Of a stretch of DNA of 64,000 bases, positions 1-64,000 are shown piece after piece. How positions within the stretch are numbered: position 1 is the stretch's first letter; each line of letters begins with the position of its first letter. Both the position numbers and the translations under genes were made by a program. Below the pieces are notes generated by a model. The model made no database searches, was not told the origin of the DNA, and worked only from the letters and a program-made list of their open reading frames with translations. Origin of the DNA: Rhodocollybia butyracea (lineage: Eukaryota; Basidiomycota; Agaricomycetes; Agaricales; Omphalotaceae); assembly GCA_015501585.1 (NCBI GenBank), contig JADNRY010000046.1, positions 1 to 64,000 on the forward strand, read 5' to 3'.

Positions 1-1037
1 GCTGGTTATTGCCCCAAACGCCATCAGTTATTGGACCTTTATCTCTAGGCAGACCTTGAATGCCATCATCGAGTCCCTTTCGGGAGAGTAGTTACCACCC
101 GGTGCCACAGATTAAGGTAGAAGGATAACACACAGAGATTGAGAACTTACACTGTGTCCTTCACAGTAGGTATTAGAGAGTGTGGCTACTGCCCCTGCGA
201 ACCTTGGATACCACCCAAGGGCTCCCCAATGAGTTTAATGTCTAGAATCAACCACCAACCCATGCTTGAGCAGAGTCAAGAGCTACAGGGCTAAAGAACC
301 AGACAGTGCATCTAAAATCCAGAGCTTGACCATCTGCCATTGCAAACCTCCTTTGCCAAGGGAGGGCTCAGGAACTGGAGCTTGGCCATTTGCCACTGCG
401 AACCTCCTTTGCCAAGGGAGGGCTCCAGAATGTATGAAAATATACCAGGGAAGCTTGGCCATTTGCCAGAGACATGTACATGTATCTTCCTTTGCTAAGG
501 GAAGACTCACCCAGTAAGTGCATTTATAGTCCCAGGCCATGTCTGTTATGGTTACCTGAGACTCGGAAATATGGCGCCAGTACTCCGGCTTTAAGTCTCC
601 CTTACCACAGGAGTACCATAGATCCGGCGCTAGGACGATGTGGCGACTTTCACAGCCATACTTTCCCAGAAGTAGATAGATAATACTATCTTGTACGGAT
701 GGAAATGGCCCTTCTTGCTGCCAGCGAATCGAAAAACAGACGCGTAAGCGTGAGAAAGTTCCGAGATGATGGTGGTTACAGATCAAGAAGCGTCCGATCC
801 TGTTAGTTTGTCTTAGTTACTTCTCGGAGACAATTAGGTTGTTCGACACGCACTACTTGTATGATCAACTTTGCCTGATAGCGGGGTTCCAGCTGAGCTC
901 TAGGGAAGAGAAGCAGCAAGCTTGACCCATGATGGAAAGTAAAACTGCAGCTCCTTTTAGAGACATGAACTCTGAGCTTTTAGACGCCCGTCCACGGGCC
1001 GTAAATCGGTACACATCGAGTGGCTGTGTCAAAAGTT
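1..1037. other. Intergenic region with imperfect repeats, no convincing gene
   Basis: No coding frame here resembles a known protein. The open frames between 266 and 786 coincide with an imperfect tandem repeat (listed separately) and look accidental. The last 100 bases probably belong to the promoter and 5' leader of the small gene that starts at 1038. Confidence 0.5.
322..510. repeat. Three imperfect tandem repeat units, 56-73 bp apart
   Basis: Units begin near 322, 378 and 451 with variants of GCTTGGCCATTTGCC. They continue with a CCTCCTTTGCCAAGGGAGG block (seen near 347 and 403) that is close to self-complementary and could form a hairpin. The third unit is diverged: TTCCTTTGCTAAGGGAAG near 487 retains the pairing pattern with changed bases. 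It may be a relic of a non-autonomous element or a local satellite. Confidence 0.6.
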
Positions 1038-1602
1038 ATGTTCTCGAGCACACTACCATTATACACGCGCGCGCTGCAGAAAACTTCGAGGCTGCAGCGA
1101 ATCCTCTCTGGGGAAGCTAGGTAACTCTCTTATTAATCTCTCCTAAATGCTAACTAACAAACGACACTTCCATTCAGAAAAAAGTTCATTCCACAAACTC
1201 CCGAACACATAGCTGCATTACCTGCTATTCCTCCTCGTCCAGAAACTCGTCCTACACCATGGCTTAGCCCTCGGAGCTGGAAACTTACCTCTTTCCTCTA
1301 CCCACGCTATTTCCCTGGCGATCTTCCCTGCGTTTCGGCGCGACAAACCAGCTTCCGAAGGCTTTGATACTCTCGGGACATTATTGGTTCAAAGATAAAG
1401 TAGGAGTCACACAGTTTATACAAGAGGTCAAGAGAATTGCGAAAGAGGAAAACGTACGTTAATAATGAAACTCCTTATTCCATTGCTCAGACTTTATGTT
1501 TAGCATCAACCCCTCGACTACGAAGTGTTTTCAGATAATCCTCTCACGTACTTCAAAGATGTATCATACATCAAGAATGGGGGAAGAAAATGAAGCTTTA
1601 TT
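1038..1602 (+). CDS. Small gene, possibly a mitochondrial protein, with an unresolved frame break
   Basis: I do not recognise the family. An ATG at 1038 opens a basic, hydroxylated N terminus (MFSSTLPLYTRALQK) typical of mitochondrial import signals. Exon 1 ends at 1120; the intron has a TGCTAAC branch site and a CAG acceptor at 1175-1177. Exon 2 encodes a Pro-rich stretch (PAIPPRPETRPTPWL) and then YPRYFPGDLP. After about 1335 the coding-like frame changes: a later segment reads SGHYWFKDKVGVTQFIQEVK in another frame, followed by an intact GT-AG intron and an end reading YFKDVSYIKNGGRK-stop near 1590-1602. The mismatch could come from a 20- or 29-nt intron, which would be unusually short, or from indels that would make this a pseudogene. 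End coordinate approximate. Confidence 0.45.
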
Positions 1603-1671
1603 ATCATGTGAACATTAAAACCATGACCCATAAAGCTTTTATACCAAAGTCCATATTGGATTTGAGGCCCG

Positions 1672-2121
1672 ATGGACTCTTCCCTGCAAAAGACAACACG
1701 CGTAAAGCCCTTCGTTATAGTTGTCAATCTCACACTTACACGCTCTCTTCTCAAAGCTTTCCCTGAAGACCTGATCATCCCTGGGATCACGGCTCGCGAT
1801 GTACGCTTATCTTTACTCGTCGACCAAATGTTCCGCGACAAATTTGTTTCCACCTCCGCAACCTCAACCCCCACCAAGTTTTCCAAAACCGGAATCAACT
1901 CCCTTGTCCACCATCCATCCAACAAACGTATCAACCTCACAGACATCATGTCTGTGTTCCGAAAGGGATTCTGCCCGTGCTGTGGTTTACCTCATCTTTT
2001 AGCGAAATGCCCAGTCAGGAAGGAGCATCCGCCGCGTGTCAAATGTGCCCATTGTCGGGGAGAGGGCCACTGGAATGTGGACTGTGGGTCATTAGAAAAA
2101 GTGGCTTCGGGGTCGCTATGA
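1672..2121 (+). CDS. Zinc-knuckle (CCHC) ORF, 149 aa
   Basis: The single-exon frame starts at ATG 1672. Its last 45 residues carry two zinc-binding clusters. The second is a textbook CX2CX4HX4C knuckle (CAHCRGEGHWNVDC). The first (CPCCGLPHLLAKC) has one residue fewer between the second Cys and the His. CCHC knuckles bind single-stranded nucleic acid and occur in retrotransposon Gag proteins and in RNA-processing factors. The N-terminal 100 residues show no family I recognise. No reverse transcriptase or integrase is nearby, so this may be a Gag-derived relic or a host gene. Whether it is transcribed cannot be told from the sequence. Confidence 0.45.
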   Translation: MDSSLQKTTRVKPFVIVVNLTLTRSLLKAFPEDLIIPGITARDVRLSLLVDQMFRDKFVSTSATSTPTKFSKTGINSLVHHPSNKRINLTDIMSVFRKGFCPCCGLPHLLAKCPVRKEHPPRVKCAHCRGEGHWNVDCGSLEKVASGSL

Positions 2122-2315
2122 TATGATAAGTAACAAAAGTATACTAGTCAGCACACTTGCGGGGCACAGCTAGATTACCCTGTTCTGTTCAGCCAGTCAT
2201 CGTTCATAGCGATAATCAAAGAAGAACGTTGAAACGACAGTCAATAAGTACAATACATCTTTGGATGTTCTACATCTACATAGTACTGGCAATTTTACAT
2301 AGCTGCTTCCACATA

Positions 2316-5300
2316 TCAATGTAAATTCTGGAGAACATCCAGATCCTTCCGAAGCTCATCCCACCCGTACCCCTCTAGTACATGCAGCCCAGCCCCGAAT
2401 TCGTTTTCGTTCATTTCATCCTGGATGTTTTCCACAAACGGTGCTTCCGTGTCGATATGATGACGCAACTTTTCTAAAAAGTCACCATCGATAAATCCAT
2501 ACGCAGCTTCGTCCGCATCGCTACGACCTCTGGAAGATTTAGGTGCTCGATGCCTATGGTGAAGACGTAAATCAGTCTTTGTTTAACGACGCGATCCAGG
2601 AGGATGTATACCTAGCGTGACTGATACCGCCCAAAGCCATGATATCCACCTCTTTCGACGAACCAAGTTGGGTTTCAAGCCACGCCAGCGCCTTTGCCTT
2701 CAGCGTAGATGCGGTCTCGGTGATGTTGGTAATGATACCGATTTGACCGGAAAGCGTGCAGAAGATGTGCGTACTTTTGAAGCCTCGAACGGTTGCAGCT
2801 TCGGTTGAGAAGAGAGAACCTGGAGAACGAACGAATTAGTAACTACAGGAGGAACGATTGAAAGTACAAACCTCTGATGAGCTTGCTGACGAGATCCCCA
2901 ACATGGAAAAATCCGTCTTTTTTCAGGATTGCTCTATTACCGATATTATCAAGCGAGAAGGTAAAAACGTTCAGCGATTGCTGCAAGGAATCAGGAATCT
3001 CAATGATAACTTTCTAACATGAAACACGTACATCGGCTCCAATAATCCCCTCTGTATCGAACGCCTCGACAGCAACAGGCCACAATGGGGAATAATCTCT
3101 CGCAACTGTTATTAAGTTCTGACTTGGGTCCACTTTGAGCAGCGATACCGAGCTAAACTGATCCGAGGCAACTATGCGGTCATCGTACGAAGCAATACTG
3201 TTGACTAGGTAGGTATGATTCCAGCCTGCGACTTGTTCTAGGGAGTACTCTGAGGTGTTGACATCGGAATCTTGGATTTGTGCTACGCGATATAGAGAAA
3301 CCTGAGACGGTAAGAGATAAATGGGAGATGAAAGGAGAAAGATAAAAGGTGCTATACACACCGAAGAATTAACCGCAGCTGCCAGCATCCCTTTGACTCC
3401 TGTTACAGAGTATACACAACCTGAAACCTTGTGAGAAACAACCTGATTTAATCCTATTAACGATGGAGTGGCCTGTCTAGCTTCAAAGAGCAGAATCCTC
3501 CCCGACGTAGGTTCCATTTCGTCTAAACGTAGAAACACTGTCCCAATACAAAAGAGTGGTTTGGTCATGCCATCGTTTGTGGGTACGTTGATAAGAGCTA
3601 AGGACATGATTTGTTCATCCAATAAGAGGTCGGTTTGCGCGAGGACTGCATAGGAAGTCTCGAATGAGCTCTAGTCTGATGGTTTCAAGGAAGAGGTCTA
3701 CACACGCCTCAAAGTCGCATCATCAAGCATCTTGAACGAACTTGTGATTCTTCCGTTCTCGCCAAGTCGACTGGGTTCAGTGCGTACGCAACCCACACCA
3801 AACACTTTGAGGGTGGCTTCATGTACAAGATGGCGAGGGTTGTCGAGGCCCAAAGAAGTCTTCCAATGGGAAAATAAAGATTAGTCAGCTGAGATGGCGG
3901 AAAAACTCGTTACTCACAGAACGAATGTGCATTTTGTCCAAACTCTTGATTTTTCCAATCGATAATCCGGAGCCGTCAGCCGTTATGAGTGATTGTGCGT
4001 AAATCGTTGTGCTTATTGATTGGATGGCAGTAATATCCTACAGCCAAATTTAGTCTTGTCCTTCACTATTGCAGAGGATATTTACAAGACATACCTTCAG
4101 CATCACAGGCGCAGACCATAAATGAGATCTCTGCCATGAGAACACCACCGCTCTACTCCCTGCAGCTATTACTACCCTTTTCCCATCAGCTTCATGAGTA
4201 CTAAACGACACCGGCATATCCCCCAATGAAATCGAGTTGATATCTTTGAGCTCCCTCACCCCTGTTTCCGTATCGAGCATCATCTCATATGTCATCACCG
4301 TCCCATCTACTAACCCAACAAACACACATAAATGGCTCTCAGGATCTTTGAGCACATACTTGTCTTTTGTCATGAACTGGAGGTGGACAGAGCGGATAGG
4401 GGACGGGAGTGGTGGCGTTTGGCAGTGAAAGTCGTATTGACTAGCACCAAAGGAGTAGATCTTGAGCTGGTTGGTATGCCAGAAACCGGCGGCGACATAG
4501 TTGGAAAAGTATTTTGTGGGGTGGAGAGTCGGACAGTTGATAGCGGAAATTTCAGTGTTGAACCAGTCAGGTAAAGGCCTGCAAAAAGAAAGTAAATAAG
4601 ATCTGCAAAAAGGTGAGCTCAATACTTACTCGTCGCATCCAGTAGAATGATTCAATCGACAGTTACTATAGAGAAAATATCAGTAGATTCAAGCTTCCAA
4701 CTTCTTGGGTACCCACAACTGCTCCAGTAGGCTTGCTGCACCACTTTGGTCCACATCTACCAGATATGACAGCATCCATCCTTCCGTCTGTGCAACTAAG
4801 ACTCCACTCGGATTCCCACTTGCAACAACAAACTTTTTTCTCGTATTCACCGAATCTGCCTTGACTCTCTGTATCAGTGCCCATTTGTTAAAGACTTCAT
4901 CAAACCGGAGGAGAAGTATGGCACTCGGAACGACTTGAATGACAAGTGAGGATTTGCTGTCGTTTTGCGGGAAATACATATTGCCGATATATAGAGTCGG
5001 TTCATTTTGAATGAAGTCGTTTGTACCATCGACGCACGTAACCTCGTTAGCACCATTTATTTCGAAGATGTGAGTATCGAGGAGCGAAGTCGTAATGAAA
5101 TGGGTGTGGGGTCTGAGATGAGGAGGTTGGGCAGACGCAGTCAATCTATCGGAATGAGCGGACCGAAGAGGCCAAATGTCTGTTGTACCAGCTAACCCGG
5201 GCATGGAAGCTGACTCTTCAAAGTCTGCTCCGATTCGCACAACATTGACGGAGCCTGTGTTTCCACCACCCGAGCAAGTCACTATATGTACCTATACTAA

Positions 5301-6944
5301 ACATCAGACATGAGCAGAAAAAGGAGTATGAACGAGCGAACCTGTCCACTCCCGTCCAGATCTGCCAAAACTGCATCTCTTATCGGTGCAATGTTCTTGA
5401 ACGTGTGAATCACGTCGATGAACGAGCCCTTGGAAGCGATAATCCGTCCCTTACCTACCCCGAGATCTAATCCTTTGCCCTTGGCGTCGACAGGGTCAAG
5501 GCTTGTCGGAGGAACGGACAGGATTGATGATGGAATGGGTAGAGTAGGACTATCGCCAGATGACACCGGAGCTGGAGTAATGCGCACGACTTGCGAGTCT
5601 CCGAGATGTGAACCGACAAAGGTAGCTTGGTGTGTAAGGTAAGAGAGTGAAGTAGCAGGAGATGTCTGAAGATATAGGTAAGAGATAAGATATGGATAGC
5701 AATCCAGTACATACCTCTCCAAGGGGAAGTAGTATCATCTCGTGGTCTTTGATGCGTGCCAGAGAAAGTATCGCCAGACGTCCGAAGATGTCCCCAACAA
5801 GGATCTTCCGGCACATGTCGTCAATCGCCGTCCAACTAGATGCACAGATTTGTCAGTTGTACAAGTGGAAAGACAAGACAGACATACGCTGAGATTTGAC
5901 TCCAAGGCCATTCCAACGTAGCCTTAGCTTCTCTCTTCTTTATTTCCTTCTTCGACTTGCCAGTATCTGCTTGCTTTGATGTCTCCCGTTTCCGCTTGCC
6001 CTTAAGCTTCTCCTGAGACGCTAGTTCGTACAATAAAATGGTGGATCCTCCCACCACGAGGATTCCACCGAGAAAAGGATCATCGTCATCAATACTAGTT
6101 GCATCTTCGTCGCTGGGGATCGAAATGAGCTGTGGTAGGATCTCGTCTGGGTAAGGAATGCTGTTGAGTGAAATGGAGGTAGGTGGAAGGAGGTAGGAGT
6201 ACTCGTTGTCAAGTTCTGCGCCGCTCTGATATGAAATTCGGAGGGTGCGGGCTACGAGATGGAGATTTCCCTTGTAATCTATATTGAGAAGGGCAAGAGC
6301 GTAGTTGTCCTTGTGAATTAGAGGGAGAAAGGCAAAGCTGAGCAGATTAAGCTCTGATAGCCTGCAAAGTAAATTAGAAAGGCAGAGCAAATGAATTGAG
6401 GCGACTTGCTGTAGATTATGTACTGCTTTGCTTTCGTCAATCATTACGACCTTCAACTTTCCAGTATAGCAGCTCACTACGGCAAACGCCCCGGACGAGT
6501 GTACGATTGCATCCGTACAGAATTCAGACGGCCTGCTGCCTCGCTCATCGAGCTGGATGTGATACTTTTGGCTGAGATTTCCGGAGCCAGGTTCATCGGA
6601 TTCAGTGTATTTGAGAACAAGGACTTCGGGGTCTGGATGGTCAAGAAGAACAAAAATATTGGAGCGAGAAGAATCCTAGGTACAGCATGTTATTGAGACC
6701 TAATCAGGAATAACATCTTGAAGCTTGCCTGTATAGGAATAGCTCTGACCAAGCGAACTTTACCCTGAACTTCCAGACTACATTCCAACTGCAATCCCGA
6801 TTCTCGTATTGAGAATACTTGAAGACCATTAAGTTTGGCTACAACAAGATGTTCAAGACCTGCTGAAGATAATGAACATTTTACAGAAGAGATAACCGAT
6901 GAAGATTGATGAAAAGTAGACACTATTCGAGTTGGTAATGGCAT
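2316..6944 (-). CDS. DDB1-like protein (damaged-DNA-binding protein 1, CPSF-A family)
   Basis: DDB1 is the adaptor of Cul4 ubiquitin ligases; it holds substrate receptors for nucleotide-excision repair and replication control. The gene is split by many short introns. Family landmarks appear in order along the minus strand: an N-terminal TFHQSSSVISSVKCSL block just after the chosen ATG at 6944; FVGSHLGDSQVVRI (near 5600); the VTCSGGGNTGSVNVVR block with GIWPLR-like DIWPLRSAH (near 5250); GRILLFEARQ (near 3490) and ARDYSPLWPVAVEAFD (near 3090) of the third propeller; and a helical C terminus ending YGWDELRKDLDVLQNLH, stop at 2316. Methionine 6944 is preferred over upstream frames because the conserved N terminus follows it directly. 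The aldolase gene starts 149 bp away on the other strand, suggesting a shared promoter. I did not settle every exon edge. Confidence 0.88.
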
Positions 6945-7093
6945 GGAGTCAAGATAAGCGCGCGCTAGCGGTTCCACGATACCACAAGACATCCGTACAG
7001 CTGACCTTGCTTTGACATCATAAAATACACCCAAGTGCGAATGATTTTATTAATAAACAGTTGTCCTCCCTCTCACCTCAACCTTCGCGCGAA

Positions 7094-8433
7094 ATGACCA
7101 GCACTCCGGTCCCAAACACATTCAGTTCCCCTCAAAACTTGTTTACTTCAGCTGATTATGCTTCAGAACAAGTATCTGCTTTGGATGGCGGCTTGGGGAC
7201 ATTTATCGATTCTCATATCTCCCCCTCTGTAGCGAAAGATCTTATCACAACAGCACAGGCTCTCGTAGGTACTACTAGAGGGAAAGGCATCTATGCAACC
7301 GATGAATCTCCCGAAGCCATGGATGCCCTGTTCAAAGCGGCGGAAGAAGAGCAGGGTAAGACTTACAATGATACTGAGCGAGCCGAGAGAAGAAAGGCTT
7401 GGAAGAAAGATGCCTATGAAGTTTTGTCCAATGGTAATTCTCAAATTTAGCAATCAGAACAGATCTACTTATCCTACTTACATAGAACATGTTTCTGGTG
7501 TCATTTTATACCCCGAAACACTGCATGACTTCAACCTAGGACCCATTCTTTCTAACAAGAACATCGTCGTTGGCGTACGGGCTAACGGCGAACTCGCCCC
7601 TCTCCCCACGTCCCCCTTTGAATTTATCGTTCAAGGACTTGATGATCTTCTCCCCAGACTCCAAGCCGCCCGCGCAGCTGGGGCTAGGTTTTCAAAGTGG
7701 CGTGCGCCCATAGCATGCACCAGTCCAGCATTGGGACTTCCCTCATCAACTGCTCTAGACGTCCAAGCTGAAACTCTGGCGATGTTTGCTGCGATCAGTC
7801 AACAAGCAGGTCTCGTTCCCATCATAGAGCCTGACGTGGAATTTTCTGCAGACGCAGATCTTTCCCGCAGCGTGGAGATCCATGAGAAGATTATTGGGAT
7901 GATCTATGCGAGGTGTAGGGAGCATGGGGTTTTACTTGAAGGTTGGAAGGCTAGATAACTGAAAGAGACGAGTAACTAAAAACTACTTTGCTTTACAGGC
8001 AGTCTCATAAAGCCTTCATTCCCTCAGCCCGGTCTCAAGCATCCCTCTCGTATCAATACCACGGCGAAGGATATTGCACTTGCCACCGCTACTGTAATTT
8101 CTAGATCTGTGCCTTCTGCTGTCACTGGTGTGTTTTTCCTTTCTGGTGAGTCCAAACTCCTTCTTTCAAATGTTCAGGCCCCTCGAGACTGATGATATCA
8201 TAGGAGGCCTCCCAACCTCAGTTGCAATTTCCTACTTATCCGCTGTGAACGCGCTGATCAACACGTCGTCTCCGGCGTCCCCGTTTTCCCGCCTACCCCC
8301 TTTAACGTTTTCTTATGGACGGGCGATTCAAGGTGAAGCGATAAAACATTGGGTTAAGGGAGAGAAGGATTTGATGAAGGCTTCTCTCGAGCAAAGCTGT
8401 AGAGGGTGCTGGAAAGCTGCAAGGGGTGAATAG
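7094..8433 (+). CDS. Class I fructose-bisphosphate aldolase-like protein
   Basis: The enzyme class splits fructose 1,6-bisphosphate through a lysine Schiff base. Exons 7094-7420, 7458-7941, 7999-8145 and 8204-8433 sum to 1188 nt (395 aa). Visible landmarks: GKGIYATDESPEAM with the active-site Asp (family form GKGILAADES), GVILYPETL, FSKWRAP with the catalytic Lys (family FAKWR), VPIIEPDVEF with the catalytic Glu, and LLEGSLIKPSFPQPG with the Schiff-base Lys. GVFFLSGG and the phosphate-binding TFSYGRAIQ follow. The segment equivalent to GIKVDKG reads GVRANGE, so the substrate-contacting Lys (Lys107 in the rabbit enzyme) is Arg here. Most basidiomycetes use a class II enzyme for glycolysis, so this may be an accessory aldolase. 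The first intron (37 nt) is very short and its limits are inferred from frame. Confidence 0.85.
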
Positions 8434-8670
8434 ATGGAGTTGAAAGAATGCACTAGTACTACTACATAGGCCAACTGCACAAACCTCGTGTACTTATATT
8501 GAATCGAACCATTCCTGTACGCCGTTCGAGGATAAAAGCAAGTATCACTAACACGGTACAAATTTGAGAATTAGGTTGTGTATATCGTAATTTACATATA
8601 CATAAAGGGTATTCAAAGGAATGTGGTATAAGTAGGAGATGTTGGAAGAAGATATTGGAAGAAAGATAAC

Positions 8671-11600
8671 TTAGATATTTATCTCAACTGTTTTTCCAGC
8701 ATGGACGAGGCGTTGAAACGGGGTAGCTATATCGAAGAAGGAATATTAACATTGACGCTATCTTAAGCTAGAAGAAAAGCCTCACCCTTGAGTTCGTCCT
8801 CCTCCCTTCTCAATCTCAACACGTATGTCAAATTTCAGATCGCCCGTCGTGCTATCATAGGTCGTTATACACCAATTCCTCCGACCCATAATGAATTTTT
8901 GACCCCGAGGACTACCATCTGGATCTTGTTGAAAGAGCGGTATCTTGAGAAGGGATTAGTTCAACGGACTTTGATGAATGAAGATGCTCATACCATCGTT
9001 TCATCCGTCTGAACTCGATGCATCGTTTTGTGTGTTTTTCCCGCTAACGAGGCGACTAGTCTGATGACCGCATTAGGGCTATCACTAGCCGTCAGTAAGG
9101 CATCCTTGAAAATCTAGCCAAACTTACGGAGGCGTGTTTACAATAGCACTGGTGACAATGTTGACCATGTAGCGATGATCCATAGCAGGTGTAATTTCTG
9201 GGCTGTTTTTGTCTTTCAGGCTTTTGAACACACCTACTGCCGCGCAGTGGACATCTCCTGAAAGGAAAGAAACTCGTATGCTCTTCGCTCGTGCAAATTC
9301 CTGGAGTTTACTAATAAGCCAATTTCGTTCTTGCTGTAAGAAGATGAGTTAGCGGAGACATCAACTTTTGTAGCACCGTTGCTAACCTTATGAGCCCGAG
9401 CGGTCCAATGGTCATTCTAGATCAAAATGAGAAAGCAGCAAAGTATCGCAATTGGATAACTTACTAAATCATCTAATAGCTCGGCTTCCCTATTGAAAGA
9501 ATTAACGAATCCAGAAAGACCGAGTGAACCATTTTTGGCCAAAGCCACGATAGGGTTGAACTTGGATTCCAGCGCTCTCTCGAGCGCTACCATCCGTGGA
9601 TAAGCAATCGGAATGCCTTGGGGAAGATGTCAGGAATGCTTTACGTACATCAGAGTATGACTTGTACCTATCTGGACGACTAGATGTTCAGTCGATGGAG
9701 GTAACTGGTGCAAGCGAGCAAAGACTTTTTCGTACTGTGTCGGACTACAGACTTGATCTTTCTTTCTTTCAGCTCTGTAAACTTGTTTGACACAACTCAG
9801 ATGCTTAAGATCAATATGTAATCACCTGCAGTCGAGGAGAAGGATGGAGGTCTGTGGACCGAGATATCCCAAGAACGAATGCGACGGAAAGTCGACGAAC
9901 GGACCATTCCCCCCAATAATTATTGACCTATTTATATGCTTTTGGTCCTCTATCCCATCGACTTCGACTATGAGAGGTATGAGCTAACAGCTTAAAACAT
10001 GAGGGTAAATGTATGAATTACCATTGAGAAAGCACTGGAATAGAAGGAAGAAAAAATATCCTCTTGATCCAATCCTGTGAATAGGAATCTGGTATCGTTC
10101 CTGCGAGAGTGAAGATGATTACAGCACTCACGTTCGGAAGATTGGCGAGTTTTGGAGGCTGTCGGGATCTGGATAGATAATTCAGTGTGTTATAGCTTTG
10201 ATACGACAAAAACGCACAGCTGCCGAATCCGTCTATCTAAAATTGACTTGATCGTTAGTCGTAAACCGTTGGAGAATTCGCAAGGACATACTAAATCTAA
10301 TAGGAAAGGGCAGGTAGTGAGAAGAATATAGGTAGTCAACGATGTTCAGATACATACCATGATCATCTAAGAGTGTCTCAACTGTCAACGAAGACCCTAC
10401 ACGAAAGGCAGAGTAAAAAACTTACCACACATGTTCATCATAGGTCTTAGACGGTTAACAATTGAGTTGCACTGTTCAAGGGAACACAGGGGATATACAC
10501 TCACATTGAGCTATTTGCCCGAGCAAAAGCACCACTTCTGAACACCTGGCAGTAGTGGTTAAAGTAAAAGCGATCAATGGCTTGTAGAATCTCATCCGTA
10601 AGAGGATAGCTTTGCTTGTCTTCAGGTTTGATCTTCGCTACCCACTCTTGGAGTTCTGGTTCACGCGTTAAGCCATCACAGTACAGCTGATCACCGCCGC
10701 CAACAAGAACATGGAAAGGTTCCTCATGGTGATGTGCCAACAAGTCTATCCAACAGGGGTCATAACCGCTCTGAAAACCTGGTCCTCGAAAGTCGTCAGG
10801 GTTCACACCTGCTGAGAAACCATTGCACTAAGGTAAGTCAGTCTATGAAGCGAGTGTAATAGCGTGGACGAACTGAGTAACTAGCCCATCTCATGTTTTG
10901 TTGTTTTGCGGGAACAAAAAATCGTAGCTCTTGCCCACCGTTGATAGAATAAGTAACTTCCATCTCGTTGAGTCCAAGAGGTATATGGATCATGAATCGC
11001 CAAAATGTGAAGGTTCTAGATTCATAGTTATGGGTATGCTGATAGAAGAAAAACAGCCTCGTACCCCCCAGCTCCAGGATAGACCCATATTTCCTGTCCA
11101 GGAGATTGTTCAGAGGCAAGGTGTGGACCGGAAGAGGCATTTCCGTTGATTGGGCTCGACGAGAGTGGCAGAGATGTTGAATGCGGATCTGCCGGGTGCG
11201 GTCCAAGGTCAAAGGAGTTTCCTACGAACGTATTTTTCATCTTTTGATGTTGGGAAGGTCTATCTGGGTCGTAACGATAGGTCAAACTTGGATGAGGCTC
11301 GTATGTTGAACCGGCATCGGAGGCTATGGGTGATTAAGTTAAGTTGTAAGAGATTTCATCGTACATCCTGAGTTACGCACTGACGATAAGAGCAGCTCCG
11401 TGCCATACCCCATCAACTGTCGTATCGTATCTGGACGCAGATGAATACCGGCTTACATCGGAAGTTTCCGGTAACATACCTTAAAAGCGGTCCGACCATA
11501 AACTGAAGCAGAATCAGAAGTGCCGAGTGCCAGAACAGCAATTACTACTCGCCTGTAAATGTGGACTCATACGGGCTACCCTTAGCGCATGGGATCTTTC

Positions 11601-11931
11601 TACGGGTGTTAATTGCGACAACTGGCTTGAGGACATTGAGATCTGGCTTGTCGTCGTGACAAGATGGAATGCAGGATCTGTGTAAATGGCATCCTTCGGG
11701 AGCGGTGTGGGCGGACTTGAAGGTGGTGGCAAAAATCCGAAACCTCCAATGAACTGTTCATCCATGGGCCTCACTTGTTCAACCGGAGTGAATCTTCCAT
11801 CAATCCCTCTGTGCGGAGAGGTAAAGTATTCGTCATCCTACGAAAGAGGTTGGTCTTGTGAAATGAATGAGATATTGAAAGAAACTTGCTTTCTGAGCCC
11901 TTTTGTGGGCGCGAAAACCTGCGGCATCCAT
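8671..11931 (-). CDS. PhoD-like metallophosphatase domain protein
   Basis: This is a fungal member of the PhoD-like phosphatase family, probably a cytoplasmic phosphoesterase using two metals. The minus strand reads, in order: DEYFTSPHRGIDGRFTPVEQ and DEQFIGGFGFLPPPSSPP near the N terminus, GPLLRYDTTVDGVWHGAALI, EPHPSLTYRYDPDRPS, NMRWASYS followed by a CNGFSAGV-like block, HVLVGGGDQLYCDGLTREPE (metal-site region), LGYLGPQTSILLLDCR, and RVSFLSGDVHCAAVGVF carrying the conserved GDVH. The C terminus after the last intron ends LVHAGKTVEINI. The start at 11931 gives MDAAGFRAHKRAQK and requires a GC-AG intron (11838-11889). A second GC-AG intron (11503-11552, donor GCGAGT) is needed to join HLQ to FMVGPLLR. 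Both are inferred from reading frame and motif order. Confidence 0.82.
11503..11552 (-). other. GC-AG intron in the PhoD-like gene
   Basis: The exon ends ...CACATTTACAG and the intron begins GCGAGT and ends TTCAG. Only this junction joins HLQ to FMVGPLLRYD in frame. A GT donor two bases later would break the frame. Confidence 0.6.
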
Positions 11932-12201
11932 GAATGAGAGATGCCACGACAAGAGAGATTAAAAAGCGTGTCTTCAGAAGATGAAAGAGAAAGGTGTTGA
12001 AAAGTTGGTTGGAGTATTCCGAGTAAGTTAGCGGAAAGAAGTAATGTGACTCTCATTGTCAATTTCAAACCGGCATGATCTAAGTAGTCTTGGCAAAATA
12101 CCTTGCATCACGACAGCGAGCGCTCAAAATCCAAATTCCACTGTCTATCCATTGTAGAAAACTATTCCAAAGATCATGCAATATGTAGCGTACGTACGCA
12201 T

Positions 12202-14133
12202 TCAACCTACATGCTCGACGACAGTAGTGACCAACTTTCCATCCTTCACGTACGTCCGTAACATTTCGGGAAGAGCCTGCTCCTCGAAAACTCCTTCCTC
12301 TTCGCCTTCGACAGGTATATTGACGTTGATGGAACTGCATTTCGCAGTCGTGACTTCGGCATGCAAACTATTTCTCGACAGGTATATCATTCCTGTATCG
12401 CATGAGTCTATTTGAATCATCGGAGCAGCGCCTGTGATTTGAATGGTAAAGGACGGTGATTTCGTGACGGAAATGGAAGAGACTACGGAGTCGATTAGGA
12501 CCTGTGTCTTGGTGCAATTGACTTCGTGGACGGTTAAGCATCTAAAGAATCCCAGCTACGCATAGAACTCACCTAAAGATACTGCGTTTAGTTTGCCTTT
12601 GATCTGAATGACGCTGTTCTTGCAACCGTAAAGGTTGACAACCTGGTTGAGCTCGACGCCGTCGACGATCAGGCTCTTTTCATCCTCTTGATATTCCTGC
12701 GGGTATGGAATTAATATGAAGTCACCCTCAAGTTGAACGGCATACAATGTTCCAAGCCTTGCCTTCCAGTGCAAACTTGGGCGGTTTCTTACCCATTAAT
12801 GATTGGGGCTTGATAGGCTTCTTTGGTTTATTGGGAGCTATTGGTAACCATAAGCACTGGAAAAGAAGGAAAAGGACTCAGCTTACCAGGTCCGGATCCC
12901 GAACCGCTCGGAACGATGTTGCCAGCACGTAAACTGGGATTCTTGTGGGTCATTTCGCTCTTGTCTACCTTGCGCAATCCTTTTGTGACATCAGCTCCAC
13001 GATTGATCTCAGCAAATACTGCGGCAGCTCCGCCAGCAGGAGGTGCCGAACTAGTCTGAGCAGGAGGGACTATAGGTGGCGGGGGTGGGGGTGGAGGTGG
13101 AGGTGGACCACCGGCGGATGCAGTAGGGGCTTTAACAGTATATTGCGCAACGGATATTCCCTATATCGGTCAAAGATTGGTTTTGATATAACCAAGACAA
13201 ATGCATACCTTTTCATTCCACGCAAGCCCAGTGGTATGGTATTCCATCACATACTTTCGTGTTTCCTCCAGCAACCCTGCGAACGAACGGACCCACTCGG
13301 CGTGTCTTGCATCTCTATCCCAACCAGTGAGTCTGGAGGCCGACCGAAAAAAATCAAAACCCTTACTTGTCTTTGAGTTCCTTGATTACTCGATTTCCAT
13401 AGTACATGGCTTGCTCTTTGGCTTCTACGATGTGAGGACCCGGCTTAGCCTATACAAGTGTTAGCGAAAGCTCTCGGGCTCTCTGAAGATAAGTCAACAA
13501 ACATTGAGAACCCAACCAACGAAAGCCGATGCCTCGCAGATTACCATGAGATGGTTAAACCAGTCTCTGTCTTTCCGGTTGGCCTCCTTCAAGCGGTTAA
13601 TGGCTTCGATAGTTGTGTGGAAAGGTGACAGGAGTGACTGAAATGTCTGTTCATCCGGCTTAGTGCATGAAGCCGCCGTGTTGACCAATTCCCGAAGTTC
13701 TTTAAACTGCTTTTCGACCAGGCCAACCTAGAGTACATCATCAAGATAAGCTTTGACAGCTCCATATTACAACGACGAACCATTTCCACCACAGACGCAG
13801 CAGCAAATGAACGGGTCAATTCAACAAATGGCTTGACTTTTCCATCGATAATAACTTCATCGAAGACTACAACAGTTTTCGGGGTTTCTTGCATAGTTGT
13901 ATCAGGAATAGCTGCCTGTGCAGGAGATGGAGGAGCAGCATAGGAACCAGCATTAACTGCGGCCTGAGGTTCGGCTTTCCCAGTTGGCCAGCCGCCTGCA
14001 GCCATGTCTTCAATCCTCGAAGTGGCTGCTTCGAGACTGTCGCGTCAAATTAGCGGACAAGTTATGATAGCCAGAACGCGGAAATTAACCGTTTTATAAT
14101 CGTGGTCAGAGAATGTAAACCCTGAGAAGACAT
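12202..14133 (-). CDS. Adenylyl cyclase-associated protein (CAP/Srv2)
   Basis: CAP recycles actin monomers from cofilin and binds adenylyl cyclase in Ras signalling. Exon 1 starts MSSQGLHSLTTIIKR at 14133 and splices to LEAATSRIEDMAA, the conserved N-terminal cyclase-binding motif. The helical folded domain follows (near 13500-13870, VVVFDEVIIDGKVKPFVELT). Next comes a Gly/Pro-rich linker encoded around 13080-13110. The C-terminal beta-helix (CARP) domain includes VDGVELNQVVNLYGCKNSVI (near 12620) and IDSCDTGMIYLSRNSL (near 12390), then TTAKCSSINVNIPVEGEEE and the end LVTTVVEHVG. All regions of the family are present and the length is normal. The PhoD-like gene lies 270 bp downstream in the same direction. 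Confidence 0.93.
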
Positions 14134-14227
14134 CTTGCCTCAGAATATCGAAAGAAGAAAAGTGAGATGATGATTGTCTCTGAGTAGGTGTGCGGCAAAT
14201 TCCGGCAAGTAACGAACTACATAATTA

Positions 14228-14790
14228 CTAGTCTATAGACTCGCTCTGCTTCATTTCCATCTTCTTTTTCGCCTTTTTTCGGCGCCGACGTTCCCGCTCA
14301 CGTTGCTTGGCCCTTTTCAGCTCATCCTTGGAAAGACCAGGATTTTCGAGTGCGTCGAGCTGCGGTCACACAATGTTAGCAGATACCTCAACGATACGAC
14401 AGACAGTACAAGCCTTCGCAACCAACAGTCGGCGCGCTAACATCCGGTTTGTAGAGAGCGACCTTGTTTCTTGGCAAGAAACTCGGAAGCCTGTAGGTTT
14501 ATGAAGTAACTGTACATTGTTCTCGGTCTTGTTTACTGATTGTCCACCCTATGTTAACATGAGGCTTTGGTGACATTGTGAACACTCATTGGAAAGCCTA
14601 CAGGTCCACTTCCGCGTACGAACGATTCCTCAATGTCTTCCTCACGCAATTCAGGGATCTTTCGTTGACTGGAAGCACGTTTTAAAGCTGAATAGTACAT
14701 GGGACGTTTTGGAAGAGGCTCCTCACGGACTAGAGCAGCGCTGAATGTAAGCGCAATTGCAGGATGTGCTGTTCCAGATATAAGGAACAT
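14228..14790 (-). CDS. Mitochondrial class I release-factor-like protein (MTRFR/Rso55 family)
   Basis: Proteins of this family carry the GGQ domain of peptide-chain release factors without codon-recognition domains and help rescue stalled mitochondrial ribosomes. The minus strand gives EEDIEESFVRGSGP, then an intron at 14549-14601, then GGQSVNKTENNVQLLHKPTG and ETRSLYTNRMLARRLL. The GGQ tripeptide follows immediately after the splice. The last exon is a Lys/Arg-rich tail (RAKQRERRRRKKAKKK), as in the family. Exons 14790-14602, 14548-14414 and 14359-14228 sum to 456 nt (151 aa). The second intron (14360-14413) needs a GC donor but has a clear TGCTAAC branch site and exact frame. The proposed start, MFLISGTAHP, lies one base after the stop of MZM1. 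It lacks basic residues, so import may instead rely on FSAALVREE-like sequence or on a fusion with MZM1 (see findings). Confidence 0.8.
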
Positions 14791-14795
14791 CTTAC
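14741..14795 (-). promoter_or_regulatory. Possible 55-nt intron whose removal would fuse Mzm1 and the release-factor protein in frame
   Basis: The segment begins GTAAGA, ends TTCAG and has a CTTAC branch-like site shortly before the acceptor. It contains the TAA stop of MZM1 and the ATG of the next gene. If removed, the codon CA|C joins the two frames without a stop and predicts a 262-aa fusion. If kept, two separate proteins are encoded. Confidence 0.45.
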
Positions 14796-15228
14796 TGTGT
14801 TGCGGGAGGGATAGAGGAAGTTTTGATGGAATCGTTGTCGCCGAGCTCGGTATCCTTTGTTAGATGAATAGCTAAAGTAACAAGTCGATCAGTCAGTAAA
14901 TAGTGAGCTCAAGTTGCTTACACCAAATGTCTTGTTCAGGTAATTTTGAAGCTTGTACTACATTCCGTCTCAGGAACCGTGCAACATCCAAGGCTTGCTT
15001 TGAATGCTGTCCATAGGCAAGTGGGTCAGTTTCTGATCTGGCTGACATTGCATCTTCTCTCATTTTGGAACGGAAAGCTTTGAAGAATGAGTCAGCTTGA
15101 GTTGAAGATGGCACAGGCAACGCACCTGCAAGCACCGGTGTGTCTCCATTAAAGGTTATCGTGGCCGCTCGGTAAAGAGTTCGGTAAGCTGAGCGCGCAG
15201 AGGCTTTCTGGAGAGCAGATATTGACAT
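14792..15228 (-). CDS. Mzm1/LYRM7-like complex III assembly factor
   Basis: Mzm1 is a matrix LYR protein that stabilises the Rieske iron-sulphur protein before insertion into respiratory complex III. Exons 15228-14922 and 14871-14792 sum to 387 nt (128 aa). The LYR motif and its downstream Phe are visible in RTLYRAATITFNGD. Further landmarks are ALDVARFLRRNVVQASKLPE and the family-typical C-terminal signature DTELGDNDSIK, ending PPATQ. The stop codon TAA is followed by one G and then the ATG of the release-factor gene. The stop also lies in a sequence that reads as a good splice donor (GTAAGA). Confidence 0.87.
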
Positions 15229-15586
15229 GGCGATTCGGCGAGAGACTTCAACTAGAAAACAGAGCAAAGGCACGTGATTGGCTGTAAAGAGGCTGCACGT
15301 GTATCGAGACTATGAGTCAACAAAGCTTGTTGAACGGATTCCTTTTTACAGCTCTGAGGAAAATCTGATCCTAAAATGCATGGTTCGACGCGACATTATC
15401 GTTCTTAAGTGCAGTAATTGTATTAACGCTGAAAATTACAACGCAGAATACAGTTCTTTAAACTCAAGCCCCTATGTCACGTTTCAATCATCGTTGACGG
15501 AGTTCAAAAAGCTGAAATCATTCTTTCTCTTCAACCACCAGCTTCTTAACTTTTTCTCTCACACTACCCCCTTTTCTTTCATCGAA
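15229..15586. promoter_or_regulatory. Divergent promoter region between MZM1 and histone H1
   Basis: The two genes point away from each other and the 358 bp between their start codons must hold both promoters. The pyrimidine-rich run just before the H1 start (near 15520-15586) is typical of strongly expressed fungal genes. I see no clear TATA box. Confidence 0.45.
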
Positions 15587-16772
15587 ATGTCGGCAAAAAA
15601 GTCTTCTATCACTAAACCTACACCCAAGAAAAAAGTCTCCAAGGCTTCTCCATCCTCTCATCCCACCTGGATTGATATGATCAAGGTGAACATCGCTGCT
15701 TAGCTCGTTTCTTTTTCTCTCCCGCCTTTGGCTTTTTCTTGTTGTTTACTTTTCTCGTTTAGGAATGTATCGCTGCTCATCCTGAAGACGCGCGCGCAGG
15801 CGTTTCACGTCCTCAGATCAAGAAGTCAGTCACTATGGTCAGCTGGCATGGTTGTTTACTTATTATCACTCGTAGATTTGTCGAAGAGACATATCAACTC
15901 GAAATAGGTGCTGCTCAGTCCACACAGTTGTCGAGAGCATTATCATCGGGCAGTGAGAAAAATATCTTTGTTTTACCTAAAGGCTAGTACCGTCTTGTAT
16001 CCTGTATAGGTGAAAGCTTATCCTGGCTGATGACAGGTCCCTCCGGTATTCTTTTTGACTCGTCGTTCCTTGTGTATGCGCTCATCTTCATGCTTTGTAG
16101 GTCGAGTCAAACTCGCTCCCAAGAACAAGCCCTCTGAAAACACCGCCCCCAAGGAGGTAAGAACCCATTGACTTTGCATCGCTCTCATTGATGACATCTT
16201 GTCCAGACTAAAGCCGTCGCTAAACCAAAAGCTCCTGCCGCCACAAAGAAACCTGTGGTCAAGTCCACTGCCGCGAAATCCAAGACTACAACCGCCGCGA
16301 CTGCTACGAAGAAGAAGCCAACTCCCGCGAAGAAAACAGTGGTTGCCCCGAAACGTGCTCCAGCGAAGAAGGTAGGCACAGCTATTTCGTTGCTCGCCGC
16401 TAACTTATTTACTTCAAAGGCTGCACCCCCTGCTAAAACTACGACTGGAACGACCACGAAGAAGGTTATTCTTTCTTATCTCATTCATCGTTCTTTCTCA
16501 TAACAACGATCTCTAGGCCGCTACTACACCTGCTGCAACGAAAAAAGCACCACCCGCCAAGAAAGCGCTCGCTGGCAAGAAAGCTGCTCCAGCGAAAAAA
16601 ACTACGACTACAGCCAAACGTGCTCCTGCAAAGAAGGTAGGATCGAGCTCTCGCTTTCATCGGTCAATGTTTGCTGATTTTGTTCTTTTCGTCATAGGCT
16701 GCCACCGGTCGAGCTGCTCCTGCTCCCAAAGCCAAATCTGCTGGCAGGAAGCCACCTACAAAGCGCTCATAG
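15587..16772 (+). CDS. Linker histone H1
   Basis: H1 binds linker DNA at the nucleosome entry and exit. The start MSAKKSSITKPTPKKK is basic. The globular winged-helix domain spans HPTWIDMIK, ECIAAHPEDARAGVSRPQIK, TYQLEIGAAQSTQLSRALSS and NIFVLPKG, divided among several exons. The C-terminal tail consists of Lys/Ala/Pro/Thr repeats (PAKKTVVAPKRAPAKK and similar) over at least four exons, ending GRKPPTKRS. Introns of about 50-60 nt separate the exons (the first donor is at 15686). Repeated AAGAAGG exon ends in the tail suggest that internal duplication generated some exons. Confidence 0.9.
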
Positions 16773-17238
16773 AGTACTTTTTACCATCTTGCGTGAACTG
16801 GTTTGTTTATTCATACTCTATTGTGTGTATCAAAGACTTTTCGTATCCTGTATTATTTTCTTTACCTTAGTCTTCCTTGAGTCTGCTTACTACGCCCTCA
16901 TACCTCCGTGCCCCATCGTTTTTTGTTTATATCTGTTTCAGTCTGGCGGCTTTCCATGCATCCTATACTATCGATACTCGCGCTCAATCCAGTGGCGATA
17001 TAGTGTTGTTTCGATTCACTATTCTACTGTATATCTTTTGCGTGTATTGCCGGTCACTGAACGGTTTGGCTCTCCAGCTGACTGTAAATATGTACTGCAA
17101 TTCGTTCTCCGCGCTATCTTGTCATTTTTTGGAAGCAAACTCAAGATACTTTTGAAAAGAAACCATGAAGCGATATCGTGTTTCTTTGGTGAGACCAATT
17201 ATGGTAGTCGACAATAAATAGATAAAGTTCAACATTCT
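16773..17238. other. 3' region of histone H1; no gene seen
   Basis: T-rich DNA with several overlapping short frames but no recognisable protein. It probably includes the H1 3' untranslated region and the end of the convergent Asterix-like transcript. No terminator motif can be assigned with confidence. Confidence 0.4.
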
Positions 17239-17788
17239 TCATGAGGAAGGCTGAGCAGCTGGCATCTGAGAAATTGTAACAAGGGGGATATAAGAAGCTA
17301 GGAGAGCCATGGTGGATAATCTGAATGTCATTAGTTAGACAATCATAAATATGTTTGAATGCCATTAAACGCACGCCAAGTTCCCTAAAGGACCACTAGA
17401 ACCTTCCTTTGCGCGGAGAACATGCTGGTTAATAGCAGCGCTGATGGCAAATACCAGTCCAGGCCAAGCCAGATATCTATAAAAAAAAAAAGAAGTGTTT
17501 GGCTATTGCAGTAAAACCAGATATAGATCCAGAACGCACCTATTCCTTGTAACCATAATTAAACCTAAACAGTTTCCATGAGCAAACATTTTTCTCTTCG
17601 TCCTTAAGAATTCGACTCGCCAGAGAAGAACATTCCTGAAGTGCTAAGAGGATCTGCGAAATTACTCTCGAGTTAGTTTTGGCCGGAAGTCCCAAGGATA
17701 TGTACAGACCCGCATCATCCTGCGCCCAAGTGTCAGGGAATTTGAACTTTGTTTCCAGTGAAGAATCGCGGGGATCGTCGTTTGACAT
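17239..17788 (-). CDS. Asterix/PAT10-like small ER membrane protein (five exons)
   Basis: Asterix (WDR83OS) is part of the PAT complex, which protects hydrophilic transmembrane helices during ER insertion. Exons 17788-17710, 17653-17621, 17564-17540, 17476-17375 and 17320-17239 sum to 321 nt, i.e. 106 residues, the same as the human protein. Landmarks: MSNDDPRDSS (human MSDPRRP), GMFFSGLIMVTRNRYLAWPG (the GMIFSMCGLMLKLKWCAW region, with equal spacing), FAISAAINQHVLRAKEGS and a last hydrophobic segment MALLASYIPLV. Exons of 33 and 25 nt make this gene invisible to simple ORF calling. Intron 2 (17565-17620) requires a GC donor (GCGAGT). The longer frame 17540-17938 reads through the introns and is not the real product. 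Confidence 0.72.
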
Positions 17789-17938
17789 TGTGGAAGGAAG
17801 CAAACGGATTCGGAAATAAGCGCTCAATTTTAGGTACTTATCAGTACTACTAGCGCATAAACAAGTTCGTTCATACATAGTTTGGTCCATATTCATAAGG
17901 TCGTGAAGAGCAAGTCGGGTACCGTAGCATAGCGCCAT

Positions 17939-19842
17939 TTAAAGTCTCTTCAGACTAAAAATGATAATACACGCTGCAGCCGTAGCCAGACCAGCAAGCA
18001 TAAGAATCATAGCATAGCAAAAGGCATATCTACATCGCTGGATCCATGGATCAAACATCCTCCTTGGACCTTCTTGTCTACCTTCCACATTCTTCAGCTT
18101 CACGCAAGGAAACTGATCAAAGAACCTGTTCGGTGTGGCTAGAATGGCGACGATCCGTCGTGCAACTCTTGTTGTTGTGGAAGGGGAATGATGAACGAGG
18201 GGCCGGGGTACAAATGGATAACCAAAATTTGAGATGCCTTTGAGTGACCGTTTAGCATCGTTGAGCCGGGCTTTCTTAACATCCGTACTTTGTTTCTCTG
18301 TAATCCATCGAGGTAACGGCGGGGGATGACGAGACGCATGCGGTTTCTCCCTCTCCTTCCCTTTTCCCTTCCTATCTCTTTTACCCGTACTCAGACTTAC
18401 AGGATTCGAGCCTACGGTGCTGTCTCCATTGTCCCATCTCAGCTTACCACGCCCACAACAAAACAGCTCTCTCCAATAAGCCCCATTGAAATAAAATTCC
18501 CAAAATGTCAATCGCGCAGGCTGCTCACCAAAGTGGGTGAAATGCCAGCCACCTACGAACCATAACACTGGGAGGAATATGCCTAGCCAGAACGCCCAAA
18601 ACGCGGGAGTTGCATCGTGGTAGAAACACTGACGTTTAGCTTTGAGCTTAAACGCTACGGATGGATATGTAGAATCCTTGTCCCACCGACGTCGGATGAA
18701 GGATTCCGATGCAGAAGGTGGAGATCGTGTGGGAGGGAGACTATCACCATCTGACCGGATCATAGAGACATTCGTCTCACTGAATTCCAAGGGTATCGGA
18801 TTATGTGCAGTTGGAGAAGGTGGTGCGGGAAGTGCAGGTTCTTCCTGGGCTGCTAGAACAGCACCAGTCGGGCTTGATTCACTTGCAGTGACAAAACTCT
18901 CGGCCTGCGGTGATTCTGCTTCCTCCGAGCTCTCTGCCGGATCATTTCCATTGTAGTACTCTTCCGAGTTCCCGATCGTGGGCAATATTGGGTTCGAGGG
19001 TCTCCGCGTCCGTAACGGAGTACCTTCACCATCTTGAGCGGAAAAGGTAGGTCGAATATCTAGAGGAGAGAGACTCGGTGCAATTGTGGACGTTGTAGAA
19101 CGCGCCGAACGATGGGTACTTTGAGAAAGACTTCGGTTTACGGGCCGAGTAATGAAAGGCACTGAGTGTACCGGAGAAGGACCTGTGAAAACGTTGCCTT
19201 TAGCACAGAACATCAGATTCGAACACTGAACATACGAGAACCAGCTGGACTGGGTGCGCTTGTGGAGACGGAGCTCTTATCGGACATCTGTGGCAGCGGG
19301 ATGCTTCGTCTGAGTGACTCTGGAGAAAAATAATCCTGTTCTGCAATAGGCGAAAGAGGTTTCACCATAGGGTGATCGTAAGCATCTCCGTAGAGGGTAC
19401 TAACGTGTGGCTGGACATCCAAGCGAAGCGAACGAGTGCTCCCGGCGTGAGCCGGGTTCATCCCGAGCCTCATAACTGGATGCGAGTATGAAGACGCTGG
19501 GGATGACAGTGAGCGACTGAGAGGCGCCGTATGGCGGACCATGATTCCGAGACGGGCAGCAGGAGGACGAGAAGGCGACTGGTCCTCATTTTGTGCGTTA
19601 TTCTGCCTGAGCCATGCAATACTAGAAGGTCCGGAACGAGTAGAGCTGGCAGGACTCGTATGGACATCGATAGCAAGAGGCGAACGTCGAATTGGAGGAC
19701 CGATATCGTGCGTATTTAGCTGTAGTTTGGGATGACCAGGAGACCTCTTTATCGAAGCTCTTCTGTCACCATGGCCACTGGCTTCCACGTCTGGCTCTGG
19801 CTCGTCTCGTGTGCGCCATAAGCGTATCAACGAAGTGAACAT
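17939..19842 (-). CDS. Ser/Pro-rich membrane protein, conserved fungal type, unknown function
   Basis: Two exons (19842-19236 and 19182-17939) are joined by a 53-nt GT-AG intron. The N-terminal two thirds are Ser/Pro/Thr-rich and low in complexity, likely disordered and cytosolic with many possible phosphosites. Near the middle lies a hydrophobic stretch (FWAFWLGIFLPVLWFVGGWH), and at the C terminus a second one (YAMILMLAGLATAAACIIIF) ending SLKRL. Between them are basic clusters (KRDRKGKGKEREK). I do not recognise a domain. The topology resembles small plasma-membrane or ER proteins with a long regulatory tail. The Asterix-like gene lies 150 bp downstream in the same direction. Confidence 0.75.
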
Positions 19843-20383
19843 TACAAGCGAGATAGTCTTGCGAGGAAAGAATAGAGGGTGAAAGCGTCGAGTATCAGGC
19901 TACACAGATTTATAGACTTTGCAGCGTGCCGGCAGGGTTCACGGTGCGCGTCGAGAGACCCCGGATCGGCTATAGGTACTATCCTCTCGGATGAGGGCAG
20001 GTGGAACGCAGTATGAAAGAGATGGATATCGCACCTTTTATAGCAGCTGGACAAAGACCACAAAGAAAACATGATGGTGTAAGACCCCTAATTATAAGTC
20101 AAAGGGCCTTTGATTCACTGCATATTTCTCGGTCAAAGCAGGCTACAGTGGCTGTTATCATACGTTCAGACATGAACAAGCAGCCATAGCAAATTCTCCG
20201 CCTGCTATCTTGTATGCAATGATCCTCGATCTATGATGCATGAGGCTACAAGGAGGCCGAAATATCGGTTCAGGATGCGATGGCCACTGAAGCACTGATA
20301 CATGAGGCCACGAGGAACAAACGCTGTTAGACCTGTTGATTCGAACAATAGTCCTACTAGCGCTTACATTTAGCGCGCATCGA
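19843..20383. other. Intergenic region between the membrane-protein gene and Ash2
   Basis: The membrane-protein gene starts at 19842 and the Ash2 gene ends at 20384, both on the minus strand. The region holds the promoter of the former and the 3' end of the latter. Short frames inside show no family. Variants of the sequence ATGAGGC-ACGAGGA recur (near 20240 and 20303). Confidence 0.4.
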
Positions 20384-22246
20384 CTACGTTACAGGACTAC
20401 CATAAGTTACGGGCAATTCATCGTCCCTCTGGGGTTGCAACATCAAGAAAGCAGAACCACTCTCCTGGGCCACAGTCTCTCCGTTCTCCTCTTCCCCATT
20501 GTCTGAGTGATACCGGCTTGGTGTATCGCCAGGATTGGGGATGGGGGAACTTGGCGCATCAGGAACAGGCTCTTCATACGCTGTTACGCTAGCATGACGC
20601 AGAGGACTGGGCTGAGGTTGGGACAATGCGTAAGAGCCTGGGCCGATCGACGGTGACTTTTCTTTGGGCTGTATCTTTGCCCGTTTCTTCGCCTCTGTCT
20701 CCCGCTTCTTTCTCTCCCGTTGTGCCTTCTTTTGAGCTGCAGCTTTCTCCTGCGCTGCAAGCTCCGACATGACCGACTGTGCCTCCTGCTCTTCTCGTTC
20801 ATCAAACTCCCACTGCTCAGCCATAAATTCGAGGTATCTTTCGCACATTGGTCGCCAGGTGCGTTCTTGTCCATCTGCTTTTATGACATTGGGATCATCA
20901 AGAATGGCGTCAATGTCGGGAGGGGGAGGAAATTCAAAGTCGGGGCCAGGATTTAACTGGACCGACGCATCGTTAAATAGGGAAATGAAGGGATAATACC
21001 CCAAGGTACCATCATCGAAAGGATTGTCCTTGTGCGATTCCTTCAAACCCTCACGGTACTTTTTCTTCTCCGTTGCCTTTTTACCATTCTGTCGAAGCTG
21101 CAAAAAGTCATAAAGATCTTGAAACGCGGCTCCCTGGCATTCCCCATTGATAAAGAACGCGACTCGGGAACCAGGTAATGTAGGTATTGGACGGAAGGTC
21201 CGCGTTCTTGTTCTGGACAGTGCTCGTAGATGCGTTGCTTCTATTTGGAAGCTTGCCACCACTAAATTTTTTGGTAGACGTCGAAGGAAGAGATGACGCG
21301 TGGGATGATTTCCCTGAATAGTCCATGAGCGCAGTCATTTCTTTTGCCTGAGGATACTCCTGCATCTCAAACATCTCCTGGCCTTTAAAGTCGATTGCGA
21401 TACGTTCTCGGTTCAGATGAGCCGGGTCACTTGGGTCCTTGGGGTTAGCAGCTCGCTTTGGTGGAAGCGATATGTACATGCCGATAACATCCGAAGAACG
21501 AAATGGACGAGCATACGGACGTGGCCGAGATAGCGTGACCTTTTCACCTGTTTTGTCACGAACACCATAGCTATATCCATCCAACCCTACTGGCCCGTTC
21601 AGCGGAGCCTCGCGTCTTCCCCAACCCAGTCGAACATGACAACCTTCTCTCATTCCTTCGGTTGAAGCATCTCCTCCGCCCCGTAGAATCTTGACTTCCA
21701 TATACCATTTTCCCTCTCTGACTGGTGCATTACCGCGTGCGCTCCGATGGCCTTTGGTGCCCAACAGTCCTAACCCGTCCTTTGAAACATGAATAAACGG
21801 ACTTCGATCTTCCCAACTAACTCTATATGAGCATGGATTACTCTCAATCGTCCGAAATTGGATCACTGAGCCTGGAGGTTTGATTCCAGCTGGAACGTAG
21901 CGGAATCCGACGCGATTTACACCAATGAGCTCGGTTTTAAAGTAAGAGGACCCATCAGCGACAGGCGTGAATACTGGTCCACGAGATACATTGAGCTGCG
22001 GTCTTGTGAATAGGTCACTTTTAGAGGAGAGAACTCTGCAAAGGCACAATGAGTTTCGTAAGAGATAGACTAGATTATACGAGCGCACTCTGGAGTTCCA
22101 GGATCCGAGGGAGCAGGAGAAGATGCATGCTGCGGCTGTTGTGCACCACGTTTTCGTTTCTTGCCTACTGCTGGAGCAGTTGTTGGCTGAGGAGAAGGAT
22201 GTTGCTCAGGCGGAGGAGATGAAAAGTCGACAGACAGCGACAACAT
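20384..22246 (-). CDS. Ash2/Bre2-like SPRY protein of the COMPASS histone H3K4 methyltransferase
   Basis: Ash2/Bre2 supports Set1 activity by its SPRY domain. The start at 22246 gives MLSLSVDFSSPPPEQ and a nuclear-type basic patch (GKKRKRG). A first intron joins GTPE to VLSSKSDLF. The SPRY domain runs from GYRYVPAG-like FRYVPAGIKPPGSVI through WEDRSPFIHVSKDGL, GKWYMEVKILRGG and VRLGWGRREAPLNGPVGLDG to SYGVRDKTGEKV. A second part follows an intron near 21200-21270 (donor not certain): TLPGSRVAFFINGECQGAAF and GYYPFISLFNDASVQLNPGP, the typical SPRY end. The C terminus is a long charged region (EKKRAKIQPKEK) absent in yeast Bre2. Confidence 0.88.
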
Positions 22247-22746
22247 TGAAAAGCCTTAGACGCTCAACCCGGCAGGCACATCACGCGTCTTGGTATGGTC
22301 CTTGGCTTTCTCCTTGGAATAACTCTGGAACAACTTCCCGTCGCATCTGTATAGAACTTGGAATATGGAGTTGTCCAATAGGCAAGATTTAAGTCGGAAG
22401 CATTCTTCGGACGAGGACCTATAGTACTAGTACTTGGTACACACTGATCCTAATCTAGTGCTGTCTTCATTGGTGGAACCGCCACTTCTTCTGAACATCG
22501 GCGCTGTCTCGGCTAAGTTATGCCTCTTAGGACCCTAGATGCGACGGGAAGTCATCGATTATTACAGTACTTCTATTGTGAACCGTGAAACCGATGCTTT
22601 GTCAATATAGTGTGCTCCTGTGCCACCGGGACCGGGCTGCTCCTCAAAAGCGCGTCGATTATTCCTTCCCCAAGTGCCTTCCTTCCTCCCTCTACTTGGA
22701 ACCACAGCAGCTCGAAAGGAATCAAACTTCACTTTGGTATCCAACC
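22247..22746. promoter_or_regulatory. Divergent intergenic region upstream of the first FAD oxidase
   Basis: No gene is seen. From about 22410 the sequence (CGAGGACCTATAGTACTAG) resembles the start of the second duplication unit at about 25150, so the duplicated segment begins here. The copy upstream of the second oxidase lacks roughly 70 bp found here between about 22625 and 22720. Confidence 0.5.
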
Positions 22747-24549
22747 ATGAAGGTTTACACGTTGATCCAAATGCTGTTGTCAGCTACGCTGTCTTTCGCT
22801 CAGGATCAGAATGCTACAATGGCTTGCTCCTCGATCGAAAATCTCCTTGGTCCTACCAAAGTACAATCTTCTGGCCTCCAGTTCGAAGCAGGCGCAACTG
22901 GAGCTTGGAACCTTGCGAACGCACAGCTCCGCCCTGCTTGCATTGTCTTCCCTCTGGAGACTTCTGATGTACAAGTGGCTATGAAATCCATCTTTAAGTC
23001 CAATGCACGATATGCGGTCCAAGCCGGAGGTCACAGTGCCATGGAAGGATGGGACAAGTAAGATACGTCGTCTTTATATGGGCCTTTGCTGATACATCCC
23101 TTTTGAAAGCTCCCAGGGTGGTGTTCTAATCTTGTTCTCCCAAATGAACAACATATCGTACAACCAAGAAACAAACACTATTTCCATGGAACCAGGATTA
23201 ACTTGGGGAGAGGCAACAAATGCAATGGAACCTTTTGGTGTGGCTCCCGTTGGCGGTCGAGCAAGGTAGCCATCCTCGTACTTCACAAATGGTTACCTCT
23301 CCTGATGCCTATGTTCTCAGCGCCGTTGGCACGGGTCTTCTCCTCGGAGGCGGAATAAGCTTTCTCTCCCCAGCTCATGGATTTGGAGCTGATAATATCA
23401 AATGTCTTGATGTTGTCCTGGTAGATGGCACACTTGTTGTAGCCACCGTGGACAACGAGTATGCAGACCTGTTTCGCGCTTTGAAGGGAGGTGGAAGTCG
23501 ATACGGAATAGTGACTAAATACGAGCTGTATGCAGTGCACACCGGAACAAGTGCGGATAAGCCGTGGATTGGTGGAACCATCGTTGTACGTTCATCCGGA
23601 CTTATCAGTTTGGCTTCATTCATTATTAGTGTTACAGTACCCAAGCTCGTCTGTGGAGGCAGTGATCAATGCTACAGCGCATTATGTTCAAACTGTTGGA
23701 GATCCCAGAGCTGGTAGGTCTTATACATCGCTATTCTGAGTTGTTGCTTACCTGCATGTTAAGTTCTTTTAGTATCATTGGTGAATGTGATTATTTCAGG
23801 AGAAATCACGGCCATGGCCCAAGTCGAGCTGTTCTACAACGTAACTGATACAAACACGACTACTCTTCCCTCCAGTATATTTGGCGAACTTTTATCGATC
23901 CCTGCTTCGTCAACGAACATCACTCAGCTTAGCTATCTCGAGGTTCTCAACACTAACCCAGCAGGCAACAATAGCGGAAGCGGCGAAACGTTCGGAGCGG
24001 GGGTCTTTTCGACAGCTGAGAGTACTCAGGTGTACCTTGATGCTCGGGCTCACTGGGACAACTTTACCCAAGCAGTCGCTGGAACCGGAGCATATTTCTT
24101 CACCAGTCTCATTTTTACCCCCATACCGTCATCTCAGGTTGAAGCAGGTAGAGCGAGAGGTGGAAATGCTATTCATGCTCCACTTGGGGGCTACGTTGCA
24201 CTGAACCTTGGAGATCAATTGACGCTTGGCGTTGCCCAACCACCACCAGAAGCCGACGAAGCAAAGTTGCTGTTTTTGAACCAGTATATCTTGTTCTCCT
24301 TTTAACTTCTCTGATCTCTCACCATTTCTGTTCAGACTACATCGTTCGCCTGGTTTTCCCTTCTTCATGAACGAATGCGACAAAAGGCAGAATGTCTATG
24401 AAACATACGGAGACTATGAGTTTATGAAGAAAACGTACATGAAGTATGATCCTACTAGGTGAGTTGGGTCTAGTTGTGAGATGATTTGAAATAAATCCAG
24501 GATGTCTAGATTTATCGTCGAGCATATGTCTGGCCCGCCAGGACTGTAA
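22747..24549 (+). CDS. Secreted FAD-linked oxidase (berberine-bridge-enzyme type), intact copy
   Basis: These flavoenzymes oxidise alcohols, sugars or alkaloids and reduce oxygen. Seven exons (22747-23057, 23110-23265, 23321-23585, 23638-23713, 23800-24283, 24336-24458, 24501-24549) sum to 1464 nt (487 aa). A signal peptide is evident (MKVYTLIQMLLSATLSFAQ). The FAD-binding fold contains YAVQAGGHSAMEG, whose His is the likely covalent FAD attachment site, and APVGGRARAVG followed by GGGISFLSPAHGFGADNIKC. The second Cys link found in bicovalent enzymes is absent. EYADLFRALKGGGSRYGIVTKYEL is typical of the family. The C terminus is YDPTR, then a last exon ending GPPGL, like the BBE domain. Several NXT/NXS sites suggest glycosylation. 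The substrate cannot be predicted. Confidence 0.87.
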
Positions 24550-24859
24550 TTTTGTCGTCGTTTAGTTGGCCTGTACCTTGCTTCCTTGCTACCCCTAGAG
24601 TATTTTGTTTTCATCCCAGACTCGAGTGACCGATATTCCCACACTTTCGATCTCTTCCTTTTCTAGCAAGGTCTAGCAATGCTGGTCCACTCAGATAGCG
24701 CACTCACAGTAACATCCTCCAGAGTTAAGCGCTGGTACTTCTCGACTTGACTCTCGGCTGAACGAGAATGACTGAATGCAAAACGGTGATGTTCTCGAAT
24801 TGTTCTCGAATACCCCTTGAAAAGGTCAAAAGTATCCACGACACACCCAATCCACCCAA

Positions 24860-25149
24860 ATGTCCGCCGACGCTCTTTCACAAGACACAGTGCAGCCTTC
24901 AGAGGGTCAACGCACATCGCAAGCAACTAAATCAACTCCATGCCCGTTCCCTCTGTTTCTGCTGCTACTGCCACCACGACCTGAGAATTTGATCCAGATC
25001 TCCTTCAAAGTTCAAGCATTCTTAGAAGACCGAATAAACCACGTCGAGGATTCATCATGTTTTCAAAAGCAGACCAAGATATCCTGAACAAAGTCGCACC
25101 TTTGGTGAATGATATGATTCCGCAAGTTGTGGATGATGTGTACGCGAGA
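24860..25149 (+). pseudogene. Truncated protoglobin 5' fragment at the duplication junction
   Basis: It matches the first exon of the complete protoglobin gene (27595-27900): an ATG, the segment PSEGQRT, then an EDRIN block and sequence equivalent to APLVNDMIPQVVDD. The reading frame is shifted within the Thr-rich stretch and ends at a TGA near 25087. The homology stops at about 25149, where the second duplication unit begins. There are no later exons, so no functional globin can be made. Confidence 0.8.
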
Positions 25150-25439
25150 GGATGAGGATCTATAGTACCACTGAGTACTTGGTACGTACTGGTTCTAATG
25201 GTATCTAGCGTTGCCTTCCTCGGCGGAATCGCCCCTTTTTCTGAATGTCGGCGCTGTTCGGCTGATTTCTACCACTTCAAGTTTAGGACCTAGATCTACC
25301 TAGATGCGACGGGAAGTGATCCATTGCAATATCTTTATCAAAGAGACCGTGGAGCCGATGTTTTGTCAATATACCGTGCTCCTCGTGCATCCAGTGTAGC
25401 ATGGCATTTGCGCGGAATTCACTTTGGTGGTATCCAACC

Positions 25440-27251
25440 ATGAAGATTTACATGTTATTCCAATTGCTGTTGTCAGCTGCGCTGTCTTTCGCTTAGGCTC
25501 AAAATGCTACAATGGCTTGCTCCTCTATCGAAAGTCTCCTTGGTCCTACCAAAATTCAATCTTCTGGACCCCAATTCGAAGCTGGCGCAACTAGAGCTTG
25601 GAACCTTGCAAACGCACAGATCCGCCCTGCTTGCATTGTCTTCCCTCTGGAGACTTCCGATGTACAAGTGGCTATGAGAACCATCTTCCAGTTCAATACA
25701 CGATATGCGATCCAAGCCGGAGGTCACAGTGGCATGGAAGGATGGGACAAGTAAGACTGTTTATGTCGTTTTTATTTGGTGATACAACCCTTTCGAAAGT
25801 TCCCAGGGTGGTGTTCTAATCTTGTTCTCCCAAATGAACAACATATCGTATAACCGAGAAACAAATACTATTACCATGGAGCCAGGATTAACTTGGGGAG
25901 AGGCAACAAATGCAATGGAACCTTTTGGTGTGGCTCCCGTTGGCGGTCGAGCAAGGTGAGACCATCCTCGTACTTCATACATGTTTACTCTCCTGACACC
26001 TATGTTCTCTCAGCTCCGTTGGCACAGGTGTTCTCCTTGGAGGCGGAATAAGCTTTCTCTCCCCAGCTCATGGATTTGGAGCCGATAATATCAAATGTCT
26101 TGACGTTGTCCTGGTAGATGGCACGCTTGCTGTAGCGACCGTGGACAACGAGTATGCAGACCTGTTTCGCGCTCTGAAGGGAGGCGGAAATCGATATGGA
26201 ATAGTGACTAAATACGAGTTGTATGCAGTGCGCACAGGAACAAATGCGGATAAGCCGTGGATTGGTGGATCCATCGCTGTACGTTCATCCGGACTTTCAG
26301 TTTGGCCTCATTCATTGTTAGCGTTACAGTACCCAAGCTCGTCTGTGGAAGCGGTGATCAATGCTACAGCGCATTATGTTCAAACTGTTGAAGACCCCAG
26401 GGCTGGTAGGCCATATACACCGCTCCCCCGAGTTGCTGCCTTACCTTTGCATGTTAAGTTCTCGAAGTATTGATGGTGAATATGATTGTTTCGGGAGAAA
26501 TCACGCCTATGGCCCAAGTCGAGCTGTTCTACAACGTAACTGACACAAACATGACTACTCTTCCCTCCAGTATATTTGGCGAACTTTTATCGATCCCTGC
26601 TTCGTCGACGAACATCACTCAGCTTAGCTATCTCGGGGTTTTCAACACCAACCCAGCAGGCAACGCTAGTGGAAGTGGCGAGATGTTCGGAGCGGGGGTC
26701 TTTTCGTCAGCTGAAAATACTCAGGTGTACCTTGATGCTCGGGCTCACTGGGACAACTTTACCCAGGCAGTTTCTGGAACTGGAGCATATCTCTTTACAA
26801 GTCTCATTTTTACACCCATACCGTCATCTCAGATTGAGGCAGGTAGAGCGAGAGGTGGAAATGCTATAGAGGCTCCACTCGGGGGCTACGTTGCGCTGAA
26901 TCTCGGGGATACACTGACGGTTGGTGTTGCCCAGCCACCACCAGAAGGTGACGAAGCAAAGTTGCTGTTTTTGAACCAGTATATCTTGTTCTCATTTAAC
27001 CTCTCTGATTTCTGACCATTTCTGTTCAGACTACATCGCTCGCCTGGTTTTCCCTTCTTCATGAACGAATGCGACAAAAGGCAGAATGTCTACGAGACAT
27101 ATGGAGACTATGAGTTTATGAAAAAAACATACATGAAGTATGATCCTACAAGGTGGGTCACTGGGTCCGGTTGTGGGGTGAGATGGTTTGTATTAAATTC
27201 AATATATCTAGATTTATCGTCGAGCATATGTCCGGCCCCCTAGGACTGTGA
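25440..27251 (+). pseudogene. Second FAD oxidase copy, broken by a nonsense codon and lost splice acceptors
   Basis: The gene structure is parallel to the intact copy and most exons remain readable (ANAQIRPACIVFPLETSDVQ, LKGGGNRYGIVTKYEL). Codon 19, at the end of the signal peptide, is TAG (25494-25496), where the intact copy has CAG. The acceptor before exon 5 reads CGG at 26492-26494 instead of CAG. The last acceptor (CCAG in the intact copy) has also changed, although a nearby TCTAG might substitute. A start at the ATG of MACSSIES downstream would give a protein without a signal peptide and would still face the exon 5 problem. Likely a recent pseudogene. Confidence 0.83.
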
Positions 27252-27594
27252 ATATCTCAGGCTTCTGTCGTTTATGGTTATTACAAGTTAGCCTGTATCT
27301 TGCTTGCCCTAAAGTATCTTTTTCATCCAAGATTCGAGCGACAAATAATTCAACGCTTTCCATCCGTAGTGGTCTTCCTTTCAAGATATAGAAAGGAGAT
27401 CCACTCGGATGGCGGATTCATCAGACCGCACTTCCTTACCGTTGACGAGTTAAGCGCCGGTACTTCCCGACTGTGTTCTCGACTGAACGAGAACGATTGA
27501 ATGCAAAACGGTGATGTTCTCGAATTGTTCTCGAGCCTGAATACCGCCTTGAAAAGGGCAAAAGTATTCACTAATACACACACAATCCATCCGA

Positions 27595-28583
27595 ATGTCT
27601 ACCGAGCCTTCTGAAGGTCAACGCACCCCGCAAGCAACTGAATCAACTTCATGCCCGTTTCCCTCTGTTACTACTGCTACTACCACCGCATGCTCAAGTT
27701 CTGCTATAACCCAAGAGGTTGATCCAGAGCTCCTTAGAACATCCTTAGAAGACCGAATAAACTATGTCAAGGATTTCATCATGTTTGGAAAAGCAGACCA
27801 AGCTATCCTGAACAAGGTCGCACCTTTGGTGAATGATATGATTCCGCAGGTTGTGGATGATCTGTACGCGAAACTATTTGAGTTTGACATCACAAAACAG
27901 GTGAGCTGTTTTCGTTTCAGACCCGTCAAAGTGTCTGCAATTGAACGCTTTTCGCAGATATTTTTGAAAAGAAACGCGGTATGCAAGCCCATGTTTCCAG
28001 CCTGTGTAGTGGAATCAATGATTTCTCCAAGGGCTTTGACGGGCCTATTCCATCCAAACTCGAAGACCTAACACTAGATTGTGCTCAACTGGTATACAGA
28101 AAGGTTCGATCATACTCACACAAACTTGTCGTAGTGGTGCTCATGTGTGGTGGCATTAGATTTTCATGAAATCATGGGCTCGTCGTGTTCTTACATCCGA
28201 CTACTCATCCGGCAAGACTTGGGCTTACATGTATAAAGTCGGAATAATGCATACCGGAGTCAAGTCGTTCAAGCATAAGAATCATACCTCCCCCTTGGTC
28301 GTACCATGCGAGTTACCTTTTATTTTAACAAGTACACATATGTCGCTGATGTTTCATTCCCCAGATCGCGACTGTGCGCTCTCTTTAGGGTGGATTCAAA
28401 CGGCCATACAGACGACAATATTGAAACTAGATGACGAAGAACTTTCAAGCCTAGAAAAGATCGCAGCCATTACTGCTGTCAGCAAGGTGTGTATCAATGT
28501 TTTGTACTTTTCGTCGACTAAGGAGGTTTCAGATTCTGTGGATCAAGAACGACCTATTTGCTAGGCATTATATCACAGAGTAA
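27595..28583 (+). CDS. Fungal protoglobin (globin-coupled-sensor-type heme protein)
   Basis: Protoglobins bind heme and gaseous ligands; the fungal single-domain forms have no known signalling partner. Exons 27595-27900, 27958-27978 (21 nt), 28032-28103, 28160-28307, 28365-28486 and 28533-28583 sum to 720 nt (239 aa). A Ser/Thr-rich leader of about 45 residues precedes the domain. Landmarks: SLEDRINYVKDFIMFGKADQ, NDMIPQVVDDLYAKLFEFD, MKSWARRVLTSDY, and YKVGIMHTGVKSFKHK, whose His in GIMHTG is the likely proximal heme ligand. VVPYRDCALSLGWIQTAI and LWIKNDLFARHYITE close the fold. The fourth intron (28308-28364) must use a GC donor (GCGAGT). The gene lies 340 bp downstream of the broken oxidase copy. 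Confidence 0.85.
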
Positions 28584-28633
28584 AGTCCTGCTACATATTG
28601 TACCGTACATCCCAATAATTATTGCCATGCCAT

Positions 28634-30323
28634 CTAATCCATCTGCATGGCTGTATCATCGTCCTCACCGAAGAGGTCGCCTTCGGCAATTCCAACAGGC
28701 GCCTCACCCTCTGAATCCGAATCATGGTGATTTCTAACAACAACAATTCCTTCCTTCTGCATTCTCTCTTTCTCTTCCAGTTCATCTCTTTGTGCCATTT
28801 TCATTTCGAGATCAGACGCCAGCTTCTTGAGTGCATCTTCGAACCGTTTCTGTGATTACAAGGTCATCAACGTACTCAAATTCAAGATGAGGAGCGCATA
28901 TACCCTGATCAGAGGATTGGCGGAACTAGCAATCTCATTACCCTTCTTAGCCACAGCAGCCTCGAGATCGCGAATTTCTTCGTTCAGCAGTTTCTTCGCC
29001 TGGGATTGCTCGTCATCATCATCGTCGTCCTCTTCGTCATCGCTATCGTCTTCATCATCATCCTCGTCATCCTCGTCACCCAGAGCCAAATCCAGTTCGG
29101 CAGCCAGTTCTTCGTCAATGTCCCCGTCTTGCTCTGCCTCTTCCTCTTCCTCCTCTTCATCTTCATCTCCGAGAATGGCGCCAGGCGTAGCCGCGTCACC
29201 CAGGTCTGATATTGCAGGAGTGGGCGCATCTAGCGGTTCTTCACGCTCTATAAATTCAGAATCGGATAGGTCAGGGTTCACGTTCTCGAGGACGTCTATA
29301 ACATTCGTTAGACCAAGGATAACATACAAAAATGTCTTCTTACCGTATTGAATTTCTGTTGCTAGAGCGTCTTCCTCTATTAGCCTCTCTACTTCTTGTT
29401 CTACAGTTTCTATGGTCTAAGTGGCGGAAATCAGCTTTGACTTCGACTATGTTTAGTTTCAGTAAGGAGACACACCCGTTTATTGATTCTCTTCCTGAAT
29501 CGCCGTTTCCGTACATGAGCAAGTGGAGGTGTGATTCCATGCGGCCATATAAAATCATCGATGTTAAAGGTTTTATCGCGAGTTACAACATCTTCGTTCT
29601 CGAGGCGGTCTTCGACGACGAGCATCTGAGAAACAAGCGGGCAGAGTGTTATATTCGTTAACATTTACGATCAAAGATACAGTGAATAACCTGGCATATG
29701 TCTGCTACTTTGAACATCTGCTTATTATCGACAGTCTTCTGAGACTCGATTATACAGGGCATGTCGACGAGCTTGGATGAATAAGTGTTGTTGCCTATAG
29801 TAAATACGCCACGACGAGAATCTGTGGATATTATCAGACAAGAGGTGGCATGTATGCGCGATTGACACACACCTTTGAATTTGAACCATACGTCTGGAGG
29901 CACCTGTCTTGAAGCTACAGCTTTCCTAAGCTTTTCACAATCTTCTCCAGCTGGTACTCTCAGGATAAATTGCTCCTCAAACGCGAGATCTTCATCGTCC
30001 GAGTCCAGTTCGCGGTCATACTGCCCCAAAAAAGACATTCCAGGAGCCTGAGCAGCCAACTTTTCGCTTAACTTGAGCTTGAGCTTTGGCTGAAATTTTC
30101 CTCGTGCGCCAGACCGAGTTGTTCTTTCCGTAGGCTCCTTGATTACAATTGGAGGAACATGCGGTTGGTTCTGGCTGCTTGCTCGTAAACGCGACGAAGT
30201 GCGAGGACCTGCAGTCGATGATGCCAGCACCGCTGCTAATGATTCTGGTGGAGGGTCAGCGGCGACATTAGAGGGTCCGGCTTGTGGTTCTTCATCGTCA
30301 ACGACGATTAAGTCCTCGTACAT
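28634..30323 (-). CDS. TFIID subunit TAF7
   Basis: TAF7 is a TFIID subunit that contacts TAF1. The N-terminal TAFII55 domain is clear: FEEQFILRVPAGEDCEKLR (near 29980), the RRGVFTIGNNTYSSKLVD strand region and PCIIESQKT, MFKVADICQ, then MLVVEDRLENED and FIWPHGITPPLAHVRKRRF (basic WPHGL-like block). The C terminus has a very acidic run of Asp/Glu (near 29010-29170) and a predicted coiled coil (KKLLNEEIRDLEAAVAKK), ending DDTAMQMD. The first in-frame ATG is at 30323; frames further upstream lack one. The E2 gene starts 66 bp away on the other strand, and the protoglobin gene ends 50 bp from the TAF7 stop. Confidence 0.86.
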
Positions 30324-30389
30324 GTCGTGTCGGTTAGAAGAAGAGGTGTCACGGGCCAACGGCCCGATAATCGTCTTCAATCACTAACC
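30324..30389. promoter_or_regulatory. Very short bidirectional promoter between TAF7 and an E2 gene
   Basis: Only 66 bp separate the two start codons, so transcription start sites must lie inside or overlap the neighbouring gene's leader. If TAF7 starts upstream of 30323 the gap would be smaller still. Confidence 0.55.
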
Positions 30390-31309
30390 ATGACCAGTAC
30401 TGCCCTTCGGTAAGTTGCAGGTTTTTACTCGTCATCGGCTTGTTCTTACATTTGCATTAGTCGAATCCAAAAGGTATGATTCACTTTAAGGCCTTTAATG
30501 AGTGAAAAACCAAATTATCCGCGTAGGAACTGCGAGATATCAATAATCAGCCACTCGAGGTACGCCTCACGCGCTGGCCTCCGCACTCTGTCCTAATATC
30601 CTTCCAGAATGTCACCATAGAAGTAAAGGACGATAATATGTTTGAATGGGACTGTGCTATCATCGCAGATGTAGATGATCTCTTAAACGCCACCCATGTC
30701 TCTTTTCTGACCCTAAATCTAGTCAGACTCACCGTACAAAGGCGGTACCTTCAAGTTTGCATTGTCTTTACCTCCAAACTTTCCGTTCAAAGCACCCTCA
30801 GTACGCATCGGGAAAGCTATCAATAGAAAAATTTCCAAGCTTACACAAGTATAGGTAACGTTCAAGACAAAGATATATCATCCTGGAATCAACGAAGAGG
30901 GGGCTATCTGTGTTCCTGTCCTACGAGACGAGGTGCGGCGTGCTCATTCATAACTTTTGTTTGTTTATGCTCATAGTTCCAAATTACAGTGGAAGCCTTC
31001 AGTGACTCTCGCAACAGGCAAGAAACATTGCCAGCCTTTTTCGCCCGATGTTAACGAGGCTCTTTTAGTCCTCTCCATAATACAAGAGAAGCTCAACAAC
31101 CCAAGTCCCGACGACCCATTCGAGCCAGAGATTGCTGCGGTGCGTTGGAATGTCATTGGCCTCCACACATTGACTCATTGTTATAACAGCTTGTAAAGAA
31201 TGATAAATCCAAGTTCCTCGCAACCGCAAAGGAGTGGACGAAGAAGTGAGTGCCGATCTTCCTAGCTATGGAATTTTACTGATGTTAGATAAATAGACAT
31301 GCCATGTAG
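30390..31309 (+). CDS. Ubiquitin-conjugating enzyme E2 (ten exons)
   Basis: E2 enzymes carry ubiquitin or a related modifier as a thioester on a Cys. Ten exons sum to 453 nt (150 aa), the usual E2 core length. The first, second and last are only 20, 13 and 13 nt (30390-30409, 30461-30473, 31297-31309). Landmarks: MTSTALRRIQKELRDINNQP, FEWDCAII, DSPYKGGTFKFALSLPPNFP, then TKIYHPGINEEGAICVPVLR with the active-site Cys, WKPSVTLATVLSIIQEKLNN, PSPDDPFEPEIAA and KFLATAKEWTKKHAM. The HPN triad common to most E2s reads HPG here. Intron 7 (31018-31068) has a GC donor (CAG|GCAAGA). The exact E2 subtype is not clear to me. Confidence 0.86.
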
Positions 31310-31850
31310 AGATACCCTTGCTGCATGCTGGTGATAGCGGCGATTCATAAATACTAACCTGTACCGATATACAATTTAATGATCTTATTCACATACTCAG
31401 TTACTGATGTAAACGTCCTGTGGAGTTGCTTGGTTTCTTTCAGGTATAACCTTTCATGTCAGAAATATTTTTGAAGAGACAGAGTTTCACAGGAAGCAAC
31501 TCTTTTTTTACCAACTTTCTGCTCGAGCCTCGCGGACCGCACCGTTGTGCCTTGTTTACTGAGCTCGCTGATATATTTGAAAGCATCATTTTTTGTCTTA
31601 CTCGCGCCGCTCTAAATTTAACGCCCACGACCGTACGTCACTAGGTACGTCGCGTACCAGCGCGTACCATGGTCACTAGGTAGTAGTACGTCACTAGGTA
31701 CGCGACGCGACGTTGCCTGTTTTTGAAGTGCTCAGAACAGAAACGTTCCCCGAGACTTTTCAACACTGTAGGAATCATGATTCAATTGTTATGATACACA
31801 CTTCACTCGTTACTTACACTGACAACAATCTCACTTACGACTAAATAACT
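31310..31850. other. Intergenic region between E2 and NTAQ1 (convergent ends) with a repeat block
   Basis: Both genes end toward this region. The frames here do not encode a recognisable protein. A cluster of short direct repeats lies at 31633-31702 (listed separately). Confidence 0.4.
31633..31702. repeat. Two identical 17-bp direct repeats with a partial third copy
   Basis: GTACGTCACTAGGTACG occurs at 31633-31649 and again at 31686-31702. A partial copy (GGTCACTAGGTA) is at 31671-31682. Between them CGCGTACCA is repeated twice (31651 and 31661). Each unit contains GTAC at both ends, giving partial palindromic character. Confidence 0.75.
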
Positions 31851-32653
31851 TTAAGCATCCTGTTTCGAACCAAAGAAGTCACAGACTTGTTCAACACTCA
31901 ATACGTCCCCATATCCTTGACCTGAGCGCATTGAGATGAAGTCCATCAAATTGTGGGTAATACCGTTTTCGACGCAGAATTTTCCGCGCAGATTTGGATA
32001 GGGAGGAATAATTGTCGGATCTGGAACGGCATCAGAGCCAGTCGTGTTGAGCTGATGGTTTAGGCTGTTAGGCTGGGCTCAAGGCGATAGTGAAAGCGCG
32101 CACCATATGTGATCTATCGGACGCGAAATGGTCCAAAAGCGTAGCTGCAGGTACAACTCGGAAGATACTGATAGTAAATTGATAAATCCAAGCTACTGAA
32201 GCCCCGCATGATTGCAACTCACCTCTGATATGTATCGGGGACGGTAGAAAAAGTACGATCAAAGTAACTATCCCAAGTCGCGGGAATCTCCAGTTGGGTA
32301 TCGAAATCATAGACCCAGCTATGCTCACTTGAGGGCTGCTTTCGAGGACGTAGGACGGCGATGGCATGATAGTCCCATACTACAGGTGAACCTAACTCTT
32401 TTGAAATCTTTTGATTCAATAAAGCAACCTAGGAGACGGTCATAATTTATGATACCAAGTTGAAATTTTTACGTGCCGATTTGGCATGGTTAGAGATGAA
32501 GACGGTATAAGGCTCCCAAAGCTCTGATATTGATGAATCTTGGGTGAAAGACTCCATCAAGAGATACACATTTTCTTCGCACCAATGCGATGTGTACATT
32601 GAGTTTTCAGGAAGAGGAGGTGGCGAAGAGTTCACGCGCGTCGTAGAACCCAT
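31851..32653 (-). CDS. N-terminal glutamine amidase NTAQ1 (WDYV-type)
   Basis: NTAQ1 deamidates N-terminal Gln to Glu, the first step of the Arg/N-degron pathway. The minus strand gives YTSHWCEENVYLLMESF with the catalytic Cys (family YCEENIW), EPYTVFISNHAK, VVWDYHAIAVL with the catalytic His, and WVYDFDTQLEIPATWDSYF with the catalytic Asp. FRVVPAATLLDHFASDRSHM is the conserved end of the core. The C terminus reads MDFISMRSGQGYGDVLSV and ends FFGSKQDA. All three catalytic residues are present and the length is normal. The gene starts 121 bp from the oppositely oriented BTB gene. Confidence 0.9.
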
Positions 32654-32774
32654 TGTTGCAAGTTAAGCATCAACGAAGACGGATGACTCGATGAGCAGTA
32701 ATGTGACGTTGTGACCGAAATTACTTACTCCAAAACTACAAAGGCAATATTTCTTTCTTGTCCTTTCATCGATA

Positions 32775-34018
32775 ATGAGCTCTGGATCCTCTTCAAGCGC
32801 ACCTAATGGAATCCATCACCATCCGGAAAGCTCTTCTTCGCCTCATACCAAAAACTCAGCCCATTCCCCTTATTTGAACGGTCTTGCTGACCCGTGAGGC
32901 AATTTTTTTTCGCCTCTGGCAGTGGATCTGATTGCGTGTTCTTTAGGTCTCCTCATAACCAACAAATCATCAAATATTTGTATGATTCCGGTTTTCAGCG
33001 CGGTGTGAGTTCTTGTCCAATCTTTCATCCTTTCATACTATAACTTTTCCTTAGGAATTCGCCGACACAGTGCTTGTGAGTCTTTCAAGTCTGCAATCCC
33101 TACGTCTCTGAACTTTACTTCAAAGCATGTTCATCATAATATATACCAACTCCATGCTCTCATCCTATCACGTTCGCCATACCTTCTACAGCTCTTATCT
33201 ACTTCGCCTGTCCAAGTTGGTGTGCCACGAACTATTTACGTACCAGTGGAGAGAGAACCAGAGGTATCACAGGAAGGTTTTGCAATTGGTACGCGTCCGT
33301 CGCTCTTCTTTTTTGCGGGGCTTACCCGCCGAATAGCTCTGGGATACTTGTACTCCTCCGTGAGCCTGAAACTTATCCGGCCAGAAAACGCACGAGCAGT
33401 CCTTGCTGCAGGATTAATGCTGGGAGGCATGCCTGAGCTTTGTGAACTGGCCTACGAAAACTGCAAGGGCTCTATATCAATTGAAACAATCGATGTTTGG
33501 CTTCAATTTGTTGACGCGATCCCTTCTCCAACAAGTGGCACAGATACCCCAGAAGTATCCCATGTCAGAATATTTGGGCCCTACGCTCAACGTCTGTGCG
33601 AGGACGTGTTCCACTTCCTGGTAGTGACTCTTCCAGAGATTCTGGAAATAAATACCCCTCCGTCTGATGGTACTCCGACCACTTCAGAAAATGGACGCGA
33701 GATGCTGCTTCAAGTATTTTCCAGAGTACCTTTCGAGATGTTCAAAGCTGCTATTGAATCACCGAGCTTCCAGATTGGTATGTACAGCGCTTTTTTAGTG
33801 GATTTATTCAATTTAAAACCCACGTGTATTCAGGATCGGACCAAGCGAGGTTTAAATTTGCGAAAGAGGCAGTTGAGACAAGGAAACTTGGAATTGCACG
33901 GGGACCTGGCTGCGAAGAGACCGTGGTTCTGGCCTTCGGTGGGGGTAACTTTGGAACAAGTGCTGTCCATGTTACTCGGAAAATGCGTAAGCGGCCTTTG
34001 TGGAAGGTTAATTCATGA
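32775..34018 (+). CDS. BTB-domain-like fungal protein
   Basis: The ATG at 32775 begins a Ser/His-rich leader. Short introns follow. The coding path then reads IIKYLYDSGFQRG, EFADTVL, YQLHALILSRSPYLLQLLST, VGVPRTIYVPVEREPEV and ALGYLYSSVSLKLI. This order (degradation-free ADT-V-L, then LHAIILSRSPY-L, then LGYLYS) is that of BTB/POZ domains. After it come ARAVLAAGLMLGGMPELCEL, a helical region and FAKEAVETRKLGIARG with GGGNFG and TRKMRKRPLWKV. The frame stops at 34018, but an alternative donor at 34007 means additional 3' exons between 34100 and 34380 cannot be excluded. The role is unknown; BTB proteins often serve as Cul3 adaptors. Confidence 0.68.
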
Positions 34019-34602
34019 GAACAATAGAGTCTTCTTGGTCGGTATAGTTAGGAGGAATAATGCTTTATTCTTTGCTTATTCTCTATCTTGAACTACCTTC
34101 ACCGCCGAGCCTGTCCTCCGCCAATCATTGAATCAAAGGGTTGCATGTCTACATTCTGATTTCTTCAATTCTGCGCGACTGCATACGCTCCTCCAGACTG
34201 CTCCACCTCGTCTTTCAATTCCATAAACTGCGTGTTGTAGGACCCTGTTGTTATGCCTATGCTCCCGAACCGTCTAACTCTTGTCAAAATGCTCTTGTTC
34301 AGGAACAGTCAGCATATGGTGATGAGTCGGACTTTTTTTGGGTTAAAGTCCGGTATGGTGCAATTAAACTCTTTTAGTGTCCGAGCTATCCATGAAACCA
34401 CAAATAGGAGCGCGACTGGCTGTAAGTGACTTGGAGTTCCCCCAACACCTACCACCAGTTCAAAGTGACCGCTTTTTGTGCTCATGCGCCACTATCGATT
34501 TCCTTCCCATGGAAGACGCGCGTATCACGGGAGCTAGACCCAGGGAACGGGTTAAAAGACGAGACCCTGCTGTACATACTTCAAGTTACTCCCAACTTTC
34601 AA

Positions 34603-35283
34603 ATGGGCGAACAACCTTACGATCTATTCTTCACAGGCAAAGATGATCCCCGTAGTTGTGCAATCATTGGCGAGGACATCAAACCTGTTTTCTACTCTTT
34701 TGAAACCTTTGATAGAGACTTGACTTTGAATACTCGGACTATGGTGAGGACTCCAGGATGCTAGTAAACAAGGTGGCGCGATAAATGTTATCTACAGGTA
34801 ACGCGAGGGAAAGACGTGATTGCGTCTCTGGAATGGAGTCCAGGAAACCATTTAGGAATGGTTGTTTTCTCGAATGCTCGTCGGGTGCCTATGTCCCATC
34901 TCATTCTACCTGGCTCTACCAACAAGTGAGTTTTCCGCATGTTATTCTTTGACTATCAAATGTTTAGCCGGTTACCAGTGCACGCAACTTTGTATCAAGC
35001 AGCGATGGGAGAAGATACGAGTGGAGACGATGCTATCCTGACACCACAGCGTACGATGTACGTCTCTTGGCTATTTATTTGTTGCTCCCCGTCTCTGACT
35101 GAATCACAGCTATTTCTCTTGCCTAACAACGCACAAATAGCTGCTTTCCGTCGAATGAATACCCAGACAGTTGTCGGACCATCTCATGCGTTACTTCAAT
35201 ATCAGTTCACCAATGATCACCTTCTCCTAGAAGCTCTCCTCTCACTTTGCCTGTTTAGGTGGATCGACCGTCATGGAATGTAA
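34603..35283 (+). CDS. DUF6593-like fungal protein
   Basis: Exons 34603-34743, 34798-34925, 34979-35057 and 35110-35283 sum to 522 nt (173 aa). Recognisable blocks: MGEQPYDLFFTGKDDPRSCA, VFYSFETFDRDL, DVIASLEWSPGNHLGMVVF, VPMSHLILPGS, then SDGRRYEWRRCYPDTTAYD and LLPNNAQIAAFRR, VVGPSHALLQYQF. A central Glu-Trp (LEWSP) followed by a DGR-Y-EW strand is what I associate with the DUF6593 family of basidiomycete beta-rich proteins. Function is unknown. The start is the first in-frame ATG before the conserved region; upstream exons in 34100-34600 remain possible. Confidence 0.7.
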
Positions 35284-35384
35284 CGATTTATGCACATATT
35301 ATTATTATTGAGGTTGTCAATGAGTGTGTCCAGATAGATAAAAAAGCAACAGCTAGATAACGAGAGATGATAAGTTAAAGCAAA

Positions 35385-38300
35385 TTAAGCGGTTTTCATG
35401 GCACCGAGCATATGTTCCAAACGCTCTTCGACTGTCAAAAAATCAGATGCAGTCTGCCCAGTCATCGAAGATGTGGCGGAGGTAGAATATTCAGGGTGGC
35501 CCTGCGAAAAGTTGAAAGTTCCTGCATCCATCCCTTGTGAAAGGTTTTCAATCAGCCGACCAATCTGTGCAGACGAAGTGTAGAAAACCTGTAGTGACAT
35601 TACGGTGAGGAAAATACATGCCGCGGCGCAAAATAGTACTTGCCTTCGTCTCAGGTCTATTTTTTCCTTGAGCAGGGAGTAGCTTTTTACGAGACAAGAA
35701 AGACGAGTTACTTCCTTTAGATCCTTGTCTTGTATGGTCCCTCACGTATACTTGAAGACCTTCATCATCATAATCGGACTGGAAACTGCTCCGACCAGCG
35801 TACTCTGAATCAGCGTCGTCATCACGAAGTCCATTGACGATAGACCTGGGTGACCATCAGAAATCGAATCGGATTTTATTTAGAAAAAAAAACACTCACC
35901 AAATGGTCTCCCCATTCGCAAGCTCGATTACTTCCAGCGCCGGTCCTGGTTCAGACGAGCTACCGGCTTCTGGAGGTGCCGACTGGGAGCCTTTCTCACC
36001 CAAGTACCCGTCATCATACCCATCATACGTGTTATTGGAATGTCCACCAACCGGGGACACGCCTATTCCTTTGTTCCATGATGGAGGCAACTGGGGAACC
36101 GGAGGTGATTCATCGGTGGAGAATCTTCGTGCAGTTGGCGAACGGGGTGGTGGTGGTGTCGGGGCTCGCTCGTAAACAGAACGATTAGACGAAACAGCAC
36201 TGATCGCACTAGCTCGACGACGACGGGAACCTTTCCTCGCCAAACCATTCAAATCGGCAACAGAAATGGCCCGATCTTCAGGATATATAATAGTCCTCCG
36301 TACGATGGTATTGGTATCATCCTGACCACGTTGACGAGGCCGACGAGTACCGACACTCGGGCTAGCACTTGCACCGACATTATCATTCTGCTTCATGGAT
36401 GATTTTCGGGATACAGAGGTTTTGCGGGTTGGATCTTCGAACGTAGACCAATCACCTTGGGGTGTAGGGCTTCGGAACTGACGTTCATCACGATTTTCTT
36501 GCCTTGATTTCGTAGCGGTAGAATTGTTCCTGTTCAACATCGTCGATTTGGTCGAAATCGAGCCGGAACGAACAAGTAGCTCGCTCAACTGTCCTCGATC
36601 GAGACCAAGATCATTTGCGGCGTTGAACAACTGTTTCAGAGCCAAAGTTTCCTGTGGATTCATATCCGCCGGTTGGTCCGAATTGTTAGGCGAAAGGTGT
36701 GTTGCCTGAGGCATCGAAGGTGATGAATGAGAAGCATATGTAAATTGAGAATTTATTGCTGTCGGTGACTTCGCTTCTTCGTTCAATGGCGAACCTGGGA
36801 AAACAGGTGATGGGACCTGGGCAGGAGACATTTGGTACGGCAGAGCACGCAGTTGCTGGCTCTTGTAATCAACAGAGTCTGCTGTACGTCCTTTGCCCCG
36901 GAAACGAGCCATAAACCCTTTTAATCCAGGCCCGGCAGAAGCAGGCGGACTAGGAACTGGAACAACCGGGACTCTGAATCGGCCAAGTTCACTGGCGCTG
37001 ACGGCATCGACGGGATGTAGTTTGACCGGGTCGTATACAGCGAACTGAGTTTGGCTGCTAGTTGTATTGGGCTGGCTGCTACTAGTTGTATTGGGTTGGA
37101 TATCTACTGGGTAAGGAGTTATTTTTATCTCCTCGATAGGTAGGTTGCCTTTCCGCAGCGTCCCTCTAAGCTTTCTGAACCGGGAGCCAATCTTAGAGGG
37201 TGGACCACTGGAGGAAGTTGTGGATAACGGCGTGCGAAGAGGTATCGTGTCTACGCTCGTCGAAGCGGATACTAGCGTGGGAGTGGATATTTGGTGAGGG
37301 CTTATTTTTTTCCGAATCGATGGGGTGGAGACAAGTCCCTCTTTCGATAGATTGGAGTTGGAAGGTCGCTTTCGAAGAGCCAACATGGCAGCATCTGCTT
37401 TTCGTTGAACCTCGCGTGCAAGGTCAGCTTGTTCTTCGAGAGTTTGGGGAATATGTGGAGTTGAAGGACTTCGAAGAGGGTTATAGAAAGAGGAGGGTGA
37501 AGGTGAGGGGAGGCCCGCAATGTTCAAAGGTTGGATGTTAAAGGAAGGAAGTGAAGGTGAATTAGAAATGGATTCAGTTTGCTTGGGTATCGAGTCAGAA
37601 TGCGATATATTATCATGAAGGGAGAGCGGTATATCATCATGGGGAGAGAGCGGCCTGGAAGCATCTGTTTCTACAGGAGTATTCTCGCCAAAAAGAACCT
37701 GTGCGAGGTCGCGGTTTCTGCGCGTCGAAGGGGATATATCTTGAGAAGAAGCTGGAACCTCCGTAGTGTTGATAGGGGGAAGAGACGCATCTCTATTGAT
37801 GCTGTCCAGAACCGAATTGAGTAAGGCGCTCGCTTTAGAAATCTGATCAACGTTTAATCCACCCGTCGTCTCCGACGGGGGCGTTTGCTGCGGTGGTGGG
37901 GTAACGATCTATGGAGAGGATGAGAAGATTGCCAACAGGACTATAATAATGGTCACAAACCCGGTGATTAAGGGAGTAATTTGACTGAGAAGTCGACGGA
38001 CGACGCCTCCGCAATGAAGGAACACGCTCCCGTGGCTCGAGAACTGCGGAATTTTTGAAAGCCACTGCACTAACCAATTTATCCTGGATAGCAGAGAAGT
38101 CAGACTTGTGTAGTCCTGCATAACTTCCTATCACATCTTCCGGATCCCACTCGGTATCAGGAGAGCCACCTGGGGTGATAGAGCCGGACTGGGACGAAAA
38201 TGCCAGATCATGCCACGGAAGTTGCTGGGGTTCTGCATCTACAAATAGAAACTTGTTGTCATCTTCCCAAGAGTGATAGCTAGATCCCCTAGATTCGAGC

Positions 38301-40339
38301 GAAGACCGGGAAGAATTTGCTATCGGGGAAAAAAGAACAGGGCTATACGGCGATAGGGAGAAGGGAATAGATGATAACCCGTTCGAGTTTTGCTTCGACG
38401 ACCGTTTGCTCACTTGCCTCGGAGAGGTATCCATAGCTGAAAAGGTTGGTGATATCGGGGACCGACCGGGTGATTGAGTCGGGGTAGGAGAACGAACAGT
38501 AGGCGAGTTAAGATCAATGCCAGAGATGGTCGACGGTGGTCGATTATCGTAGGATCCGCCTGAATAGCTAGCACTAAAAAAAGCCGTAGACGGAGAGCTG
38601 CGCTCCAGTATCGGTGAATCAGGTAAAGCAGGCGATCGCAGCGATCGTGAAGTCGACTTTGAGTGCCCATGCGCAGTGTATCCTCCATGAGGGTCAGTGC
38701 TACCCTCTGCGTCACTAAACCAGCTACCATTACGATCGTGCTTGAATGTACTCTTCTGTGGGGGAGATTGCGTAGCAGGAAACGTCCAAGTTACATTCGA
38801 AGGGGTACTGGGTCGCGATGTCGAGACTGCAGCGGCAGTGAAAGGCTGATACGACGGCCCTGAAAGAGGTGATGCTGGACGTCTGCGTCCAGGCACAGGA
38901 GAAGAATCAAAATCTGTGACTTCCGTGCCACGTTCGCCACGTTGTGCAGGGTCAATACTCCGCTGCAAGAAAGGTGGCGACATCGGCCGAGACAAAGACA
39001 ACTGCCTCGAGTGATCCGAGGTGGAAGACGGCGGCGGCGGCGTCATGGATTTTGGTGGGGAAAAGACACCCGAACCATTTGCAGCTCGAGGAGTTATGGA
39101 ATGTGAACGTAGAATGTCGTTGTCCATGTCTTCTCGCGGAGTCATTGGGCGAGGCATTCCAGGAATATAGCCAGGAAGAATATGAGATGGAAGAGGTGAC
39201 ATTCGCTTTTCCTCTGGTTCGGTTCGGACTTGATGGTCAGAGGATATGGCCATGCCAGATTCAAAGACATCTGGGTTGAGATTGTCCTATGTAGGATTAA
39301 AAAACAAGACGAGCCAAAAACAGGTAATCACGCACTGTTGTCCGAGGCTCTACGCTCGCGCGTGTGATTGGAGTTGAGCGAGGCATGAGAATCTCGTCCT
39401 CTGCATCTTCTTCAAGCTCTCTTATGGCTTCTTCCAGGGCCAGTGAAGCACGTTTGAAGGCGTTTGGACCGAATGACTTTGAGAGACGATATTCTGTTGG
39501 ACCGTCCTCAGTGTGGGGTGCCGGTGCTATGGGTGGAGTAGATCGCATTTCTGGAGTGATTGGCCTGAGTTCATTTGATGAGGCTTCTGATGGAGCGCCA
39601 GAAGCTATACGAGAACTGGCATGCTTGCTCGGAGATGTGGTACTACGGACATATGAGTAGTCTCTAAGTCGGCCAGACCCAAAGAGATTGTTGCTGTAGC
39701 GTTTTGTCGACCGGCTAGAGCTTGAGCGAATGGATTCAGACTTGTCTGCAGGCGCTGCGTACCTGGTGCGCAGACCAAGACTCTCAAGGATCATGTCTTC
39801 CTCCTCCTCTGAGATCTGATTCTCGACGCCGCGGGCTCGCTGTTCGGCCAATCTGGAGCGCAAAAGGTCCACCGGCAAAGGTTCTCCAGAAGAATTGCGC
39901 AGAAGAGAGAAGCGACGGGTGAGGCTAGATTGCAGGCTGAGTATTTAACGTTGTAGGAAAAGCAGAAACAAACTCTGGGAGAATCAGCGACGTGCGAAAG
40001 TCGTCTTCGGAAGGCAGCTCGGGCAGGATTTGGGGAATTTGGTTTGGTGAAGGCGGCGGCGATACCGAAGTTTGTAAAGGAGCGAGAACAGGATACTGAG
40101 TCTTCTTGGCGTCGGATTTCTTTCTGGAAAGTATTGTAATTTAGATACGCGATTCTGCGAAAACAACAGATTGTTAATACTGACCGCAGACGATTCATTC
40201 CTTCCTCGTTGTATACACGTTGCAGACGAAATAGGAAGTAATGAACGGGTAGAGCCTTGTGTAGACCACGAGGAGTTGGTAAGTAAATAAGCGCTTCAGT
40301 GAGAAAAAACAAATCCCTAATCCAGATATTTGATGCCAT
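35385..40339 (-). CDS. Very long Ser/Pro-rich conserved fungal protein, unknown function
   Basis: Several large exons in compatible order make one protein of roughly 1500 residues. The N terminus (start 40339) is compact and helical: MASNIWIRDLFFLTEALIYL and RGLHKALPVHYFLFRLQRVY, followed by KKSDAKKTQYPVLAP. Then come RFSLLRNSSGEPLPVDLLRS, a helical EEEEDMILESLGLRTRY and AFKRASLALEEAIRELEEDA. The rest is low in complexity with dense Ser-Pro and Thr-Pro pairs (SITPRAANGSGVFSPPKSMT), consistent with CDK/MAPK phosphorylation. Near the C terminus IIYPEDRAISVADLNGLARK is conserved-looking, and the protein ends LEHMLGAMKTA. I recognise no domain and assign no role. Exon limits between 37530 and 37850 and at 39254-39297 are approximate. 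Confidence 0.72.
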
Positions 40340-42237
40340 CAATTCTTCAGCCACATATAAACTAGTAAGTACTGGTGTACACCGCCGATTACTCTTTTAT
40401 ATTCACTAGATGCGTTAGAACCACCTTATCTCTGATGATAGAACATCCAGCCTCGCAGCCCGACAATTCCTACAACACACTATGCCCAAGATTCCCGAGC
40501 GTATTGAGTTGTTTTTTTACGTTTGGCTCCATATCGTGCTATTCGAGGGGGCCCTCTACATAGTATGTAAGGTTTAATCTGCGCTCAATACATTGCAGTA
40601 ATCGCACCAGCTGATTGCAGGTTGTATGATGTCTCCCGAAGCGAGTTGGGGGTATTCCAGCCCCTTTTGGCCGCTATATGCTGGACCTCAAGCATGGGCA
40701 TTCATACCTCATAACGAATGACGATACGGTTCCTGGAGTGTGTCTCCTGGCAAACTCAACAGGCAAACGTACTGAATTGGAGAGTGGTCCCTGCCAGTTG
40801 AAAGTCGTACTACAGTATGTGTATTCGGCTCGTGCTACATACTTACTCGGACAAAATCAAAAAAAAAATCAAACCCATTTAAATAATACCGCTTGAAAAA
40901 ACGATGTCCGGAAGGTAGGTCTATCAATAGTACTGAGAACCTCCAGCCGAATTGCAGCCCACCCCTTTCCTGCGAAGGAAAGATAAAACAAAGCTCCCAA
41001 TGAACATGGCAATTAATTACTATCTCTTTGTTTTTTTTGAAGCTTTCGTCATCACTACGTTTTCTTCTCACCCGATTCAAGCTTAGAATTCTAAGGGTAC
41101 GTCCAGGCAGGAACTGTCGCCGTTCCAAACAACTGCTGTGGGCATGCTTTTTGTAAATAAATAAAAAACTTCCAGTTTGTGTTCCTGTTGTTGACAGGGT
41201 TGAGCTGGTGCAGAAAAAGTGCTGCGTATGCGACAGTATCGATATGGAAGTCACAGTAGCAGCCAGCCCTGCGAAGATTCGTATGAAAAAGGTGTATGTA
41301 TCGATTATGGAACACACCCTTGTACTAAACGTATAGTATGTCTCCCTTCCTTGGGGTACACAAGCTGGAGCCTGTGTCGCCGACAAACGCCTCGCTATGA
41401 CTACGTTAATCTCATCGCAGGTTTCCGTGCTGCCCTATCGTATCGTCTGACGAGATCTAGGTGTGTTCCAGTAAGAATATGAGAGCCGGATCCTAAAGAG
41501 GATATGTAGTTGAGAGTCATCCGTATTGGCTGGCGTCGTCCAAGTTTGTCGTTGGATAGTACCTGTGAGAAGCGGGATATGTACATGAACACCCAGAGTT
41601 GATAGATATACATTTTTTGCCTGCCAAACCCTTACTCGGAAAGAGTGTACCATCATGGCGTTTTTTTGTATAGTCGTGGAAGATGAAAGATCTTGAATTC
41701 GATTGTGGAGTGCTCGTTCGGTGTCTCAAACCAACAGTCTGGTGTAGAGTCTTTGATTTCGCTAATTTAGGCCTACCTACTTCGTCGCCGCCGTACGCTA
41801 TGGTTTCTTGACTTTCAGATAGTCGCCAGTCGCAGAAGCGGATGGGCAAAGAAACGTTGGTCTTTCTAGACAGGCTGCAGGCGCAATGCGCTGTTTAAAG
41901 TACGAGAAAAGATGGATTTTTATTGCGGTGTAAGTTAGCCATATGTATATTCGATTTTCTGTCCATTGCTGCAAAGTTTTCATCGTGGCATCTTCTGTGA
42001 TGCTGAGCAACTCTGTCTTCCGCCTGAGTAGAGCTGCGCTTCTACAGCGATGAGGACTGCCAAGCAGAAAAGTTGTGATAGGAACACAGTGCCAGAGTCG
42101 CAGATAGATTCGTACTTGAAGCAGAGGGAAAGGCCAAAGGTTCGTCAAGCTCTATATCCGATATGGGTACAAGTTCAGAATGTAACGGAGTGAGCGGACG
42201 CGTGCACAGGAGTAGGTGGACACGAAGATGAAGCGAT
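40340..42237. other. Gene-poor region, no supported gene
   Basis: This 1.9-kb stretch contains open frames on both strands (for example 40835-41849 on the minus strand). Their products are Cys/Tyr/His-rich and without recognisable motifs, as expected from non-coding DNA. Part of it may be the 3' end of the weak gene candidate that starts at 42411. Confidence 0.35.
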
Positions 42238-42411
42238 TCATGACTTTTGGACCTGGGACGTTTGGAGCTGTTGGTTCCCCATCATCTTCGTCGACGCGTT
42301 GATTTCTGACGAGAGCCTAATGTTCGAGGCTTCTTCATCTGTGATCCTTGCCCATCCTGTATTCGTGAGGATATCCGGGTAGAGGAAACTGAATTTGCTG
42401 TTGGCATCCAT
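41798..42411 (-). CDS. Low-confidence two-exon gene candidate
   Basis: ATG at 42411 opens a 50-residue frame of ordinary composition (MDANSKFSFLYPDIL and TDEEASNIRLSSEINAS). A GT donor after TSQ and an acceptor TATAG (near 42157) would join it in frame to a 116-residue frame ending at 41798. I recognise no family and the second exon is rich in Leu/Arg/Tyr, so it may be chance. No downstream homology or regulatory site supports it. Confidence 0.2.
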
Positions 42412-42613
42412 TAGTTCGTTTGCAGAAATAAAAATTATGTTCCGAGCGTCGAGGATGTAGCTAACGCGTCAACAAAGAAAAGTAAACGATTGCGTTTGCG
42501 GTTGAGCCCGACCGGCCCCAGAGACCCATTCCTAATTACATAAGCTAAGAAATAAATTGCAAGCCCCTATAGCGATTTTCAACGTCAACCCCCTAGAGAG
42601 GACTACGGCGTTC

Positions 42614-43565
42614 ATGTCAGAACCGACTCTTTTGTTTAAGCCTCTACGGCCTGGTGATTTTACGAAACTTCCTGATGGATTTGACTATCCTCATACCATC
42701 TCTCAAGCCTCAAACACCACTGTGTTTGATTCTGGAATAGACAATCGAGACAGTAGAACTTGCGTGGGGAAAAATCGCGTGGTGGTAGCCACCCTGGTGT
42801 GGAACGTGCACATGTTGTGGATCCTACAGAGGATACTGTGGTACGAGATTATTTTCTGCTATAACAACCGATAAGTTACCCAGTTTCTCCAGTGGCAGTT
42901 TTTAAAGGACATAAATTGTGTACCAGCGTTTTCCAAATCTGCTTTGCATGAGCCCCGAAATGGTATTGTTCTGTGACCCACCATGGTGACTTCAATGCAT
43001 ACTTATTCTTTATCCGTTGGGTTCCTTCGGTAAGTCTCGGTTGTGTGACTGACGATCCCTTTGTTTTAACTCTCAACAGTTGCGTGTCTTTGTATTTATT
43101 AACTTCTCTCGATACCCAAGACTTGAACAATATCACGGCAAATCAGTTACTCTTGATCCAAATCATGTCCGTAATCCCTTCCCCGCTCCATTCCTCGTCC
43201 AGGAGATGCGAACAAGAGGGCATCATCCTTGGTATTCTGACCGACCAATATCTTCTCCGCCTCCTCCTTCTTATACTCCTGACAGTCAAGATGATTATGA
43301 GCTAATTCCAATGTCTAGGGGCGGGGCTGAAAGTGGAAGTAGAAGTGGTGAAACAGCCACAGATTCTCCTGAGGGACCAGGTCAACAGTACCTTCTGTTC
43401 AGTAATCCTTTCCAGGATCCAGGACTGCTCAGATCTATGTCCACGCAGTGGCAACAACTGCCAAGTTGGAAAGCGGCGAACATTGAGGGTCAGTCCTGGG
43501 AAGGAACATCAGAAGAAAATATACAGAGATATAAAGCCACCGTTGGTATCTCTGATACAAGTTAG
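42614..43565 (+). pseudogene. Fungal HNH-nuclease-like gene with frame breaks
   Basis: The parts resemble basidiomycete HNH-nuclease-domain proteins: an N-terminal FDYPHTISQASNTTVFDSG and RDSRTC, then HPGVERAHVVDPTED with the first metal-site His, THHGDFNAYLFFIRW with the His pair, and a C-terminal VFVFINFSRYPRLEQYHGKS followed by QEMRTRGHHPW. These blocks lie in different frames. The change near 42770-42785 and another near 42976 (CTGTGACCCACCATGG, one base short of an expected LC-THH reading) have no plausible intron. The remaining intron before LRVFVFINF (GTAAGT ... CAACAG) is intact. The last 100 residues are Ser/Gly/Pro-rich. Sequencing error is an alternative explanation for the shifts. 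Confidence 0.6.
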
Positions 43566-44545
43566 CTTGTAATCGTTGATAATTGCTAACGACCTCGAGA
43601 CATTCATTTGGTGCGATACGTGTAGCTAGGGCCCGACGGTTCCTAAATGGAACCAAGTCGATTGCACATCACCACCTCAAAATTTTATTATTCAAGCTTC
43701 GTTTATTAACCTGGATCATCTACTGGCACTTGAATCCAGATAAAAGCTGAACTCTGCATAGATTCAGCGCGGAACGTTTAGATATAAGAGTCGCCACGTT
43801 TGTAAGTATACCTCCGGAGCTGCATTGTACACTAACTTTTATTTACATGGGAGTACCGCGGATCGAAGGCAGGCTGTGTGGTTCTCGAGGAAACGCTTGT
43901 CCACTGTCAGTGTCAGTGTGTACGACTGGGAACGAGAATGAGCTGCGTAATCCCAGGTCGAAGCGGGTACATCAGGGTCAAATGGAAAACAGGACAGAAA
44001 TAGTCTTCTAGGCCACTTTCAAAAGCCAGCTTACCTACCTACGTACCTTTTCGATGGGATCCCCGAGTCTTGTTGAATCATTTGGAGATGGGCCAAGATG
44101 ATCGGTAAGTAATTGGCGAAATTTGTTCCATCTCTTGTATGGATCAACGGATTCAAGAGGTCAATCCTACTAGGGCAGCTTCGTCCGAACCCTCACAGGA
44201 GATCCTGGAGTATGTCGCAGAGGTCGCAAAGAGACGATTGGCGACGTATATGTTGCTGTCACTGTAAGTAAAACCGTGAGGATGCGTACTATCGAATTAA
44301 TAAAGAGCTCGTTGATGGAAGCTCCAAGTCCTACTAGGGCCGCACCGAGCGGTAACTTCCTTCGAGTCTTGAACGGTGCGGGTTCAGCTCTCCTTCACAC
44401 CCTCAGGCTCTAGTTCTCCTGTAACTTACACTATTCAAATCGTGTTCTCACAGGAATGGACGAGCGCTGAAGAGTAGCAAGAACATTCATTCATTTAATT
44501 GGTTTGCGTCAGGTCTAGCACAACCATACTACACTGCAAATAGAT
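43566..44545. other. Intergenic region with two splice-like segments
   Basis: No recognisable gene. Two GTAAGTAA donors (near 44104 and 44265) are each followed by an identical acceptor context (TCCTACTAG|GG, near 44173 and 44338). The sequence between reads MDQRIQEVNPTRAASSEPSQ in one frame from an ATG at 44139. It might be a short non-coding or upstream-ORF transcript; the evidence is thin. Confidence 0.3.
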
Positions 44546-45642
44546 TTAAGCATTTGACAACAATAAAGCAGCGCTTCCTAGTTGTCTGCGAATATCATGG
44601 AAATCTACGTCGTGGGCTGGAATTCGAAATGTTAGCCACCATCGAGAGTATAGAATGCGCAACTCACTGTCTTCGACTTCTCCCCAGCGTTCTATCTGAC
44701 TATTTACTTCCACTCTGGCAGCTTCGGATGCTTGGTCTACGGTAAGTCGTCGCTTAACCAATGCTAGAGCAATAATAAATGATTTTGTGGCATGAGTTCC
44801 ACGTTCAAGGGCTGGAAGATGGGTCAAGTTTGATATAAAATAAAGGACAAGTTGTACACACCAGCCATTTCCCATTGGTTGAAATCATCTATAGCCGCCA
44901 ACAACTTTTTCTTACTCTCCTCGGATTGTGAGTTGGAGAGTATCGACGTGAATTTTTCAATCTTTACGTCGAATATTTTTTCAGCCCAGGAGTACAATGG
45001 ATCCCAATGTGTTTCTTGCTGAGATACGAGCGGTGGCGGATAGTCTTGGTAGAAACTAGGCAGGCGTCAGCCTTCGGAATTGCGAATTAAGAGACGGCTT
45101 TACCATATAGTATCTGTATCTAAGTATTCCAGCAATGACTTCCGTACCTCCTGACGGGAGTTTGATTCCACAAAGTAGTCAATTGCTCTCGCAGCTAGTG
45201 AAGTCTGCAAAGTTGTTAATATCCGACTATTCTTTGACGATACTACACCAACCATGGGCAACGCATAAGGCTTTATGACTGTCTTTTGATTCTCCCATTC
45301 CGCGGCTATGAGGGTGGCTACCAGACGCTTGCTATGAGGAAGAAGTAAGATGTTGCCCGAAGGAGTTTTGAGAGCACGCTTGTCGAGGGTTATTGCTATC
45401 CCTTCGTTCCGATTTTCTACTCCTACAGTTTTCCAAAATCGTTTCAAGGTTGTTTCAGCACCTGAAAAGATGAAAAGTAATTAGTAAGATGAATGTAAGT
45501 TCCATTCGGAAGACACACGATTTGTTTCTGTAATTGGGGGTCCATCCACGAAATCTGCCGCAGTAGATTTTAATCGACTCGGGTAGCGAAAGCACCTTGA
45601 CGCGCTCAAAAGTCTAGCGTGGTGCAAGCCAGAAAGCAGCAT
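44546..45642 (-). CDS. ATP12-like F1-ATPase assembly chaperone
   Basis: Atp12 binds the alpha subunit of mitochondrial F1-ATPase before assembly. The start at 45642 gives an import signal (MLLSGLHHARLLSASRCFRY). After an intron comes TTLKRFWKTVGVENRNEG, then ITLDKRALKTPSGNILLLPH, LVATLIAAEWENQKTVIKPY, LEYLDTDT, and in the last exons TKSFIIALALVKRRLTVDQA, VEVNSQIERWGEVED and YHDIRRQLGSAALLL-like HDIRRQLGSAALLLSNA. These are the family signatures at expected spacing, so the protein appears complete. MSH3 starts 88 bp away in the opposite direction. Confidence 0.92.
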
Positions 45643-45730
45643 AGAAGGTGGCCAAAATAATGCACGTGTTCAAGCTTCAGGCGCGTGGCGTCATTTATTG
45701 ACTCACGCGCTTTGTTTCTTTTTGACATTC
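45643..45730. promoter_or_regulatory. Short bidirectional promoter between ATP12 and MSH3
   Basis: Eighty-eight bp separate the start codons. It contains a CACGTG E-box-like hexamer-containing run (GCACGTGTT near 45662) and GCGCGTGGCG, possible sites for bHLH or MBF-type regulators, though no experiment supports this. Confidence 0.4.
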
Positions 45731-48700
45731 ATGTACAGTCCTCAGCCTAAACACCAGTCCACACTTTCCTCGTACTTTAGCCCGAATGCTACTCCCAACA
45801 GGGCGAAAAGATCCAGTAGTGTTGTCGATCTGACCGAAGACTCGACAGATGACGAACAGCCATCTAAGAAGAAGCAGAGAGGTTCCTCTACATTTCTTGA
45901 TATTTCTCCATCTTCCAAATTCAAATCTAGTACCAAATTAGGCTCTAGTCGAGCAGAAAACTGGTCAAACAACTCACTTTCTACCTCTACAGCTGAAGCT
46001 GGCACCTCCAGTTCCGAGTCGAAGACTCGATCGAAGCGTACAGAGGCTTTGAAGAATAAACTTTTACGCGAGAGGGAGTCGTCGTTTTTTATGCGAGAGC
46101 ATTCGTCCTCAAAGTTGAATTATGAACAGAACAAGATTATCGAAGATGACTCAAACTCAGACCGGGAGACAATAGGTCCCTCTTCGAGTAAGGCTGTGGG
46201 CAGGAAGAAGAAAACTTCGGTCTCAGATTCAGAGCATTATTTCTGGGATAAATCTGCGACCTCTTCGAGTAGAGCTGCAAAGGGGAAGAAAACCTCTCCG
46301 GCCAAATCCAGAACGAAACGGATTGAAGAGCTTGGCCCAAGCGGCGAACCCTGGACACCTCTTGAGAAACAGGTAGTCTTACGCCTCTCCCTTTTGTTCA
46401 CGTCTCTTACATGTCTTTCTTTCATCATAGGTGCTCCAGCTCAGAAAAGAAAATCCTGGCACGCTTTTGATGGTCGAAGTTGGATACAAATACAAATTCT
46501 TTGATGAAGATGCTAAGGTATATCTTTCTTATATCCTGCTTCCTTTTTTGATCATCTCAGCTTTGTTCTGTAGGTCGCTGCAACTGTGTTAGGGATGGTG
46601 GCCTTCCAAGATAGAAACTTTACCGTCGCTTCTATCCCTGTGGACCGTCGCGACGTCCACCTCAAGAAGTATGTCTCCCAATCTCAGAGATAAACTCCAT
46701 ACTAATACCATCCAGCCTTTTGTCCCGAGGGTACCGTGTAGGAATCGTCAATCAGATTGAGACTGCCGCACTCAAGAAGGTCGGTGACAACCGAAACCAA
46801 CCTTTCGAACGGAAACTCGTTCATCTGTATACTGCTGCCACGTATGTCCAGATTCACGTCTTTCCAGCTTATTTCACCTTTCTCCAGATACGTCGACACC
46901 ATAGACTCTGTTGATATGCTGGAAAGTGCCTCCCCAGCTCCATTTCTGTGCATAGTGGAAGATAAGAAAGGCAGCAAGGAGACGGAAGTGAACGTCGCCT
47001 TGATTAGCGTTTGTCCCAGTACTGGTGATGTCGTGTATGACGAGTTCGAAGATTCGTTGATGAGGCTTGAGCTCGAAGTAGGACAAGTCATTTTCCTCAA
47101 GTCATAGATGACAACTTTCTCTTCAGACGAGGTTAGCGCATCTCAAACCGGTTGAGCTGCTATGCTCGAGCGATGGGCTAACAAGACCTACTGAGAAACT
47201 ACTGCGTGAACTGACAAGGTAGGTTCTCTACCAAAACTCTTATGTTCTTCTCGTCATATCCCTTTAGTAGTTCATCGTCTACTGGCCCCGACAGAGTTCG
47301 AATGGAATGCATTCCAAAACTCATGTCCTACACACAAGCCTTTTCATTTCTTACCAGTTTTTATGTAGACAAGCGAAGCTCAGCCCGAGCGTCAGAACAT
47401 CTCAAATCAGGTCTGTTCCTTCTATAATCGTTCGATTTTTCACTAAGGTTGCTTTAGGTAAAGTGATGGTGTCTATCACTGACTTTTCCTCTCAGCTTGT
47501 CATAGCCCTTGCTCACATTGTGCAACATCTGTCAACTTATAACGTTGCCGATGTACTTTCCGAAACCCAGTTTTTCACGAAGTTCAGTAATAGGTCCCAC
47601 ATGGTTCTTGCTGCTAATACGCTGCGGAACTTGGAGATATTTGAAAACGAGACAGACCATACTGTGCATGGCTCGCTCCTCTGGGTTCTGGACCATACGA
47701 AGACCAAGTTTGGTTCAAGGCTGATGAAAAATTGGGTTGGGCATCCTTTGACAGACAAAAGGTGGGTATGCTCGCTGTGTGGGCGTTATGGATAGCTGAT
47801 TATTGCATATAGGGTTCTCCAGGAAAGGGTTGATGCAGTGGAAGAGATCATCACTAGTTCTTCTGACAAGCTTGTCACCCTCCGTCAAACATTGAAGAAT
47901 TTACCCGATCTTGCACGGGGACTGTGCAGAATACAATATGGCCAAGTGATAGGATCTTAATTTTATACTTGTTCAACTGCTGATATGTATGTTTTTCGCT
48001 TTCTAGTGCAAACCGCAAGAGCTCGCAATTCTACTATCAGCTTTTAAGAAGGTTGCCTTTGCATTTGAACCAATGGAAGATCCTTCCGGAGTGGGATTCG
48101 ATTCCCCGCTCTTGAACAAAATCATATTCGCTCTTCCTTCTTTGCGAAGCTTAGTAAACGAGCTTATGCAGACAATCTGTCTGAAACGTGCAGCCGAAGG
48201 AGCCAAAGATGAGCTATGGTTGGATAAAGAGAAGTATCCTAATATCGAAGAAACAAGAATGGTGAGGCTTTTGTTTTCCATCTCAAGGTTTCATTAAGGT
48301 TCTCACTATATGTTAGGGCTTACTTTCAGTAGAGGTAGAGCTTCAAGAGATGCTGAAGTCCAGTCAGTCATTCTCCCAACTAACCAGAATATTTATAACC
48401 GTAAATAGTTCGGAAGATCCTCAAACGTCCTTCACTCAAATATGAAACTGTTGCCGGCGAAGAAGTAAGAGTGGAACATTTTTGCATGAACTACAATGGT
48501 CTAACTTCAACTCAAGTACTTGGTCGAGGTTGAGAAGAGCGCTCGAATGGATATCCCCGTTTCGTGGACTTTGATATCGGCGTGCGTCTTTCCGGAAAGA
48601 CAGTCAATCAACTACTCATAAGTGCCTTAGAAACAAAACCAAAGCAAGATATCGGCCAACAGATGTACAGAAAAAGTTGGAGGAGCGGTTTCGTTGGCAA

Positions 48701-50081
48701 GAGACCCTCGACGTTCGTTCGTATGCGTGATCTCCCTCGCCTCTAATAATATTTTACGTGTAGATTGAGGCGGGTCGTGCATATACTTCATTTCTGCACG
48801 AAATCTCGCAGAAACATTACGGTCCCATGCGGAACGCAACCAACAGGCTTGCTGAAGCAGATTGTTTAACCAGCTTAGCTCATGTAGGCTTACAAGTGAG
48901 CTCACTCTGGATGCGAATCTACGTTCCGTTTATGCCTCACCAGTCTAGCCCAAGCTACACCCGACCAAGGTTCAGTGACAGGGATGAACTGGAAATTGTT
49001 GATGGTCGCCATCCGATGATTGAACTCTTGCTCTCTGATCCATTCATCCCGAATACAGTTCGAATGGGTAGCTTTGGGGAAACGAGAAGTAAAATTGTGA
49101 CTGGGCCTAATATGGGAGGGTGAGTTTCAGATCGCGGATTTTCTGTGGACAATTTTTCCATTATCGGTCATAGGAAGAGCTCTTCTGTTCGAATGGTCGC
49201 GCTTATAGCAATCATGTCCCAAATCGGGAGTTATGTCCCTGCGGCCTCGGTTAAATTGGGGATGTTAGACTCCGTTCTCACTCGGATGGGAGGTATGTTT
49301 AAAGCCCGTTGTAATTCGTGTTCAAGATTAAATTCGTGATGCGTAGCCTGGGATGACTTGATGCAAGGCCGCTCAACTTTCATGGTGGAAATGTCAGAAA
49401 CCAGTGAAATCCTCCAAACTTCCACGGATAAAAGCCTCGTCGTTCTAGATGAATTGGGACGGGGAACTTCAACTTTTGATGGGGTGTGTTTCTTCTGCTT
49501 TGTCCGGACTGTGAAACGCAAAGCCAGTTGTTGATTAATGAATATAGATGGCCATCGCTCATGCAGTCCTGCAGCATCTGGTGCAGTCGACGCGGTGCAA
49601 AACTCTATTCATCACACATTACCCATTAGTAGCTGGTGAAATTGAAAAGCAATATCCAGACAGAATTCAGAACCTGCACATGGGCTACACCGCAGAAGAC
49701 AGAATTGATGGCACGAGGGATATCACATTTCTATATCGTCTCACCAAAGGACTCGCTTCTGGTGTGTTTCCATTATTAATTTTGACGGCATCGCCTAAGC
49801 AGAAATAAACAGACTCCTTTGGAGTTGAGTGTGGGAGACTAGCAGGGTTGCCCGAAGAAATACTGTATGCCGCTTCGCATAAATCTTCCAGGATGCAGAA
49901 AGAGGTTGAAGACCGTATCGCTCGAAACAGGTAAGGGTAGTCTGATCCGTCACAATTCTATTCCGATGCCTTTACCTCTAGAGCATTGAACACCGTCAAA
50001 CTCATTAAGGAGTTGAAGAATGGTTGTTCATCCCAACAACTGCTCTCAAGAATGAGAAAACTTGCAGATTCTATACCGTAA
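45731..50081 (+). CDS. DNA mismatch repair protein MSH3
   Basis: Msh3 pairs with Msh2 (MutS-beta) to recognise insertion-deletion loops. The start at 45731 places a PCNA-interaction box (QSTLSSYF) at residues 9-16. A long basic, Ser-rich disordered linker follows. The mismatch-binding domain starts with [18 protein letters not shown] and [16 protein letters not shown], then [17 protein letters not shown]. The connector, lever and clamp domains are spread over many exons ([52 protein letters not shown]). The ATPase includes [11 protein letters not shown] (Walker A, split by an intron at about 49122), [27 protein letters not shown] (Walker B) and FITHYP. The helix-turn-helix end reads [15 protein letters not shown] and stops after ADSIP. 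The protein is complete. Confidence 0.93.
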
Positions 50082-50686
50082 GTAAATGTACGTACGTAGA
50101 TATATGCGATGTTCTGAAGCAAAAAGACCCGAGCAAATGATGACTTGATGAAAAAAGGAGGAAGCGTAAATCTCAAATTCGATATTGGAGACTTTCACTG
50201 CTTTCAGCGCTCAGTTGTTGGCGGGACTCAAAATGGAATGTCTCTGTTCCCAACCCCTCTTTGCACGCCATACAATAACACTCGACAGCTACAATGAACC
50301 CGCTCTCCGAAGGATCCTCTCGAGCGGAAAGTTGTAGGTAGTGGTTTGAAGAAATTAACCCAGGCGAATATACAGAAATATAATAGAAAACAAAAGGTCG
50401 CAGAAATACAAGGAGTCATATAATTACTTTTCCTAGACTGCGCAAATAAATCCCCTCTAGTAACAGCACACCCTACGCTGAATGAGCCTGGTGTTGCGCC
50501 ATCTTGCCATCCTGTCCACAGTTTTTGGTATCATTCCCGAGTACTATCCTGTACTATCTGGGATACGTATGGTGCCTAATTAGCAGGTGCCTGAAAGGTT
50601 GACATCAATCCAATTCGAGGTGGATCATACGATGGATGGGTAGTATTGCCGTAGTAGAAGGAGGCAAGGACGCTAAAACGGTAAAG
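50082..50686. other. Convergent intergenic region, no gene seen
   Basis: MSH3 and the aspartic protease gene both end toward this segment. It carries no recognisable coding sequence and must contain both 3' untranslated regions. Confidence 0.45.
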
Positions 50687-52748
50687 TTAGAATGAAACAC
50701 TTTGATGATTATCCATCCGAGCCTTGAACCTTTTTAGAAATGGATCCCCCAAACTCCAGCTGTATAAATAACCTCCTCCTCCATGCCTTCCTCGAGTAGG
50801 CGCATCCGTAGGCGCGATGTTCAAGTAGCAGTGTCCTTCATCCTCGTTTAACCAAATCATATCCCTCCAAGCGACAGGAAATAATCTCCCTTCAATTTGA
50901 AAGGCTAGAGAGTGACCAATTGAGCAGGAGATGGGTGTCGATCCTTCCTTCTCCCTCCTGGTTTCAATTCCATCTTCCCGGAGAAGATTCTTGATATAAT
51001 GTATCACGTCAGCAGGACCACGAATGCGCGAGTTTCCCTTCACAAGTAGAAAATTCAATCAGCTATTAACGCAAGGGAGAACGTGAAGACCTACTGTGTC
51101 AATCAAACCCGTTACCCCAATTCCGGGATCAACAAGCGTTGACCTCGGCAACTTTCTCCCGTCGAGAAACACGTCGTCAATGAAGATCTCCCAGGTTATC
51201 GGGTATACCTATTAGAATGTATGACAAAATGGAGAAGAACAAGCATTTGATACGCACCTCATGTTCCGCACCCCGCCCTCCCTTCACCCCACCATCTTCT
51301 ACTCCATACCTCCGTACCTCCGCCCAGGAAAGATTTTGGTCCCTAACGCCCGGCGGGAGACCCCCAATGGTCAAGACACCCGTGTGCCTGTCGTGTTCAC
51401 CTGTACCAGCATCATATCCTCGGCCATCAGTGTCCATGTTAGTCTCCCTTTGCAGGCTAACGCTGAACATGGGCCTCAGCGTCGCGGTCTGTTTCTTCTT
51501 TGTATCACTAGAACAAGCCTTTGCCAAGGCTTGCTTTGACTTAACCAGGCGCGATTTCGTAGTATCTGTAACAAGTCTCCACACTGGCGGCCCAGAAATA
51601 CTGAAGGTAGATAAGAGGAGCGGAGTCCACGAGGAGGAGGAGGATAGAGATGAGTCACGTCTGGGCAATCCGCTCGACTGTTGATCCTCTGTGCCGGAGT
51701 CCATCCTAGGATCTGAAGCTGAGCGATTGAACGGAACATCAGTAAACTTGGATAAGTCTGGGAACGTCCTGCGATTTAGACTGTAGGACATCCTAGATGC
51801 CATTGCTATATTTCTTCCTCCTTTCCGCTGGCTTTGTTTTCCGTAGTTGCCCTCAGCAGGAGGATCGGTCGGGTCATGATACCCTTTGCGCGTGACAGAG
51901 TTGAGTTCGGGGTGATCCTTCTCGAATACTTCGAGGGAAAGAGCACTATCCACGATGCGATTAGACAAGGCAGAAAGTAAAGTTTGATGCTCGCCTATTG
52001 AGAGGAAATCCCAATCCTAGTATCCCTACACATCCCGTATCAAGTACACTCGTGTTCGTGTCATTGATAGCGGCGAAATACTGTGTCGTAAACATAGGCA
52101 TCATGGTGGGTCCCTTACTGTCGCTTTTTGAATGAGCAGGAATAACGCTTGTATTGACGACGATACTGATACTGTCCGTTCCTACCACGCCGAAAGCATG
52201 AGTCCCAGTGATTGAATCTCCGTAAAAGAGCGTTGCGGGCAAAGATGTAGAATGGAAACCACTTGAACAATTGGTGTTGAAGGACGTGTCAGATTCTGGT
52301 TGTGGATACAAATGCATTCCCGTCTCGCCATGGACTTTCGTACAAGCACTAGATGTGCAGGTGTTGGCGATAATCCAAAGGTCAGAAGAGCCGGTGTCTA
52401 CCACCACACGGAGTTCTGTTCCACCAATATTGATCATGATACTGTATGTTCTGGGGATAACTTGTTAGAACAGTCCCAACATACGGCGAGAGATTTCTTA
52501 CACATCCATAAAATCACCCAGTTTCACAGGGACTCCAGTTTCCTGTGTGTGAAGATCTTGCCTTCGAGAAGCCTGTCCGTCGAACCCACGCGATAGATAG
52601 GAAAATGTAAACCAGATGAATCGCCGCTGAGATTGAAGAGATTCATGTCATGTTTGTCGTTTTGGAATTCGCCAGCAGTCACAGAAAGACCATCGAACAG
52701 AGTGAACACAAGAGCGAGAACGAAGGAGATGAATCCTTGACTGTGCAT
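50687..52748 (-). CDS. Secreted pepsin-type aspartic protease
   Basis: A1 aspartic proteases use two DTG/DSG catalytic motifs. The start at 52748 gives a signal peptide (MHSQGFISFVLALVFTLFDG). Then come MINIGGTELRVVVDTGSSDL (first active site), WIIANTCTSSACT, LFYGDSITGTHAFGVVGTD with the flap region, and GCVGILGLGFPLN. An unusual Ser/Arg/Lys-rich insertion of about 120 residues (near 51480-51850) precedes GVLTIGGLPPGV. The second active site is LIDT|GNSRI, with the intron (about 51058-51100) falling between Thr and Gly. The C terminus is YLYSWSLGDPFLKRFKA, typical of the family. The catalytic Asp residues are both present. The metallophosphoesterase gene starts 185 bp away on the other strand. 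Confidence 0.86.
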
Positions 52749-52933
52749 CTTCAGAACCCTCCTTCTAAGTTGGCGGACCCTAATTGAGTCGTATGTAATT
52801 CGATCGCAAACTTGCAATTTTTGATCATTATGTAGCCATATTTTAGCTGTACTCCTGCGGTTCTGGTTGTGTTTTGGTCTGCTTTGTTGTGATTGATGAA
52901 GCGAGTTACTGAGAGCATTAAGCGCCCGTTGCT

Positions 52934-54414
52934 ATGCTTAACTTGTATCGAAAGTACTCTCCATTTCGACGTCAGAAGCGTTCAAATTCTGAAGCAACCT
53001 CCCCGCCTCCTCCCTTGCCTATTTCTACCACGGATAATGACTTTGATTTTGACTTTGGGTCCGAAAACAACTCAGAGGTCTACGGTAACGAAACGCTAAC
53101 CTCGTCAGACAACAAAGAAGTGGTTTATGTCGAATATGATGATCCATTGGCTCTTCCGCCGACATCGCCTTCATATACGCGATTTGTATGTATTAGCGAT
53201 ACACACACAAGGTCATTTCCGGTCCCAGATGGTGACGTCCTACTTCATAGTGGAGACTTGACAGACACCGGGACTGTGGAAGAATTTGACATGACAATGG
53301 AGTGGATTCGAAAATTGCCACACAAAGTCAAAATGTACGCGTCTAGAACTCGAGGAACTGAGTCGACTTGCCTACACTGTATCCAAGAATCATCGCAGGA
53401 AATCATGACTTACCTCTCCACACCAAGTGGTTCAAGAAAAACCATTACAGGTGGCGCGACAAAGATCACTCTCTTAAAAATGTAAATCTCGTTCATCTTC
53501 TGGCTTAATCTAAATAACATTCATTGGCACCTAGGAACTTGCCCAAATTTTAAAACTCCTCAAGGGACCGGCAGCACGCGCCGCAAACGTTATATACCTT
53601 CAAAATGAAAAGTATTCTTTCAAGGTTAAAGGAAATGGTAGGACATGGTCCGTATATGGGTCTCCTGTAAGTATTGCATGTGAAATCGATGATATAGATG
53701 ATCCCACTTTGATTCTAGTGGACCCCGGCATTCTTCAGTGGTGGGGCATTTGGTTACACACCAAGAGAGGCGCCCGGTAACTCACATAACGTCTCAAACC
53801 AATAGCTTATACCACTTCTAGCATTAATCTCTAAATTTCCAAAAACTGACATACTGTAGGCCCTTCTTCATTGACTTTGAATTGCAACGAACCTCCTCTT
53901 CAGACTTACCCACGGCCCTCCGCACAAAATACTCGACCGTACCACTCGCGGAGACACTCCAGGATGTCCCTCTCTGACTTCCGCTCTTGAGTCTGCTCGG
54001 CTTAGACCGAGATTACACGTTTTCGGGCATATACACGAAGCGCATGGAGCATATATCCATGAATGGGCGAGAGGGGATGTGGTTGGGAACATCCAGAACG
54101 CTCCGGATGAACCGGAGACAGAGCCTTCAGAGGCTAATGGGGGGTCTATTGAAGAGAAAGTTAAAGTGGGAGATCAAGAGGTTGGAGACGGGGAGCAGGG
54201 GCCTGCAAAGGACAGACCACTAGAGTCAAGGAACGGCCAAGGTGTCTGGGGTAGTCAACATGCACCTACTGCTGCGACGGTCTTTGCCAATGCTGCAGCC
54301 TGGCCAATGGGTTTAAGGCGCAGTAATTATCAACGCAGAAGTTGGGGAGCAGCCTCCAATCACGTCTTTGGTGGGGCTGGGTTTAGACCTGTTGTCGTTG
54401 ACTTGATGGACTAA
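52934..54414 (+). CDS. Metallophosphoesterase of the MPPED/calcineurin-like superfamily
   Basis: The start at 52934 is MLNLYRKYSPFRRQKRS, followed by a Ser/Pro-rich leader. The catalytic core reads FVCISDTHTRSFPVPDGDVL and LLHSGDLTDTGTVEEF (metal-ligand D, H, D), then after an intron IIAGNHDLPLHTKWF (GNHD motif), LTHGPPHKILD and HVFGHIHEAHGAYIHEW (GHxH motif). Five expected metal-binding motifs are in order. The C terminus adds about 100 residues of acidic/Gly-rich sequence ending VVVDLMD. Substrates in this group include cyclic nucleotides and other phosphodiesters; which one is used cannot be told. The POL5 gene ends 280 bp downstream on the other strand. Confidence 0.88.
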
Positions 54415-54693
54415 AGGAAGGGAAATGGAATTGGCATGCTGTACATAAACTACGATAATTGCTGAGACCCGAGGTAGTATTGCTACCTCTGATTTTGCAC
54501 GACTCGTGCTGAATATTCGGTACGGATGTAGAAAATTCACTACAACAATAGCAGAGGTCTCTTTCGAAACTCATTCTGTCCCAAAAGGTAAACAGTAACT
54601 TGGGCCTATGTATGGTCAGGTAACTTGTCAAGTCAGGTGCTTATAATTAGTCAAAGCAATCCAGCGCTAGAAGCTGCAAATACACGATCGACT

Positions 54694-57600
54694 TTATGCT
54701 ACCTTTTTGCGCTTGGACTTCTTTGTTTCTGAGGGTGCGCCCTCCAAAACCGAATGCGCTTTTCTTTTTGTGGGAGCTTCCTTCAGGGACACGCTCGCAA
54801 TCTGCACTACCTGTCTGCACATCTGAGCGGTAGCTTTATACCGTTCAGATGCACCTAGCATCTCTGCTGTTTTGGACCACACCGAAGAGTCCCAGGTCGT
54901 TGCAACGTGCTGCGGTGCTATACGCCGAGTCTGACGAGCAGCTAACAACACTAGTTTTAACACCTCCCTCATCTGAGCAGCGGTCAAGATCAATGACGGG
55001 TTTTCATCGCATGCTTTGGATATTACGCCAAGAAGGTCTTGACACAACGCGGCCAGGAATTGGGCAACTTCCGCTTGAGCCTAAAATCGAATTAATGATG
55101 AGGAATTTTCGAAAACATAAAAAAATTACATCGGTGGGAGGTTCTGCGAGGAGATCGTGAATCAACTGATACACTTGCAAACGCCTGTACGTGTTCACAG
55201 CTTTTTCAGGGAGCTGGAGCAACTCATTCCGAAGATCCCATGCAGCTGTCCTAGAGCGACGCAGGAATTGCTGGAAGAAAGACACATTAAGACAGGAGTT
55301 TTTTCGGGAGATGAAGTCCATGAGAGACTGTCGGTAGGCGGAGACCACATCGTCTCGCATTTGAGACCGAAGCATTACCTGGGATAGGTAGATGCAGCAA
55401 TCACTGAGGATGGTTAGGTATTCTGGCGTGCGTTCAGTTCTAGCACGACTATGGAGAGTTTCAAAGATGGCGTTCAACTCTTCGTTGGAGACAGATACAG
55501 CTACCTCTTTCGATCTGCCTATCCGGGATCGAATGATGCCCTGAGCTTTATCCGAAAGCTGCTTCTCATCAGAAGTCGTCCGAGTGACCAAATCGACCAA
55601 CGGAAGGACCAATCGGACAATGAAGGGACTTGTCGGTTGCTTTTTGATGAAAACATCTACAAGGTCGAGAACCCGGTTTTTGAAATGGGTGGCCTCTCGT
55701 TGTGCATCGACATCTGAACAGGGAAAAAGTTAGAGATGCGTGCAAGATGAGATTTATACAGACCTTTGGATGCTTTCTTCTCGTTCACCCTTGACCTGAA
55801 CACTTCAGCAAGTTGTTCGTCAATTGCCATCATCTGATCGTCATCCATAAATTCCTCTTCACTTTCCTCATCATCCTCGTTGGCTGCCTCTACTCCGTTC
55901 ACCGATAGTGCTTCCAAGATTTTCTGACGAAGCTCCTCATCGACTTCTTCCTCGTTACTATCTTCGCCCTCATCGTGATCATCGTGATCGCTCGATGAAT
56001 CACTATCGCTAAGTTGACTCATTCCCTCCTCCCCATCATCACCCTGATCGTCCATCTCTTCATCATCCGATTCTTCTGCCGTTGGGTCGCGTGTCTCGAG
56101 TTGCTGGTTAAATATTAGAAACAAAGTCACAGTTGAGTTATGTAAGTTCCTCACTGTTAGAATAAGTTCTATGGTTGTGCTCTTTACATGACCAGATATG
56201 AGCGAAAAGACTTGATTCCCGACGGTGCGCATGTAAGTCGTTGACTTTTCCATGAAGCCAATAATTGTGTCGACGATGATATCCACGGGTTCGGGCACAT
56301 CAGTATCACCATTTTCAACGGGAGCCGATGGGTGACCTTTCTTTTTGGTTTTCTCGAGGGAAAACTCGCGAACTGCAGCATCGATACATGACTGCAAGAG
56401 AGTGTCAGGCCAATATACGAAAGGCGAGCAGCAGGAAACACACCTCCATGGTTTCCCAAAGCACTAGTTCTTCTGAGCAATATTGTTGTAATAATGACGC
56501 TAGTAGAAGAAGCTGCGTCCCACTAGCCAGCTCCTCTTTGTCACCTGAGATTTCCTTCAGTTTGGAAGCAACATCTCGGACTTTTGACCTCAATGCCTCT
56601 TCTTCCTCATCTTTTTCCTGAATTAAAGAAAGGTGCTTCGAGTCTTGCTTCAAGTCTTCAATTGTAGAGAGGACTTTAGCGACCCAGAAATTGCCATCTG
56701 CGGCAACACCAGCAACTTTGACTTTCATGGTGTCTGCTGAAGAAGATATGAAACTATGTAGGAAGGCAATGAGTGGGTATAACTTACCCCCTTCGATAGT
56801 TGAAATCTGATTCGTGAGGTCGGCTACACAGCTGAGGAGTTTATCTCGGCAAGCCTGACGAAGTTCGTCAGAGAATTGTGGCTTGGGCACTTGTTGAACC
56901 TAGTTCAATCGTCAGGATGGAGGAAAAGGAGTCAACAAATAACATACACCAATATACTGGCTCTTTTCCGACTTTTTCTTGACAACGAAAAATCCGTTCA
57001 CAACGAACCAGTCCAAGACGAATTTTACCCATTGATCTGTTTTAGATATAGAACCGTTGCGAATCAAAGCAGCAAGTTGATCGATAATCCATCGCCTCCT
57101 AGCATTGATAACTTCCACTTCGACACTATGAGGATAATTAAGGATTCACTCCAGAATGGCAGATTGATTCGGACACTTACTCGCCGTCGTTTACCTGATT
57201 TAGGAGATAGTCGATATACTGCTTGATATCGTTCGCATCCAGAACCGATAACATCGACTCGACAGTTTTAGTTTTCGTAATTTTGTCAAATTGTTGAGAA
57301 CCATGGACCCCCGTAAGTTGAAGGATGAGGGCGAGACCAAATTTGGGATTTTTCTCCACAAAAGTTCGAATTTCAGAGGCCTATTCAATCGCTGTTAGCG
57401 TAGTGCACCAAATAATTAAAGGCCTATCCTTACTGTTTGCTTAGCGGCCTTGTGCAGGTAGCGATCCTGTTTGGATAAATGATTTATCCAAGTTCTCATG
57501 AAGTTTTTGGTGAAAAGCATGGGCATATTTTCGGAGACGCGGGGTAAGGCTTTTTGGAACACCTGGAAACCCCAGTATTTTCGTTCCGGAGACGCGTTGG

Positions 57601-58740
57601 AGGAGAACAACGATTCTAGTGACACAAGTAAGGATGACTTTTTGATAAATGACGGCGCTGCACGTTACCATCTACGACGATCCGGAAAAATTCAGGAAAG
57701 TTGTTTTGTGACGGGTCTGATGCGTTTAACAATCGGTCCAGCATGACATCCCACACAAAGTGAAGCTGAGCTTTCCACCCCCCAGCTGCCGCTGTTTTTA
57801 TTCCTTCCCCGCCATCGTTATTCGAGTCCTGTCATTAATGAGCAAACTATCCTAAACATTTGGGATCTCTGCACACCTTCAAAATCAGAGCAACAGTTTG
57901 AAGGTTCGTGTTACTGAGCAAATCGGGATTTTTGAAGGTGGGTGAAACCAAAGTGCGCCAATTCAATCCCTCAAACGAGTTATGTAGCTTGAGAGTCAAA
58001 GCAATCTTTTCCGGAGACCAGACCTTGTTTTCAACAAGCAAGTGCTGAACAGTAGCGTTTACAGCTTCCGCCTTCCATGTAACTTCTGCGGCTCTTAGGC
58101 TATCGACTGCCAAACCTATCGTCCACCAAGCACTCTCTCTCAACCATGTCTTTTTCTCACCCAACACTAGTAATTCAGTCAGGATCTGTTCATAGCCGGC
58201 GAGCGAAGAAGCTGAAGTAGCAGAAGATTGAGAGGTGGGCAGCGGTTTGGTTCGGACGAGCAAGCCGGACTGTATTATTGCGGTCATACCGAACAACCGA
58301 GCAAATAACACGTCCCGTTCCTCTTGACCAGTCATTGAGCCTTGAGATTTTGTAGCATCCATTATGAGCGCAAATACTTGAGAAGATGTCACGGTGTCTA
58401 GACGAGATAATAGCTGAAAATAGTCCATTGAAATTTGCACATACTGATCTGAAGGTAAACTCACCTCCGTTAAAGCAACTGAGAATCCCAATCTACTGCT
58501 TTCCCGAGGACTTGCTAGTCCTCGTATGAGACGCCTGACGGAGTAGGACACGTCCTGGGCATTCAAAGCCTCCAAATCATCAGGCTTTTCATCGCTTCCG
58601 TCGTCTTCTTCGCTGGGACTGGAAGCTTCAAAATGCGCTTGAAAATGTTCCAACGATGATATGAGTTTCACAGAAGCATCTATGCGGTCCTTTTTGGAGG
58701 AAGAAGAAAGGTGCCAGAACAAAGGTAGAGTCGTAGTCAT
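54694..58740 (-). CDS. POL5/MYBBP1A-like nucleolar protein
   Basis: Pol5 (DNA polymerase phi by name) is a HEAT-repeat-like protein needed for ribosome biogenesis and rDNA transcription. The start is MTTTLPLFWHLSSSSKKDRI (family FWDLASLDKKKR). Then come AQDVSYSVRRLIRGLASPRE and SSRLGFSVALTEVSL, a hallmark of the N terminus, followed by helical repeats through FEGLNWRTLVSPTFKNPDLL. A central acidic run (EESDDEEMDDQGDDGEEG, near 56030-56090) and DDDQMMAIDEQLAEVFRSRV are diagnostic. The C terminus is basic (SETKKSKRKKVA), a nucleolar signal. Roughly ten introns occur. All family parts are seen. Confidence 0.9.
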
Positions 58741-58925
58741 AAAAGCGAAAAGAAAGCCGAAAAGGCTGACCAATCCTTGCTTTCGGAATTAGGCGCCCAA
58801 GCGCGTCCAAGCAAAACTACCTAATCGTGTTACAACTGGAGTTACATATGTACTGTTAATGTCGCAGCATTTACGAATTAGCGGTGTTTATAGTACCGGT
58901 GAAAAGTTCTGAAAACGAGCGTCCT

Positions 58926-59705
58926 CTAATCAAGATGGAGATAATGTCCTTTGATACCCTGTTTACATTTGTCGCAGTCTGCTCGAGGTCCCATGGCAAA
59001 CCGATGTTTCCGTGAAGGCGATGAGATATTAGGACTGGAAGCAGATGTCGAAATTGACATAGGGCTGTCGGTCATAGGGGTAGATGGTCGAATAACAGTC
59101 GAGAAACCCATAGGAAATGTTACTTCTGGCGTTGGAGGAAGAACATTTATAGATGGAGCGATGTGTTGAAGAATGGGGGCAGTGGTGAACTGAGGCTTTG
59201 CGTCGGGAGTGCGAGAAAAAGATGTTTGTAGAGGGGGAAGTTGTGGTCGACCCGAAGTGTCAGAGGCCGTTGTAGACGGATTTTGCTACGCTCAATTAGT
59301 CTCAACGGTAATGCATGAAAAACCATGACTTACTACTATGCCTGACTCAGTGGCCATGGCATAGTCTTCGATTGAAGGTGTTGTAAACAGTGGACTATCG
59401 ATTGTCAAGCTACCAGCTTGTTGAACCCAGTCTTCTGAAGGCTGTCGACTGCTACCTGCAGAGGAGGTATTGCGGAAGGAATGATTTGTTTGTGAAGAAG
59501 GATATACATTCACGGCGGCTAATGTAGGACGTTTCTGCAATAAAAAGATCAGCTTTGCGCAAGTTTTGGCGGAAGACGCGCTCACCGATGGACGACTGGG
59601 TGAATTGGTTTCGTCTGGAGAACGAGCGCGCTTGGTGGAATTTGAGTGGCCGTACGAAGGTAGCAGCGATGAAGGGGACTGCATATCAATCTCCATGGTC
59701 ATCAT
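58926..59705 (-). CDS. Small conserved fungal protein with a C-terminal Cys/His motif
   Basis: Three exons or more encode a protein of roughly 200 residues. The start is MMTMEIDMQSPSSLLPSYGH (start at 59705; a second ATG follows at 59702). The middle is Ser/Pro/Thr-rich (SRQPSEDWVQQAGSLTIDSP). The C-terminal exon ends RFAMGPRADCDKCKQGIKGH then YLHLD-stop. The last 20 residues contain Cys-X2-Cys-X6-His-X2-His, which may bind zinc. I do not know the function. The gene lies 220 bp from trehalose phosphorylase and 186 bp from the POL5 start, both on the minus strand. Confidence 0.65.
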
Positions 59706-59945
59706 GCCGGGAAGATGATGGTTGAAGAACAAAGGTGAAACTCGGATCGCATGTAAATCACGATTTTCATATTTTGCGCGTCTGAAGATAAAATCAAAAT
59801 TCTTCACACTACTACAAAGTGTACACATTACATGTCTAAATACAACCCAAGGCAAATTTCTACAGAGTACACCGCCGTTACCAAAAATGAGCTTGGAACA
59901 CGTCAGTTGATGCTCAGGTCCATCTGTTACAAAAAGATTTTGAGT

Positions 59946-62872
59946 TTATCCTTGAACGTTGAGACCCCCCCTTGGCAAGCGAGGTTCACCCTCCTTGTAG
60001 GGCTCGTTGGTCTCGGCGCGTAGCATGTCGTTTAACCATGCTCCGTTGGGTTGAATTTTTGTTTTCCTGGAGCCGAACATAACGGCCAAGTACAACCAAG
60101 CCTAAACCCATGGATCAGCATTATTGATACTGGAATCAAAAGAAAACACATACCGCGGCATTTCCTGCAAGACATAATAAGTATTTTGTCGATATTTTGA
60201 ATAAGAAACCACATACCAACAGTACCAACTTCATCTGATACATGAGTTTTCGCGTACTGAGACATCTTCTTCCATAACTCGGGATCCGTGTACAGTTCAA
60301 AGAGATGTTTAGCTACAGCGGCATTGTCACCTGGAGTCGTGAGATACCCGCTTTTACCATGTTCAACTTGAAGAGGAATACCGCCCGTTAGGCATGCAAC
60401 GATGGGGATTCCCGTGTGTATAGCTTCAGACACTTTGACTTCAAAGCCTTCGCGGGTGGACAGTTGGAGCGCGATTCTGGCGTTTGACATGAGAGCGTTC
60501 AGCACTGGAAACAAGTCAGTCTCTGTGGACCCTCAAAGTTACCATAAAAATCTTACATTGATCACTGGGGGGCAGCCTCATGACAACGATATCCTTAGCA
60601 TACTCCCTATACGCGTCGGAATAGATCAACTGGATAACCTGATCGTAGATGATGCTCGCATCGGGATCATCCACGGCGCCATGACCACAGACTAGCAACT
60701 GCGGGATGTCCTCCTCGGCCTTTGAGTGTGATGCATAGAGCTTCCTGAATCGCGCATAGGAATCTATGACGTTAGGAATACCCTTAGCGGGGTCAAAGCG
60801 AGCGACTTGGATGATGTATTCGCGATTCGGCCATTGAAGCTCGTTCATTTTCTCCCTGATGCAGAGACTGCGGAACTCGCCCATATAATAAGCCGAATCC
60901 CATGGATCAAGTTCTTTGTTCAAACCATCGAGCCTAAAAAAGATGGATTAAGTTGAATACAATAAAGTTTGAGGCACAACAGACCAATCGGTAGCAGCAC
61001 CTAGAAGAGCAACCTTTGAAGTCGGGACATCTTTTGGGACGAACTTGTTCACAGGATGACCTGGAATGGCAGTTTAAACTACAAAACATCCGAAAGAGTG
61101 AAACTACGTACTGATGAACAAATCAGCAAGCTGGATGTTGTTCCACAAATATTTCCACACTTCCTCCTGTGGTGATCCTGGTACGTGGACAAGACTAGCG
61201 AAATCAGTAATTGCGCTTCCCAACGATCGATGTATAAACTTACTCGCTACGAATCTCAATGTGAGAACGGTAGATAATCGGTAACTCTGGTCGAACTTTG
61301 CGAATTAATGGAATGAGACCCGGCATCTGAGGATCATCTTAAATAGGACAGGCCAAATGTCAGAACAGTAACGATAAGTTCGATCATAGACCAACCGATG
61401 AAAGCAACATCAACACCTCCTGCAGCCAAAGGTCCTCCATCCGCTGTCCATCGTAGGCCGTTCTTAAGGATCCATGCATCGAAATTATCCTTAGCATCCT
61501 GGGTGAGCCTGAGATCTGGAGAAGCAACACCTTGGAGGATGTTGTGGTTGTTCTTTGTCGTCCGGAAAACACTAGGCGATGGATTCGGAACGTACCTATG
61601 CCGAGAGTCAGTGCGTTCCAATAGCGCGGGGTCATTGGGTTTTGTGGGGTAACTACCGCGTTTAATTGAGTACTTACCACGCAGCATCAACATCAAGCAA
61701 GTTCAAGAAACGAATCAAGGCGTGTCGCATCTGTATAACGGTTCTTTCATAAAAGAACTATTCAAAATGCTGTCAAAAATACCTACCAAAGCGACACCGC
61801 CTGAACAAAAAAAAGACAATCAGAATTGATACGCGGTAGTACACCTTTAACATACCTCCTTGAGGGGTAGAAGAGAAGAACCCTATTTTAATGTTCTTCT
61901 CCCGTAATTCATCGGCGAGCTTGTTGATCGCATTCCAGGTTCTAAAACCTAACTTGAGAAGTGAAAAAGATATGCATGACAAGTAGTATACCCTGAGCCC
62001 ACGGTCTTGCGATATTCCTCCAGATCGTCCAGCAAATGAATTTTACCTGCTGCATCGACGGTGACTTGGTTGCGAGGACCAATCGTCAAACGAGGGTTGT
62101 TGCCAGGACCATAGTACATAAGACATTTACGCGCGGCCGAGTCTGCCTGTTCGTCAAGAGTCCGAGGGATCGGAAGTTTACCAGAGGCGTTAACACTGAG
62201 GTGAGTATTCCCAGCGGTAAGGTGGCCGGCATCTGCATATAACATGGGAGTCTCAGCACCCGACGCGAGGTAAGAACCTGTGGTGGAAGAGATGCGGTGC
62301 TTGACACTCTTCGTGAGGGAGTCGGTGTGGAATGGTTTGATGTTGAATACGATCGGAACGATGTCCATTTCAAGCCAGAGTCTGGTACAGATGTTCGGTG
62401 CCTGCAACAAAATGAATGAGATCTGAAAGGAAATGGTGAAGACATAAAATATTTACCTCTTTCAGTAATGCGAGAGTAACGCCCGCACCAAGAAACTTGC
62501 AAACATGTTCTTTAGAAAACTTGCGGAGAGTCTCTAGGATACTTTTTTCGATCTCCTTGCCCGTCTTTTCAAGAGCATTGGGAGAGTACGGGACCACGAC
62601 ATTTCCCCAATCAGTAGCATACACTGAATCATGAATCGATATGGAGATTTCGAACTGAGTGCCGTTGACGACGCTGCCAGCGATGCCAGCCCACATAGGC
62701 TAAAAAAGACACGGATAAACACGTATCTGCACGAGAGGATGAGGATGAGACATACGGTGAGACTGCTGTAGGCAACGGCGGCGATGTTGGGCCTCTTAGC
62801 ATCGCTAACGGACGAAAGACGACGCCTGACAGCCTCGGAAGTAACAGATTCGAATTTTTGAGTGGGAGCCAT
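59946..62872 (-). CDS. Trehalose phosphorylase (retaining, GT4 type)
   Basis: Fungal trehalose phosphorylase interconverts trehalose plus phosphate with glucose 1-phosphate plus glucose, central to carbon storage in mushrooms. The start MAPTQKFESVTSEAVRRRLS is at 62872. Blocks follow: MWAGIAGSVVNGTQFEISIS, DWGNVVVPYSPNALEKT, LGAGVTLALLKE, ADELREKNIKIGFFSSTPQG, YVPNPSPSVFRTTKNNHNIL, GGVDVAFI, and IIYRSHIEIRSDLVHVPGSP. The nucleotide/phosphate half has REYIIQVARFDPAKGIPNVI, LLVCGHGAVDDPDASIIYDQ, ALQLSTREGFEVKVSEAIHT and GIPIVACLTGGIPLQVEHGK, the EX7E retaining-GT pair. The C terminus is ETNEPYKEGEPRLPRGG. It is split by many short introns. It resembles the Neurospora clock-controlled gene ccg-9. 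Confidence 0.92.
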
Positions 62873-63024
62873 GATAGAGGGAACAAGTAAAAAAGTAGAG
62901 TCCTTTTATACTGTCTCGTTACATAGCGCGAGGCAAGGTTCCAGATTTTCATCTCCGATATGATCAATCATCGGCGCCACCATCAACGGCAGTATTTCCC
63001 TTTTCATTCTTGTCTCAAACTTTC
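62873..63024. promoter_or_regulatory. Bidirectional promoter between trehalose phosphorylase and a TFIIB-like gene
   Basis: The 152 bp between the two start codons are the only upstream region for both genes. A TTTTATA run near 62900-62910 could serve as a TATA element for the phosphorylase; this is tentative. Confidence 0.4.
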
Positions 63025-64000
63025 ATGTCTAGATGCTCAGAATGTGCTGGTTCTGTCATTTGGAACGAGGATGCTGGCTCTAATATCTGTACATCTTGTG
63101 GCACCTTAACTGATCCCACTCAACGTGTATTTGCAGATAGTAATGACCCTGCCGATAGTCAGTATTTCAACCCGTCTGCTCCGAATTCTCTCAAGCGTTT
63201 CCGTGGCGGTTCTAGCTGGAACTTGGCGGGCCAAAGCAAAGAAACAACAGCCAGGAATAATACAGTACGCGCTTCTCATTTACTTGCATTGTTCTATGCT
63301 CAAATTTCATTCAGTTCACCATCCATGCATTTATTAAATCCCTAACACTCACTCTCTCTGTGCCCGGTCTATCTCCTCGCGTCTGTACACTGTTTGACCA
63401 AGCTATGCAAACAATGCAGTTTCGCTGGGGCACAAAAGCAAAAATGGTCGCTGGAGCTTGCCTATCCATCGCTTTGCGAGAGACCGGGCGTCCAGACTTC
63501 CTCAAAGACATTGCGTTTCTCTCAGAACAGAACGACATTAGCGTAAAACGCACTCTCTCCTCCGTTCTTACTGCGCTGAAAATAACTCTCACTCCAACCG
63601 GCCCGACACAGTATCTCCCAACACTCCAATCCCATATCTCTTCCATTCTACAATCCTCAGCGGAGTCTTCCGGCATTAACGTTTTCCTTTACTCCGAGCT
63701 CAAGTCTCTTTCGCTCCAGTCTGCCATAGAGACTGCCCATCTTTTTATTGATACCCTGGCTCGCTTTGCTTTCGAAACAACCCTCTCTCAGCTCTCAAAT
63801 GCTGCGGTAGCGTGCGCCGTATTCATCTTATCCTTGGAAGCGGAAAAGCGCAGCCCTTTTAGTCATTTGACCGATATATCCGCCTCTTTTGCCAATCGAT
63901 GCCAAGTGTCAAAAGTATTAGTTATGCAACGATACCAAGTTTTACAGGACAACATAGCCAAGTGGATTGAAGAAGTGGAATGGTTGGACTCCTACCAGAA
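63025..64000 (+). CDS. TFIIB-like transcription factor (partial, continues past the window)
   Basis: The start at 63025 (MSRCSECAGSVIWNEDAGSN) gives an N-terminal zinc ribbon with CSECAG and ICTSCG (two Cys-X2-Cys pairs), followed by DPTQRVFADSNDPADSQYF. After an intron (about 63265-63315, joining NNT to FTIHAFIK) come helical cyclin-like repeats: AMQTMQFRWGTKAKMVAGAC, LSIALRETGRPDFLKDIAFL and TAHLFIDTLARFAFETTLSQ. The arrangement is that of TFIIB or its relatives BRF1 and Rrn7. Spacing and weak similarity prevent naming which. The frame is open to base 64000, so the C terminus is missing. Confidence 0.72.

Follow-up and report, generated by a model that had tools for sequence, protein, structure and literature searches.

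A locus on the minus strand of the first 64,000 nucleotides of Rhodocollybia butyracea contig JADNRY010000046.1 (positions 1 to 64,000; the window) may form one transcription unit in which the splicing of a junction intron selects between MZM1 alone and an MZM1-rescue-factor fusion that uses the MZM1 import signal. We favor this reading tentatively and give it close to an even chance. The anatomy of the locus, the identity of its spliced product with the GenBank fusion, the one-piece models in the best 120 of 430 relatives, and the single assembly match of each half were established directly, and stand-alone ORFs of both MZM1 and the rescue factor were catalogued in other species.

Locus anatomy and gene models

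With all introns removed, the locus encoded a fusion of 249 aa (Table 1), in which every residue was identical to the GenBank protein P0001 of R. butyracea. The public GenBank model for this gene is already the fusion. The earlier note had given the fused product as 262 aa; this length was wrong, as the 48-nt MZM1 intron had been missed and the GC donor had been used in the last intron (the fusion is 246 aa if the last intron takes the GC donor). Not one of the best 120 of 430 relatives contained the residues that the 48-nt intron would encode. In the mRNA, the MZM1 stop was at position 336 in frame 0 and the next ATG at 340, and the rescue-factor frame was +1 relative to the MZM1 frame.

Table 1. 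Features of the MZM1/rescue-factor locus in the window
Feature	Position	Strand	Basis or remark
MZM1 (LYRM7-like) coding exons, common to both forms	15228-15126, 15077-14922, 14871-14796	-	Translated product identical to the N-terminal part of P0001; aligns with proteins named MZM1
MZM1 start ATG	15228	-	
MZM1 in-frame intron, 48 nt (GTGCGT...CAAAG)	15125-15078	-	Overlooked in the earlier note
MZM1 intron, 50 nt (GTAAGC...TTTAG)	14921-14872	-	
Junction intron, 55 nt (GTAAGA...CTTAC...TTCAG)	14795-14741	-	Spliced out in the GenBank fusion model
TAA closing MZM1 (112 aa) when the junction intron is retained	14794-14792	-	
Single G between TAA and ATG	14791	-	
ATG opening the separate rescue-factor ORF, one base past TAA	14790-14788	-	
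CGCTGCTCTAGTCCGTGA: R-C-S-S-P-stop in the MZM1 frame, (H)A-A-L-V-R-E in the fusion frame	14740-14723	-	Reading by hand
Rescue-factor (RF-1/GGQ) exons	14740-14602, 14548-14405 (or -14414), 14359-14228	-	
Rescue-factor intron ahead of the GGQ codons, 53 nt (GTAGGC...CATAG)	14601-14549	-	
Last rescue-factor intron, ending at 14360	14404-14360 (GenBank model, GTCTGT donor)	-	Alternative GC donor at 14413
Rescue-factor ORF end	14228	-	

The GenBank donor of the last intron, GTCTGT, is weak (LLVAKACTLDAL), and the models of relatives differ from each other precisely at this intron. At this place LLTAKLDAL or LLVAKLDAL stands in the models from Lentinula and Collybiopsis; this fits AAG|GC, that is, a GC-AG intron. 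Judged from these translations, the GC donor appears to agree with the relatives better than the GTCTGT donor.

Each half was found once in the 95.6-Mb assembly, and no additional copy or allele turned up there. Other RF-1 matches in the assembly came from a second RF-1 gene with identical scores at two places (C293:4854-4946 and C1049:537810-537902), which possibly represent two haplotypes; the MZM1 locus, in contrast, was single. Another minus-strand ORF (14005-13589) began 223 bases past the rescue-factor stop, and its sole Pfam match was far below the cut-off (E 0.06).

Identity of the two halves

The first half carried L-Y-R at residues 18-20, with Y-R invariant across 19 aligned sequences, and it matched stand-alone named MZM1 entries with E values of 9e-10 to 4e-5. 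The window protein had no match to Pfam Complex1_LYR even at E 1, and 11 of the 19 aligned relatives matched at E <=1 (best 5e-9). These similarities support an MZM1/LYRM7-like LYR protein, for which the family function, Rieske stabilization in complex III assembly, is predicted here. No solved structure for this half was found by sequence search; the sole alignment-profile match, a designed protein, was weak (E 0.089) and was disregarded.

The second half matched Pfam RF-1 (8.8e-24 for the 151-aa ORF), had GPGGQ in its translation, and had no codon-reading domain. Its closest solved relatives, at the top of 45, were C12orf65 proteins (7a5h_C, 4.7e-21; 2rsm_A, 4.8e-18). By these matches, the second half is a predicted GGQ rescue factor of the C12orf65/Rso55 type; yeast Rso55 is described as Pth3, a homolog of C12orf65 (PMC7940416).

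The junction intron

The earlier note had described a TAA closing MZM1 with an ATG one base on (TAA-G-ATG) and a 55-nt intron overlapping both the stop and the start. Both were confirmed, the GTAAGA, CTTAC, and TTCAG signals were present, and translation confirmed that, once the intron is removed, the halves meet at CA|C and a single frame stays open across both ORFs. The stop is not independent of the intron because a phase-2 GTAAG donor always reads xxG TAA G; the in-frame TAA comes with the intron, and the sole additional element is the ATG behind it. Counting both strands, the 64-kb window contained 112 GTAAG, three of these being GTAAGATG.

The junction was subjected to 2,000 dinucleotide shuffles. 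A bridging intron with comparable signals (donor GT[AG][ATG]G, branch-like [CT]TNA[CT], and [CT]AG, 45-80 nt long, with the correct open frame) arose in 0.8% of the shuffles, and one allowing any GT...[CT]AG arose in 28.9%. The in-frame bridge is less expected by chance than the stop. TAA-G-ATG was dropped as a conserved element, as just 23 of the 48 environmental ORFs for the rescue factor that were intron-free had an ATG upstream (see below); nor did it hold up as an element that matters, since the phase-2 GTAAG makes the TAA itself. The proposal that one transcript gives separate or fused products by splicing survived in part: the two halves share one unit, and whether the intron stays or goes would decide between separate and fused reading, but a key role for TAA-G-ATG found no support.

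Fused models in other mushrooms

A search with the fusion sequence yielded 430 proteins, and the best 120 were all one-piece models of MZM1 plus a C12orf65/Rso55-type factor, 225-322 aa in length, with GGQ and a loosely defined MZM1 sign in 120 of 120. From their species names, with Rickenella and Rhodocollybia looked up, we take these 120 relatives to be Agaricomycetes. Ranking by a fusion query favors fusions, since a fusion outscores a separate half. End-to-end alignment of 55 fusions displayed two conserved halves with a variable linker between them. With a GenBank model of this gene and the best 120 of 430 relatives all fused, the fusion was not an unrecorded arrangement.

As a counter-check, the rescue factor alone was used as the query with proteins of 66-210 aa admitted; the best 120 of 201 matches were considered, and 84 were classified. 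Among the matches listed, the separate Agaricomycete GenBank models were P0164, P0177, and P0190, while P0137, P0138, P0154, and P0240 included MZM1 parts. A search with MZM1 alone added one separate Agaricomycete GenBank model, P0121, making four stand-alone GenBank models in all among the matches listed. Fused RNA looks scarce, which counts against our preferred reading: environmental sources (jgi, lgn, and ena) were absent from all 120 fusion clusters listed and contributed to 78 of the 84 classified rescue-factor rows, but the fusion figure refers to the best 120 of 430 and the 66-210 aa limit excludes whole fusions, so only partial fusions could turn up in the rescue-factor search.

The DNA of relatives was also sought in contig collections. 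Alignment of MZM1 gave no locus in the genome or viral contigs; the release-factor core gave 24 loci in genome contigs, all bacterial or from uncultured bacteria and therefore set aside, and none in viral contigs.

Stand-alone rescue-factor ORFs

A true dicistron is a live rival, though we consider it rather unlikely: the mature mRNA would keep the stop, ribosomes would restart one base on at ATG 14790, and the fusion models would be bridges made by gene finders. Gene finders favor bridging, which counts against reading the fusion models as real, and the TAA-G-ATG arrangement itself suits a restart. The dicistron also draws on 48 of the 78 environmental rescue-factor rows, whose ORFs had no insert at either of the two other intron sites, the state expected of spliced RNA; "intron-free" here refers to these two sites, and some species may have no such introns. 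The longest contig was <=1,150 nt in 34 of these ORFs, and the MZM1 C-terminal motif was found in 0 of 48 compared to 112 of the 120 listed fusions. P0162 and P0203 were intron-free yet had a longest contig of >3.7 kb, and some of the 48 may therefore not be RNA; P0200 and P0210 were possibly not Agaricomycete.

The starts of the 48 ORFs, for which the gene caller may have chosen late positions, point both ways: 23 had an ATG upstream of the conserved segment, as a dicistron would need, whereas the other 25 did not (five with GTG or TTG there and 20 starting at or inside the segment). Seven of ten N-termini examined from upstream ATGs had <=1 K/R in 28 residues, the exceptions being P0147, P0142, and P0157 with 3-5, and such N-termini would mostly be poor targeting signals. 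In the window, the first 28 residues of MZM1 contained 4 K/R and 0 D/E and those of the ORF from 14790 contained 2 and 2, with averages of 4.0 and 1.0 over the 120 listed fusions. The hydrophobic moment, a crude measure, was 0.27 for the ORF from 14790 and 0.55 for MZM1. No mitochondrial targeting-like N-terminus of its own was found for the ORF from 14790. A later in-frame ATG (MYYSALK) was present in the window, and 37 of the 120 listed fusions had Met at that place.

Seven ATGs lay between the MZM1 start and 14790, which argues against leaky scanning. Polycistronic RNAs are known from Agaricomycetes and likewise carry tandem same-strand ORFs in mushroom-forming fungi; as described in PMC4503453, however, these ORFs lie a mean of 364 nt apart with stops in all frames between them, whereas here the distance is 1 nt and the bridging intron leaves one open frame. 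Reinitiation appears weakened by the untargeted-looking N-terminus, the seven earlier ATGs, and the 23 of 48 upstream ATGs, and it leaves the near-universal in-frame bridge unexplained.

Stand-alone MZM1 and its tail

The search with MZM1 alone yielded 13 proteins, of which five were Agaricomycete-like (one named and four environmental). Four of these five ended in CCSA, CCSS, CCST, or CCSAS, and all four Mucoromycota proteins ended in CCGGH, CCGGNH, or CCSGH; the three Tremellomycetes proteins had a single C at the tail, and one yeast protein had none. The C-terminal Cys-Cys motif was common to P0127, P0129, P0130, and P0132 and to P0121 and P0123-P0125 (Mucoromycota and Agaricomycete-like). 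Because the stand-alone ORFs share this tail with early-diverging fungi, MZM1 on its own is probably also produced. A point against our preferred reading is that the R. butyracea MZM1 with the intron retained ends in PPATQ and has no Cys-Cys tail.

The tail on stand-alone MZM1 ORFs and the existence of unfused environmental ORFs both count against a plain fusion gene, in which the intron would be removed constitutively, its stop would be ordinary, and kept-intron RNA would be noise or a way to lower output. The GenBank model and the single fused annotation in the best 120 of 430 relatives agree with such a gene, as does the report from Schizophyllum commune that alternative splicing there most often takes the form of intron retention (PMC5034255). 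On balance, we regard a plain fusion as unlikely.

A possible tail in two frames

TGC TGC TCx shifted by one base reads GCT GCT Cxx, that is, Ala-Ala. Of 78 [AV]A occurrences in the fused linkers, 58 were followed by a residue with a possible C-initial codon (L/P/Q/R/H); within the MZM1 part, the figure was 83 of 262 (p 2e-11, which is overstated because the sequences are related). Linkers compatible with Cys-Cys...stop in the other frame numbered 50 of 110, compared to 12-18 of 110 in ten residue shuffles; the other 10 of the 120 proteins were left out because the pattern could not delimit their linker. Built from protein letters alone, these comparisons would suggest that the same bases serve both frames.

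Individual proteins were analyzed by hand. In Marasmius tenuissimus, P0121 ends MZM1 in CCSAS-stop and the P0045 annotation has PVAPPAEV there, as two frames would give; 3 of 1,728 codings of CCSAS-stop yield VAPPA. As splice forms of one sequence, however, the codons of P0121 and P0045 ahead of the shared bases disagree. Back-translation of the genomic-looking ORFs P0181 and P0183 indicated that intron removal can give KCCSA-stop or RTCCST-stop, and that the alternative reading stays open into the rescue factor. In the window, CGCTGCTCTAGTCCGTGA is a possible remnant of the Cys-Cys tail. KCCS lay within the linker of two fused models, P0043 (Pleurotus eryngii) and P0064 (Hohenbuehelia grisea); the Cys-Cys tail and the rescue factor may thus share a frame in this group.

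Programmed +1 frameshifting at the MZM1 end, which would move ribosomes into the rescue-factor frame without splicing, fits the rescue-factor frame being open upstream in P0141 and P0166 (GTG present, no ATG) and being +1 in the window as well, but by hand the frame relation seems to differ in P0171 and P0181, and we consider it highly improbable.

Proposed mechanism

In our preferred reading of a splice choice, retention of the junction intron would end translation at the TAA and give MZM1 alone; its removal would make the stop and start vanish and give MZM1, a short linker, and the GGQ rescue factor. Because the MZM1 N-terminus leads, the fused rescue factor would require no targeting signal of its own. 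The fusion could function joined or be cut after import like Rsm22-Cox11. We argue that the fusion is used because the in-frame bridge is near-universal, and that MZM1 alone is used because of the Cys-Cys tail and the environmental ORFs. Both forms would be produced in R. butyracea, splicing would determine their ratio, and the fusion would be the chief source of the rescue factor. The choice in R. butyracea would lie between keeping and removing the intron; elsewhere, alternative splice sites may contribute.

A wider reading, possible in our view but held with more doubt than belief, is that Agaricomycetes generally have a single gene for MZM1 and a C12orf65-type factor in which the splicing of one intron sets the frame, so that the bases of an old Cys-Cys tail and stop become the border Ala-Ala in the fusion; the splice ratio would then set the balance between a factor for complex III assembly and ribosome rescue, both under one import signal.

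Relation to known systems

The fungal SKI7/HBS1 gene gives two proteins via alternative 3' splice sites, with the forms demonstrated by RT-PCR (PMC3597508). As described there, it resembles the present case in that one fungal gene provides two functional proteins by a long-kept splice choice involving a ribosome-rescue protein, a choice that here is inferred. The SKI7/HBS1 forms differ by an internal segment, whereas here a short protein would alternate with its fusion to a second whole protein. Rsm22-Cox11 of Schizosaccharomyces pombe is a tandem protein for which cleavage after import was demonstrated (PMC12375894, PMC4381221) and likewise combines a respiratory-complex factor and a mitoribosome factor in one mitochondrial precursor; in the accounts given in these sources, it is a constitutive fusion in which neither a stop/start nor a splice choice marks the border.

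The LYRM4-C12orf65 fusion predicted in five insects (Table 2 of PMC4381221) joins an LYR protein to the same kind of rescue factor. According to that table, the partner is LYRM4 and not LYRM7/MZM1, the lineage is another, and the entries are predicted only; this pairing would have arisen independently of the mushroom pairing. In a 2024 survey, about 7% of LYR proteins carried additional domains (PMC11293456). In the mainly open literature, we found no description of MZM1/LYRM7 and C12orf65 as a dicistron or fusion in mushrooms, and the tables of PMC11293456 may contain this fusion.

Significance

Should the RNA retain the stop in every case, a large number of fusion models in public databases would be wrong. 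If the splice choice is real, many entries named only "RF-1 domain-containing protein" or "mitochondrial zinc maintenance protein 1" would each be half of a two-product gene, and fungi would have another long-kept rescue protein made by splice choice, beside SKI7/HBS1. If the Agaricomycete-wide reading is true, the insect LYRM4-C12orf65 pairing would suggest a general link between LYR proteins and rescue factors. A splice choice kept across the mushroom-forming fungi would couple respiratory-complex assembly to mitoribosome rescue.
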